NCBI RefSeq assembly: GCF_030145145.1
Contig: NZ_JAQYWD010000049.1
Location: 1-35,743 of the forward strand
Direction of reading: 5' to 3'
Origin: Desulfobacula sp.
Lineage (GTDB): Bacteria > Desulfobacterota > Desulfobacteria > Desulfobacterales > Desulfobacteraceae
DNA: 35,743 bases
The notes below the pieces were generated by a model. That model had not been told where the DNA came from, did not search any database, and was given only the letters and a program-made list of their open reading frames with translations. The position numbers and the translations under genes were made by a program. Positions 1 through 35,743 of this stretch are shown here, piece after piece; position 1 is the first letter of the stretch; each line of letters opens with the position of its first letter.

Positions 1-41
1 CGCCAGCGTTCATTCTGAGCCAGGATCAAACTCTCCAGTTA
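1..41 (-). rRNA. rrs: 16S rRNA, 5' end only (cut by window edge)
   Basis: Read on the minus strand, these bases contain AGAGTTTGATCCTGGCTCAG, the universal 16S 5' priming site, followed by AATGAACGCTGGCG. Alignment by eye with the E. coli 5' end puts the mature start near position 41. The rest of the gene and operon lies outside the window to the left. The GAATGAACGCTGGCG continuation is common in Deltaproteobacteria/Desulfobacterota but is not diagnostic by itself. Confidence 0.95.
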
Positions 42-108
42 TAATCCTTTTTCTCTAAACTCTTTAAAGTCTTGTTTTAGACCCGCTCTAAAATTTCTCA
101 CTGACCAA

Positions 109-121
109 TTTTCAAAGATCA
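109..121 (-). promoter_or_regulatory. boxA-like antitermination element in the rRNA leader
   Basis: On the minus strand the leader reads TGATCTTTGAAAA, close to the boxA consensus TGCTCTTTAACA found upstream of rRNA genes. It lies between the putative rRNA promoter and the 16S 5' end, where NusB/S10-type antitermination boxes occur. The call rests on position and sequence similarity only. Confidence 0.5.
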
Positions 122-158
122 AACCGTCTTGCGTTCCTCCCTCAGGAAGAACTCAAAA

Positions 159-187
159 AGATTACATGAATTTTTAATATTTGTCAA
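159..187 (-). promoter_or_regulatory. Putative sigma70-type rRNA operon promoter
   Basis: On the minus strand a perfect -35 box TTGACA (182-187) is followed after 17 bp by TAATCT (159-164), or after 15 bp by TGTAAT (161-166). The upstream flank is very A/T-rich, like an UP element. It points at the 16S gene and starts about 30 bp beyond the Hsp70 stop codon. The -35 is strong; which hexamer serves as -10 is uncertain. Confidence 0.65.
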
Positions 188-218
188 ACACTTTCTTAAT
201 AAAAGAAACATATTTTTA

Positions 219-3017
219 TTATCGCAACACAAGGCCGGCCGGAAGCTTTTCACCGAACTGCGCATTTTTTTCTGTTGCTGCCATATCCATTCGTTGGGTT
301 ATAATTCTGATAAAAGCGGCCTTGGCCTTTCTTTCCTGCATCCAGTCAACAATTCTCAGGACATCCGCCTCATCTAAATCCCGTGTTCGATCCCCGGTTT
401 TACGGGACATCTGTGCAATCATATTTTCAACGGGATCATTGGGGTGCCATTTTTTTTTCATGATCCGGTTCATCCATTTTACCACTTCTCTTGCCGGCAC
501 GACCCGGTCAACAGACCCGTACAATAATTCTCTGGCCCCCAGCCGGGACAGGGTCCAAAAAAGATTGTCCTGTTTCTTGTTTGCCACAAGTTGAGGAAGC
601 AGCGATTTGGCAAGGGCAGTTTTATCCTTAACCAAAAGCCTTTCCATGTTTCCGGCTGCCATCCACAATTCAACCTGTTCCTGGGGAGAGAGTTTCGCCT
701 TATTGTTTTTACCATTCATTAATACGGATGAAATATCTTGAAAAAACTGTCTTTGTCGACCCGATTTCAGGCCTGCCGCCATTCTTCGAATAAAAATCCA
801 CCATTCCAGACGATTTTGCTTTGATTTTTCATAGATTAACCCTGTCAGATACACTTTCCATAATTTCCGACAGCGCTCTTCGTCAAAGGCATCCCCAAAA
901 CCCGGCCGCATGCAGAACCCTGTCAGGTTGAGCCATCGGGCCTCATGCTCGGCAGAATGCTTTCGACTGGATTCAAGTTCGATCAATTGGTCCGCAATAC
1001 GCCGTAAAAAGGATAATGGCCAGTTTGTTTTTTTCTGGGCCACGATGTCTTCAACCTGCCGGGCAATACTTTTGATGTCCCCGTTTGTGTCGGATGGATG
1101 GGTAAACGCATTATGAATCCGGTGACACACTGATGTTATCAACGTTTCATCATAGACTTCAGATTCACTGGCATCTATCCCTTTTTGGGGGTCTCTCAAC
1201 TGAAACTGCAATTTCCATTTATGATCACTCACCCCGGAATGACAATACATGGAAAGTGTCCCCATTTCGGTATATTCCGCCCCAATGGTCACGGGAATCG
1301 TTTTTCTCTGGCCGTTTTTCCCAAACTTTATAATGGTCTGGATTGGGGTCATTGTGGAAAAGGAATCATCTATTGGAATAATCTCACCGGCTTTGTCACC
1401 GGATCGATAACTGGAACTATAAATATCAAAACTCACCGGCTCATTGGCCCTTACCTCATATTTCATTTGGGGAAGTTCAATAACCGACCCCTCATCCAAC
1501 CCTCTTTCCACCAGACAGATGGCCTGGGAAACATGATCATCTTGAAGGGAAACCCCCAGGTAATAGCTTATGGGGCTGCCGCTTCCCACCCTTACGCCGA
1601 TGCCCTGCTTTACAAGGCCGTAATAGGAAGCACCAATTCCCACTGCCAGCTCAGGAATATCATTTTCAAGAATCCGGGGCCATTCAGATTCACCTGCCTT
1701 GAACCAGTCGCCAATGGCCTGACGTATCCTGTCCTGAACCAGCAGCGGTTTAAGGGTTCCCCCATTAAACAAAATAAAATCCGGCAACGGCTCTTTTGAA
1801 AGATGTTTTCGGACATCCTCCCTGTGATTTTCCAGAAACCGGATAATATGTCGGGTAATCGCAGAATCTTTTTCAAACGGAAGACCAAAATCCGCAATTT
1901 CCTTGCCCGTTTCAATATCCAGTTTTTTTGCAGATTCAACATAGGGATAAAATTCATCCAGTAAAATTTCTTCAACCTCTTGCTTCATTAAATCCGCTGC
2001 AAGGGTCCCTGCTATTAAGGAACGGCCTTCACCTTTGATCGTTATCCGGACACGGGCTTCTCCCTTATCCAGTATTTGTTCTTTTGCCTCACGACATCGA
2101 TGACACAAGGTCTTCCACTTATCCGAACTCAACACGGACGTTGATCTAAATCGAGATTTAAACTTTGACTCCACTTTTTTAGCCAATGCCAGATCAATAT
2201 TGTCCCCGCCAAGAATCAAATGCTCCCCCACCGCAATCCGTTCAAACCGGGGTGACCCGTTTGATTCTTTAAGGCTGATCAAACTGAAATCCGTTGTGCC
2301 CCCCCCCACATCACAAACCAATATCAGATCATCTGGTTTCACATGCTGCTGCCAGTCATCTTCATGATTGAGCAGCCAACTGTAGAATGCTGCCAGCGGT
2401 TCTTCAATAAGGGTTACGGCGGCACCCAGCCCTGCCATTTCCACCGCCGTAAGGGTCAGATCCCTTGCGGCTTCATTAAACGAGGCGGGAACGGTGATCA
2501 CCACATATTGATTTTCAAGAAAAAGGTCTTCATCCTTTACAAAATGGTTCCATGCATTTCGGATATGCAGTAAATATTCCGACGTGGCCGTAACCGGGGA
2601 CACTCGTTCAACACCTTCAGATCCCCAGGGTAAAATTTTTGCCGTTCTGTCCGCCTGGGGATTGCACAACCAGCTTTTAGCGGAAGATACCAGCCTGGAA
2701 GGTATTTTAGAACCATGGTCCCGGGCAAAAGTGCCGGCAAAAAGATCCTCTCTTTTTTTCCACGGGTGTTTTAACACTTCTTTTGAGATATCATATTCCC
2801 CCGGGATATACAAAAAAGAAGGGAGAACCGGAATCTTTGTAAACTCTCCATGCCCGGTGAGTTGAGGAATGTTGAAAACTTTCACTGCATTCTTTTTATT
2901 CACATGAACGGTGCCGGAAGCATTGTTTTTTAAAACTGACACATCAATATATGAAACAGCAGAATTTGTGGTTCCTAAATCAATACCAATGACGTATTGT
3001 TTATCTTGAAAATCCAA
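219..3017 (-). CDS. Large Hsp70-family (DnaK-like) chaperone with extended C-terminal region
   Basis: A 932-residue cytoplasmic Hsp70 relative. The actin-type ATPase is clear: phosphate-1 loop IGIDLGTTNS (residues 10-19), TVPASFNEAARD near 175-186, IEEPLAAFYSW near 204-214, phosphate-2 loop CDVGGGTTDFSL near 235-246 and an adenosine-type loop FNGGTLKP. DnaK is about 640 residues with a beta-sandwich substrate domain and lid. Here the ATPase is followed by about 500 residues that do not look like that lid; from memory this region corresponds to Pfam DUF3731, found after the ATPase in a subgroup of Hsp70s, and I could not search it. The start is TTG (3015-3017) with GGAG about 7 nt upstream. 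The DUF2760 gene ends 29 bp upstream on the same strand, so the two are probably one operon. The client is unknown. The 16S promoter follows directly, with no convincing terminator between. Confidence 0.9.
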   Translation of the reverse strand: MDFQDKQYVIGIDLGTTNSAVSYIDVSVLKNNASGTVHVNKKNAVKVFNIPQLTGHGEFTKIPVLPSFLYIPGEYDISKEVLKHPWKKREDLFAGTFARDHGSKIPSRLVSSAKSWLCNPQADRTAKILPWGSEGVERVSPVTATSEYLLHIRNAWNHFVKDEDLFLENQYVVITVPASFNEAARDLTLTAVEMAGLGAAVTLIEEPLAAFYSWLLNHEDDWQQHVKPDDLILVCDVGGGTTDFSLISLKESNGSPRFERIAVGEHLILGGDNIDLALAKKVESKFKSRFRSTSVLSSDKWKTLCHRCREAKEQILDKGEARVRITIKGEGRSLIAGTLAADLMKQEVEEILLDEFYPYVESAKKLDIETGKEIADFGLPFEKDSAITRHIIRFLENHREDVRKHLSKEPLPDFILFNGGTLKPLLVQDRIRQAIGDWFKAGESEWPRILENDIPELAVGIGASYYGLVKQGIGVRVGSGSPISYYLGVSLQDDHVSQAICLVERGLDEGSVIELPQMKYEVRANEPVSFDIYSSSYRSGDKAGEIIPIDDSFSTMTPIQTIIKFGKNGQRKTIPVTIGAEYTEMGTLSMYCHSGVSDHKWKLQFQLRDPQKGIDASESEVYDETLITSVCHRIHNAFTHPSDTNGDIKSIARQVEDIVAQKKTNWPLSFLRRIADQLIELESSRKHSAEHEARWLNLTGFCMRPGFGDAFDEERCRKLWKVYLTGLIYEKSKQNRLEWWIFIRRMAAGLKSGRQRQFFQDISSVLMNGKNNKAKLSPQEQVELWMAAGNMERLLVKDKTALAKSLLPQLVANKKQDNLFWTLSRLGARELLYGSVDRVVPAREVVKWMNRIMKKKWHPNDPVENMIAQMSRKTGDRTRDLDEADVLRIVDWMQERKAKAAFIRIITQRMDMAATEKNAQFGEKLPAGLVLR

Positions 3018-3046
3018 AGCAACTCCTAAAATTTCTGATCACCCGC

Positions 3047-3811
3047 CTATTGTATGTCAACTTCTGCCGGAATAATAATGGTGGAATCCTGAATATCTGA
3101 AAGCTTGGGAATTTCATTTTTACCTGCCCGCCATCCCCGATGCTTTAAGGTTCCCTTGAAGGGAGGATCACCTGCCACATTCCCGACAAGTTTAATGGCA
3201 TCAATATCAAACCCGGGTTCAATGGTGATGGTTTCACCTTCTTCAGCGTCTATCACCGGTTTGGGGTCAATATATTTCTTGATGGTCTTTTTGCAGTCTT
3301 CCTGAACACTCCTGACAGCCGCACCGATCTGTTCGTCATCATACAAACTTAACTCTTCATCAAAAAAATCCAATAGTCGTCCATCTCTTTGAAGAACAGA
3401 CAGGCTGTGTAAAAACAACCGTCTTTTCCTCTCCATGGCTATTTTCTGATCCACAAAATCTTTTCCGGATTTCCCTTTAGAGGGAAGTTCCCCTTGTTTG
3501 GCCTGAAGGTCGTTAACCATCTTTGACAGTGACAGTCTTAAAATCAGCCATAATATCCATCCGGACAACACAAGGCTTCCGGTGACGGTGGGTATCACCC
3601 ATACGTTAAAATTTCGGGATATGACATTTAAATAATTTGCCCCCCAGGATATGGCCTTGACGATCATTTCATTTCCGGTATCCTGGGCGAGTTTGACAGC
3701 CAGCCAGTCAATGCCGAAATAAAGTCCAGCAATGATACAGACACTGATCAACAGGGCCAACAAAGTGATAACATTAAATAATCTTTTTGAAACCAATTTA
3801 AAACCGTTCAA
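3047..3811 (-). CDS. DUF2760-family membrane-anchored protein, partner of the Hsp70 gene
   Basis: A 254-residue protein with two hydrophobic helices near the N terminus (about residues 13-33 and 70-92) and a soluble C-terminal half rich in Lys, Asp and Glu. I recognise it as the DUF2760 type, which recurs next to this class of large Hsp70 gene; the family assignment is from memory of sequence and context. Function is unknown. A membrane tether or adaptor for the downstream chaperone is a reasonable inference from the pairing. The start is TTG (3809-3811), preceded by GGAAGGGAG about 9 nt upstream; the nearest upstream ATG is out of frame. A promoter candidate lies at 3879-3906. Confidence 0.75.
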   Translation of the reverse strand: MNGFKLVSKRLFNVITLLALLISVCIIAGLYFGIDWLAVKLAQDTGNEMIVKAISWGANYLNVISRNFNVWVIPTVTGSLVLSGWILWLILRLSLSKMVNDLQAKQGELPSKGKSGKDFVDQKIAMERKRRLFLHSLSVLQRDGRLLDFFDEELSLYDDEQIGAAVRSVQEDCKKTIKKYIDPKPVIDAEEGETITIEPGFDIDAIKLVGNVAGDPPFKGTLKHRGWRAGKNEIPKLSDIQDSTIIIPAEVDIQ

Positions 3812-3843
3812 AACCAGGTTCTCCCTTCCAAATCCATTAACAC

Positions 3844-3877
3844 AAAAAAACCACGCTGGGAATCACAGCATGGTTTT
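3844..3877 (-). terminator. Rho-independent terminator after the helix-hairpin-helix gene
   Basis: In minus-strand RNA a 10-bp stem (AACCAUGCUG / CAGCGUGGUU, one G-U pair) with a 7-nt loop is followed by a run of seven U. It ends transcription of the small secreted protein gene at 3959-4240, about 30 bp before the DUF2760 start codon. Confidence 0.75.
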
Positions 3878-3878
3878 G

Positions 3879-3906
3879 ATAATAATACAAAAATCTACGA
3901 TATCAA
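3879..3906 (-). promoter_or_regulatory. Putative promoter of the DUF2760-Hsp70 operon
   Basis: Minus strand: -35 TTGATA (3901-3906), 16-bp spacer, -10 TATTAT (3879-3884), each matching five of six consensus bases. Transcription would begin inside the terminator stem just downstream, so transcripts from here would lack the left arm and escape termination. Confidence 0.45.
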
Positions 3907-3958
3907 GCAACAGGTTTTTCAAGATGGGGAATCAGGGAAAACAACTAAGTCGCCATCA

Positions 3959-4240
3959 TTATTTTTCTTTGACGATAATCAGGTTCTTGTTGGCATCAAA
4001 CACTTTTTGACCGACACCCTTCACCTTCATAATCTCCTGGGGGTTTTCAAATGGGTGTGCCTTGCGATATTCAATAATTCGGTCTGCAATCTTATCTCCC
4101 ACATATTTGAGTGAGACAAGCTCGTTTTTAGGTGCGACATTTATATTTATTTTTCCGGTCGTGGCAAGAACAGGTTGACAGAAACAGACAAACAATAAGC
4201 TGGTCAAAATTAAAATGAAAACTTTTTTTATTTTTTTCAT
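3959..4240 (-). CDS. Small secreted helix-hairpin-helix (ComEA-like) protein
   Basis: A 93-residue protein. MKKIKK plus a hydrophobic stretch of about 15 residues and a cleavage-like site after PVLA (about residue 24) form a Sec signal peptide. The mature part is one helix-hairpin-helix module: INVAPKNELVSLKYVGDKIA, then a second hairpin MKVKGVGQKVF. This fold matches the DNA-binding C-terminal domain of the competence protein ComEA, but the ComEA membrane anchor is replaced by a signal peptide, so it is probably periplasmic. Many genomes carry such small proteins and most have no proven competence role. The ATG at 4240 is chosen because AAAGGAGG lies 8 nt upstream; an in-frame extension reaches 4324 but has no good ribosome site. 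It has its own promoter and terminator, so it is monocistronic. Confidence 0.85.
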   Translation of the reverse strand: MKKIKKVFILILTSLLFVCFCQPVLATTGKININVAPKNELVSLKYVGDKIADRIIEYRKAHPFENPQEIMKVKGVGQKVFDANKNLIIVKEK

Positions 4241-4290
4241 TGGTTGAACCTCCTTTGAGTTTGTAAGGATTTTTTCCCTGATTCCCATTT

Positions 4291-4320
4291 CCTTTTTTAA
4301 CGTCGCCACATTAAAAAAGG
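4291..4320 (-). promoter_or_regulatory. Leader hairpin in the 5' UTR of the helix-hairpin-helix gene
   Basis: Perfect 10-bp arms CCTTTTTTAA / TTAAAAAAGG, extending to 12 bp in RNA with one U-G and one G-C pair, and a 6-nt loop UGGCGA. It lies in the roughly 130-nt untranslated leader between the promoter at 4379-4407 and the start at 4240. Role unknown; mRNA stability or translational control is possible. Confidence 0.5.
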
Positions 4321-4378
4321 ACAACTGATAATCCTCTTCATAAACTGATCAAGGTGTGTATTGAATTGAATGGATAGG

Positions 4379-4407
4379 ATTATATGGAAAGCAATCAAAG
4401 AAATCAA
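4379..4407 (-). promoter_or_regulatory. Sigma70-type promoter of the helix-hairpin-helix gene
   Basis: Minus strand: -35 TTGATT (4402-4407), exact 17-bp spacer, perfect -10 TATAAT (4379-4384). Transcription would start near 4372. Confidence 0.65.
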
Positions 4408-4425
4408 TCAGGGTAAACCCTGATT
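4406..4425. promoter_or_regulatory. Palindrome touching the -35 box: operator or + strand terminator-like hairpin
   Basis: AATCAGGGT / ACCCTGATT is a perfect 9-bp inverted repeat with a 2-bp centre. It overlaps the outer edge of the minus-strand -35 box, where an activator or repressor could bind. On the plus strand it is followed by five T, like a weak terminator, but no plus-strand gene precedes it. The rest of the gap up to 4588 is A/T-rich; I see no gene and no convincing promoter for the plus-strand ligase gene there. Confidence 0.4.
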
Positions 4426-4588
4426 TTTATAAAAAAATACATCTTTTTGTCTGTTTTTTATGATGTTCAAATATTTAGGAACAAAAAAAAGGATGGGACA
4501 TTTAAATTTTATTGGCAGTATGGTAATGAATGGCGGGAATAAACGAATGATGGGATAATAAACGTCTAAGTCGTTAAAAGGATATTTC

Positions 4589-5779
4589 ATGCAGAATCTG
4601 TGGCGCCGGTTATCGGCACTCAAATCAGATGATTTGATGTATTATTGTGTTGTTTTAACCTTCTTTCTTTTACCCACGGGAACAGCGCCCCCATTGATTG
4701 CCATTGGGCTTGCAGCCCTTGTATGGCTGGTTTCAGGAAAAGTGTGCCACATCAAGACCATCCTCCGGCAATCCTGGTTTTTCCCTTTGATACCGATATT
4801 GGTCTTACCCTGGATCGGACTGCTGTATTCACAGAACACAGATCTTGGCCTGGATTACGCGATGAAAACAAAATACTGGATTGCTGTCTTCATCACAGCC
4901 GGACTGGTGTTGGATGAAAACCGGGTCTACCTTCTTTTGAAATGGTTCTGGGCCGGGCTTTTCCTGGGCGCCTGTCTTGCCCTGCTGCAATATACTGGCA
5001 TGATGGCGCCAATTGAAGAGAAGCACTTGGGTTTTGGCATTGTCCATACGTTTATCAGCATGTACCTGATCATTGGCATCCTGTCCGTCTCGTTTTATTT
5101 CAAACGGGAAACCGCTTGGAACAAAAAATTTATTTTACTTTTCCTGATGCTGGCCTTCTTATTTCACCTGGCAGTTTTAGAGGGCAGAAGCGGTTATTTG
5201 ATTTTTGGAATCCTTTCGCCACTTGTTGCCAATAATTTAATGCACCGGTTTTCCTGGAAAATTAAAATTACTGTCAGTATCCTTCTTATCTGTGCCCTTT
5301 TACTCTCTCCTGTTGTCAGAAAAATAGTCAATAACACCGTTATCAATTTAAAAGATCAAAAGGAAAAAATTCTGAGTGGAGAAGACGTTGTGCAATTCCC
5401 CAGGGCATTTATCCTTAGAGAATCCATCCACATTTTTATGTCGCACCCCTTTATCGGCATCGGCACAGGAAGTATCACCGAACCGACCAAAGCAAAAGGC
5501 CATCGGGTTGACCACCCCCACAATAATCTTCTTTACATGGCAACAAGCTTTGGAATTTTTGGAATTGCCGCCTATTTATGGTTTCTCTGGAAAATGTTTA
5601 AACTGTCATGGACCTCAAGGGAAACGGCCACCGGGTATTTTGTCTTTTCCACATGCAGTGTTCTCTTTTTAAGCGGGATGTTTGATACCCAGATCTTGAA
5701 TACCGAGACATTACTTTTTTTATCCGTGAGCTATGGATTCCTGAATCATCTGGATCCGGATAACCGGAAGGAAGTTTAA
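4589..5779 (+). CDS. O-antigen ligase / polymerase family membrane protein (Wzy_C type)
   Basis: A 396-residue integral membrane protein with about ten hydrophobic helices and a larger periplasmic loop in the second half, the layout of WaaL O-antigen ligases and Wzy polymerases. The conserved HPHNNLLYM motif near residues 309-317 is the signature of the Wzy_C domain, whose His is important for transfer from undecaprenyl-PP carriers. WaaL joins O-antigen to lipid A-core on the periplasmic side; Wzy polymerises repeat units. Sequence alone does not separate them. No other Wzy/WaaL candidate is visible, so this protein may do either job, with the second encoded elsewhere. ATG at 4589 follows AAAAGGA at about 7 nt. 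It is the only plus-strand gene at this end, convergent with the GT4 gene. Confidence 0.85.
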   Translation: MQNLWRRLSALKSDDLMYYCVVLTFFLLPTGTAPPLIAIGLAALVWLVSGKVCHIKTILRQSWFFPLIPILVLPWIGLLYSQNTDLGLDYAMKTKYWIAVFITAGLVLDENRVYLLLKWFWAGLFLGACLALLQYTGMMAPIEEKHLGFGIVHTFISMYLIIGILSVSFYFKRETAWNKKFILLFLMLAFLFHLAVLEGRSGYLIFGILSPLVANNLMHRFSWKIKITVSILLICALLLSPVVRKIVNNTVINLKDQKEKILSGEDVVQFPRAFILRESIHIFMSHPFIGIGTGSITEPTKAKGHRVDHPHNNLLYMATSFGIFGIAAYLWFLWKMFKLSWTSRETATGYFVFSTCSVLFLSGMFDTQILNTETLLFLSVSYGFLNHLDPDNRKEV

Positions 5780-5784
5780 CTGAA

Positions 5785-5835
5785 GCGTTCTTTCATCCCT
5801 TGTGCCCTGCAAGGCAGCCTTGTCTTAGAGAACGC
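5785..5835. repeat. Nested inverted repeats in the convergent intergenic gap
   Basis: GCGTTCT (5785-5791) pairs with AGAACGC (5829-5835), and inside lies the palindrome CAAGGC-A-GCCTTG (5810-5822). It fills most of the 69 bp between two convergent genes. It could be a bidirectional terminator, but there is no T run, so a Rho-type or stability hairpin is as likely. Confidence 0.35.
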
Positions 5836-5848
5836 ATCCCCACCAGCG

Positions 5849-7000
5849 TCAGAATCGGTTTTCCCGGCCAATCATTTGTCGATACAGTGTCATTGTTTTA
5901 TCAACAACCACTTGTTCTGAAAAATATTTTTCCGCCAGTATTCTTCCCTTAGCCCCCATTTTCCGCCTTAGGCCGGCATCCTTGATCATTTCTTCAAGGG
6001 CCTGGGCAAGTGCGTCAACATCTTTTACCGGGACAAGAAAGCCGTTTTCTAAATGCTTGACAACTTCCCGGCATCCAGGGACATCGGTTGTAATGATGGG
6101 TTTCCCACAGGCGGCTGCTTCAAGCAGGCCTTTTGGAACCCCTTCCCGGTAGGACGGCAGCACAACAATATGGGCTTTGGATAAAATCTCCGGCATATGA
6201 TCTTGATACCCCCACCACTCTATGATCCCTTTATCATGCCATTCTTTAAGGCTGTTTTCCGGGATTGATCGTGGATTTTCGTTATCCGGTTTTCCAACAA
6301 GAATGGTCCTAAAATCAATCTGTTTATGTTTTAAAATTTTGGTCGCCTTGATCAACTCTCCAATACCTTTATCCCAGAGCATTCTTGATGCCAGAAGGAT
6401 CGTGATTTTTCCTTCCGGTTCAGCAGTGATATGAAAATCAGAAATATTGACACCGGATCCGCGGATGAGAACCGATCTTTTCTTATCTATAATACCAAGG
6501 GTAATAAACGATAGTCGATCCTCGGGGTTTTGAAAGATCGCATATGTTTGTTTACTTAGAAAAAGAAGCTTATATACACCAAGAAAAAAATATTTTAACA
6601 CCCGGGCTTTCCAATTTTCACTGATAAATAAAAATCCAAGCCCTGCATAGGCATTTACAACATGAGGTGTTTTGTTAAAAATGGCTGCCAGCGTTCCGTA
6701 TAAAATCGGTTTCATGGCAACATGATGGACCAAATCCGGTTTTTCCTGATGATACATCCTGACGATTTGAACAATGGCTTTGATTTCCTGAAAAATATTT
6801 TTTCCCTGTCGTCTTAACGTTACCGGAACAACCCTGAATCCTTCATTTTCTATCTTCTGTTGATGCTTATCGATTCTTGTAACCACCACGACATCAAATC
6901 CGGCACGCTTTGCCGCCCTTGCAATGGGCAACCGATGGGACCAGAAATACCAGTCTTCGGTCACAAAAAAAAGAATCTTTGGCCGTTGTTTCTTTTTCAT
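5849..7000 (-). CDS. Glycosyltransferase family 4
   Basis: A 383-residue GT-B fold retaining glycosyltransferase. The N-terminal Rossmann half opens with KILFFVTEDWYFWSHRLPIA, typical of GT4 enzymes of O-antigen clusters. The C-terminal half has ILLASRMLWDKGIGELI and the donor-binding E-x7-E region EGVPKGLLEAAACGKP (about residues 290-306). It should transfer a sugar from a nucleotide donor to a lipid-linked oligosaccharide on the cytoplasmic face; donor and acceptor are unknown. ATG at 7000 is chosen because it overlaps the upstream asnB stop as ATGA, indicating translational coupling; in-frame ATGs at 7018 and 7042 lie inside asnB. It is the last gene of the minus-strand block. Confidence 0.88.
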   Translation of the reverse strand: MKKKQRPKILFFVTEDWYFWSHRLPIARAAKRAGFDVVVVTRIDKHQQKIENEGFRVVPVTLRRQGKNIFQEIKAIVQIVRMYHQEKPDLVHHVAMKPILYGTLAAIFNKTPHVVNAYAGLGFLFISENWKARVLKYFFLGVYKLLFLSKQTYAIFQNPEDRLSFITLGIIDKKRSVLIRGSGVNISDFHITAEPEGKITILLASRMLWDKGIGELIKATKILKHKQIDFRTILVGKPDNENPRSIPENSLKEWHDKGIIEWWGYQDHMPEILSKAHIVVLPSYREGVPKGLLEAAACGKPIITTDVPGCREVVKHLENGFLVPVKDVDALAQALEEMIKDAGLRRKMGAKGRILAEKYFSEQVVVDKTMTLYRQMIGRENRF

Positions 7001-8943
7001 TCTTGATTTTCCAGCCATGCTTGAAACATCAATACATCCCATAAATCATACTGCCAATTTCTTTTTCCGGATAGATGGTCAGCCCATTTTTGATGAATTT
7101 GTCCCGGCTCAAAAAAACCATCATCTTTTAACCGGCTCTTATCCAGCAACCCATCTGCCCAGCCGCGCAAGGGACCTCGCAACCACGAATCAATGGGGAC
7201 TGCGAATCCCATCTTTGGACGATCCATGAGCCGTTCAGGCACATAACGGTGAAGCACCTGCTGAAGAATCCATTTTCCTTTGCCGTTTTGAAGTTTCATG
7301 GAGAGGGGAAGTCTCCAGGCAAATGCTACAATTTCATGGTCCAGAAATGGCACCCGTGTTTCAAGACTCACAGCCATGGCCGCCCTGTCCACCTTGCATA
7401 AAATATCATCCGGCAGATAAGAGATTAAATCAAAATACATCATCTGTTCTGTAAGATCCAACAAATCAATATTCAAACCACGATCCGTCAACACCGTTTT
7501 CGGCTCGATGGCGGTCAATACGATATCACTCGGCTTTTTCCAGTGGGATACAAGGGTGTGATAAATTTGTTCCGTTGATGTCACGGCAAGCACTTCAGCA
7601 AGCTTATGAAGTTTGTCTCCAGGTCTTTGTTCAGCCTCTTTAGGTGAAAACGGCAGTATAGAAAAGAATCGATCCCACTGCATGGGAGATGGCAGGCACA
7701 ATAGTGAGGCAATAAATCTTCTCATTGAAACCGGTAGGCGGGTCATTATTTTTTCAAGAACCCGTCCCTGGGAATAGCGATTGTAACCTCCGAACAACTC
7801 ATCCCCGCCATCACCGGACAACGCCACGGTCACATATTGCCTGGCCATTTCCGATACCAGGAAAGTTGGAATCTGGGAAGAATCTGAAAACGGTTCGTCG
7901 TAAATCAACGGCAGTTTCGGTATAACATCCATTGCCTGCCGGGAACTGACATACAATTCAGTATGATCGGTGCCAAGATGGGCAGCTACTCGTTTGGCAT
8001 GGGGTGCTTCATCATATCCTGCTTCATTGAATCCAATAGAGAATGTTTTGACGGGTTTGGTACTTTCTGCCTGCATCATGGCCACAATAGTGGAAGAATC
8101 AATCCCGCCTGACAAAAAAGCACCCAACGAAACATCTGAAATCATTTTATTCCGGATGCTCTTTCTAAGAAGCCTGTCCAGACTATCAATTGCCTCACTC
8201 TCACTTCCTGAAAACAGCTGGGCCCGGCTGTTTGCGACCATCTTTTCTGCATCCCAATATATTTGAGGAACCGGGCATTCCCCCGGCCTGCAGTCAACGG
8301 AAATTTTAACATAGCTGCCTGGCGTTAATTTGTAAATATGGTGATAAATTGAATACGGGGCCGGAATATAATTATACCGCAAATACAATGCCAGGGAATT
8401 TCGGTTAATTGTTCCTTCCCAGTCAGGATGTCGTTTTAAGGTCTTCAGCTCTGACCCGAATAAAAAGGTTTTCCCCTGCCAGCCGTAATATAACGGTTTT
8501 TCTCCCAAACGATCCCGGGCCAGAAAAAGCAGACGCTCTTTTCTGTCCCATAAAGCAAAAGAAAACATACCCGTGACCTTTTCAAGGGCATTTCTTACCC
8601 CCCAGTTTTCCACTGCTGCCAGCAGGACCTCCGTATCCGAATCCCCGCGCCACTGAACCTCCTGATCTGACAGATCCTTTTTTACCGCTTTAAAATTATA
8701 TATTTCCCCATTATAGGTTATGACAAACCGCCCGGAGTGAGACGTCATTGGCTGGTGACCTTCCGGGGAAAGATCGATGATGGAGAGTCTTCTGTGGGCC
8801 AATCCAACGCCCGCTTCAGGATCAAACCACACGTCCCTGTTGTCAGGTCCCCTGTGGGCAACGGCATCCGCCATTTTTTCAAGGACCCGCCGGAACCCAT
8901 CCCGCATCATTTTGCTGCTGACAAAGCCTGCTATGCCGCACAT
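6997..8943 (-). CDS. asnB: Asparagine synthetase-like glutamine amidotransferase (copy 1)
   Basis: A 648-residue class II amidotransferase/synthetase. The mature N-terminal nucleophile Cys2 (MCGIAGF), HRGPD (30-34), the glutamine-binding HRRLSIIDLS region and YNGEIYN show an intact glutaminase. The synthetase half has the PP-loop SGGIDSS (278-284) and SGDGGDELFGGY. AsnB makes asparagine from aspartate, glutamine and ATP, but homologues in O-antigen clusters amidate uronic-acid carboxyls. The tandem position among glycosyltransferases favours sugar amidation; that is inference. It is roughly half identical by eye to copy 2 upstream, so they are diverged paralogues. GGAGAG lies about 11 nt before the ATG. 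The stop overlaps the GT4 start by 4 bp. Confidence 0.9.
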   Translation of the reverse strand: MCGIAGFVSSKMMRDGFRRVLEKMADAVAHRGPDNRDVWFDPEAGVGLAHRRLSIIDLSPEGHQPMTSHSGRFVITYNGEIYNFKAVKKDLSDQEVQWRGDSDTEVLLAAVENWGVRNALEKVTGMFSFALWDRKERLLFLARDRLGEKPLYYGWQGKTFLFGSELKTLKRHPDWEGTINRNSLALYLRYNYIPAPYSIYHHIYKLTPGSYVKISVDCRPGECPVPQIYWDAEKMVANSRAQLFSGSESEAIDSLDRLLRKSIRNKMISDVSLGAFLSGGIDSSTIVAMMQAESTKPVKTFSIGFNEAGYDEAPHAKRVAAHLGTDHTELYVSSRQAMDVIPKLPLIYDEPFSDSSQIPTFLVSEMARQYVTVALSGDGGDELFGGYNRYSQGRVLEKIMTRLPVSMRRFIASLLCLPSPMQWDRFFSILPFSPKEAEQRPGDKLHKLAEVLAVTSTEQIYHTLVSHWKKPSDIVLTAIEPKTVLTDRGLNIDLLDLTEQMMYFDLISYLPDDILCKVDRAAMAVSLETRVPFLDHEIVAFAWRLPLSMKLQNGKGKWILQQVLHRYVPERLMDRPKMGFAVPIDSWLRGPLRGWADGLLDKSRLKDDGFFEPGQIHQKWADHLSGKRNWQYDLWDVLMFQAWLENQE

Positions 8944-9039
8944 AGTAAAAAAACTCTCCGGATGATACAGTGAATCAATGGATCTGAATAAACCCTTTGT
9001 GCCGTTCCGCTGCTTGCATATGGCAACAGTCTGGGATGG

Positions 9040-10989
9040 TTATCTTGATGCATTAAGCCATGCCTGAAACATTAAAATACTCCACAAATAATTCTGCCAG
9101 TTCCGCATCCCACTGATATGCTCATTCCATTTTTTTCTGATGGGTTCAGGATAGAAAAAGCCGCCATTTTTCAACATCTCCCGGCTCAGCAAAGATTCAG
9201 CCCAATCCTTTAATGGCCCTCTTAACCATACATCCAGCGGTATACTAAACCCTGTTTTGGATTGATCGATCAAATCAGCAGGAAGATATCGCTTTAACAC
9301 CTGACGAAGCAACCACTTTCCTTTATTATCTCTTATCTTCATGGACAAGGGAATCCGCCAGGAAAACTCTGCTATTCTATGGTCAAGATACGGCACCCTG
9401 ACTTCAAGGCTGACGCCCATACTTGCCCTGTCGACCTTGGCTAAAATATCATCTGACAAATAGGACACCATATCCATATACATCATCATGTGGGTATAGT
9501 CGTCCAATTGGGGACATGTTTGAAGATACCCATGACCATTCCCGATTGTTCCATTGTCAATAACCACAGTTTCAGGATTTTTCCACTGGGTGACCATATT
9601 CGTATACAGGTCTGTTGGCGTTTTACAGGATATAATTTCCGCAAGTTTATGGAGAACATCTCCAAGGGGATTCTGACTTAACTGCGCCGGGATGAATCGT
9701 TGGAAAGACCTTAAAAAGGTATTCAGCAGTCCCGGAGGAATAGACGTAATGATCTTGCCGATGGATCTTCTCAGGGCTGGATGTATCCATCCGATCCTGT
9801 CCCAGATTTTTTTACCCCATAGATAATGGTTATATCCACAAAAAAATTCATCCCCGCCATCACCGGACAGACACACCGTAACCCGCTGCCGGGCTATTTT
9901 TGAAACAAGATAGGTCGGGATCTGGGATGAATCAGCAAAAGGTTCGTCATACAATCGGGGCAATCCCGGAATGACATCCAGCATTTCTGAAGGACCGACA
10001 TAATATTCATAATGATCTGTGCCCAGATATGCTGCAATTTTTTTTGCGGCTTTTGCCTCATTACTAAACGACTCATTAAACCCAATGGTCACTGTTTTTA
10101 CCGGACAAGTGCTCTGGGCCTGCATTTGGGAAACAATAAGGGAAGAGTCGATCCCCCCGGACAAAAAAGCACCCAAAGGGACATCTGAAACCATTCGTTT
10201 CCCCACAGCATCCTTGAGAAGCGCATCTAATGCGTCAATTTGTTCCTGTTCGTTATTTATACCGCGCTTGAGGGTATTTTCTTGTGCGATATTTTTCAAA
10301 TCCCAATATTTAAACGGCTGCTGGTCATCCTCATGTCCAGATACCGTTAACATAACCGATGCTGATAATTTTTTTATCCCTTCATATATGGAATATGGCG
10401 CTGGTATATAATTATATTTCAGGAATAAAGACAGGACGTTTCGGTCAACCGGTTTATTGAATTCCGGATGAGCCACCAGGGCTTTAAGTTCGGATGCAAA
10501 AATAAATTTTTTCCCCATCCAACCGTAATAAAGTGGTTTTTCACCAAACCGGTCCCGGGATAGATACACTTTTTTTTCAAACCGATCCCATAATCCAAAG
10601 GCAAACATGCCATTAAATCGTTTCAGGCTTTTTTCAATCCCCCACTGACAAAAGGCCGCCAGCATTACTTCAGTATCAGAATGACCCCGGAAACCATGGC
10701 CTGAAGATATCAGCTCTTTGCGAAGGTCTTTATAATTATATATCTCCCCATTATACACCAGTACGTATCGACCATCAGAAGAAACCATGGGCTGACGGCC
10801 TTCCGTTGAAAGATCAATAATAGACAGTCTCCGGTGTCCAAATGCAGCAGGAAAATGTTCATCCACCCAGACTCCCGTATCATCCGGCCCCCGATGATTC
10901 AGTCTGGCCGTCATCTTTATGATAACAGATTCAAGTTCAGATCTATTGTTTTGATGTGAAAAATCGATCAATCCCGTAATACCGCACAT
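9040..10989 (-). CDS. asnB: Asparagine synthetase-like glutamine amidotransferase (copy 2)
   Basis: A 649-residue paralogue of the downstream gene with the same complete set of motifs: Cys2 in MCGITGLI, HRGPDD, HRRLSIIDLS, YNGEIYN, PP-loop SGGIDSS (about 277-283), and SGDGGDEFFCGYN. Glutamine-derived ammonia would be channelled to a carboxylate activated by AMP. Whether the acceptor is aspartate or a hexuronic acid in the polysaccharide cannot be told from sequence. The ATG overlaps the stop of the preceding GT2 gene by one base (TAATG), so it is coupled to that transferase. The 96-bp gap to copy 1 shows nothing clear. Two intact copies suggest two different acceptors rather than redundancy. 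Confidence 0.9.
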   Translation of the reverse strand: MCGITGLIDFSHQNNRSELESVIIKMTARLNHRGPDDTGVWVDEHFPAAFGHRRLSIIDLSTEGRQPMVSSDGRYVLVYNGEIYNYKDLRKELISSGHGFRGHSDTEVMLAAFCQWGIEKSLKRFNGMFAFGLWDRFEKKVYLSRDRFGEKPLYYGWMGKKFIFASELKALVAHPEFNKPVDRNVLSLFLKYNYIPAPYSIYEGIKKLSASVMLTVSGHEDDQQPFKYWDLKNIAQENTLKRGINNEQEQIDALDALLKDAVGKRMVSDVPLGAFLSGGIDSSLIVSQMQAQSTCPVKTVTIGFNESFSNEAKAAKKIAAYLGTDHYEYYVGPSEMLDVIPGLPRLYDEPFADSSQIPTYLVSKIARQRVTVCLSGDGGDEFFCGYNHYLWGKKIWDRIGWIHPALRRSIGKIITSIPPGLLNTFLRSFQRFIPAQLSQNPLGDVLHKLAEIISCKTPTDLYTNMVTQWKNPETVVIDNGTIGNGHGYLQTCPQLDDYTHMMMYMDMVSYLSDDILAKVDRASMGVSLEVRVPYLDHRIAEFSWRIPLSMKIRDNKGKWLLRQVLKRYLPADLIDQSKTGFSIPLDVWLRGPLKDWAESLLSREMLKNGGFFYPEPIRKKWNEHISGMRNWQNYLWSILMFQAWLNASR

Positions 10990-11861
10990 TAATTTATCCC
11001 TTTGTCACTCGAACAGCCATCCCACACAATCCTCCATTGATCCTCTTCAGCCCGTGCCGGCTGAATGGCCCGATGCTTCAAAATTTTATAATTCAACCCT
11101 GTGGTGACGGCAACGATATCAACGGCACCTTTCATCATCTGCTGACAGATATAGACCATCGGCCAAAGCCCTCCCCGGCTCCGTTCATTGATCATCAGTG
11201 CCCTTGAAAAATAATATCTACCGGTTAATATGGTTTTTAATGAGAGGCAACTCATCCTATATCCGGTAAGGACGTCCGAAAGGCAGGCGAACCGGCTGTA
11301 TCTGAAGGTTCTCAACAGCAGTTCCTGATCCTGGGCTTTTTTCATATCCTCCCTGTATGGATTCGCCTGAAACCACTTGATCCGTCCCATCCAGGTGGGA
11401 TGCGGCAAGTAAAACCCCGCCCAGAATCGGCTGCAGATATCTTCATGGGTTTTTCGGAAGGGATAAGATCCCACGGAATGACCCTGTTCATTAAAAACCA
11501 AGACGCGGCTTCCCACCAGATCAACATCCGGATTCTCTTTCAGATATTCCAGCTGCTTTTCAAATCTCTCTGGATAGATGATATCATCGCCATCAACTCT
11601 GGCAAAAAAATCTCCCCGGCTCTCCTTCACCGCCTGGTTCAATCGACAGGCAAGGCCCTTGTTCTGTTTATCTGCAAACACCTTTATTCTCTTGTCCCTG
11701 AATTGCCTGACAACCGCCACTGTATGATCATCTGATCCATCATCAAAGACTAATAGTTCCCAGTTATCGTAAGTCTGGTTCAATACAGAACAAAGGGTGT
11801 GTTTGACAGTCGACTCACAATTATAGACGGACATGCCGATGCTGATAAGTGGGGTATTCAT
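10989..11861 (-). CDS. Glycosyltransferase family 2 (GT-A)
   Basis: A 290-residue GT2 enzyme. It opens with ISIGMSVYNCESTVKHTL, followed by VFDDGSDDHT (about residue 38) and the metal-binding ARVDGDDI (about 86-93), the standard GT-A core. The C-terminal part has no extra domain or membrane helix. It acts on the cytoplasmic face, adding one sugar to the growing repeat unit; donor unknown. ATG at 11861 is chosen because it overlaps the GT11 stop as ATGA; another in-frame ATG at 11873 lies inside GT11 without a well-placed ribosome site. It ends at the TAATG junction with asnB copy 2, so fucosyltransferase, GT2 and amidotransferase are translationally coupled. Confidence 0.88.
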   Translation of the reverse strand: MNTPLISIGMSVYNCESTVKHTLCSVLNQTYDNWELLVFDDGSDDHTVAVVRQFRDKRIKVFADKQNKGLACRLNQAVKESRGDFFARVDGDDIIYPERFEKQLEYLKENPDVDLVGSRVLVFNEQGHSVGSYPFRKTHEDICSRFWAGFYLPHPTWMGRIKWFQANPYREDMKKAQDQELLLRTFRYSRFACLSDVLTGYRMSCLSLKTILTGRYYFSRALMINERSRGGLWPMVYICQQMMKGAVDIVAVTTGLNYKILKHRAIQPARAEEDQWRIVWDGCSSDKGIN

Positions 11862-12736
11862 AACAATATCCATTCCAAAGGAAATCGATCCTTGATATTG
11901 TTATCATTGGCGAACCACTGTTGCGGCGCAACCACGATTTTATCCTTGTGCGGATTCAGCCAGGCTCCCCACCAGCTAAAAGAGCTATTGGCGATGATGT
12001 GATGCCTGCAAAGGCTCATTAGGTGCATATCCTTATAACTTTCAGCGCCACGGTTATGGTCAATGTATCGGCAAGGAAAATTTATTTTCAAATGATCTTT
12101 TACCCAGGAAATGTCATCTGAAAAAACAAAAAAACAGGGATGCTCAATTCGATCAACAATATATTCAATAGCCGTTCGATAATAATCCAGGGAACACAAT
12201 CCGTGCGTAGCAAGGGTTTTAGGGTTTTTTACATAATCACCCCGCCGCACGTGGAGACTCACCGCATTCACTTGAGCAATTTGTGCAGCAAGGACGGCAT
12301 TCTGGTTTGCCAGGGGTAACTTAAAAGTAAAATCGGCACGAAGAGTGGGAATCACGTTACAAAAATATTTCTCAGACTGCCAATACCCGCTTAAGTAGCA
12401 GTCCTGCGGAACATTCTGTATTCCCGGCCAGTAATGTAACTGGGGTTCAACAACAAAACAACGATGACGAAATGCTGCCATACTGGAACGTGCCATAATC
12501 CGCCTAATGCAGGGGAGGCTTTGCCAGCCCAGGATACTGCGCACATCCGTTTGAGTCGCCGCTTTTATCGGGATATCGAAAACCCGCTGAAGTTCAAACC
12601 CCTGGTGCAACTCATATCCTGCAAAACCAGAAATATCATTCAGTAAGGGCTGCCCAAACTGCAATGACACAGCACGGCCTGCTGCGTACTGGAACATCTG
12701 GTTGCCCAGACCGCCAATCACTTGTGAAATAATCAT
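11858..12736 (-). CDS. Alpha-1,2-fucosyltransferase family GT11
   Basis: A 292-residue GT11 protein. N-terminal GGLGNQMFQYA (8-18) and HVRRGDYV (162-169) are the GDP-fucose binding signatures of the family (H-x-R-R-G-D-Y), and NSSFSWWGAWLN near residue 255 is the third conserved block. Bacterial members such as FutC and WbiQ transfer L-fucose in alpha-1,2 linkage to galactose-like acceptors. GDP-L-fucose can be made by gmd and fcl at 25.7-27.7 kb, which supports a fucosylated O-antigen. Related enzymes can transfer other 6-deoxy sugars. The protein is cytoplasmic or peripheral; no membrane segment is seen. The start is ATG, 27 bp after the upstream methyltransferase stop. Confidence 0.9.
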   Translation of the reverse strand: MIISQVIGGLGNQMFQYAAGRAVSLQFGQPLLNDISGFAGYELHQGFELQRVFDIPIKAATQTDVRSILGWQSLPCIRRIMARSSMAAFRHRCFVVEPQLHYWPGIQNVPQDCYLSGYWQSEKYFCNVIPTLRADFTFKLPLANQNAVLAAQIAQVNAVSLHVRRGDYVKNPKTLATHGLCSLDYYRTAIEYIVDRIEHPCFFVFSDDISWVKDHLKINFPCRYIDHNRGAESYKDMHLMSLCRHHIIANSSFSWWGAWLNPHKDKIVVAPQQWFANDNNIKDRFPLEWILL

Positions 12737-12763
12737 GGATGGTCCGCCCCTGACCGATGGACA

Positions 12764-13492
12764 CTAATCTTTCCGAGCATGCACATGACATCCAAAACAC
12801 AGAAGTTCTGATGAACCGTTGTCTCTTTTACTAAAACGCAACAGCATCCGTTGTAAGATAAACATACTGAACAGTTCAAGAGGATTGGGCTTGCAATCTG
12901 AGTAACGACTCGAAATGGACGGTATCCTGTAAATTTCCTGGGCAATGAATTCGAAAAAATTGCCGTTCCTGCTTATTTCAATATGTTTAAACCCCTGTTC
13001 TGATAAATGACTTTCATACCAATACGTGTTGAAACCGCTGCTGAAGTGATAGGGGGCTAAATGTGTCAATGAGCAGAATGGCGCCGTCATAATCAGGTGA
13101 CCGTTCGGTTTGAGCAGTCGAGAAAATTCTTTGATCGCTTGAACCGGGTCAGCCAAATGCTCCAGAACTTCTATACACATGATGGCATCAAAAGACGCGG
13201 TGGGCTCAGGAATTGACGTAATATCACTGACAATATCTAATTTTCCATAATCAAACTCTCCGGTCTGCAGGGCAGCCGTATCCCCTTTCCCATCATAATC
13301 TCCAAAATCCTGGGAAACATAGTCCAAATGATGACAGTATTCACGATATCGTTGGGTTCCGGCACCTGCATCCAATATTCTGCTATGGGGAGAAAGGGTT
13401 AAAAGGATATCTTTTAACCAGGTTTCACGAGAACTCTCGTTATCCTTGCCAACATTCGGTGATAATGATTTTAAAATATTTCTAGCGCTCAT
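12764..13492 (-). CDS. SAM-dependent methyltransferase, class I
   Basis: A 242-residue Rossmann methyltransferase. Motif I is ILDAGAGTQRY and the post-I region CIEVLEHLADPVQAI belongs to the Methyltransf_11/UbiE-like group. No membrane segment is seen. Likely role: O-methylation of a sugar or terminal residue, inferred from its place between glycosyltransferase genes; the substrate is unknown. Many O-antigen chains are capped by methylation, which is one possibility. ATG at 13492 has AAAGGG 6 nt upstream; a TTG two codons earlier sits too close to that site. The 80-bp gap upstream shows no clear terminator. Confidence 0.8.
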   Translation of the reverse strand: MSARNILKSLSPNVGKDNESSRETWLKDILLTLSPHSRILDAGAGTQRYREYCHHLDYVSQDFGDYDGKGDTAALQTGEFDYGKLDIVSDITSIPEPTASFDAIMCIEVLEHLADPVQAIKEFSRLLKPNGHLIMTAPFCSLTHLAPYHFSSGFNTYWYESHLSEQGFKHIEISRNGNFFEFIAQEIYRIPSISSRYSDCKPNPLELFSMFILQRMLLRFSKRDNGSSELLCFGCHVHARKD

Positions 13493-13578
13493 GGTCAACC
13501 CTTTGATGATTTCATGGCTTCCGTTATCTTTTTATAAATAAGGGTGTTGAAACCATAATTTTTCGATAAAATATTTAT

Positions 13579-14373
13579 TTACTCATGCTTTAACGTTGAA
13601 TTCATTTTTTTGAAAATAAAAATCCCCAAAGAATACCACTCTTCTGCCAGATCGGCAAGTTTCATATCATCCAAGGCTGATAACTCAACAGTACTCTTTT
13701 GACCTACCACAGTAAGCGATGACAGTCGGAGTGAATTTTTCATCGCCAGTTTGACAACAACCCGGGGATCAAAAACACGATTTGCATTAAACTCGACTCG
13801 ATCAACACCCATAGGAACGGACAGATAAAGTAGTCCTTCATTTCGAAGCAACCTCGCCATGTTAGCCACTCCGCACTCAAAACCATTTGGGTCAATTGGG
13901 TCACCATATCGCCCTAAACCGAAATGCTCTAATGCATGCAGGCAGGAAAGTGAATCACAATAGTCGTGCATTCCGTCTAAATGTTCCATAAGATCTGCCT
14001 GTATGAATTGAATACCTGGCATTTGCAAGGTGATGGGTCTCACATCAAACACCTCGATTTCACGGAAGCTTGCCACGTGGGCCACAAATCCATCCACGCG
14101 AGAACCAATATCCACATGTTTTTCCGGTTTGGCCTTAAAAATCATTCGGGCCACCAGCAGATCCTGCAAAAAATATTCGTTCTTAGTCGATCCACCTTCT
14201 TCATACCAGTCATGGAGACAAGGCTTAAGTTCAATTCGACCGGAGTATACAGAGCGAAATCGAAGCAAATCAAAAATATATCGGGGTAAGCCTAGCAGAG
14301 AACGAAACATTAGGCGAGGATCAATGCCAAATTGACTGCTTAAAATCCAATATATTTGTTTAATAATTTTCAA
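13579..14373 (-). CDS. DUF268-family protein, methyltransferase-like
   Basis: A 264-residue protein that I place in DUF268 (PF03269) by its block HVDIGSRVDGFVAHVASF, EVFDVRPI, and CLHALEHFGLGRYGDPIDP. The DIGS..DG and EVFDVRP elements resemble a SAM-binding Rossmann core, so a methyltransferase role is plausible, but no activity is established as far as I know. Members occur in bacterial polysaccharide clusters and in nematodes. The start is TTG (14371-14373), overlapping the preceding GT2 stop by 3 bases (TTGA); only a weak AGG lies about 10 nt upstream, so translation probably depends on coupling. Confidence 0.75.
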   Translation of the reverse strand: MKIIKQIYWILSSQFGIDPRLMFRSLLGLPRYIFDLLRFRSVYSGRIELKPCLHDWYEEGGSTKNEYFLQDLLVARMIFKAKPEKHVDIGSRVDGFVAHVASFREIEVFDVRPITLQMPGIQFIQADLMEHLDGMHDYCDSLSCLHALEHFGLGRYGDPIDPNGFECGVANMARLLRNEGLLYLSVPMGVDRVEFNANRVFDPRVVVKLAMKNSLRLSSLTVVGQKSTVELSALDDMKLADLAEEWYSLGIFIFKKMNSTLKHE

Positions 14374-15275
14374 GAATAAAGCCTAAATTTTTTTTTTATT
14401 CTTAAGCAATAATACTTGCCAGTAGCAGCCAGTAAACATATTAAATATTTTATGTGCTTATATAACAATATGCTCAAATAATATATTTTATCCGATATAG
14501 CAAAGGAGCTGCTCAAATAAAATCCAAATACCCGATAGGTATATATTAAAAAATTCTTAAGAAGAGCAGGAGGGATTACATTTGATGAAATATTGCCATA
14601 ATGTCGCCGGTAAATCAACAATCCATCATCAACAAAGATACATCTAAATTTATGGGATATCGCATGAACAAAAATACCTTCACTAAAACAACTCAAATCA
14701 ATATTTTTCCTTATAAAAGGGAAAAAATTCCTCAATGGACCAATTTGAAACAAACCGTAGATCTGAAAAGAAGGAAATTGCAGTGCTAACATAGTGAAGT
14801 TATGTGGTTTGCCCTTCCTGAAAACAGAAGACAAAACACCGTGTTTAGTTATCTTCGTTTTTTCATCCAGAATATCAATGTCGGGTATGGCCAGCTCAAA
14901 CCCCTTATTGAGTCCTTTTACTAAATTAGCTAAAGTTTCCGGGGTCCCCAGCAGATCATCTACTGCCATCCATTTAAAATATTTTCCATCTGACTCATCC
15001 AACACAAATTTAAAATTGAATAGTGACCCATGGTTTTCATTCTGACGAAAATACCGGATACGTGAATCATGGGCCATATATTCCAGGCAAATGGCTTCGG
15101 TATTGTCGGTCGAGGAATTATCTGAAATAATAAGCTCAAAATCAGTAAAAGTTTGTACCAATAAAGAGTCAATGGCGTGCCTGATAAATTTCTCACCATT
15201 ATATACCGGCATGCCGATGCTCACCATTGGTATACTAACATCTGCATGGCGACTGTTGTTTAAATCAAGATTCAC
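14370..15275 (-). CDS. Glycosyltransferase family 2 (GT-A)
   Basis: A 301-residue GT2 protein: VSIGMPVYNGEKFIRHA, then LIISDNSSTDNTEAI and the acidic metal-binding motif in FKWMAVDDLLG. The C-terminal part has hydrophobic stretches and ends in a basic tail, suggesting association with the inner membrane. It adds a sugar in O-antigen unit assembly; donor unknown. The start is GTG (15273-15275), with AAGGAAG about 6 nt upstream. It overlaps the end of the flippase gene by 11 bp. This gene and its neighbour look more A/T-rich at wobble positions than the sugar-synthesis genes upstream, as is common for the serotype-specific centre of O-antigen loci. Confidence 0.87.
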   Translation of the reverse strand: MNLDLNNSRHADVSIPMVSIGMPVYNGEKFIRHAIDSLLVQTFTDFELIISDNSSTDNTEAICLEYMAHDSRIRYFRQNENHGSLFNFKFVLDESDGKYFKWMAVDDLLGTPETLANLVKGLNKGFELAIPDIDILDEKTKITKHGVLSSVFRKGKPHNFTMLALQFPSFQIYGLFQIGPLRNFFPFIRKNIDLSCFSEGIFVHAISHKFRCIFVDDGLLIYRRHYGNISSNVIPPALLKNFLIYTYRVFGFYLSSSFAISDKIYYLSILLYKHIKYLICLLAATGKYYCLRIKKKFRLYS

Positions 15276-16779
15276 AACTAACTTCCTTCTTATAAAATCG
15301 CTGCAACATCCATCGCCTGGTTGCCGGGACCACCCAGGCCGTCAGGAACAGAGATAGAATAGAGACCCCCGCAATATAGATTATCAAAACCACTTGTGGC
15401 ATGGCATCAGGCATCAGAAGCCTACCGATCCCCGCAGTCAGAACCGAACATAACATTGGTATTCCCACATCCTGACAATACCAACGCAACGTTTCATCCG
15501 GCAGTAACCTGCGATGCATCAGCTGTATATTAATCAGCACATAACCGCAGTTTAAAATTACCCAGACAAAAGCCGCACCAATCGCCCCGAAATGGCGTGT
15601 CATGAAAAAAATCAGTGGTACCAGGACAATAACAGACACCAGATTTACGTAAAAACCAAGTTTTGTCCAACCATGGGCCAGTTGCAGGGCATAGGGCATA
15701 CTCATCAGCCCATTCAGGGCAGTACCGATCACAAGAAGGCTCACCAACACATACGTCTGTTCCGCCGTTACCGGATTTTGTGTCCACAGCAGAAGAATTG
15801 ATTTTGAAAAAAATGCCAGCACCATTGCCGCCGGCAGAATCATGACGGACATCACCTGGCAACTGTAATGATACAGCGCTTTCAAAGAAGCCTGGTCATT
15901 GACAGTAACCAGCTGCGTCAAACGAGGATATACACCATTAAAAATAGGTCCAATCAGACGATAAAGGCTCATAGCAACCACTCCTGCCAGTGAATAATAG
16001 CCAAACATCTTGAGTGGCAACATGCGACTTAACAGGATTTTATCGGTCTGGGTCAGCAGGGTGGCCAGAATGGATATCCCTAACATTCCCGCAGCAAAAC
16101 GCCAGACGTCTTTTAGAATACTGAATTTAAACACGGCTTTTTTTCTGCCCACCGGCAGGCTTCGCCAGAGCGCCCCCCCTAACAGCAGGGTCTGTAGTCC
16201 ACTGGCCACAATCTGCCAGCAGAAAAACGCCTGGATGGTGGGTGAAATCAACCAAAGAATCAATATGGCGCCGATTCCCCGCACGGTTGCCATGACCACA
16301 TTCACGGCATTAAGCAGCACCTGGCGCTGCAGTCCCATAAGACCACCCGAATAAAATCCCACCGGCCACTGCAGGCCAATGGCAATTCCCATGAGGATGA
16401 CCGCCTGCTGAATCGTCCCGGGGGACAGATTCTCCGCCCTCACCCACCGCTGGGACAGGTATGCCGATAATGCAATGACAATAACGACAATGAAACCCGC
16501 CATGGCCCAATAGATAAAACCCAGGGTTCGGACGAGATTTTGCATCTGATGTTCAGAACCAGGTTTGCTGGTCAGTCTTGCCAATTCTCGATTCAAAGTG
16601 GAACTCAACCCCATGTCCAGCAGCGCGAACACACTCAGCAAAGTTGAGAAAAATCCAACCAGGCCGTAAGCCTCAATCCCCATAAAGTGGATATACAAAG
16701 GGATAAAAACCAATGCCATCAAGGCGATCCAGATGCTTCCCACATAGTTGGCGATTACATTATGTTTGAGTTGCGTCAT
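15265..16779 (-). CDS. wzx: Oligosaccharide flippase, Wzx type
   Basis: A 504-residue polytopic membrane protein of the polysaccharide biosynthesis (MATE-like) family. The N terminus HNVIANYVGSIWIALMALVF and the LLDMGLSSTLNRELARL segment (about residues 54-70) match Wzx/RfbX proteins, with about 12-14 predicted helices. Wzx moves undecaprenyl-PP-linked repeat units from the cytoplasmic to the periplasmic face. It implies a Wzx/Wzy pathway rather than an ABC-transporter pathway; no wzm/wzt genes are visible. The ATG at 16779 is the family-like N terminus. It follows the CmcI-family gene by about 60 bp. Confidence 0.88.
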   Translation of the reverse strand: MTQLKHNVIANYVGSIWIALMALVFIPLYIHFMGIEAYGLVGFFSTLLSVFALLDMGLSSTLNRELARLTSKPGSEHQMQNLVRTLGFIYWAMAGFIVVIVIALSAYLSQRWVRAENLSPGTIQQAVILMGIAIGLQWPVGFYSGGLMGLQRQVLLNAVNVVMATVRGIGAILILWLISPTIQAFFCWQIVASGLQTLLLGGALWRSLPVGRKKAVFKFSILKDVWRFAAGMLGISILATLLTQTDKILLSRMLPLKMFGYYSLAGVVAMSLYRLIGPIFNGVYPRLTQLVTVNDQASLKALYHYSCQVMSVMILPAAMVLAFFSKSILLLWTQNPVTAEQTYVLVSLLVIGTALNGLMSMPYALQLAHGWTKLGFYVNLVSVIVLVPLIFFMTRHFGAIGAAFVWVILNCGYVLINIQLMHRRLLPDETLRWYCQDVGIPMLCSVLTAGIGRLLMPDAMPQVVLIIYIAGVSILSLFLTAWVVPATRRWMLQRFYKKEVSCES

Positions 16780-16841
16780 GGCTCACGATTCTATTATCAT
16801 TGGGCATCCATTCATTAAACGGCTGTTGATTAGAAATCTGA

Positions 16842-17555
16842 TTACTTAACACACTTCAAATATCCATCCGGGGCCACCGTGATCAGCAATTTATTCTGGA
16901 TCTCTCGATCAATCTCGAACCGATCATTCTGCTTCAGGAACTCCCAGACAGCCGTCTTGGGATTATTGCCTTTGTCCCAGGGTCGATCGGGATAAGATCC
17001 TTCGGGCATATCTTCAATGGCCGTATCAAAAACAACCAGATAGCTTCCCCGGGTCACCAGAGGGGAATATAACGCCAGTTCTTTGAGTACATGCGCATGG
17101 GAGTGCATGGAGTCCAGGCAAACCAGAACGCTCTTTTTATTTTTAGCAAAATCGCATACCTGCCGGACAATGTCAGCATCAACAGCGGATCCCTCCAGCA
17201 TGGTGATGCGCTTAAACATGGGATGCTTTTCAAGCTCCACGCGGTTATGCTCCCGGATATCGATATCAATACCCAGTACCTGGCCGTCTCCGCCAATCAA
17301 TTCCAGCATGGAGGCGGAAAAGATCAGTGATCCACCATGGGCGATGCCTGTCTCAATAATCAGGTCCGGTTTAACACGCCAGATAATCTCCTGCATGGCC
17401 ATAATATCCTGGGGAAACTGAATGATCGGACGACCCATCCAGGAAAAATTATAGGTATAGTTATACTTGCCGGTTAACCGGAGAAAATCATTGCTCATCT
17501 GCCCCAGCTGTTTGTCGGCTCCCTGACGTTGGATCATCTCATTATTATCAATCAT
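16842..17555 (-). CDS. Cephalosporin hydroxylase / CmcI-family methyltransferase-like protein
   Basis: A 237-residue member of the CmcI family (PF04989). It has the SAM-site signature ETGIAHGGSLIFSASML, the acidic LGIDIDI that would hold SAM ribose, and the metal-site-like CLDSMHSHAHVLKEL. Despite the family name, members include O-methyltransferases such as rhamnosyl O-methyltransferases of cell-surface glycolipids. In this setting, O-methylation of a deoxysugar is the most likely job; that is inference. The start ATG has AGGATGAAAGA just upstream. It lies 9 bp after the preceding methyltransferase, so the two are probably co-translated. Confidence 0.85.
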   Translation of the reverse strand: MIDNNEMIQRQGADKQLGQMSNDFLRLTGKYNYTYNFSWMGRPIIQFPQDIMAMQEIIWRVKPDLIIETGIAHGGSLIFSASMLELIGGDGQVLGIDIDIREHNRVELEKHPMFKRITMLEGSAVDADIVRQVCDFAKNKKSVLVCLDSMHSHAHVLKELALYSPLVTRGSYLVVFDTAIEDMPEGSYPDRPWDKGNNPKTAVWEFLKQNDRFEIDREIQNKLLITVAPDGYLKCVK

Positions 17556-17564
17556 TCTTTCATC

Positions 17565-18377
17565 CTATCCTTTTCTCTGACCAATGGCATAGATCACATT
17601 ACAATCTTCCGGCCGCTGTTTACCGAATTCATAGCAGGCATCACAAAATGCCTTGCGCCAGTCTTTCGTCTTTTCTTCACCCACCCGTCCCCAACCAAAT
17701 TCCCCCCCATCCCAGGGGCCTTCCTCCAACATCCAATTTATTTGAGGCGTAGACAGCATTTTATAAAAAACACCGCCGGTCTTCACTACCTTCAGCCCTG
17801 CATCTTCAAAGTTTTTCACCAGATCTGCCATGTCATAGGACCGCCGATGTCCGGCAATATTCAAATCAAATGGCGAGAGTTCATATTCATCCGAAAGGGT
17901 TCCCATCAATTTTGCTATCCGTCGATTGACGGCAACGGCATTGGGAACGTGGGCAATGATGATGCCTTCTTGCGACAGCTGTCTGGCGCAGATATTCAAA
18001 AGGCCAGATGGATCCTGAACATGTTCCAGCAACGTTACCATCGTAATGGTATCAAAGGGGTCATTCCCCTGAAATTCCTCGGCCAAAGCATGGACAAATT
18101 CAATACCAGGATAGGTCTTTTTAGCATCTGCAACATGAGTGGCAGATGCATCAAGCCCGACAACTGTCCCAAAATGAGGCGCCATCAGATGGGTCAGATA
18201 ACCATTGCCGCAGGCCAGATCAAGGAGTCGAGACATCCGTTTGTTTTCAACAATACTTTGAACAATATACTGCCCCAATAATTGTTCATATGTGGCAAAA
18301 TATTTTCCCCTCTGCCAGGGAAAGGTATCCTGCCGATCCAGTTCATTTTCAGATTTATCGGGCTGAGATGTTTTCAT
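17565..18377 (-). CDS. SAM-dependent methyltransferase, class I
   Basis: A 270-residue Rossmann methyltransferase: motif I LLDLACGNGYLTHLM, acidic VGLDAS, and TITMVTLLEHVQDPSG. It resembles the UbiG/Methyltransf_23 group. The N-terminal 30 residues are polar, charged and probably disordered. Substrate unknown; with CmcI directly downstream it may methylate a different hydroxyl of the same sugar. ATG at 18377 is chosen because a perfect AGGAGG lies 8 nt upstream; the reading frame is open further up but would need a TTG. It overlaps the end of the epimerase-fusion gene by 23 bp. Confidence 0.82.
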   Translation of the reverse strand: MKTSQPDKSENELDRQDTFPWQRGKYFATYEQLLGQYIVQSIVENKRMSRLLDLACGNGYLTHLMAPHFGTVVGLDASATHVADAKKTYPGIEFVHALAEEFQGNDPFDTITMVTLLEHVQDPSGLLNICARQLSQEGIIIAHVPNAVAVNRRIAKLMGTLSDEYELSPFDLNIAGHRRSYDMADLVKNFEDAGLKVVKTGGVFYKMLSTPQINWMLEEGPWDGGEFGWGRVGEEKTKDWRKAFCDACYEFGKQRPEDCNVIYAIGQRKG

Positions 18378-19605
18378 TCTTATTTCCTCCTGCGATTTCA
18401 AATAAACCGTTCTTTATAGCAACAACAGGCTCCCACCCCAAGCACAATCTTGCTTTGGATATATCCATTTTTATATTTCCCACATCCCCTTGGATAGGTT
18501 GCTGTTTGATATTACTTTTAGAATCAGTGATCTTAACAATCTGTTTTGCAACCCTGTTTGTTGATGTGAGTACCCCTGTTCCAAAATTAATTGATCCTTG
18601 AAGTCCTGAATCAATCGCCATGATGATGCCCCTGCGTAAATCACTGACATGGAGCAAATCAAGGGATGGTAATCCGTTACTATATTCATGCGTAACAATT
18701 TCCCTGTTTTCTCTGGCTTTGTTCAAAAAATTCCAAATAAATTTGGGCCGGTCACATTCAATACCGTAAACAGAGCTTGACCTTAATATCAAACAGGAAA
18801 CAGAATATTGTCTGCGATAATGATCAATGAGGTTTTCACACAACACTTTTGTCTGCCCATAACTGCCGCCCGGACAAAAGGGAACAGTCTCATCTGCCAT
18901 TAATGAAGATGTCCTGTACCCTGAATAGACTTCCCAGTTACTTAAATATATCAATTGGACATTATTTTCTACACAAACATCCAGAGAATTTTTCAGCATG
19001 ACCAAGGACTCCCCCATGGCCGTATTAACCGTATATATCCTGGGATTGGCCAGGTGTAGAATTTTACCGATGCTCTTTTCCTTGACCATCAGGTTTAAAA
19101 AAACCGTATCATGAAGCAAGTCTATCTCTCCCCGGGGAGGAGAAAATACAGTGTAACCCTTCTTGATTAGCTGTTCAATCAGACCTTTTCCAACAAATCC
19201 GTTTGCACCTGTTACTAAAATTCTTTTTTCACGATCCGGCTCTGCTTGATCTGCATCCTTTCCAATGGCCTGATACACCCTGTTCAAGACTTCTATTTTA
19301 AGATTTTTCTCTCCAATCGTTTCTATAATATACCTTACCGCCTCGCCCAGACTAACCCCTTTCACCTGTGCCCACACACCGGCCGCAACGGCATTGCTTC
19401 TTGACATGCCGTAATCGCAACAGATGACCACTTTCTCTCCGCGGTCAATAGATATTAGGGCTTGTTGGATCTTGGCCTTCAATGTTTCAGGAGAATTACC
19501 CGCCTTATCCACCAAGTCCCGGACGTCAATCACTGTAATTCCGGAAATCTGCCTGGCATTATCAAATGCGGCTGTTCCAAGATTGTCAGATATCCAATGA
19601 ATCAC
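18355..19605 (-). CDS. Fusion: dual-specificity phosphatase-like domain + NAD-dependent epimerase/dehydratase
   Basis: About 416 residues in two parts. Residues 1-115 look like a dual-specificity/tyrosine phosphatase: IHWISDNLGTA at the N terminus, IDVRDLVD, and the P-loop CDYGMSR (about 63-69), which fits C-x5-R. The usual His before the Cys is replaced (CCDYG). From about residue 128 begins an extended SDR: ILVTGANGFVG (129-139), then GGSYGQTK with the catalytic Tyr and Lys (about 249 and 253), and a C-terminal sugar-binding half. It probably acts on a nucleotide sugar or related phosphate; whether the phosphatase works is unknown. GTG at 19605 is preferred: it overlaps the ATP-grasp stop as GTGA, with AAGAAGGA about 11 nt upstream. 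An in-frame TTG at 19632 has no good ribosome site. Confidence 0.8.
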   Translation of the reverse strand: MIHWISDNLGTAAFDNARQISGITVIDVRDLVDKAGNSPETLKAKIQQALISIDRGEKVVICCDYGMSRSNAVAAGVWAQVKGVSLGEAVRYIIETIGEKNLKIEVLNRVYQAIGKDADQAEPDREKRILVTGANGFVGKGLIEQLIKKGYTVFSPPRGEIDLLHDTVFLNLMVKEKSIGKILHLANPRIYTVNTAMGESLVMLKNSLDVCVENNVQLIYLSNWEVYSGYRTSSLMADETVPFCPGGSYGQTKVLCENLIDHYRRQYSVSCLILRSSSVYGIECDRPKFIWNFLNKARENREIVTHEYSNGLPSLDLLHVSDLRRGIIMAIDSGLQGSINFGTGVLTSTNRVAKQIVKITDSKSNIKQQPIQGDVGNIKMDISKARLCLGWEPVVAIKNGLFEIAGGNKNENISAR

Positions 19606-20630
19606 TGCACCAATTTTCCTTCTTCGACACAAATTTCAGTTAAACTTCTAAAATAATAACCAACACGAAGCGGTACAGTCTGCACAGCGACCTTATTAAT
19701 TGCAGACTGCAGGTATGTATCGACCTCATTAAACCCGGCTTTGGTTCGCAAGTATGTGGATGCTGAAAACCGCGGATTAATTTCAAAAGGCAATAAAACT
19801 CCATTGCGCACCCGGCCCTGGATATTAAGTGGGCCCTGGCTGTTCAGCAGACCGGCAATCAACTCAGCCTGTTTGCAGATGTCATGGAAATCACCAATAT
19901 ACCCCTGGCTGTATCCGCTTGAAATCAGCCCTGTGTCCGTCTTGGCCATCACTGAAAGTTTAACATTGAACATCCGTTTTAAGGCAATAGATCCTAAGAG
20001 ATCACCTTCGGGCGAGTGAAGAACCCCTATTGTAAACTCACCCTCTTCATGGGGAATATATTCCTGCACAATGGGTATTTGATGGTTATTTAACAAATAT
20101 CCCACATATAATTGGGCTTCGGCCTTATTTCCCGCTAAAAAAACAAACGAACTTCCACCACTGCCGGTAGCCGGTTTTATAACGCAGGGAAACGGCATCC
20201 GATCCAACTCATCCATCTGTTTTATGGAACAGGAATAGGGAATGGGAACTCCCTGCTGCAATAACCAGTCAAACAATTTACCTTTATGCGAACACGTCGA
20301 AATCACGTCTCCGGTATTTGACGTAACATGAATCCCCCTCTTGAAAAATTCATCCAACGCATTCCCCAGAAGAATTGAGGGTTCTTCTCCTCCGGGAATA
20401 ACCGCTTTGATATCCATTTTCTGACATATCCCAAGGATGTCTTCTATATAATTATTGCGGTCAATCAAAAAAGTTTCTACAGTTCCACCTTGATAGTGGC
20501 CAAAAGCAAATTCAGATATGTCACATCCAAAGATTTCATATTTTCCGGCACAACGGAGGGCCTTAATTATTTCTGTCCCCAATGATGCCCCGCCAATACC
20601 GGCAACAAGAACACGCATATGATCTTTCAA
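19602..20630 (-). CDS. ATP-grasp domain protein (CarB-like ligase)
   Basis: About 342 residues. The N-terminal pre-ATP-grasp Rossmann domain starts VLVAGIGGASLGTEIIKAL; the ATP-binding region has FPCVIKPATGSGGSSFVFL and the metal-ligand stretch LLPFEINPRFSAS. These enzymes join a carboxylate to an amine or thiol through an acyl-phosphate. Next to a DegT aminotransferase, attaching an amino acid to an amino sugar is an attractive possibility, but no substrate is visible in the sequence. TTG at 20630 is favoured because GGGAGG lies 8 nt upstream; ATG at 20618 is the alternative, with only GAAAGA in front. It starts 36 bp after the aminotransferase stop and ends in a 4-bp overlap with the fusion gene. 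Confidence 0.82.
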   Translation of the reverse strand: MKDHMRVLVAGIGGASLGTEIIKALRCAGKYEIFGCDISEFAFGHYQGGTVETFLIDRNNYIEDILGICQKMDIKAVIPGGEEPSILLGNALDEFFKRGIHVTSNTGDVISTCSHKGKLFDWLLQQGVPIPYSCSIKQMDELDRMPFPCVIKPATGSGGSSFVFLAGNKAEAQLYVGYLLNNHQIPIVQEYIPHEEGEFTIGVLHSPEGDLLGSIALKRMFNVKLSVMAKTDTGLISSGYSQGYIGDFHDICKQAELIAGLLNSQGPLNIQGRVRNGVLLPFEINPRFSASTYLRTKAGFNEVDTYLQSAINKVAVQTVPLRVGYYFRSLTEICVEEGKLVQ

Positions 20631-20665
20631 ACCATTTTCCTCCCGATGGAACCAAACTGCCAACT

Positions 20666-21796
20666 TCAGTCGGCCATGTTCAATATCTGTAACAGGGTTG
20701 AACAAACATAGTTAACTTTTTTTTCATCCATATTCATACCACATGGAAGATTTATTCCATAGGGACTGATTTGATAACTTATCCGGTTTCTCTTTTGTGC
20801 GACCGCAGCCTGGTCCGTTTGATTAAAAGCAGGAATAGCACTTAACGGATAAAAAAATGGACGGCACGATAGGCCATAATCGTTCATCTTTTGAATTAAC
20901 GCTTCTTTTTGAATACCAAATATTGAATCCAGAATGATCGAGACCATCCAGTATGAATTTTTGGTCTGGTCTGGTTCAAAATTCAGTGTGAGCCCATCCA
21001 TACTCCCCAGCCTGTCATGATACCAATCAAATATCTGACGTTTTTTATCAACCAGTTCTTCTGCCCGCTCTATCTGCGCAAGGCCGAGCGCCGCCTGCAT
21101 GGAACTCATTTTATACTTGTGGCCCACTTCAGAATTAAAAAACATGACATCTCCCGGCTTGCGGCCATGATCCCTTAGAAAAAGAACCCGGTCAAACAGG
21201 TCTTTATTATTCGTGACCAGCATCCCCCCTTCACCCGTGGTCATGGTTTTTGAACCATGAAAACTGAAACAACCGGTATCGCCCAGGCATCCGGCTTTTT
21301 GCCCCTTATATTCAGAACCCAGTGCTTCGGCAGCGTCTTCAATTACACCCAAATTATTCCTGCGGGCAATGGCATGAATTTTTTCCCAATCCGGCATCCC
21401 CCCATACAGGTCAACAGGGATAACGGCCTTTGTCCTGGGGGTAATGCAGTCTTGAAATGATGCAGGAGAAAGACACCAGTTTTGCACATCTATATCGGCA
21501 AATACCGGCGTAGCACCCACATAGATAATCGGAGCAGCTGTAGCAATCCAGGTCACATCCGGCACAATGACCTCATCACCCGGACCTATTCCCAGGGCCA
21601 TCAGGGAAAGATGAAGCGCTGACGTGCAGGACGGGAGAGCAACCGCATGGCTGAGTCCCATATATTCAGCAAAAGCACGCTCAAAACGGTCGTTATATAT
21701 ATTGGCATTTTCATACCAGGCATTCCTAGCTGCGTCTGCCACATATTCAATTTCTTTGTCCGTAATCCATGGACCGGACACCGGTATTTTTTCCAT
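20666..21796 (-). CDS. DegT/DnrJ/EryC1/StrS-family aminotransferase
   Basis: A 376-residue PLP-dependent sugar aminotransferase. GPWITDKEIEYV opens the protein, LPSCTSALHLSLMALGIGPG and VIVPDVTWIATA are standard, and the Schiff-base lysine is in FHGSKTMTTGEGG. Members aminate keto-sugars on nucleotides (for example perosamine or 4-amino-4,6-dideoxyhexose) with glutamate as donor. Here the CDP-4-keto-6-deoxyglucose made by rfbF/rfbG, or the dTDP form from rfbB, is the likely keto-sugar source; choosing between them needs biochemistry. The gene lies between the C-methyltransferase and the ATP-grasp gene, all on one strand. Start ATG at 21796. Confidence 0.9.
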   Translation of the reverse strand: MEKIPVSGPWITDKEIEYVADAARNAWYENANIYNDRFERAFAEYMGLSHAVALPSCTSALHLSLMALGIGPGDEVIVPDVTWIATAAPIIYVGATPVFADIDVQNWCLSPASFQDCITPRTKAVIPVDLYGGMPDWEKIHAIARRNNLGVIEDAAEALGSEYKGQKAGCLGDTGCFSFHGSKTMTTGEGGMLVTNNKDLFDRVLFLRDHGRKPGDVMFFNSEVGHKYKMSSMQAALGLAQIERAEELVDKKRQIFDWYHDRLGSMDGLTLNFEPDQTKNSYWMVSIILDSIFGIQKEALIQKMNDYGLSCRPFFYPLSAIPAFNQTDQAAVAQKRNRISYQISPYGINLPCGMNMDEKKVNYVCSTLLQILNMAD

Positions 21797-21850
21797 TCAT
21801 TCCTCTTTTAACTAACAATAGATGCAATCTTAACAAAATAGCGCCTTCCG

Positions 21851-23077
21851 TTACCAACACCGAAGCTCCGGAACAGCAGTGACAAAACGGCCGCCCCACT
21901 CCCCTATATAGCCGAGTTGTTCGATAATTTCATCTTTGATGTTCCAGGGCAGAATCAGGATGTAATCCGGGGTTTCAGATTGGATTACCTCCTCTGCCAC
22001 AACAGGGATGTGACTGCCGGGCAGATATTTTCCCTGTTTGTGGGGCGAGGCATCCACCACAAAACAGATCAAATCTTTTTTTATACCGCAATAATTGAGC
22101 AGGGTATTTCCCTTGGCAGCGGCACCATAGGCGGCAACCTTTTTTCCGGCCCGCTTCTGGTGAATTAGAAATTCAAGCAGCCCATATTTGACCTGGTCTG
22201 CCTTTTGCTGGAAACCGGTATAAAACGGCATTTCCATCATCCCGGCAGCCGCCTCCCTGGCATGAAGCGCTTTAACAGAGGACAGAATCGGTTTTGATTC
22301 ATCTTGCGCATGCCGGGCAAATATCCGTAAAGACCCGCCATGGGTTGGAATTTCCTGGACATCAAACAATGTAAGACCCTGCTTTTTAAAAATTTCTTGA
22401 ACCGTATGAAAGGAGAGATAGGAATAGTGTTCATGATAGATGGTATCAAACTGATTGTTTTCAACCAGCTGCAGAAGATGGGGAAATTCCATGGTGATCA
22501 CCCCCTGTTCCGCCAGAACAAGCTTCATTCCCGCGACAAAATCACCCAGGTCAGGCACATGGGCCAGGACATTATTTCCCAGGAGCAGGTCGGGTTTTAC
22601 CCCTTTTTGGACAAGGGTTCTGGCCAGTTCAACGCCAAAAAATTCGGTTATTGATTCAATCCCTTTTGCCCGGGCGGCTTGAGCCGTATTTTTTGAGGGT
22701 TCAATCCCCAGACAGGGGATGCCTCTGCCCTTAAAATACTGCAGCAGATAGCCGTCATTGGAGGCAATCTCCATGACAAAAGAGTCTTTTCCCAACCCCA
22801 GTCGCGCCGTGATCATTTCCACATAGGCGTTTGCATGGGCCAGCCAGGTTTTGGAAAAAGATGAAAAATAGGCATATGCCTGGTTAAAAATATCAGCAGA
22901 CTTTTTATATTCATCAATCTGTACCAGGTGACAATGATGACACACAAACAGTTTTACCGGATAAAAAATTTCCGGTTCCATGAGCTGATCGTTTAATAAA
23001 AACGAATTGGATGGCGGTGAATTGACCAGATCGATAAAGGTATGCGTAAGCCGTCTATGACAATGGCGGCACTTCAT
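21851..23077 (-). CDS. Sugar C-methyltransferase (zinc-binding, NovU/TylC3 type)
   Basis: A 408-residue three-part protein: an N-terminal zinc-ribbon-like region with Cys pairs (CRHCH near residues 3-7 and CHHCH near 48-52; Methyltransf_13 region), a Rossmann SAM core (EIASNDGYLLQYF), and a C-terminal Methyltransf_14 domain (AYGAAAKGNTLLNYC). YHEHYSYLSF carries the Tyr/His/Glu set described for TylC3-type 3-C-methyltransferases, which add a methyl branch to C3 of a 4-keto-deoxysugar. With rfbF, rfbG and an epimerase directly upstream, the product is probably a CDP-linked 3-C-methyl-6-deoxyhexose. ATG at 23077 is used: it overlaps the epimerase stop by one base (TGATG) and AAGGGA is 7 nt upstream; GTG one codon earlier is possible. 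Confidence 0.88.
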   Translation of the reverse strand: MKCRHCHRRLTHTFIDLVNSPPSNSFLLNDQLMEPEIFYPVKLFVCHHCHLVQIDEYKKSADIFNQAYAYFSSFSKTWLAHANAYVEMITARLGLGKDSFVMEIASNDGYLLQYFKGRGIPCLGIEPSKNTAQAARAKGIESITEFFGVELARTLVQKGVKPDLLLGNNVLAHVPDLGDFVAGMKLVLAEQGVITMEFPHLLQLVENNQFDTIYHEHYSYLSFHTVQEIFKKQGLTLFDVQEIPTHGGSLRIFARHAQDESKPILSSVKALHAREAAAGMMEMPFYTGFQQKADQVKYGLLEFLIHQKRAGKKVAAYGAAAKGNTLLNYCGIKKDLICFVVDASPHKQGKYLPGSHIPVVAEEVIQSETPDYILILPWNIKDEIIEQLGYIGEWGGRFVTAVPELRCW

Positions 23078-23625
23078 CACAAAATCCCTTTAAAATCTTT
23101 TTTCAACAACGGATGCTGCAAATCCCGTTCAGATACTTGTGTAATATTCTCCGGCCAGGTTATTCCTGCCAGGGGATCATCATATCTGACGGCTCCCTCA
23201 TGCTCAGGGCTGTAATATTCCGTATGAAAATACATCAGTTCACAATCCTCAGCCAAGGTCTGAAACCCATGGGCAAATCCCTCGGGAATATACATCATCT
23301 TCATGTTTTGAGACGTCAGAATTTCCCCCTGCCACTGCAACAGGGTGGAAGAATTTTTTCTCAGGTCCACCAGCACATCAAAAACAGCCCCTTGAATACA
23401 TTTGACCAGTTTGATCTCTTTTTTGGGAGCATATTGAAAATGCATTCCCCGGACGGTTCCTTTTTTATGGGTCCAGGACTGATTGATCTGCACGATCTGC
23501 CGGGTATGGCCAATCTGTTTCAATTCATCCATACACACGATACGGGCAAATTTGCCCCGCTGATCGCCATGGGGTTCAGGCTCAATCACAAATGCCCCGT
23601 TCAGCTTTAGCCTGGTAAACTTCAT
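23077..23625 (-). CDS. rfbC: RmlC-like nucleotide-sugar epimerase (dTDP-4-dehydrorhamnose 3,5-epimerase family)
   Basis: A 182-residue cupin. The family signature GTVRGMHFQ contains the catalytic His, DVLVDLRKNS the conserved Asp, IPEGFAHGFQTL the beta-roll motif, and YDDPLAGITWP the C-terminal strand. Classical RmlC acts on dTDP-4-keto-6-deoxyglucose, but this gene sits inside a CDP-sugar set and overlaps rfbG, so its natural substrate may be CDP-4-keto-6-deoxyglucose, with C3 and/or C5 inversion before C-methylation. ATG at 23625 is chosen: it overlaps the rfbG stop as ATGA and GAGGGG lies 8 nt upstream; an in-frame GTG two codons earlier is too close to that site. The symbol is by family only. 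Confidence 0.85.
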   Translation of the reverse strand: MKFTRLKLNGAFVIEPEPHGDQRGKFARIVCMDELKQIGHTRQIVQINQSWTHKKGTVRGMHFQYAPKKEIKLVKCIQGAVFDVLVDLRKNSSTLLQWQGEILTSQNMKMMYIPEGFAHGFQTLAEDCELMYFHTEYYSPEHEGAVRYDDPLAGITWPENITQVSERDLQHPLLKKDFKGIL

Positions 23626-24707
23626 ATGCACAACCCCTCATATTGACGAACCTGGGCCCTGGATAATTCGCCCATCCCTTTTTGATTCTCCTCAAATGCC
23701 TTGTACCACTTGGCTGTCCACGCCAAGGCCTGATGGGCATCCAGACCGGGTGCCCATTTTAGCCGGCTGCGGGCCTTGGAACAATCCAGTTTCAAAAGGC
23801 CGGCCTCATGGGGATGATGCCCATCCGCCAGAGACCAGTTCGCACCTTCTCCCCAGAAGCTTGCAAACCGCTCAACGACCTGCCCTACTTCCAATTCAGA
23901 ATGATCTGACGGACCGAAATTCCATCCCCCCCCAAACTGCGGGCCATCAACATAAAGTCGTTGGGCCAGCATCAAATAACCGGATAAAGGGTCCAAAACA
24001 TGCTGCCAGGGTCTTATGGCATGGGGAGATCGAATGTGCACGGCATCTTTTTTCATAAAGGCCCGAACCATATCCGGAATCAGGCGGTCCTCGGCAAAAT
24101 CCCCTCCGCCAATCACATTGCCTGCCCGGGCTGAAGCCAGTGAAACGCCGTGATCTTCATACGCATCCGGATGAAAATAGGATCTCAAATAGGCCGACGT
24201 CACAAGTTCGGAACACCCTTTTGAACTGGAATAAGGGTCATACCCCCCCATGGGATCTGTTTCACGATACCCCCAGACCCATTCCCTGTTTTCATAGCAT
24301 TTATCGCTGGTTACATTCACAACCGCCCGGACGGACGGTGTCTGTCTAACCGCCTCAAACAGATGAACCGTCCCCATAACATTGGTAGAATAAGTCTCCA
24401 CCGGATCAATAAAGGATCGACGAACCAGACTCTGGGCCGCCATATGAACGACAATCTCCGGTTGAAACGCCTGCAGGCTTTTTTTAAGCAGGGCAAAATC
24501 CCTGAGATCCCCTTGGATGGATGTCATGCCATCGGCAACATGCGCCGCCTCAAAAAGGGCCGGGTTGCTCGGGACATCCAGGGAGTAGCCACACACATCC
24601 GCCCCCATGTGTTTGAGCCACAAACACAGCCAGGCCCCCTTAAAGCCTGTGTGTCCGGTGATCAGGACACGCTTTTTGCTGTAAAAATCAACAAGGGATT
24701 CGGTCAT
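23622..24707 (-). CDS. rfbG: CDP-glucose 4,6-dehydratase
   Basis: About 361 residues, an extended SDR. NAD motif TGHTGFKGAWLCLWL is diagnostic of RfbG, with VNVTSDKCYENREW and the catalytic DPYSSSKGCSE. It converts CDP-D-glucose to CDP-4-keto-6-deoxy-D-glucose, the branch-point of CDP-deoxysugar synthesis. Normal family length is about 355-360, which favours ATG at 24707; an in-frame ATG at 24734 has a TAAGG nearby and would overlap rfbF by 16 bp, so it cannot be excluded. The usual next enzyme for 3,6-dideoxyhexoses, RfbH, is absent from the window; instead an RmlC-like epimerase and a C-methyltransferase follow, pointing to a branched rather than dideoxy sugar. Confidence 0.93.
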   Translation of the reverse strand: MTESLVDFYSKKRVLITGHTGFKGAWLCLWLKHMGADVCGYSLDVPSNPALFEAAHVADGMTSIQGDLRDFALLKKSLQAFQPEIVVHMAAQSLVRRSFIDPVETYSTNVMGTVHLFEAVRQTPSVRAVVNVTSDKCYENREWVWGYRETDPMGGYDPYSSSKGCSELVTSAYLRSYFHPDAYEDHGVSLASARAGNVIGGGDFAEDRLIPDMVRAFMKKDAVHIRSPHAIRPWQHVLDPLSGYLMLAQRLYVDGPQFGGGWNFGPSDHSELEVGQVVERFASFWGEGANWSLADGHHPHEAGLLKLDCSKARSRLKWAPGLDAHQALAWTAKWYKAFEENQKGMGELSRAQVRQYEGLCI

Positions 24708-24718
24708 ACGGCTTTGTT

Positions 24719-25495
24719 TCACCACTTTTTCCATGGTGCCTTACCCGAAGCCCAGACATGCTCCAGTTCTGTCTTATCCCGGAGGGTGTCCATGGGTTTC
24801 CAGAATCCTGAATGTTTGTAGGCCACCAACTGGTCATCTCGAACAAGATCTTCCAATGGCTTACGTTCCATACTGGTATTATCTCCCTCAATATAGTCAA
24901 ATATTTTCGGTTCAAACACAAAAAATCCACCATTGATCCATGACCCGTCCCCCATGGGTTTTTCCTGAAATGCCCGGACCCCCTCATCTTTTTCATCAAC
25001 AATCAAAGAACCGAACCGCCCCAGGGGCTGCACCGCAGTTACCGTTGCCAGCTTACCCTTTTGTTGATGAAACGCAACCAGCCGATCAATGGGAATATCT
25101 CCCACCCCATCACCATAGGTCAATAAAAACGGTTCATCTCCAATATAGGGCTGAATCCGTTTTACCCGTCCCCCTGTCAGCGTATCCAAACCGGTATCCA
25201 CAAGGGTCACCCGCCAGGGTTCAGTTGAATTAGAATGAATCGTCTGTTTGTTTCCATCTCTGAAATCAAAGGTCACATCACTTTGGTGGAGAAAATAATT
25301 GGCAAAGTATTCCTTGAGCACATACCCCATATAGCCCAGGCAAATGATGAAATCAGTATAACCATAGTGGGAATAAATCTTCATGATATGCCACAGAATC
25401 GGCTTACCCCCAATCTCCACCATGGGTTTTGGCTTCAAGTGTGTTTCTTCACTCAGCCGGGTTCCAAGCCCCCCGGCCAGTATGACAACCTTCAT
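24719..25495 (-). CDS. rfbF: Glucose-1-phosphate cytidylyltransferase
   Basis: A 258-residue nucleotidyltransferase. It has VVILAGGLGTRLSEET with the pyrophosphorylase loop, then LKPKPMVEIGGKPILWHIMK, both typical of RfbF. The enzyme makes CDP-glucose from CTP and glucose-1-phosphate, the committed step feeding rfbG. Length matches the family (about 257). ATG at 25495 has a GAGAG site about 7 nt upstream. It is the first gene of the long contiguous minus-strand block; upstream lie a family A repeat element and fcl, so the transcript may start in the 190-bp gap or further up, but I could not pick a convincing promoter. Confidence 0.94.
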   Translation of the reverse strand: MKVVILAGGLGTRLSEETHLKPKPMVEIGGKPILWHIMKIYSHYGYTDFIICLGYMGYVLKEYFANYFLHQSDVTFDFRDGNKQTIHSNSTEPWRVTLVDTGLDTLTGGRVKRIQPYIGDEPFLLTYGDGVGDIPIDRLVAFHQQKGKLATVTAVQPLGRFGSLIVDEKDEGVRAFQEKPMGDGSWINGGFFVFEPKIFDYIEGDNTSMERKPLEDLVRDDQLVAYKHSGFWKPMDTLRDKTELEHVWASGKAPWKKW

Positions 25496-25569
25496 CTTAA
25501 TCTCTCATATCCTTTCACATTTGGGATGTTTACTTAACTCAACGCTTTCGGTCTTTAGCTTTAATGTAA

Positions 25570-25652
25570 GGGGTCAGGCTTTTTTTATTGTGCTTTTTAT
25601 CATTATTTTATGACCATACAGGTAAAAAGCGCCATAAGGAAAGCCTGACCCC
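25570..25652 (-). repeat. Family A REP-like element, copy 1
   Basis: An 83-bp imperfect palindrome. Perfect 13-bp ends GGGGTCAGGCTTT (25570-25582) and AAAGCCTGACCCC (25640-25652) enclose a second imperfect inverted pair built on GCTTTTTA / TAAAAAGC. Read on the minus strand, its first 30 bp are identical to copy 2 at 27788-27817, which has the opposite orientation. It lies in the gap between fcl and rfbF. Outside it, ACTCAACGCTTTCGG-like and CCGAAAGTTGAGT sequences (25536-25551, 25671-25683) form a further weak inverted pair. It could act as a terminator, a transcript-stability hairpin, or a non-autonomous unit moved by the RAYT. Confidence 0.75.
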
Positions 25653-25685
25653 ATGTAAAAATGGCCAACTCCGAAAGTTGAGTAC

Positions 25686-26633
25686 TTAACAAACCGTTTC
25701 AACATACCATTGATATGTTTTTCCAATGCCTTCTGCCAATCCCGTGGCCGCCTGCCACCCAAGCGCCGCCATCCTTGATACGTCCAGCAGTTTTTGGGGG
25801 GTGCCATCCGGCTTAGTGGTATCCCATACAATGTCCCCTTTAAACCCCACAATCTCTTTGATCAAAAGGGCCAGTTGCCGGATGGTCAAATCCTTTCCCG
25901 TGCCGATATTAAACAATGGCGATGTATCCGCCGGCAACCGGCTTTCAGGTGTCTTCATCACATGCAGACAGGCATCGGCCATATCATCAACATACAAAAA
26001 TTCGCGTTTCGGCTGGCCGGTGCCCCACAGGGTGACGCTGGTATCCTTACGTTTGTTTGCGTCATGAAATTTTCGAATCAGGGCCGGCAGCACATGGGAG
26101 GTGTCAAGATCAAAATTATCATGGGGACCATAAAGATTGGTGGGCATGACCGGTATAAACTGTGTTCCGTGCTGCCGATTATAGGCCCAGCACATTTCTA
26201 TGCCGGCTATTTTTGCCAGGGCATAGGCGGAATTCGTGGGTTCCAGGGCACCGGTCATCAAGTCTATTTCTTGCATGGGCTGTCGGCAGAGCCGGGGATA
26301 AATACAGGAAGACCCCAGAAAAATCATTCGTTTCACCCCATGCACATGGCAGTTGTGAATCACGTGGTTCTGGATCATTAAATTTCTAAAAATAAAATCA
26401 GCAGGATAGGTTTTATTGGCCAGTATGCCGCCGACTTTAGCCGCGGCCAGGAAGACATAATCCGGCCGTTCTCGTTCAAAAAACGCCGTGACCGCCTGGA
26501 AATTTTCCAGGTCCAGCTCCCCATGGGTCCGGGTGATCGTATGGTCATACCCGTTTTCTTTCAAGCAGCGTAAAAGGGCCGCCCCCACAAGGCCGCGATG
26601 ACCTGCAACATATATTTTGTCATTTGGATGCAT
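25686..26633 (-). CDS. fcl: GDP-L-fucose synthase
   Basis: A 315-residue SDR epimerase-reductase. NADP motif VAGHRGLVGAALL, FLGSSCIYPR, the catalytic SAYALAKIAG and MPTNLYGPHDNF are the Fcl/WcaG signatures. It turns GDP-4-keto-6-deoxy-D-mannose into GDP-L-fucose by 3,5-epimerisation and reduction. ATG at 26633 is chosen: AGGA lies 8 nt upstream and it begins 4 bp after the gmd stop; the frame is open further up but that part would be inside gmd and does not resemble the family. gmd and fcl form a two-gene unit flanked by inverted family A repeats. The product should feed the GT11 fucosyltransferase. Confidence 0.95.
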   Translation of the reverse strand: MHPNDKIYVAGHRGLVGAALLRCLKENGYDHTITRTHGELDLENFQAVTAFFERERPDYVFLAAAKVGGILANKTYPADFIFRNLMIQNHVIHNCHVHGVKRMIFLGSSCIYPRLCRQPMQEIDLMTGALEPTNSAYALAKIAGIEMCWAYNRQHGTQFIPVMPTNLYGPHDNFDLDTSHVLPALIRKFHDANKRKDTSVTLWGTGQPKREFLYVDDMADACLHVMKTPESRLPADTSPLFNIGTGKDLTIRQLALLIKEIVGFKGDIVWDTTKPDGTPQKLLDVSRMAALGWQAATGLAEGIGKTYQWYVETVC

Positions 26634-26637
26634 TGGC

Positions 26638-27720
26638 TTATTCCTGGTAGGTAAAGGTTGAAAACCCGTGTTCCTGGCACAGCGAATCTTTCTGGGCCTG
26701 TTCAAGATCTTTTTCAACCATCTCCTGCACCATCTCATCAAAGGATGTTTTGGCTTCCCACCCTAATTTTCTTTTAGCCTTTGAGGGGTCCGCCAACAGG
26801 GTTTCAACCTCTGTGGGCCTGAAATAGGTGGGATCAACGGCAACGATTACGGTGCCGTCATCGGTGATGCCCTGTTCATCAACTCCCTGCCCTTTCCATT
26901 TCAAAGAAAGGTCCAGTTTTTGGGCCGCCACATTAATGAACTCACGAACAGAATATTGTTTTCCCGTACCAATCACATAGTCATCGGGTGTGTCCTGCTG
27001 GAGCATCAACCACTGCATTTCCACATAATCCTTTGCATGCCCCCAATCCCGTTTGGCTGACAGGTTACCCATGTACAGACATGCCTGCAATCCCAACTTG
27101 ATCCGCGCCAGAGCCCGGGTTATTTTCCGGGTGACAAAGGTTTCCCCCCGCAACGGCGACTCGTGGTTAAACAGGATGCCGTTGCAGGCATAAATCCCAT
27201 AGGCCTCCCGGTAATTCACGGTGATCCAATAGGCATACAGCTTGGCTGCCGCATAGGGGCTCCGGGGATAAAAAGGGGTTTGTTCCGTCTGGGGTGTCTC
27301 CTGGACCTTGCCAAACAATTCCGAGGTGGATGCCTGGTAAAACCGGGTTTTCTTTTCCAGGCCCAGCAACCGGATACCTTCAAGGATCCGCAACGTGCCC
27401 AGGGCATCCGTATCTGCCGTGTACTCCGGGGATTCAAAAGAAACCGCCACATGACTCTGGGCCGCCAGATTATATATTTCATCCGGTTGAATCTGTTGAA
27501 CGATTCGAATGAGGTTGGTTGAGTCTGTCAAATCCCCATAATGGAGGAAGAAGGCCCTGTTTTTTTCATGGGGGTCCTGGTACAAGTGGTCGATCCGGTC
27601 TGTGTTAAAAAGGGAGGATCGGCGCTTAATACCATGGACCTCATACCCTTTTTTCAATAACAATTCAGCCAGATATGCCCCATCCTGCCCGGTAATACCT
27701 GTAATCAGTGCTTTTTTCAT
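26638..27720 (-). CDS. gmd: GDP-mannose 4,6-dehydratase
   Basis: A 360-residue [20 protein letters not shown] at the N terminus, [23 protein letters not shown] and [16 protein letters not shown] are full Gmd signatures, including the Thr/Ser, Glu and Tyr-x3-Lys catalytic set. It converts GDP-D-mannose to GDP-4-keto-6-deoxy-D-mannose, the substrate for Fcl. GDP-mannose synthesis genes (manB/manC) are not in the window. Start ATG at 27720 with AAAAGG 5 nt upstream. A hairpin followed by eight U lies directly in front of that ribosome site, so the gene may be attenuated or may depend on read-through. Confidence 0.96.
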
Positions 27721-27731
27721 AACAGCCTTTT

Positions 27732-27760
27732 AAAAAAAATTGCGGCGGGCCACCAGCCGC
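27732..27760 (-). terminator. Terminator-like hairpin directly before the gmd ribosome site
   Basis: Minus-strand RNA: stem GCGGC / GCCGC with a 9-nt loop, then AA and eight U, immediately followed by the AAAAGG of gmd. It resembles an intrinsic terminator; its position could make it an attenuator of gmd-fcl or the terminator of the epimerase transcript upstream. The stem is only 5 bp of G-C, so strength is uncertain. Confidence 0.5.
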
Positions 27761-27787
27761 TATAATTAAAGTTTATCAATTTCACAT

Positions 27788-27878
27788 GGGGTCAGGCTTT
27801 CCTTATGGCGCTTTTTAACCGTCTGGTCATGACATAGTGATAAAAAATTCAGCCTCCAATAAAAAAAAGCCTGACCCC
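27788..27878 (+). repeat. Family A REP-like element, copy 2
   Basis: A 91-bp imperfect palindrome with ends GGGGTCAGGCTTT and AAAGCCTGACCCC. The first 30 bp match the reverse complement of copy 1 exactly; the centre and right half have diverged but keep TGGTCAT and GTGATAAAAA-like blocks. The gap 27761-27964 holds this element and otherwise no gene. The pair of copies brackets gmd-fcl in inverted orientation. Confidence 0.75.
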
Positions 27879-27964
27879 GTCGATTAAATCTAACATCCAA
27901 AAATTGAGTTGTTCATCTATAATATTTCATCCGATTTTTTTGGGAACCGTTATATGCCGTCGGC

Positions 27965-28954
27965 CTATCGTTTGTCAAGAAAAGCCTCCGCCCCGAAAAT
28001 CGATTCCAACGACTCTTCAGGAACGAATCCCGTGTTCAGCATTTTCCTGTTATCAAACACCAGATCGCCGGCAAGCTTGTCATAACAGGAGATTAGCCAG
28101 CGGGATCTGGTTTTCAGGAGGTGTCCGGCAAGGGTTACCCCCCCCTTGACCAGGCACAACGGAACGCCAAGACAAAACCGGTTCGGCTGAACGGTTGATC
28201 TTTGAAAAACAGCGATGATATCATTAAAAGAATAGGGCCGGGCATCACACACATTAAACCGCTCGCAGAAATCCCCCGTTCCTGCCGTGGTGACCCGAAA
28301 ACAGACAAATGCGACCAGGTTCTGCAGGGCAAGCATGGACAATCGCTGCTCGCCCGAACCATACCGCAAAAAAAACAATTTTTTAGGGGCATACACTCTT
28401 TTTTCAATGTTCAGGCGCCAGTGCCGGTCATACACCGGTGCCAGCCGCAACAGATCCAGTTTTTTCAATCGCCCTTGCCCATGGAGGTCTATCAGCCGTT
28501 TTTCAGCGTCCAGCTTACTATCTGCATAATCGCTGGACGGGTGGCAGGCATCGGTTTCATGGACACGTTTATGGCCATGGGTTTCACCATAGACACAGAT
28601 AGAAGACAAAAAGATAAAATGAACCTTTGGGTTGGCGTGGATGGCATGTTCAGCCAGTTGTTGTGTTGCCCGGCTGTTGACATGAAAATAGTCTGCTGTA
28701 GGCACGGCCGTTATTTTCTGGTGGGCGATGCCCGCACAATGGATCACCACATCCGGCCTGTATTTCTGGAAAAGAGTGTCCAGGTCTTCTTTTTTTGTGA
28801 TGTCCAGGGTCTCCCAGACAGAATACTGACCCAAATTTGTATGGCTTTCCGGAGAACGGCCACAGGCAATGACCCTGTCGCTATCAAATGCCACCACCAT
28901 GCGCCTGCCAATGAATCCCCCGGCCCCGGTCACCAGAATTGTTCTTCTTTTCAT
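27965..28954 (-). CDS. NAD-dependent sugar epimerase/dehydratase (SDR)
   Basis: A 329-residue extended SDR: ILVTGAGGFIGRRMVVAF, HCAGIAHQK, FLSSICVYGE and the catalytic YADSK (Tyr-x3-Lys). It resembles the UDP-hexose 4-epimerase/4-reductase group (WbpV-like), often found beside a WbpL-type initiating transferase such as the one at 30.0-31.1 kb; the exact reaction is not readable from sequence. The ATG at 28954 gives the normal family N terminus, but a family B repeat ends 3 nt upstream and leaves no Shine-Dalgarno sequence; translation may be leader-poor or hairpin-dependent. No alternative start with a better site is seen. Confidence 0.85.
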   Translation of the reverse strand: MKRRTILVTGAGGFIGRRMVVAFDSDRVIACGRSPESHTNLGQYSVWETLDITKKEDLDTLFQKYRPDVVIHCAGIAHQKITAVPTADYFHVNSRATQQLAEHAIHANPKVHFIFLSSICVYGETHGHKRVHETDACHPSSDYADSKLDAEKRLIDLHGQGRLKKLDLLRLAPVYDRHWRLNIEKRVYAPKKLFFLRYGSGEQRLSMLALQNLVAFVCFRVTTAGTGDFCERFNVCDARPYSFNDIIAVFQRSTVQPNRFCLGVPLCLVKGGVTLAGHLLKTRSRWLISCYDKLAGDLVFDNRKMLNTGFVPEESLESIFGAEAFLDKR

Positions 28955-28957
28955 AAC

Positions 28958-29045
28958 GGGGTCAGGCTTGGGTTATTGGCTTTTGACCCACCCCGGATAT
29001 TCCGGGCAGAAGCCGACCCAAATGTCAATAACCCAAGCCTGACCC
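28958..29045. repeat. Family B REP-like element, complete palindromic copy (B1)
   Basis: An 88-bp palindrome: GGGGTCAGGCTTGGGTTATT at the left pairs with AATAACCCAAGCCTGACCC at the right, and a second hairpin CCCGGA-tat-TCCGGG sits in the middle. It shares the GGGGTCAGGCTT core with family A and the TTATTGGC extension with the copies around the RAYT gene. It lies between the lipoprotein and epimerase genes, both on the minus strand. Confidence 0.75.
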
Positions 29046-29080
29046 ATCCTCCAATAATATAAATTGCGGATTTATTACAG

Positions 29081-29109
29081 GTGACCCTGCCTGTTTGCTG
29101 AAGGGTCAC
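29081..29109 (-). terminator. Hairpin at the 3' end of the lipoprotein gene
   Basis: GTGACCCT (29081-29088) and AGGGTCAC (29102-29109) are perfect 8-bp arms, extended by CAG/CTG with one bulge. The right arm covers the lipoprotein stop codon. There is no U run, so it is either a Rho-dependent stop, an mRNA 3' stabiliser, or incidental. Confidence 0.4.
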
Positions 29110-29918
29110 TGGGAACCGTCTTTTTGCGCATCAAGAGCACGCTTTATATTTTCAAGCCATTGCTCGGAAAAGGCATCAACGGCCAGTTTCTGCGTCTTTG
29201 TCAGCCGAAGTCCTCTGGGAGGGGCTTCCCCGGGAGATGCAATGGCGCTTGTCATCACAAGGCTGATGCGGTGATGATCGTCCACAAAATAATAGGCCCC
29301 GATCCCGGCCACCCAGTCTCCTTTATAGTCGCCGGAAAACACTGTCCAATTCACAGGACGCTTGTCCTGCTCAGCGGTTCCTTTTTCAAAAATAAAAAAC
29401 GGATCATTGGCCGGATATTCAATGACATCAAACTTTCGGGACAGTGCCTCCTGGATAAGGATATTCAAAAACACCTGACCTTCCCCCTGGAAAAAAAGGG
29501 TTTGCATTCGCACATCTTCAAATCCTGCAATTTGATTGCTGACCAGATCAAACCCGGGTGGCAGGGTCATCTGCCTGTCAAACACATGAATGCGGTCCCC
29601 CTTCACCTGGGCCAGCGCCACCGCCGGACCCTTTTTTTGTTCTTTGCCCGGAGGGGTATGGGTCCAGCCCCGGGAAAAAAGGCAATTATTATAGGACGTA
29701 TTATATTCCTCAAGGTTAATCCTGTCTCCGGTCAGGGTGGCCTGCCGGCCGATCTCTTCTGCCATCCTCAAACATTCCTGGTGGTCCAGATCAAAATCCA
29801 CCGGGCTGTGCCCGGGTTTATACCACAGCTGGGGGGACGCACACCCGGATACCAGCAACACCACCCCGAAAAGAGAAAAGTACCCCCACCTAAAAGCTTT
29901 GCACCATTTTTCAATCAT
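29106..29918 (-). CDS. Lipoprotein of unknown function
   Basis: About 270 residues. A lipoprotein signal peptide is clear: basic start, hydrophobic GYFSLFGVVLLVSGC with lipobox LVSGC (Cys about residue 26). The residue after Cys is Ala, so outer-membrane sorting is expected by the E. coli rule. The mature part has two Cys (in HQECLRM and NNCLFSRGW) that could form a disulfide, the layout of small lipoproteins with a C-x(n)-C-RGW motif, followed by a domain of about 170 residues that I do not recognise. ATG at 29918 is preferred because GGA lies about 7 nt before it; ATG four codons upstream abuts AAGG. A link to polysaccharide export is only suggested by position. Confidence 0.75.
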   Translation of the reverse strand: MIEKWCKAFRWGYFSLFGVVLLVSGCASPQLWYKPGHSPVDFDLDHQECLRMAEEIGRQATLTGDRINLEEYNTSYNNCLFSRGWTHTPPGKEQKKGPAVALAQVKGDRIHVFDRQMTLPPGFDLVSNQIAGFEDVRMQTLFFQGEGQVFLNILIQEALSRKFDVIEYPANDPFFIFEKGTAEQDKRPVNWTVFSGDYKGDWVAGIGAYYFVDDHHRISLVMTSAIASPGEAPPRGLRLTKTQKLAVDAFSEQWLENIKRALDAQKDGSQ

Positions 29919-29943
29919 ACTATATTCCATCCTTACAATTGGC

Positions 29944-29994
29944 TTGACTCTTCATACCATTTCAATTATTAGTCTGCAAAGCATATAATTTGCA
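29944..29994 (+). promoter_or_regulatory. Divergent promoter/operator region with palindrome
   Basis: Plus strand: TTGACT (29944-29949), 17 bp, TATTAG (29967-29972); and TTTCAA (29960-29965), 18 bp, perfect TATAAT (29984-29989). The second -10 is centred in a perfect inverted repeat TGCAAA-8-TTTGCA (29975-29994), a good operator candidate. The region separates the minus-strand lipoprotein gene from the plus-strand WecA/WbpL-like gene. Confidence 0.45.
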
Positions 29995-30029
29995 ATTTTT
30001 TATTCATCACATAAAATTTTTTGATCAAC

Positions 30030-31079
30030 ATGACCCTATTTGCTTTCATAAAACACCTTTCGTTTGCCTTTGGCCTGTTTTTGTTTTCCAGTATGATCTG
30101 CTGGAAAATTATACACCATTCCAGAATTATGGACACCCCGAATCATCGGTCCTCCCACACAACCCCAACACCAACGGCAGGGGGGATCGCCATTGTCGCC
30201 ACTTTTTTTCTGGGCATGGGCATCATTTATTTGATGGCGGACGAAACCATGATCACCCAGAAATTCTTCCTGGGATTTACCGTTTCCAGTCTCTTAATTG
30301 CCGGCATGTCTTTTTATGATGATTATAAACACAAGCCCTTATCGTTAAGACTGGTCACCCAGATGGTGGCCATTCTGGTGGTCATCTCTTTTGGCATGGT
30401 CATCACCCGGATAGACCTGCCCTTTCCCAACAACACCGCGCTGGGAATCATGGGGTATCTGATCACGTTTGTGTGGATTCTGGGATTAACAAATGCCTAT
30501 AATTTTATGGATGGATTAAATGGAATGGCAGGCGGGAATGCAGTGATCACTTCCATTTTTTTAGGCCTGATCTCTTTTGGCCAGGGAAGCAATTTCACCT
30601 ACATTGTGTGTTATACACTGATGGCAGGGACGCTGGGGTTTTTAATCTTCAATTTTCCCAAAGGGAAATTATTTATGGGGGATGTGGGGAGTACGTTTTT
30701 AGGGTTTACTTTTGCCACCCTTGCCATTATCTCCTCTTTGTATGACAATGCCCACACCTCTTTGCTGGTCATTCCCCTATTATTGTTTCATTTTATCTAT
30801 GATACCTTTTTCACCTTTCTTCGCCGGCTTCTGGCAAAAGAAAATGTGTTTCAGGCCCACAGGACACATCTATATCAACTATTTAACCGGCTGGGCTATT
30901 CCCATACGGTGGTGACGCTTTTTTATTGTGCCGTGGCACTGGCCCAGGGATTCGGTGCCTTCTGGATGGTCAGGATACCCGGGGTGGAAAGAATCTACGT
31001 GTTTATTCCCTTCCTGGTTTTCCAGGTTCTCTATTCCCTGATCATTCTCTATTTTGCAAAAAAAAAGGCCCTGATCTAA
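30030..31079 (+). CDS. WecA/WbpL-like (MraY family) undecaprenyl-phosphate sugar-1-P transferase
   Basis: A 349-residue polytopic membrane enzyme with about 10-11 helices. The Asp-rich SFYDDYKH, the NAYNFMDGLNGMAGG loop, LFMGDVGSTFLGF and the C-terminal cytoplasmic HRTHLYQLFNRLGYSH are complete MraY/WecA family motifs. It transfers an N-acetylhexosamine-1-phosphate from UDP-sugar to undecaprenyl phosphate, starting O-antigen synthesis; WbpL-type donors include UDP-FucNAc or UDP-GlcNAc. ATG at 30030 or TTG at 30021 are both possible and neither has a clear Shine-Dalgarno. It is the only plus-strand gene in this region and has its own upstream promoter region. Confidence 0.9.
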   Translation: MTLFAFIKHLSFAFGLFLFSSMICWKIIHHSRIMDTPNHRSSHTTPTPTAGGIAIVATFFLGMGIIYLMADETMITQKFFLGFTVSSLLIAGMSFYDDYKHKPLSLRLVTQMVAILVVISFGMVITRIDLPFPNNTALGIMGYLITFVWILGLTNAYNFMDGLNGMAGGNAVITSIFLGLISFGQGSNFTYIVCYTLMAGTLGFLIFNFPKGKLFMGDVGSTFLGFTFATLAIISSLYDNAHTSLLVIPLLLFHFIYDTFFTFLRRLLAKENVFQAHRTHLYQLFNRLGYSHTVVTLFYCAVALAQGFGAFWMVRIPGVERIYVFIPFLVFQVLYSLIILYFAKKKALI

Positions 31080-31084
31080 AAAAG

Positions 31085-31492
31085 CTATTTCACATCTGCA
31101 TTGCTGAAATAAAGGTCCACCATAATCCTTCTGGCATAAATATATTTAATTCTTTCCATGATATCTTCATCAGAAAGTGTTTCAAGTACAGGATATTTCT
31201 TTTTTAAAGATGCCATCTGGGCATCCGGCGCATTGGCATCCCCCTTGGCAGGAATATTCAGCGCATCCATCAACGCCGCATCAACGGGTTTCCAATCCCG
31301 GGTAATATCCGTAATTGGCTCCCATTTATTTCCCTCATATCGCCAGGCATTCCCAGACCATTTGTCATGTTTTATCAGCTTGTTATCTGACTCAATGACG
31401 CTGTACCTAGGGGCAAAAAAATGAAAAAAAAGGCCCGCCACAACAATACCGATAAAAAGACCGATCCCGAAATGCGTTCTGGTTTGCATCAT
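31085..31492 (-). CDS. Small single-pass membrane protein, unknown function
   Basis: A 135-residue protein with one N-terminal hydrophobic helix (FGIGLFIGIVVAGLFFHFF, about 8-26) and a polar periplasmic-side remainder containing WKPVDAALMDALNI. I do not recognise a family. The helix has no cleavage site, so it is probably an anchored protein. ATG at 31492 follows GGAG by 6 nt. It is convergent with the WecA/WbpL-like gene (5-bp gap) and lies 23 bp after rfbB on the same strand, so it may be co-transcribed with rfbB. Confidence 0.65.
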   Translation of the reverse strand: MMQTRTHFGIGLFIGIVVAGLFFHFFAPRYSVIESDNKLIKHDKWSGNAWRYEGNKWEPITDITRDWKPVDAALMDALNIPAKGDANAPDAQMASLKKKYPVLETLSDEDIMERIKYIYARRIMVDLYFSNADVK

Positions 31493-31515
31493 ATTCTTCT
31501 CCTCACTACCAATAA

Positions 31516-32553
31516 CTATTTTAGCTTGTCCAAATACCAGTCCAGGGTTTTATCCATACCGGTTTCAAATGATTCTTGTGGCGCATACCCCAGTTCTGAA
31601 GAAATCTTTGTGGCATCAATGGCATACCGCCTGTCATGACCGGCCCGGTCCTGGACATGGGTAATCAAATTCTTTGATGTTTTTCCCTGACTGGAGGGTG
31701 AATCCGGAAACCGTTGTGCAAGGTCTTTATTTTCTGCCAACCGGACGTCCATGCGCTCACATATCAACTTCACTATATCCATGTTGACCGTCTCATTATT
31801 CCCGCCGATATTATAGGTTTCACCAACTTTGCCTCTTTCAAGAATCAAGTCAACCCCGTAATTGTGATCGTCCACATAAAGCCAGTCCCGGATCTGTTGC
31901 CCATCACCATAAACCGGCAAGGGTTTGCCCTCCAGAATATTCGAAATAATCAGGGGAATCAATTTTTCAGGAAATTGATAGGGTCCGAAATTGTTCGAAC
32001 AATTACTGGTGGTGACCTGGAGGCCATAAGTCTCATGATAGGCCCGGACCAGATGATCAGAGGCTGCCTTGCTGGCAGCATAGGGTGAGTTGGGGGCATA
32101 GGGGGTTGTCTCTGAAAAAGGAGGATCATTCGGTTTTAATGTGCCATAGACCTCATCTGTGGAAATATGATGGAACCGATGGGGTAACCGGGTATCATCC
32201 AACCAGACGGTTTTAGCGGCTTTAAGCAGAGAATGGGTACCCCCGATATTGGTCTCAATGAATGCATCCGGGCCAAGAATGGATCGATCCACATGGGATT
32301 CTGCGGCAAAGTGAACAATGGTATTGATCTTATATTTTATCAGCAAATTTTCAACCAGCTCCTGATCCAGGATATTACCGTGGACAAACCTGAATTTAGA
32401 ATGTTTATCTGCCCGGGATAAGTTTTCCCTGTTTCCCGCATAGGTCAAGGCATCTAACACCACCACACCATCGTCAGGGTATTTGTCCAGCCAGTAATAG
32501 ACAAAATTCGTACCGATAAACCCGGCACCACCGGTTACTAAAATATTTTTCAT
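31516..32553 (-). CDS. rfbB: dTDP-glucose 4,6-dehydratase
   Basis: A 345-residue SDR. ILVTGGAGFIGTNFVYYWL, FAAESHVDRSI, ISTDEVYGTL (Thr-Asp-Glu catalytic set) and SPYAASKAASDH are RfbB/RmlB signatures. It makes dTDP-4-keto-6-deoxy-D-glucose, precursor of dTDP-rhamnose and many amino or branched deoxysugars. rfbA and rfbD are not visible in the window. ATG at 32553; the leader has only GAAAGAG as a weak ribosome site, and a family B repeat hairpin ends 13 nt upstream. The transposase gene precedes it on the same strand by 36 bp. Confidence 0.95.
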   Translation of the reverse strand: MKNILVTGGAGFIGTNFVYYWLDKYPDDGVVVLDALTYAGNRENLSRADKHSKFRFVHGNILDQELVENLLIKYKINTIVHFAAESHVDRSILGPDAFIETNIGGTHSLLKAAKTVWLDDTRLPHRFHHISTDEVYGTLKPNDPPFSETTPYAPNSPYAASKAASDHLVRAYHETYGLQVTTSNCSNNFGPYQFPEKLIPLIISNILEGKPLPVYGDGQQIRDWLYVDDHNYGVDLILERGKVGETYNIGGNNETVNMDIVKLICERMDVRLAENKDLAQRFPDSPSSQGKTSKNLITHVQDRAGHDRRYAIDATKISSELGYAPQESFETGMDKTLDWYLDKLK

Positions 32554-32566
32554 TTTTCACTCTTTC

Positions 32567-32603
32567 AAGCCAATGGGGTCAGGCTTGGTTTATTGGCTTA
32601 TTG
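32567..32603 (+). repeat. Family B REP-like element B2, overlapping the transposase stop
   Basis: GGGGTCAGGCTTGG starts at 32575 and is followed by two 8-bp units (TTGGTTTA, TTGGCTTA). An AAGCCAAT on the left (32567-32574) pairs with ATTGGCTT (32592-32599), giving a hairpin. The transposase stop codon (32590-32592) is inside the repeat. Confidence 0.7.
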
Positions 32604-33540
32604 TTGTTATTTCCTCAATCAATCGTTCTATTTTCTCCTTCACAGCAGAAAACTTTGTTATTTTATCCCTCAGTTTTGCAACCTGTTTACTCATGGTCGA
32701 TATTTCCCGACCCAAATATGTCGAAACCTCTTTGAGCGTATGCCGGGTGCAATCAACAGCAAGCAATGCGATAACAGCACGTGCTTCTGCAGCTGACCTG
32801 TTTCTACTTTTGTTGAGTATGTTTTGATGGAAAATATTATATTTTTCAGCCACCAGGACCGTCAGGGTATCAAGACTTATGTTGGATGCTGACTGCCCAC
32901 CTGACTGATTAAGAGCCTTTTGAACAAAATCATCATCCCCGAGGATATGTCCTTGTGTGCCACCTTTTCGTAACAATTCCAGATGCTCCGCTTCCACTGG
33001 TTGCCCCATAAAATGACGGTAACCGATCTGTGCAGCCTCAACCGTCTGTCCAAACAGGTTAAAAACCGGATCAATGGAAAGCCAATGGGGTATTTTATCC
33101 GGTGTAAGGTAAAGACGATGACTGCTTTCCGGATAATCCAGGGGATCCGTCACTATCTCGGCACGCACCGGGTTGAGATGAATGTATCGGATAATCTCGC
33201 GAAGATATCCTTCACGATCGACCAATATCGCCCTAAAGCGCCCCTGAAAAAGATGACCGACCCGATCATAACGATGGTTGAACCAGCCGGTATAACGTTG
33301 TGAAAGGCTTTGCATGATTTTAGACAGCGGGACATTTGACACCTGGAGCGCCATATGTACATGATTTTTCATCCAGCAATAGGCACACAGCCGAAGATTA
33401 TGCGTTTCCAGCCCCTGGTTGAGAATCTCTTCAAAGCGCCGGATATCCTCTTTATCATAAAAGATAGGCTGTTTAGCATTGCCACGAAGCATAACATGGT
33501 AAAAGGCACCGGGGTAGTGGATACGTGGTTTTCTGGCCAT
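32590..33540 (-). CDS. REP-associated tyrosine transposase (RAYT), Y1/HUH family
   Basis: A 316-residue single-strand transposase. The N-terminal Y1_Tnp domain opens with ARKPRIHYPGAFYHVMLRGN; the HUH metal motif is H60-V-H62 in MKNHVHMAL, and the likely nucleophile is Tyr119 in IIRYIHLNPVRAE. C-terminally (about 245-290) a helix-turn-helix resembling the DnaA C-terminal domain (EVSTYLGREISTMS) should help DNA recognition. RAYTs are thought to recognise and move REP hairpins; copies with matching ends lie on both sides of this gene. ATG at 33540 has AAGGA about 7 nt upstream. The last codons and the stop come from repeat B2. No terminal structure of a full IS200/IS605 element is evident. Confidence 0.92.
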   Translation of the reverse strand: MARKPRIHYPGAFYHVMLRGNAKQPIFYDKEDIRRFEEILNQGLETHNLRLCAYCWMKNHVHMALQVSNVPLSKIMQSLSQRYTGWFNHRYDRVGHLFQGRFRAILVDREGYLREIIRYIHLNPVRAEIVTDPLDYPESSHRLYLTPDKIPHWLSIDPVFNLFGQTVEAAQIGYRHFMGQPVEAEHLELLRKGGTQGHILGDDDFVQKALNQSGGQSASNISLDTLTVLVAEKYNIFHQNILNKSRNRSAAEARAVIALLAVDCTRHTLKEVSTYLGREISTMSKQVAKLRDKITKFSAVKEKIERLIEEITTISQ

Positions 33541-33560
33541 ACATCTTCCTTCAAAGAAAC

Positions 33561-33605
33561 GGGGTCAGGCTTGGCTTATTGGCTTATTGGCTTATTGGCT
33601 TATTG
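33561..33605 (+). repeat. Family B REP-like element B3 with four tandem 8-bp units
   Basis: The core GGGGTCAGGC (33561-33570) is followed by four exact tandem copies of TTGGCTTA (33571-33602) plus TTG. It lies 20 bp upstream of the transposase start codon, same orientation as B2. Confidence 0.75.
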
Positions 33606-33886
33606 CTGTTGAATCAGATCAATCAAGGCCGAACTCCCTGCTGAGATAAGATAGATACGATAATGGCTTGTGCCAGAACAAACGGATGGCACGAATAATC
33701 GCTAAACCGTTAATTGAACAGATACAAACCACGTTGAAGCCTATATAATATTTCGGTCTTAATCGCACGGTTAACCAGACTGTTATGACGCTGAGCGTCT
33801 CCTGTCAACGGCCTTCTCCACATATTTATGATGTACAAATCTATTTTTTAAATACTTTGCCCAAACAAACTCACTACATTATCGCC
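33606..33886. other. Interval between facing family B ends; no convincing gene
   Basis: These 281 bp separate repeat ends B3 and B4, which face each other. I see no convincing coding region; a 37-codon minus-strand frame exists at 33710-33823 (starting MWRRPLTGDAQRHN) without a recognisable family or ribosome site. One structured segment is notable: GTGCCA (33670-33675) / TGGCAC (33687-33692), flanked by near-complementary CGATAAT and ATAATCG, forming an imperfect hairpin over 33657-33700. It may be a remnant of an inserted element or an untranslated region. Confidence 0.4.
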
Positions 33887-33916
33887 CCAATAAGCCAACA
33901 AGCCAAGCCTGACCCC
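33887..33916 (-). repeat. Family B REP-like element B4
   Basis: CCAATAAGCCAACAAGCC then AAGCCTGACCCC: the reverse complement of the core plus about two 8-bp units. It faces B3 across the gap and is almost identical to B5 at 35355-35385. Confidence 0.72.
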
Positions 33917-33934
33917 ATCCTATATAAATTAAAC

Positions 33935-33975
33935 TTTACACCTATCTTGCTTTGCTATAATATCTATTTTATAAT
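33935..33975 (+). promoter_or_regulatory. Putative promoters of the AAA ATPase gene
   Basis: Two overlapping candidates: TTTACA (33935-33940), 15 bp, TATAAT (33956-33961); and TTGCTT (33947-33952), 17 bp, TATAAT (33970-33975). Both -10 boxes are perfect. The second has correct spacing and a weak -35; it lies about 33 bp before the start codon. Confidence 0.5.
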
Positions 33976-34008
33976 AAGTTAAGTTCAGCTTTAATGAGAG
34001 GTTATATC

Positions 34009-35199
34009 ATGATTCCTAATGTCATAAAACAGGCTTCTTTTTTTGTTTTATCTCGCCCGACTAAGATTTACGAACGTTTTTTACTCGAGCAAATAAATTC
34101 AAAAGAACAATTGATTGGCATTAAAGGGGCGCGGGGAGCCGGCAAAACCACATTATTGCTCCAATACGCACATAGGTCAGGATACCCGATAGAAAAAATT
34201 TTATACATTTCCTGTGATCATCCTGCCATGGCAGGTGTCAGTCTTTATGATTTAGCTCAGGATTTTTTTCAAGAAGGGGGAAAATTATTACTTTTAGATG
34301 AAATTCATAAGTCTAAAGGATTTGCCCCTCACCTGAAAGCAATTCGCGATACTTTTGATCTTCAAGTAATCTTTTCGGGCTCTTCGGCTATTCAGTTGGA
34401 TTATGAATCAGCAGATCTTTCCCGACGGGTTGTAATGTATCAACTACCTGCACTTTCCTTTAGAGAATTTTTAGAAATAGAGACCTCAATCCCATTCGAT
34501 GCCGTTCCATTGGAAAAAGTGGTAAAAAACCATTTAACACTTTCAAGTCAAGTTGCCGCAAAAATCCGCCCCATAGAATATTTTTTAAAATACATAAAGT
34601 ATGGTGCCTACCCTTTCTATTTGGAATCAATTGAAAACTATCCAATGAAATTACTTGAGGTGATTAATTTAACCATAGAATCAGATTTGCCCGCCATGTT
34701 TAATATAGAACCCAGCAAGCTTGATAAGTTAAAAAAGCTGCTTTATATGTTATGTACAACACCCCCTTTAGAATTAAACAAGATGAAATTAAGCGGGGCA
34801 ATTGGAACTTCATGGCCAACGGTCTCAAAATATTTAACCTTGATGTCAAAAGCATCCCTTATTCATCAAATAAGAGGAGGTGCGGGAATGAGGACGATTA
34901 ATAAACCCGATAAATTGTTGTTGGACAACCCGAATATATTTCAGGTATTGTGCGCGCAACCAAATATCGGCAGTCTGCGAGAAAGTTTTTTTGTTTCCCA
35001 GCTAAGCTATGCCCATCAAATACACTATCATGACAAAGCCGATTTCATTGTGGACGACACCTTTGTTTTTGAAATAGGTGGCCCCGGAAAAACCCGAAAG
35101 CAGATAAAAAGCCTTGATGACGCTTATATAATACAAGACAACATAGAAGTGGGCTCCCTAAAAGAGATCCCATTATGGGCTTTCGGTTTCCTTTATTAA
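34009..35199 (+). CDS. AAA ATPase (AAA_14 / DUF4143 type)
   Basis: A 396-residue P-loop ATPase of the group with an AAA_14 core and a C-terminal DUF4143 region. Walker A GARGAGKTT (about residues 40-48), Walker B KLLLLDEIHK, sensor-like VIFSGSSA and the arginine-rich SRRVVMYQLPALSFREFLE are all typical. The C-terminal half has a winged-helix-like segment (SGAIGTSWPTVSKYLTLMSK) and ends in a nuclease-fold-like part (DFIVDDTFVFEIGG). Many genomes carry multiple, often mobile, copies; cellular role is unsettled. ATG at 34009 is preferred because GAGAGG lies 7 nt upstream; ATG at 33994 lacks a site. It sits between two nearly identical repeat ends (B4 and B5), which makes it look like cargo. Confidence 0.85.
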   Translation: MIPNVIKQASFFVLSRPTKIYERFLLEQINSKEQLIGIKGARGAGKTTLLLQYAHRSGYPIEKILYISCDHPAMAGVSLYDLAQDFFQEGGKLLLLDEIHKSKGFAPHLKAIRDTFDLQVIFSGSSAIQLDYESADLSRRVVMYQLPALSFREFLEIETSIPFDAVPLEKVVKNHLTLSSQVAAKIRPIEYFLKYIKYGAYPFYLESIENYPMKLLEVINLTIESDLPAMFNIEPSKLDKLKKLLYMLCTTPPLELNKMKLSGAIGTSWPTVSKYLTLMSKASLIHQIRGGAGMRTINKPDKLLLDNPNIFQVLCAQPNIGSLRESFFVSQLSYAHQIHYHDKADFIVDDTFVFEIGGPGKTRKQIKSLDDAYIIQDNIEVGSLKEIPLWAFGFLY

Positions 35200-35354
35200 G
35201 CAGCAACTTATCGTGGTCAGACCCCTTCATACCTTCATCCTTCATACTCGCGGATTGAAAAGGTCTGTTAAAAGAACAGATCGTGGTGGCCCATTGTTTG
35301 TTCCTCTAATTTTTTGAGTTTTTGGATCGGACCGGCGTAACTGCCTTAAATTTT

Positions 35355-35385
35355 CCAAATAAGCCAACAAGCCAAGCCTGACCCC
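35355..35385 (-). repeat. Family B REP-like element B5
   Basis: CCAAATAAGCCAACAAGCC then AAGCCTGACCCC, differing from B4 by one inserted A. The preceding gap 35200-35354 holds no gene: it contains three CCTTCAT units (35224-35245) and a short hairpin TCTGTT/AACAGA (35264-35280) after the ATPase gene. Confidence 0.72.
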
Positions 35386-35397
35386 ACATGATGAGGA

Positions 35398-35743
35398 TCA
35401 AATTTTTACTAATCCGGGAATTAAGTTGAAATGCTTGTCCTTAGTAAATATTTTGTAACCATGTTGAAAAGCGACGGCCGCAATCCATATATCGTTTGTC
35501 GGAATGGGCGTGCCTGCAACTTTCAGATTATTGAGTATTGAAGCGTAAAAATCAGCCGTCTCCGCATCAATAGCGTGAACAACGACTCTTGGAGAATCCA
35601 GAAAAACATTAAGTTCTTCCCTGTTCCTTTCTTCACTGTTGCCGCCTTTGAAACCAGAATAAAGCTCCCCCATACTAATGGCTGCAAAACCAATCAAGTC
35701 AATTTTCCTCAACTCATCAACAATGTTACCATCACCCTTCATG
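35398..35743 (-). CDS. PIN-domain (VapC-like) ribonuclease, N terminus cut by window edge
   Basis: At least 114 residues are visible; the 5' end runs off the window. AAISMGELYSGF supplies the conserved acidic Glu, and PTNDIWIAAVAFQHGYKIFT with TKDKHF the later acidic residues of VapC-type PIN nucleases. The N-terminal MxxxDTN strand with the first catalytic Asp is missing and should lie just beyond the edge, since VapC proteins are about 130 residues. An ATG at 35740-35742 is probably internal. Partner VapB antitoxin would be expected immediately upstream, outside the window. Known VapC toxins cleave tRNA or rRNA; target here unknown. Confidence 0.82.
   Translation of the reverse strand, partial: MKGDGNIVDELRKIDLIGFAAISMGELYSGFKGGNSEERNREELNVFLDSPRVVVHAIDAETADFYASILNNLKVAGTPIPTNDIWIAAVAFQHGYKIFTKDKHFNLIPGLVKI

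Follow-up and report, generated by a model that had tools for sequence, protein, structure and literature searches.

In the TIRYT/TIRtron system, a RAYT-like gene lies between inverted repeats, many of which contain GGGGWSAS, and dimers and clusters of these ends are likewise present in the genome, according to the available text of the original description (Di Nocera 2013, PMC3733652). As far as the available text of the 2018 classification of TnpA_REP proteins goes, subclass 2.1 carries an extra C-terminal HTH domain of the Bac_DnaA_C, HTH_23, or HTH_28 type and is associated with TIRs, not REPs; what the DnaA-like domain recognizes was left open there, and no resemblance was seen between the GGGG consensus and DnaA boxes (Quentin 2018, PMC6006769). 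E. coli TnpA_REP is described in the accessible parts of two papers as recognizing GTAG together with a single-stranded hairpin (PMC6006769, PMC8266576).

The locus studied here lies in a window of 35,743 nucleotides (contig NZ_JAQYWD010000049.1), the features of which are listed in Table 1. The source organism, Desulfobacula sp., is a marine sulfate reducer. Like a TIRtron, the locus has a RAYT-like gene between inverted repeats, here reading GGGGTCAG, and its ends recur elsewhere in the genome as dimers and clusters.

Table 1. Features of the transposase locus and of the inverted core pairs in the window
Feature	Coordinates	Strand	Remarks
Transposase gene, TIRYT type	32590..33540	-	Pfam Y1_Tnp 1.7e-15, Bac_DnaA_C 3.9e-9; model resembles 4er8 and 1j1v/3pvp
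Transposase domains			Y1/HUH, residues 14-121; C-terminal DnaA domain-IV-like, residues 222-311
DnaA domain-IV-like part of transposase	32608..32877	-	phmmer vs 1J1V, E 5.6e-6; Foldseek
Recognition helix of transposase	about 32653-32703	-	model helix, residues 280-296
B2, right inverted end	32575..32603	+	core and two boxes; its inner portion runs over the stop codon and last codons of the transposase
B3, extra end	33561..33606	+	four boxes, TTGGCTTA x4.4; just 5' of the transposase start codon
B4, presumed left inverted end	33888..33916	-	core and two boxes; best inverted match to B2
B5, extra end	35357..35385	-	TTGTTGGC variant, common to B4 and B5
ATPase gene, AAA_14	33994..35199	+	Pfam AAA_14 1.2e-25
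A-type pair, 83 bp, inverted cores, hairpin-forming	25570..25652	.	fold z -8.2; inside outer MITE ~25537-25683
Second inverted core pair, 91 bp	27788..27878	.	fold z -4.5
Third inverted core pair	28958..29046	.	1 mismatch in one of its cores; tail resembles the boxes in part

Exact copies of the core GGGGTCAGGCTT lie at positions 32575 (+), 33561 (+), 33905 (-), and 35374 (-), followed by 2, 4, 2, and 2 copies of TTGGCTTA, respectively, with B2 and B3 flanking the transposase ORF and B4 and B5 flanking the ATPase ORF. This confirms the original prediction of four ends, each a core plus two to four array units, around the two genes. Ten core sites with at most one mismatch occur in the window, against 0.13 expected. 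Tandem Repeats Finder reported the 8-bp unit 2.4 times at 32585-32603, 4.4 times at 33571-33605, and 2.5 times at 33887-33906, there as CCAACAAG, and missed the array at 35374, which reads as two units with no more than one mismatch per unit. The variant shared by B4 and B5 suggests that one of them was probably copied from the other, and the extra end copies near the gene may stem from local hopping or one-ended events. An inverted extra copy stands at a place similar to that of B3 in two relative loci, and an 8-bp part of one in a third (L029 and L049; L054); speculatively, the four-box copy at the start codon may be an operator. The arrangement in the window is atypical in that the core of the left end lies 376 bp upstream of the transposase start codon, with a third end in between. 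No homologue of the ATPase was detected at an E value of 1e-3 in 35 other loci of transposase relatives, most with about 1.5 kb of flank, so a role as partner gene was rejected within those mostly short flanks, and the ATPase gene is probably a bystander.

Judged by its sequence and modeled fold, the transposase is a RAYT-related Y1/HUH enzyme with a DnaA domain-IV-like C terminus. Bac_DnaA_C scored above the Pfam cutoff; its C-terminal HTH is of a type described for subclass 2.1. The nearest fold to the Y1/HUH part is that of the E. coli REP transposase 4er8 (Foldseek, 2.2e-5), the chain of which has 165 residues compared with 316 here. E. coli TnpA_REP is not known to have a DnaA-like domain. 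The C-terminal part matches DnaA domain IV with a Foldseek TM score (target) of 0.89 and an rmsd of 1.4 (1.2 to 1.4 Å for 1j1v/3pvp), and its R246 is aligned with DnaA Arg399, a residue that reads TTA. Among 71 relatives, 60 are ungapped at the position equivalent to Arg399, and 58 of these have R or K there. Unlike in DnaA, the domain is fused to a transposase, and the putative box is TTATTGNNN-like and not TTATnCACA.

The ends had been predicted to be REPs with an array that may set hairpin length, which would make the locus an ordinary REP/RAYT system. The enzyme is indeed related, with an NCBIfam REP_Tyr_transpos score of 66.9 bits (below the cutoff of 80) and the fold noted above. However, single ends fold no better than shuffled sequences (z of -0.3 to 1.0), their head is GGGG and not GT[AG]G, and a DnaA-like domain at the C terminus is the hallmark of enzymes associated with TIRs. 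A REP hairpin within a single end was thus rejected, the hairpin-length proposal fails for single ends, and strictly speaking the ends are not REPs; we regard the REP/RAYT account as very improbable. The DnaA domain-IV-like fold together with the absence of folding in single ends leads to a match with TIRYT/TIRtron instead of hairpin REPs.

Inverted ends recur at the genes of relatives. Among 102 related ORFs, 77 have a pair of ends scoring at least 17, compared with none (maximum, 13.5) when the downstream side was read backwards; in the other 25, ends were not detected by this score. GGGG alone earns 3 points in the score, which was applied identically to the backward control. Seventy-one ORFs were retained after removal of those 25, 3 lacking an anchor, 2 shorter than 290 residues, and 1 duplicate. 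The left end lies 45 to 115 bp upstream in 63 of the 71, and the right end lies 0 to 12 bp past the stop codon in 52. Strict GGGGWSAS is present at both ends in 14 of the 71, and GGGGTC or GGGGAC is present at both in 39.

Behind the core, the tails in this clade follow the layout NNN-TTATTG-NNN-TTATT, that is, two boxes at 9-bp spacing. In 92 distinct tails from six genomes, information content was 0.7 to 1.6 bits at positions 4 to 9 and 0.4 to 1.0 bits at positions 13 to 16, compared with 0.06 to 0.22 bits at positions 10 to 12. Box 1 fits 54 of the 92 tails (shuffled mean, 0.6; maximum, 4) and box 2 fits 48 (shuffled mean, 9.8; maximum, 19); after thinning to 34 tails at least 5 bases apart, the fits numbered 12 and 10 (shuffled maxima, 3 and 9). 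The 3' half of the second box is not conserved, so that this box falls short of a full 9-mer. The 8-bp array seems to be one variant of this wider two-box layout; in distant relatives the tail contains repeats of another kind or a hairpin. The tail of the resident enzyme was found, counting by eye, at 23 of 44 listed cores in G039 (which has 82) and at 17 of 41 in G037; in G053 it was found at 2 of 38, and in G056 there was no exact and one near instance among 100 listed of 260, all four listings requiring a non-G last base, which biases position 17 against G. The original prediction knew of no description of such ends. GGGGWSAS repeats at TIRYT genes had in fact been published, whereas repeated inner boxes, the two-box TTATTG tail, and its link to a DnaA-like domain are not mentioned in the available text of that account (PMC3733652). 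The resemblance proposed here concerns the inner tail and not the GGGG consensus compared with DnaA boxes in the accessible text of the classification (PMC6006769).

On balance, we favor by a little the reading that the element is a TIRtron whose DnaA-like domain is predicted to bind the inner boxes of its own ends. Each terminal repeat joins the outer core to an inner tail with two boxes that resemble DnaA boxes, the tail in the window being apparently an 8-bp variant TTATTGGC of the layout, expanded to four boxes in one end. The Y1 domain would process the GGGG core, and the C-terminal domain would bind the boxes as duplex DNA. Arg246 would recognize the constant TTA through the minor groove, the variable bases being left to the recognition helix, so that each transposase would have its own ends. 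More tentatively, it is a serious possibility that a branch of HUH transposases took over the DNA-binding domain of the replication initiator and uses it to recognize iterons resembling DnaA boxes in its own ends, with Arg for a constant TTA and the recognition helix for a variable triplet; recognition would then combine duplex boxes with the GGGG core in place of a folded single-stranded hairpin, and families would diverge by triplet and helix together. Among the literature titles listed, none concerned box recognition by a Y1/DnaA-like transposase.

Whether the recognition helix tracks the boxes bears on a competing reading, in which the element is a TIRtron but the boxes are promoter, spacer, or relic sequences unbound by the DnaA-like domain, which would instead recruit the enzyme to replication forks. 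Such fork targeting was suggested, and target recognition doubted, in the accessible text of the 2018 classification (PMC6006769). Covariation over all pairs is in line with it: in a partial Mantel analysis of 71 proteins the C-terminal domain was not singled out: values for the C-terminal and N-terminal parts were 0.14 and 0.31 with the inner tail, and 0.27 and 0.59 with the outer tail. Windows were therefore ranked within an identity range. By how closely it follows the left inner tail, the recognition-helix window ranked first of 58 over 437 pairs at 42 to 75% identity, a range fixed before this result and after the Mantel result, compared with only rank 29 over all 2,415 pairs; other ranges were added later, and these rankings (70 proteins) omit L143. 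With positions 9 to 22, the helix ranked first of 58 in all eight settings with a lower bound of at least 0.42, third (with shift) or first (without) in the range 0.38 to 0.75, and 19th to 29th in two wider ranges. Positions 12 to 22 alone gave ranks 3 to 5 in narrower ranges and 30 to 33 in wider ones, and the outer core, taken as a comparison, gave ranks 2 to 14, which indicates that the helix window tracks it to some degree too. A single anecdotal comparison illustrates the pattern: L106, which is 54% identical and has the tail of the window, starts its helix with VSTLSKQVAH, like ISTMSKQVAK in the window, and L028, 80% identical with another tail, starts it with ISTMSRQVTN. This tracking among comparable proteins argues against unbound boxes. 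Several left ends run into a -35-like TTGACA, and one subgroup holds TTGACA at both ends, as a promoter would suggest; however, right ends have the same boxes though they need no transposase promoter, and the alternation of constant TTATTG and variable NNN recurs with a 9-bp period in many tails. We consider unbound boxes unlikely, although they are the strongest competitor of box binding.

The 5.66-Mb genome contains 201 exact cores (97 and 104 on the two strands), compared with none for the reversed control, and 265 are present in G056, numbers by which these genomes differ from the TIRYT/TIRtron description. At least two TTGGCTTA-like units follow the core at only 7 of 145 own-genome core sites with up to one mismatch, taken from selected loci and not from all 201 cores; five of the seven are in the window, four of them at the transposase locus. 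Ends with an array are few, and most of them are local; most genome-wide copies of the core have other tails, so the array is no feature of the genome-wide repeat. The prediction of a RAYT-like transposase among its own ends fared better. In seven of nine transposase loci, extra exact cores total 18, where 1.5 would be expected; the other two, which have no extra cores, were excluded as no genome density was available. The window entered with an 8.15-kb stretch that was picked after the sites had been seen. In addition, the median core count is 42 in 11 genomes with a close transposase relative (best match of at least 250 bits, G027 being at 250.1) and 2 in 75 genomes without. The expectation that cores accompany the transposase across genomes holds for these medians and not for 10 of the 75, which nonetheless contain 20 cores or more.

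Much of the copy number has another source. Of 67 core pairs inspected in the genome, 31 or more sit in a complete outer MITE with CTCAACTTTCGG ends, and target duplications of at least 6 bp, often 6 to 8 bp, flank 16 of the 31 (shuffled mean, 1.5; maximum, 5). In G056, the outer MITE encloses 19 of 20 sampled pairs, with such duplications in 16 of the 19 (shuffled mean, 1.8; maximum, 7), and it carries core pairs in Desulfocicer too. Inverted ends with target-site duplication are features of a DDE-type MITE, a type assigned from the duplications; no autonomous partner was found in the one spacing followed (L249, 1.37 kb), where two partial MITE halves enclose two ORFs that, as judged by eye, do not encode a transposase. 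As in REPINs, the A- and C-type pairs have close inverted ends, are dispersed, and form hairpins (two were folded), whereas the four B ends form no such short pair; unlike REPINs and bacterial MITEs, the pairs are nested in a second MITE. Most core pairs examined elsewhere in the genome belong to end families that are related to that of the transposase locus but distinct from it, and many of these pairs have spread as cargo in a separate MITE.

These observations could mean that the core repeats are nothing more than MITEs belonging to a DDE-type transposon and that the transposase gene is barely related to their number, which does hold for much of the copy number in the Desulfobacula genome. 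It accounts for copies, however, and not for the ends of transposase genes. Moreover, 20 sampled pairs in four other genomes look free-standing with unrelated flanks (edge repeats of 0 bp in 12, 1 bp in 3, and 2 bp in 4 of 19 pairs), four empty outer MITEs lack a core pair (a fifth site looks like a deletion derivative), and core number tracks the gene over 86 genomes. IS200/IS605-like transposition inserts without target duplication; no empty site was seen for any of the free-standing pairs. We therefore hold a MITE-only origin to be improbable. Edge repeats of at least 3 bp were found at 2 of the 67 own-genome pairs; one of these, with 6 bp at window position 25570, seems to be a variant of outer-MITE sequence.

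Since core pairs are nested in the outer MITE, core abundance is no direct readout of the transposase, and the nesting of end pairs in an unrelated MITE in two genera means that REP-like copy number need not mirror transposase activity. The analysis suggests that small tandem repeats in the ends are putative binding boxes for the DnaA-like part of the transposase. The inner boxes offer a concrete target, with R246 as the residue, so the question of what the domain recognizes becomes directly testable. If iteron reading is true, recognition would be two-part, and families would diverge by joint change of triplet and helix.

Four ends, designated B2 to B5, surround the transposase and ATPase genes at the positions of the original prediction, and each consists of a core, GGGGTCAGGCTT, followed by TTGGCTTA units. 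Tandem Repeats Finder gave TTGGCTTA copy numbers of 2.4, 4.4, and 2.5 at three ends, and the fourth reads as two units. The matching inverted pair in the window is B4 plus B2, with the B4 core 376 bp 5' of the transposase start codon, and B3 is an additional end copy immediately ahead of that codon, whose four units look from their sequence like an expansion of identical units. Extra end copies placed like B3 also occur at loci L029 and L049, with a partial one at L054. A PIN-domain, VapC-like toxin gene adjoins the last end.

Coordinates of features in the window
Feature	Position	Strand	Remark
Outer MITE carrying an A-type core pair	25537-25683 (approximate)		ACTCAACTTTCGG-type ends
Transposase ORF	32590-33540	-	flanked by B2 and B3
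ATPase ORF	33994-35199	+	flanked by B4 and B5
PIN-domain, VapC-like toxin gene	35398-35742		

At most of the nine named loci with the gene, a plus core lies upstream and a minus core at the stop codon, with the gene between them. An order-wide profile search (389 genomes) and 60 further loci yielded 102 ORFs, 77 of which had inverted ends scoring at least 17, and the end assignment is strengthened by a control with the downstream side read backwards, in which 0 of 102 reached this score. The end-scoring method found no inverted ends in the remaining 25 ORFs. Among 71 nonredundant ORFs kept from the 77, the left end lay 45 to 115 bp upstream of the gene in 63 and the right end 0 to 12 bp beyond the stop codon in 52. 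Excerpts of the TIRtron publication describe GGGGWSAS as common to some of its repeats (PMC3733652); the strict motif was present at both ends in 14 of the 71, and GGGGTC or GGGGAC in 39. The inverted ends agree with the TIRtrons of those excerpts, and the element, correctly noticed in the original prediction but read there as REPs with an 8-bp array, is of this known kind. It probably belongs to TnpA_REP subclass 2.1, to which excerpts of PMC6006769 assign DnaA_C or HTH tails. Several left ends continue straight into a -35-like TTGACA, where end and promoter may overlap judging from the sequence, and one subgroup has TTGACA in both ends. Locus L029 carries two such transposase genes on a single short contig and L055 a full copy next to a truncated one, which suggests local amplification.

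Within the family (86 genomes), cores had a median count of 42 in the 11 genomes with a close transposase relative (match of at least 250 bits) versus 2 in the 75 without (Mann-Whitney P = 2e-5), and 10 of the 75 had at least 20 cores despite lacking one. Near the gene, 18 extra cores were found versus 1.5 expected at seven of the nine named loci (the two left out have none), an excess whose Poisson P value is optimistic since some extra cores at L028 look like local duplication. In the final 8.15 kb of the window, which were selected post hoc, there are 5 extra cores versus 0.29 expected. Counted by eye among the matches listed, the tail fits a resident enzyme in 23 of 44 cores in G039, 17 of 41 in G037, and 2 of 38 in G053, all of the same genus; in the Desulfocicer genome G056, where 100 of the 260 matches were listed, none of these 100 tails fits exactly and one nearly.

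The 5.66-Mb genome holding the window contains 201 exact core copies versus 0 for the reversed pattern, and in only 9 of these is the core followed by GG; 5 of the 9 lie in the window. The 67 pairs examined there include 39 of type A, most of them 83 bp long, and 16 of type C, most of them 89 bp long. Of the 67, 31 lie inside a larger, complete palindrome whose ends are CTCAACTTTCGG, 16 of these having outside duplications of at least 6 bp. Four outer palindromes are empty of a pair, and a fifth looks like a deletion derivative. ACTCAACTTTCGG was counted 92 times and its reversed control 0 times, and TTAAGT at both sides of the outer MITE in the window reads like a target duplication. In G056, 19 of 20 sampled pairs lie within an element having the same outer ends, 16 of the 19 with duplications, and these ends (L209-L228) carry a core pair other than that of the window's genome. 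Two mobile families are thus nested in two genera, and the copy number of core repeats calls for caution. The 20 pairs sampled from G037, G039, G053, and G031 look free-standing (54 to 94 bp), with flanks unrelated by eye (two of them truncated, by N or the end of a contig) and a repeated edge of at most 2 bp in the 19 scored. Elsewhere in the window's genome, L014 (G000:C10:5123) and L188 (G000:C64:6988) are C-type pairs within another palindrome with CAGCAATTCT ends. At L249 (~283-1656, G000:C33), an acyltransferase-like ORF and a second, small ORF, both named by eye, lie between two partial MITE/pair halves that are 1.37 kb apart and show no duplication.

The tail profile from 92 distinct cores of six genomes is periodic, with positions 1 to 3 weak, TTATTG at 4 to 9, almost no information at 10 to 12, and TTAT/TTTT at 13 to 16; the search pattern introduces a bias at position 17. 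The general end of the clade is thus core, NNN, box, NNN, box, with 9-bp spacing, and a thinned set of 34 tails fits the boxes more weakly (12 and 10). The TTATTGGC unit of the window, also found in L106, is by its sequence an 8-bp version of this layout. Right ends of the distant relatives L062 and L064, GGGACGTAGTTAACTTATCAACTTATC, again have two TTATC boxes, at 8-bp spacing.

The 316-residue transposase has Y1_Tnp and Bac_DnaA_C domains. In its predicted model (mean pLDDT 74, pTM 0.56, nine sequences), the N-terminal part resembles the hairpin-bound REP transposase 4er8 and other IS200-type transposases, and the C-terminal part resembles DnaA domain IV on DnaA-box DNA (1j1v, rmsd 1.4; 3pvp, rmsd 1.2), 1j1v being the sole sequence match among solved structures at E 0.01. 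Excerpts of PMC5742627 describe minor-groove reading by Arg399 of the TTA at the 5' end of the DnaA box and major-groove reading by helix 434-451 of its 3' part. Arg246 of the transposase aligns with Arg399, and 58 of the 60 ungapped sequences among 71 proteins have R or K at the equivalent position. The constant TTA(T) box half counts in favor of reading by the DnaA-like domain. For the left inner tail, chosen because the right tail overlaps coding sequence, protein window 276-289 at the start of the recognition helix ranks best of 58 in tracking tail similarity after correction for overall identity (437 protein pairs, 42 to 75% identity), and it stays on top over several identity ranges. However, it ranks only 29 over all 2,415 pairs, it also tracks the outer core (ranks 2 to 14), and in a Mantel test the C-terminal domain taken as a whole is not prominent, all of which count against this reading.

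In REP transposases, the HUH domain nicks single-stranded DNA. By analogy with these relatives, the HUH domain here would most likely nick single-stranded DNA at or near the GGGG core, and the DnaA-like domain would most likely hold the duplex boxes adjoining it. Both core pairs whose folding was computed form hairpins with box-like tails in the stem, so that one molecule could present both signals. The four-box copy ahead of the start codon may permit autoregulation. What is new and testable is the reading of the inner repeats in an already known kind of element.
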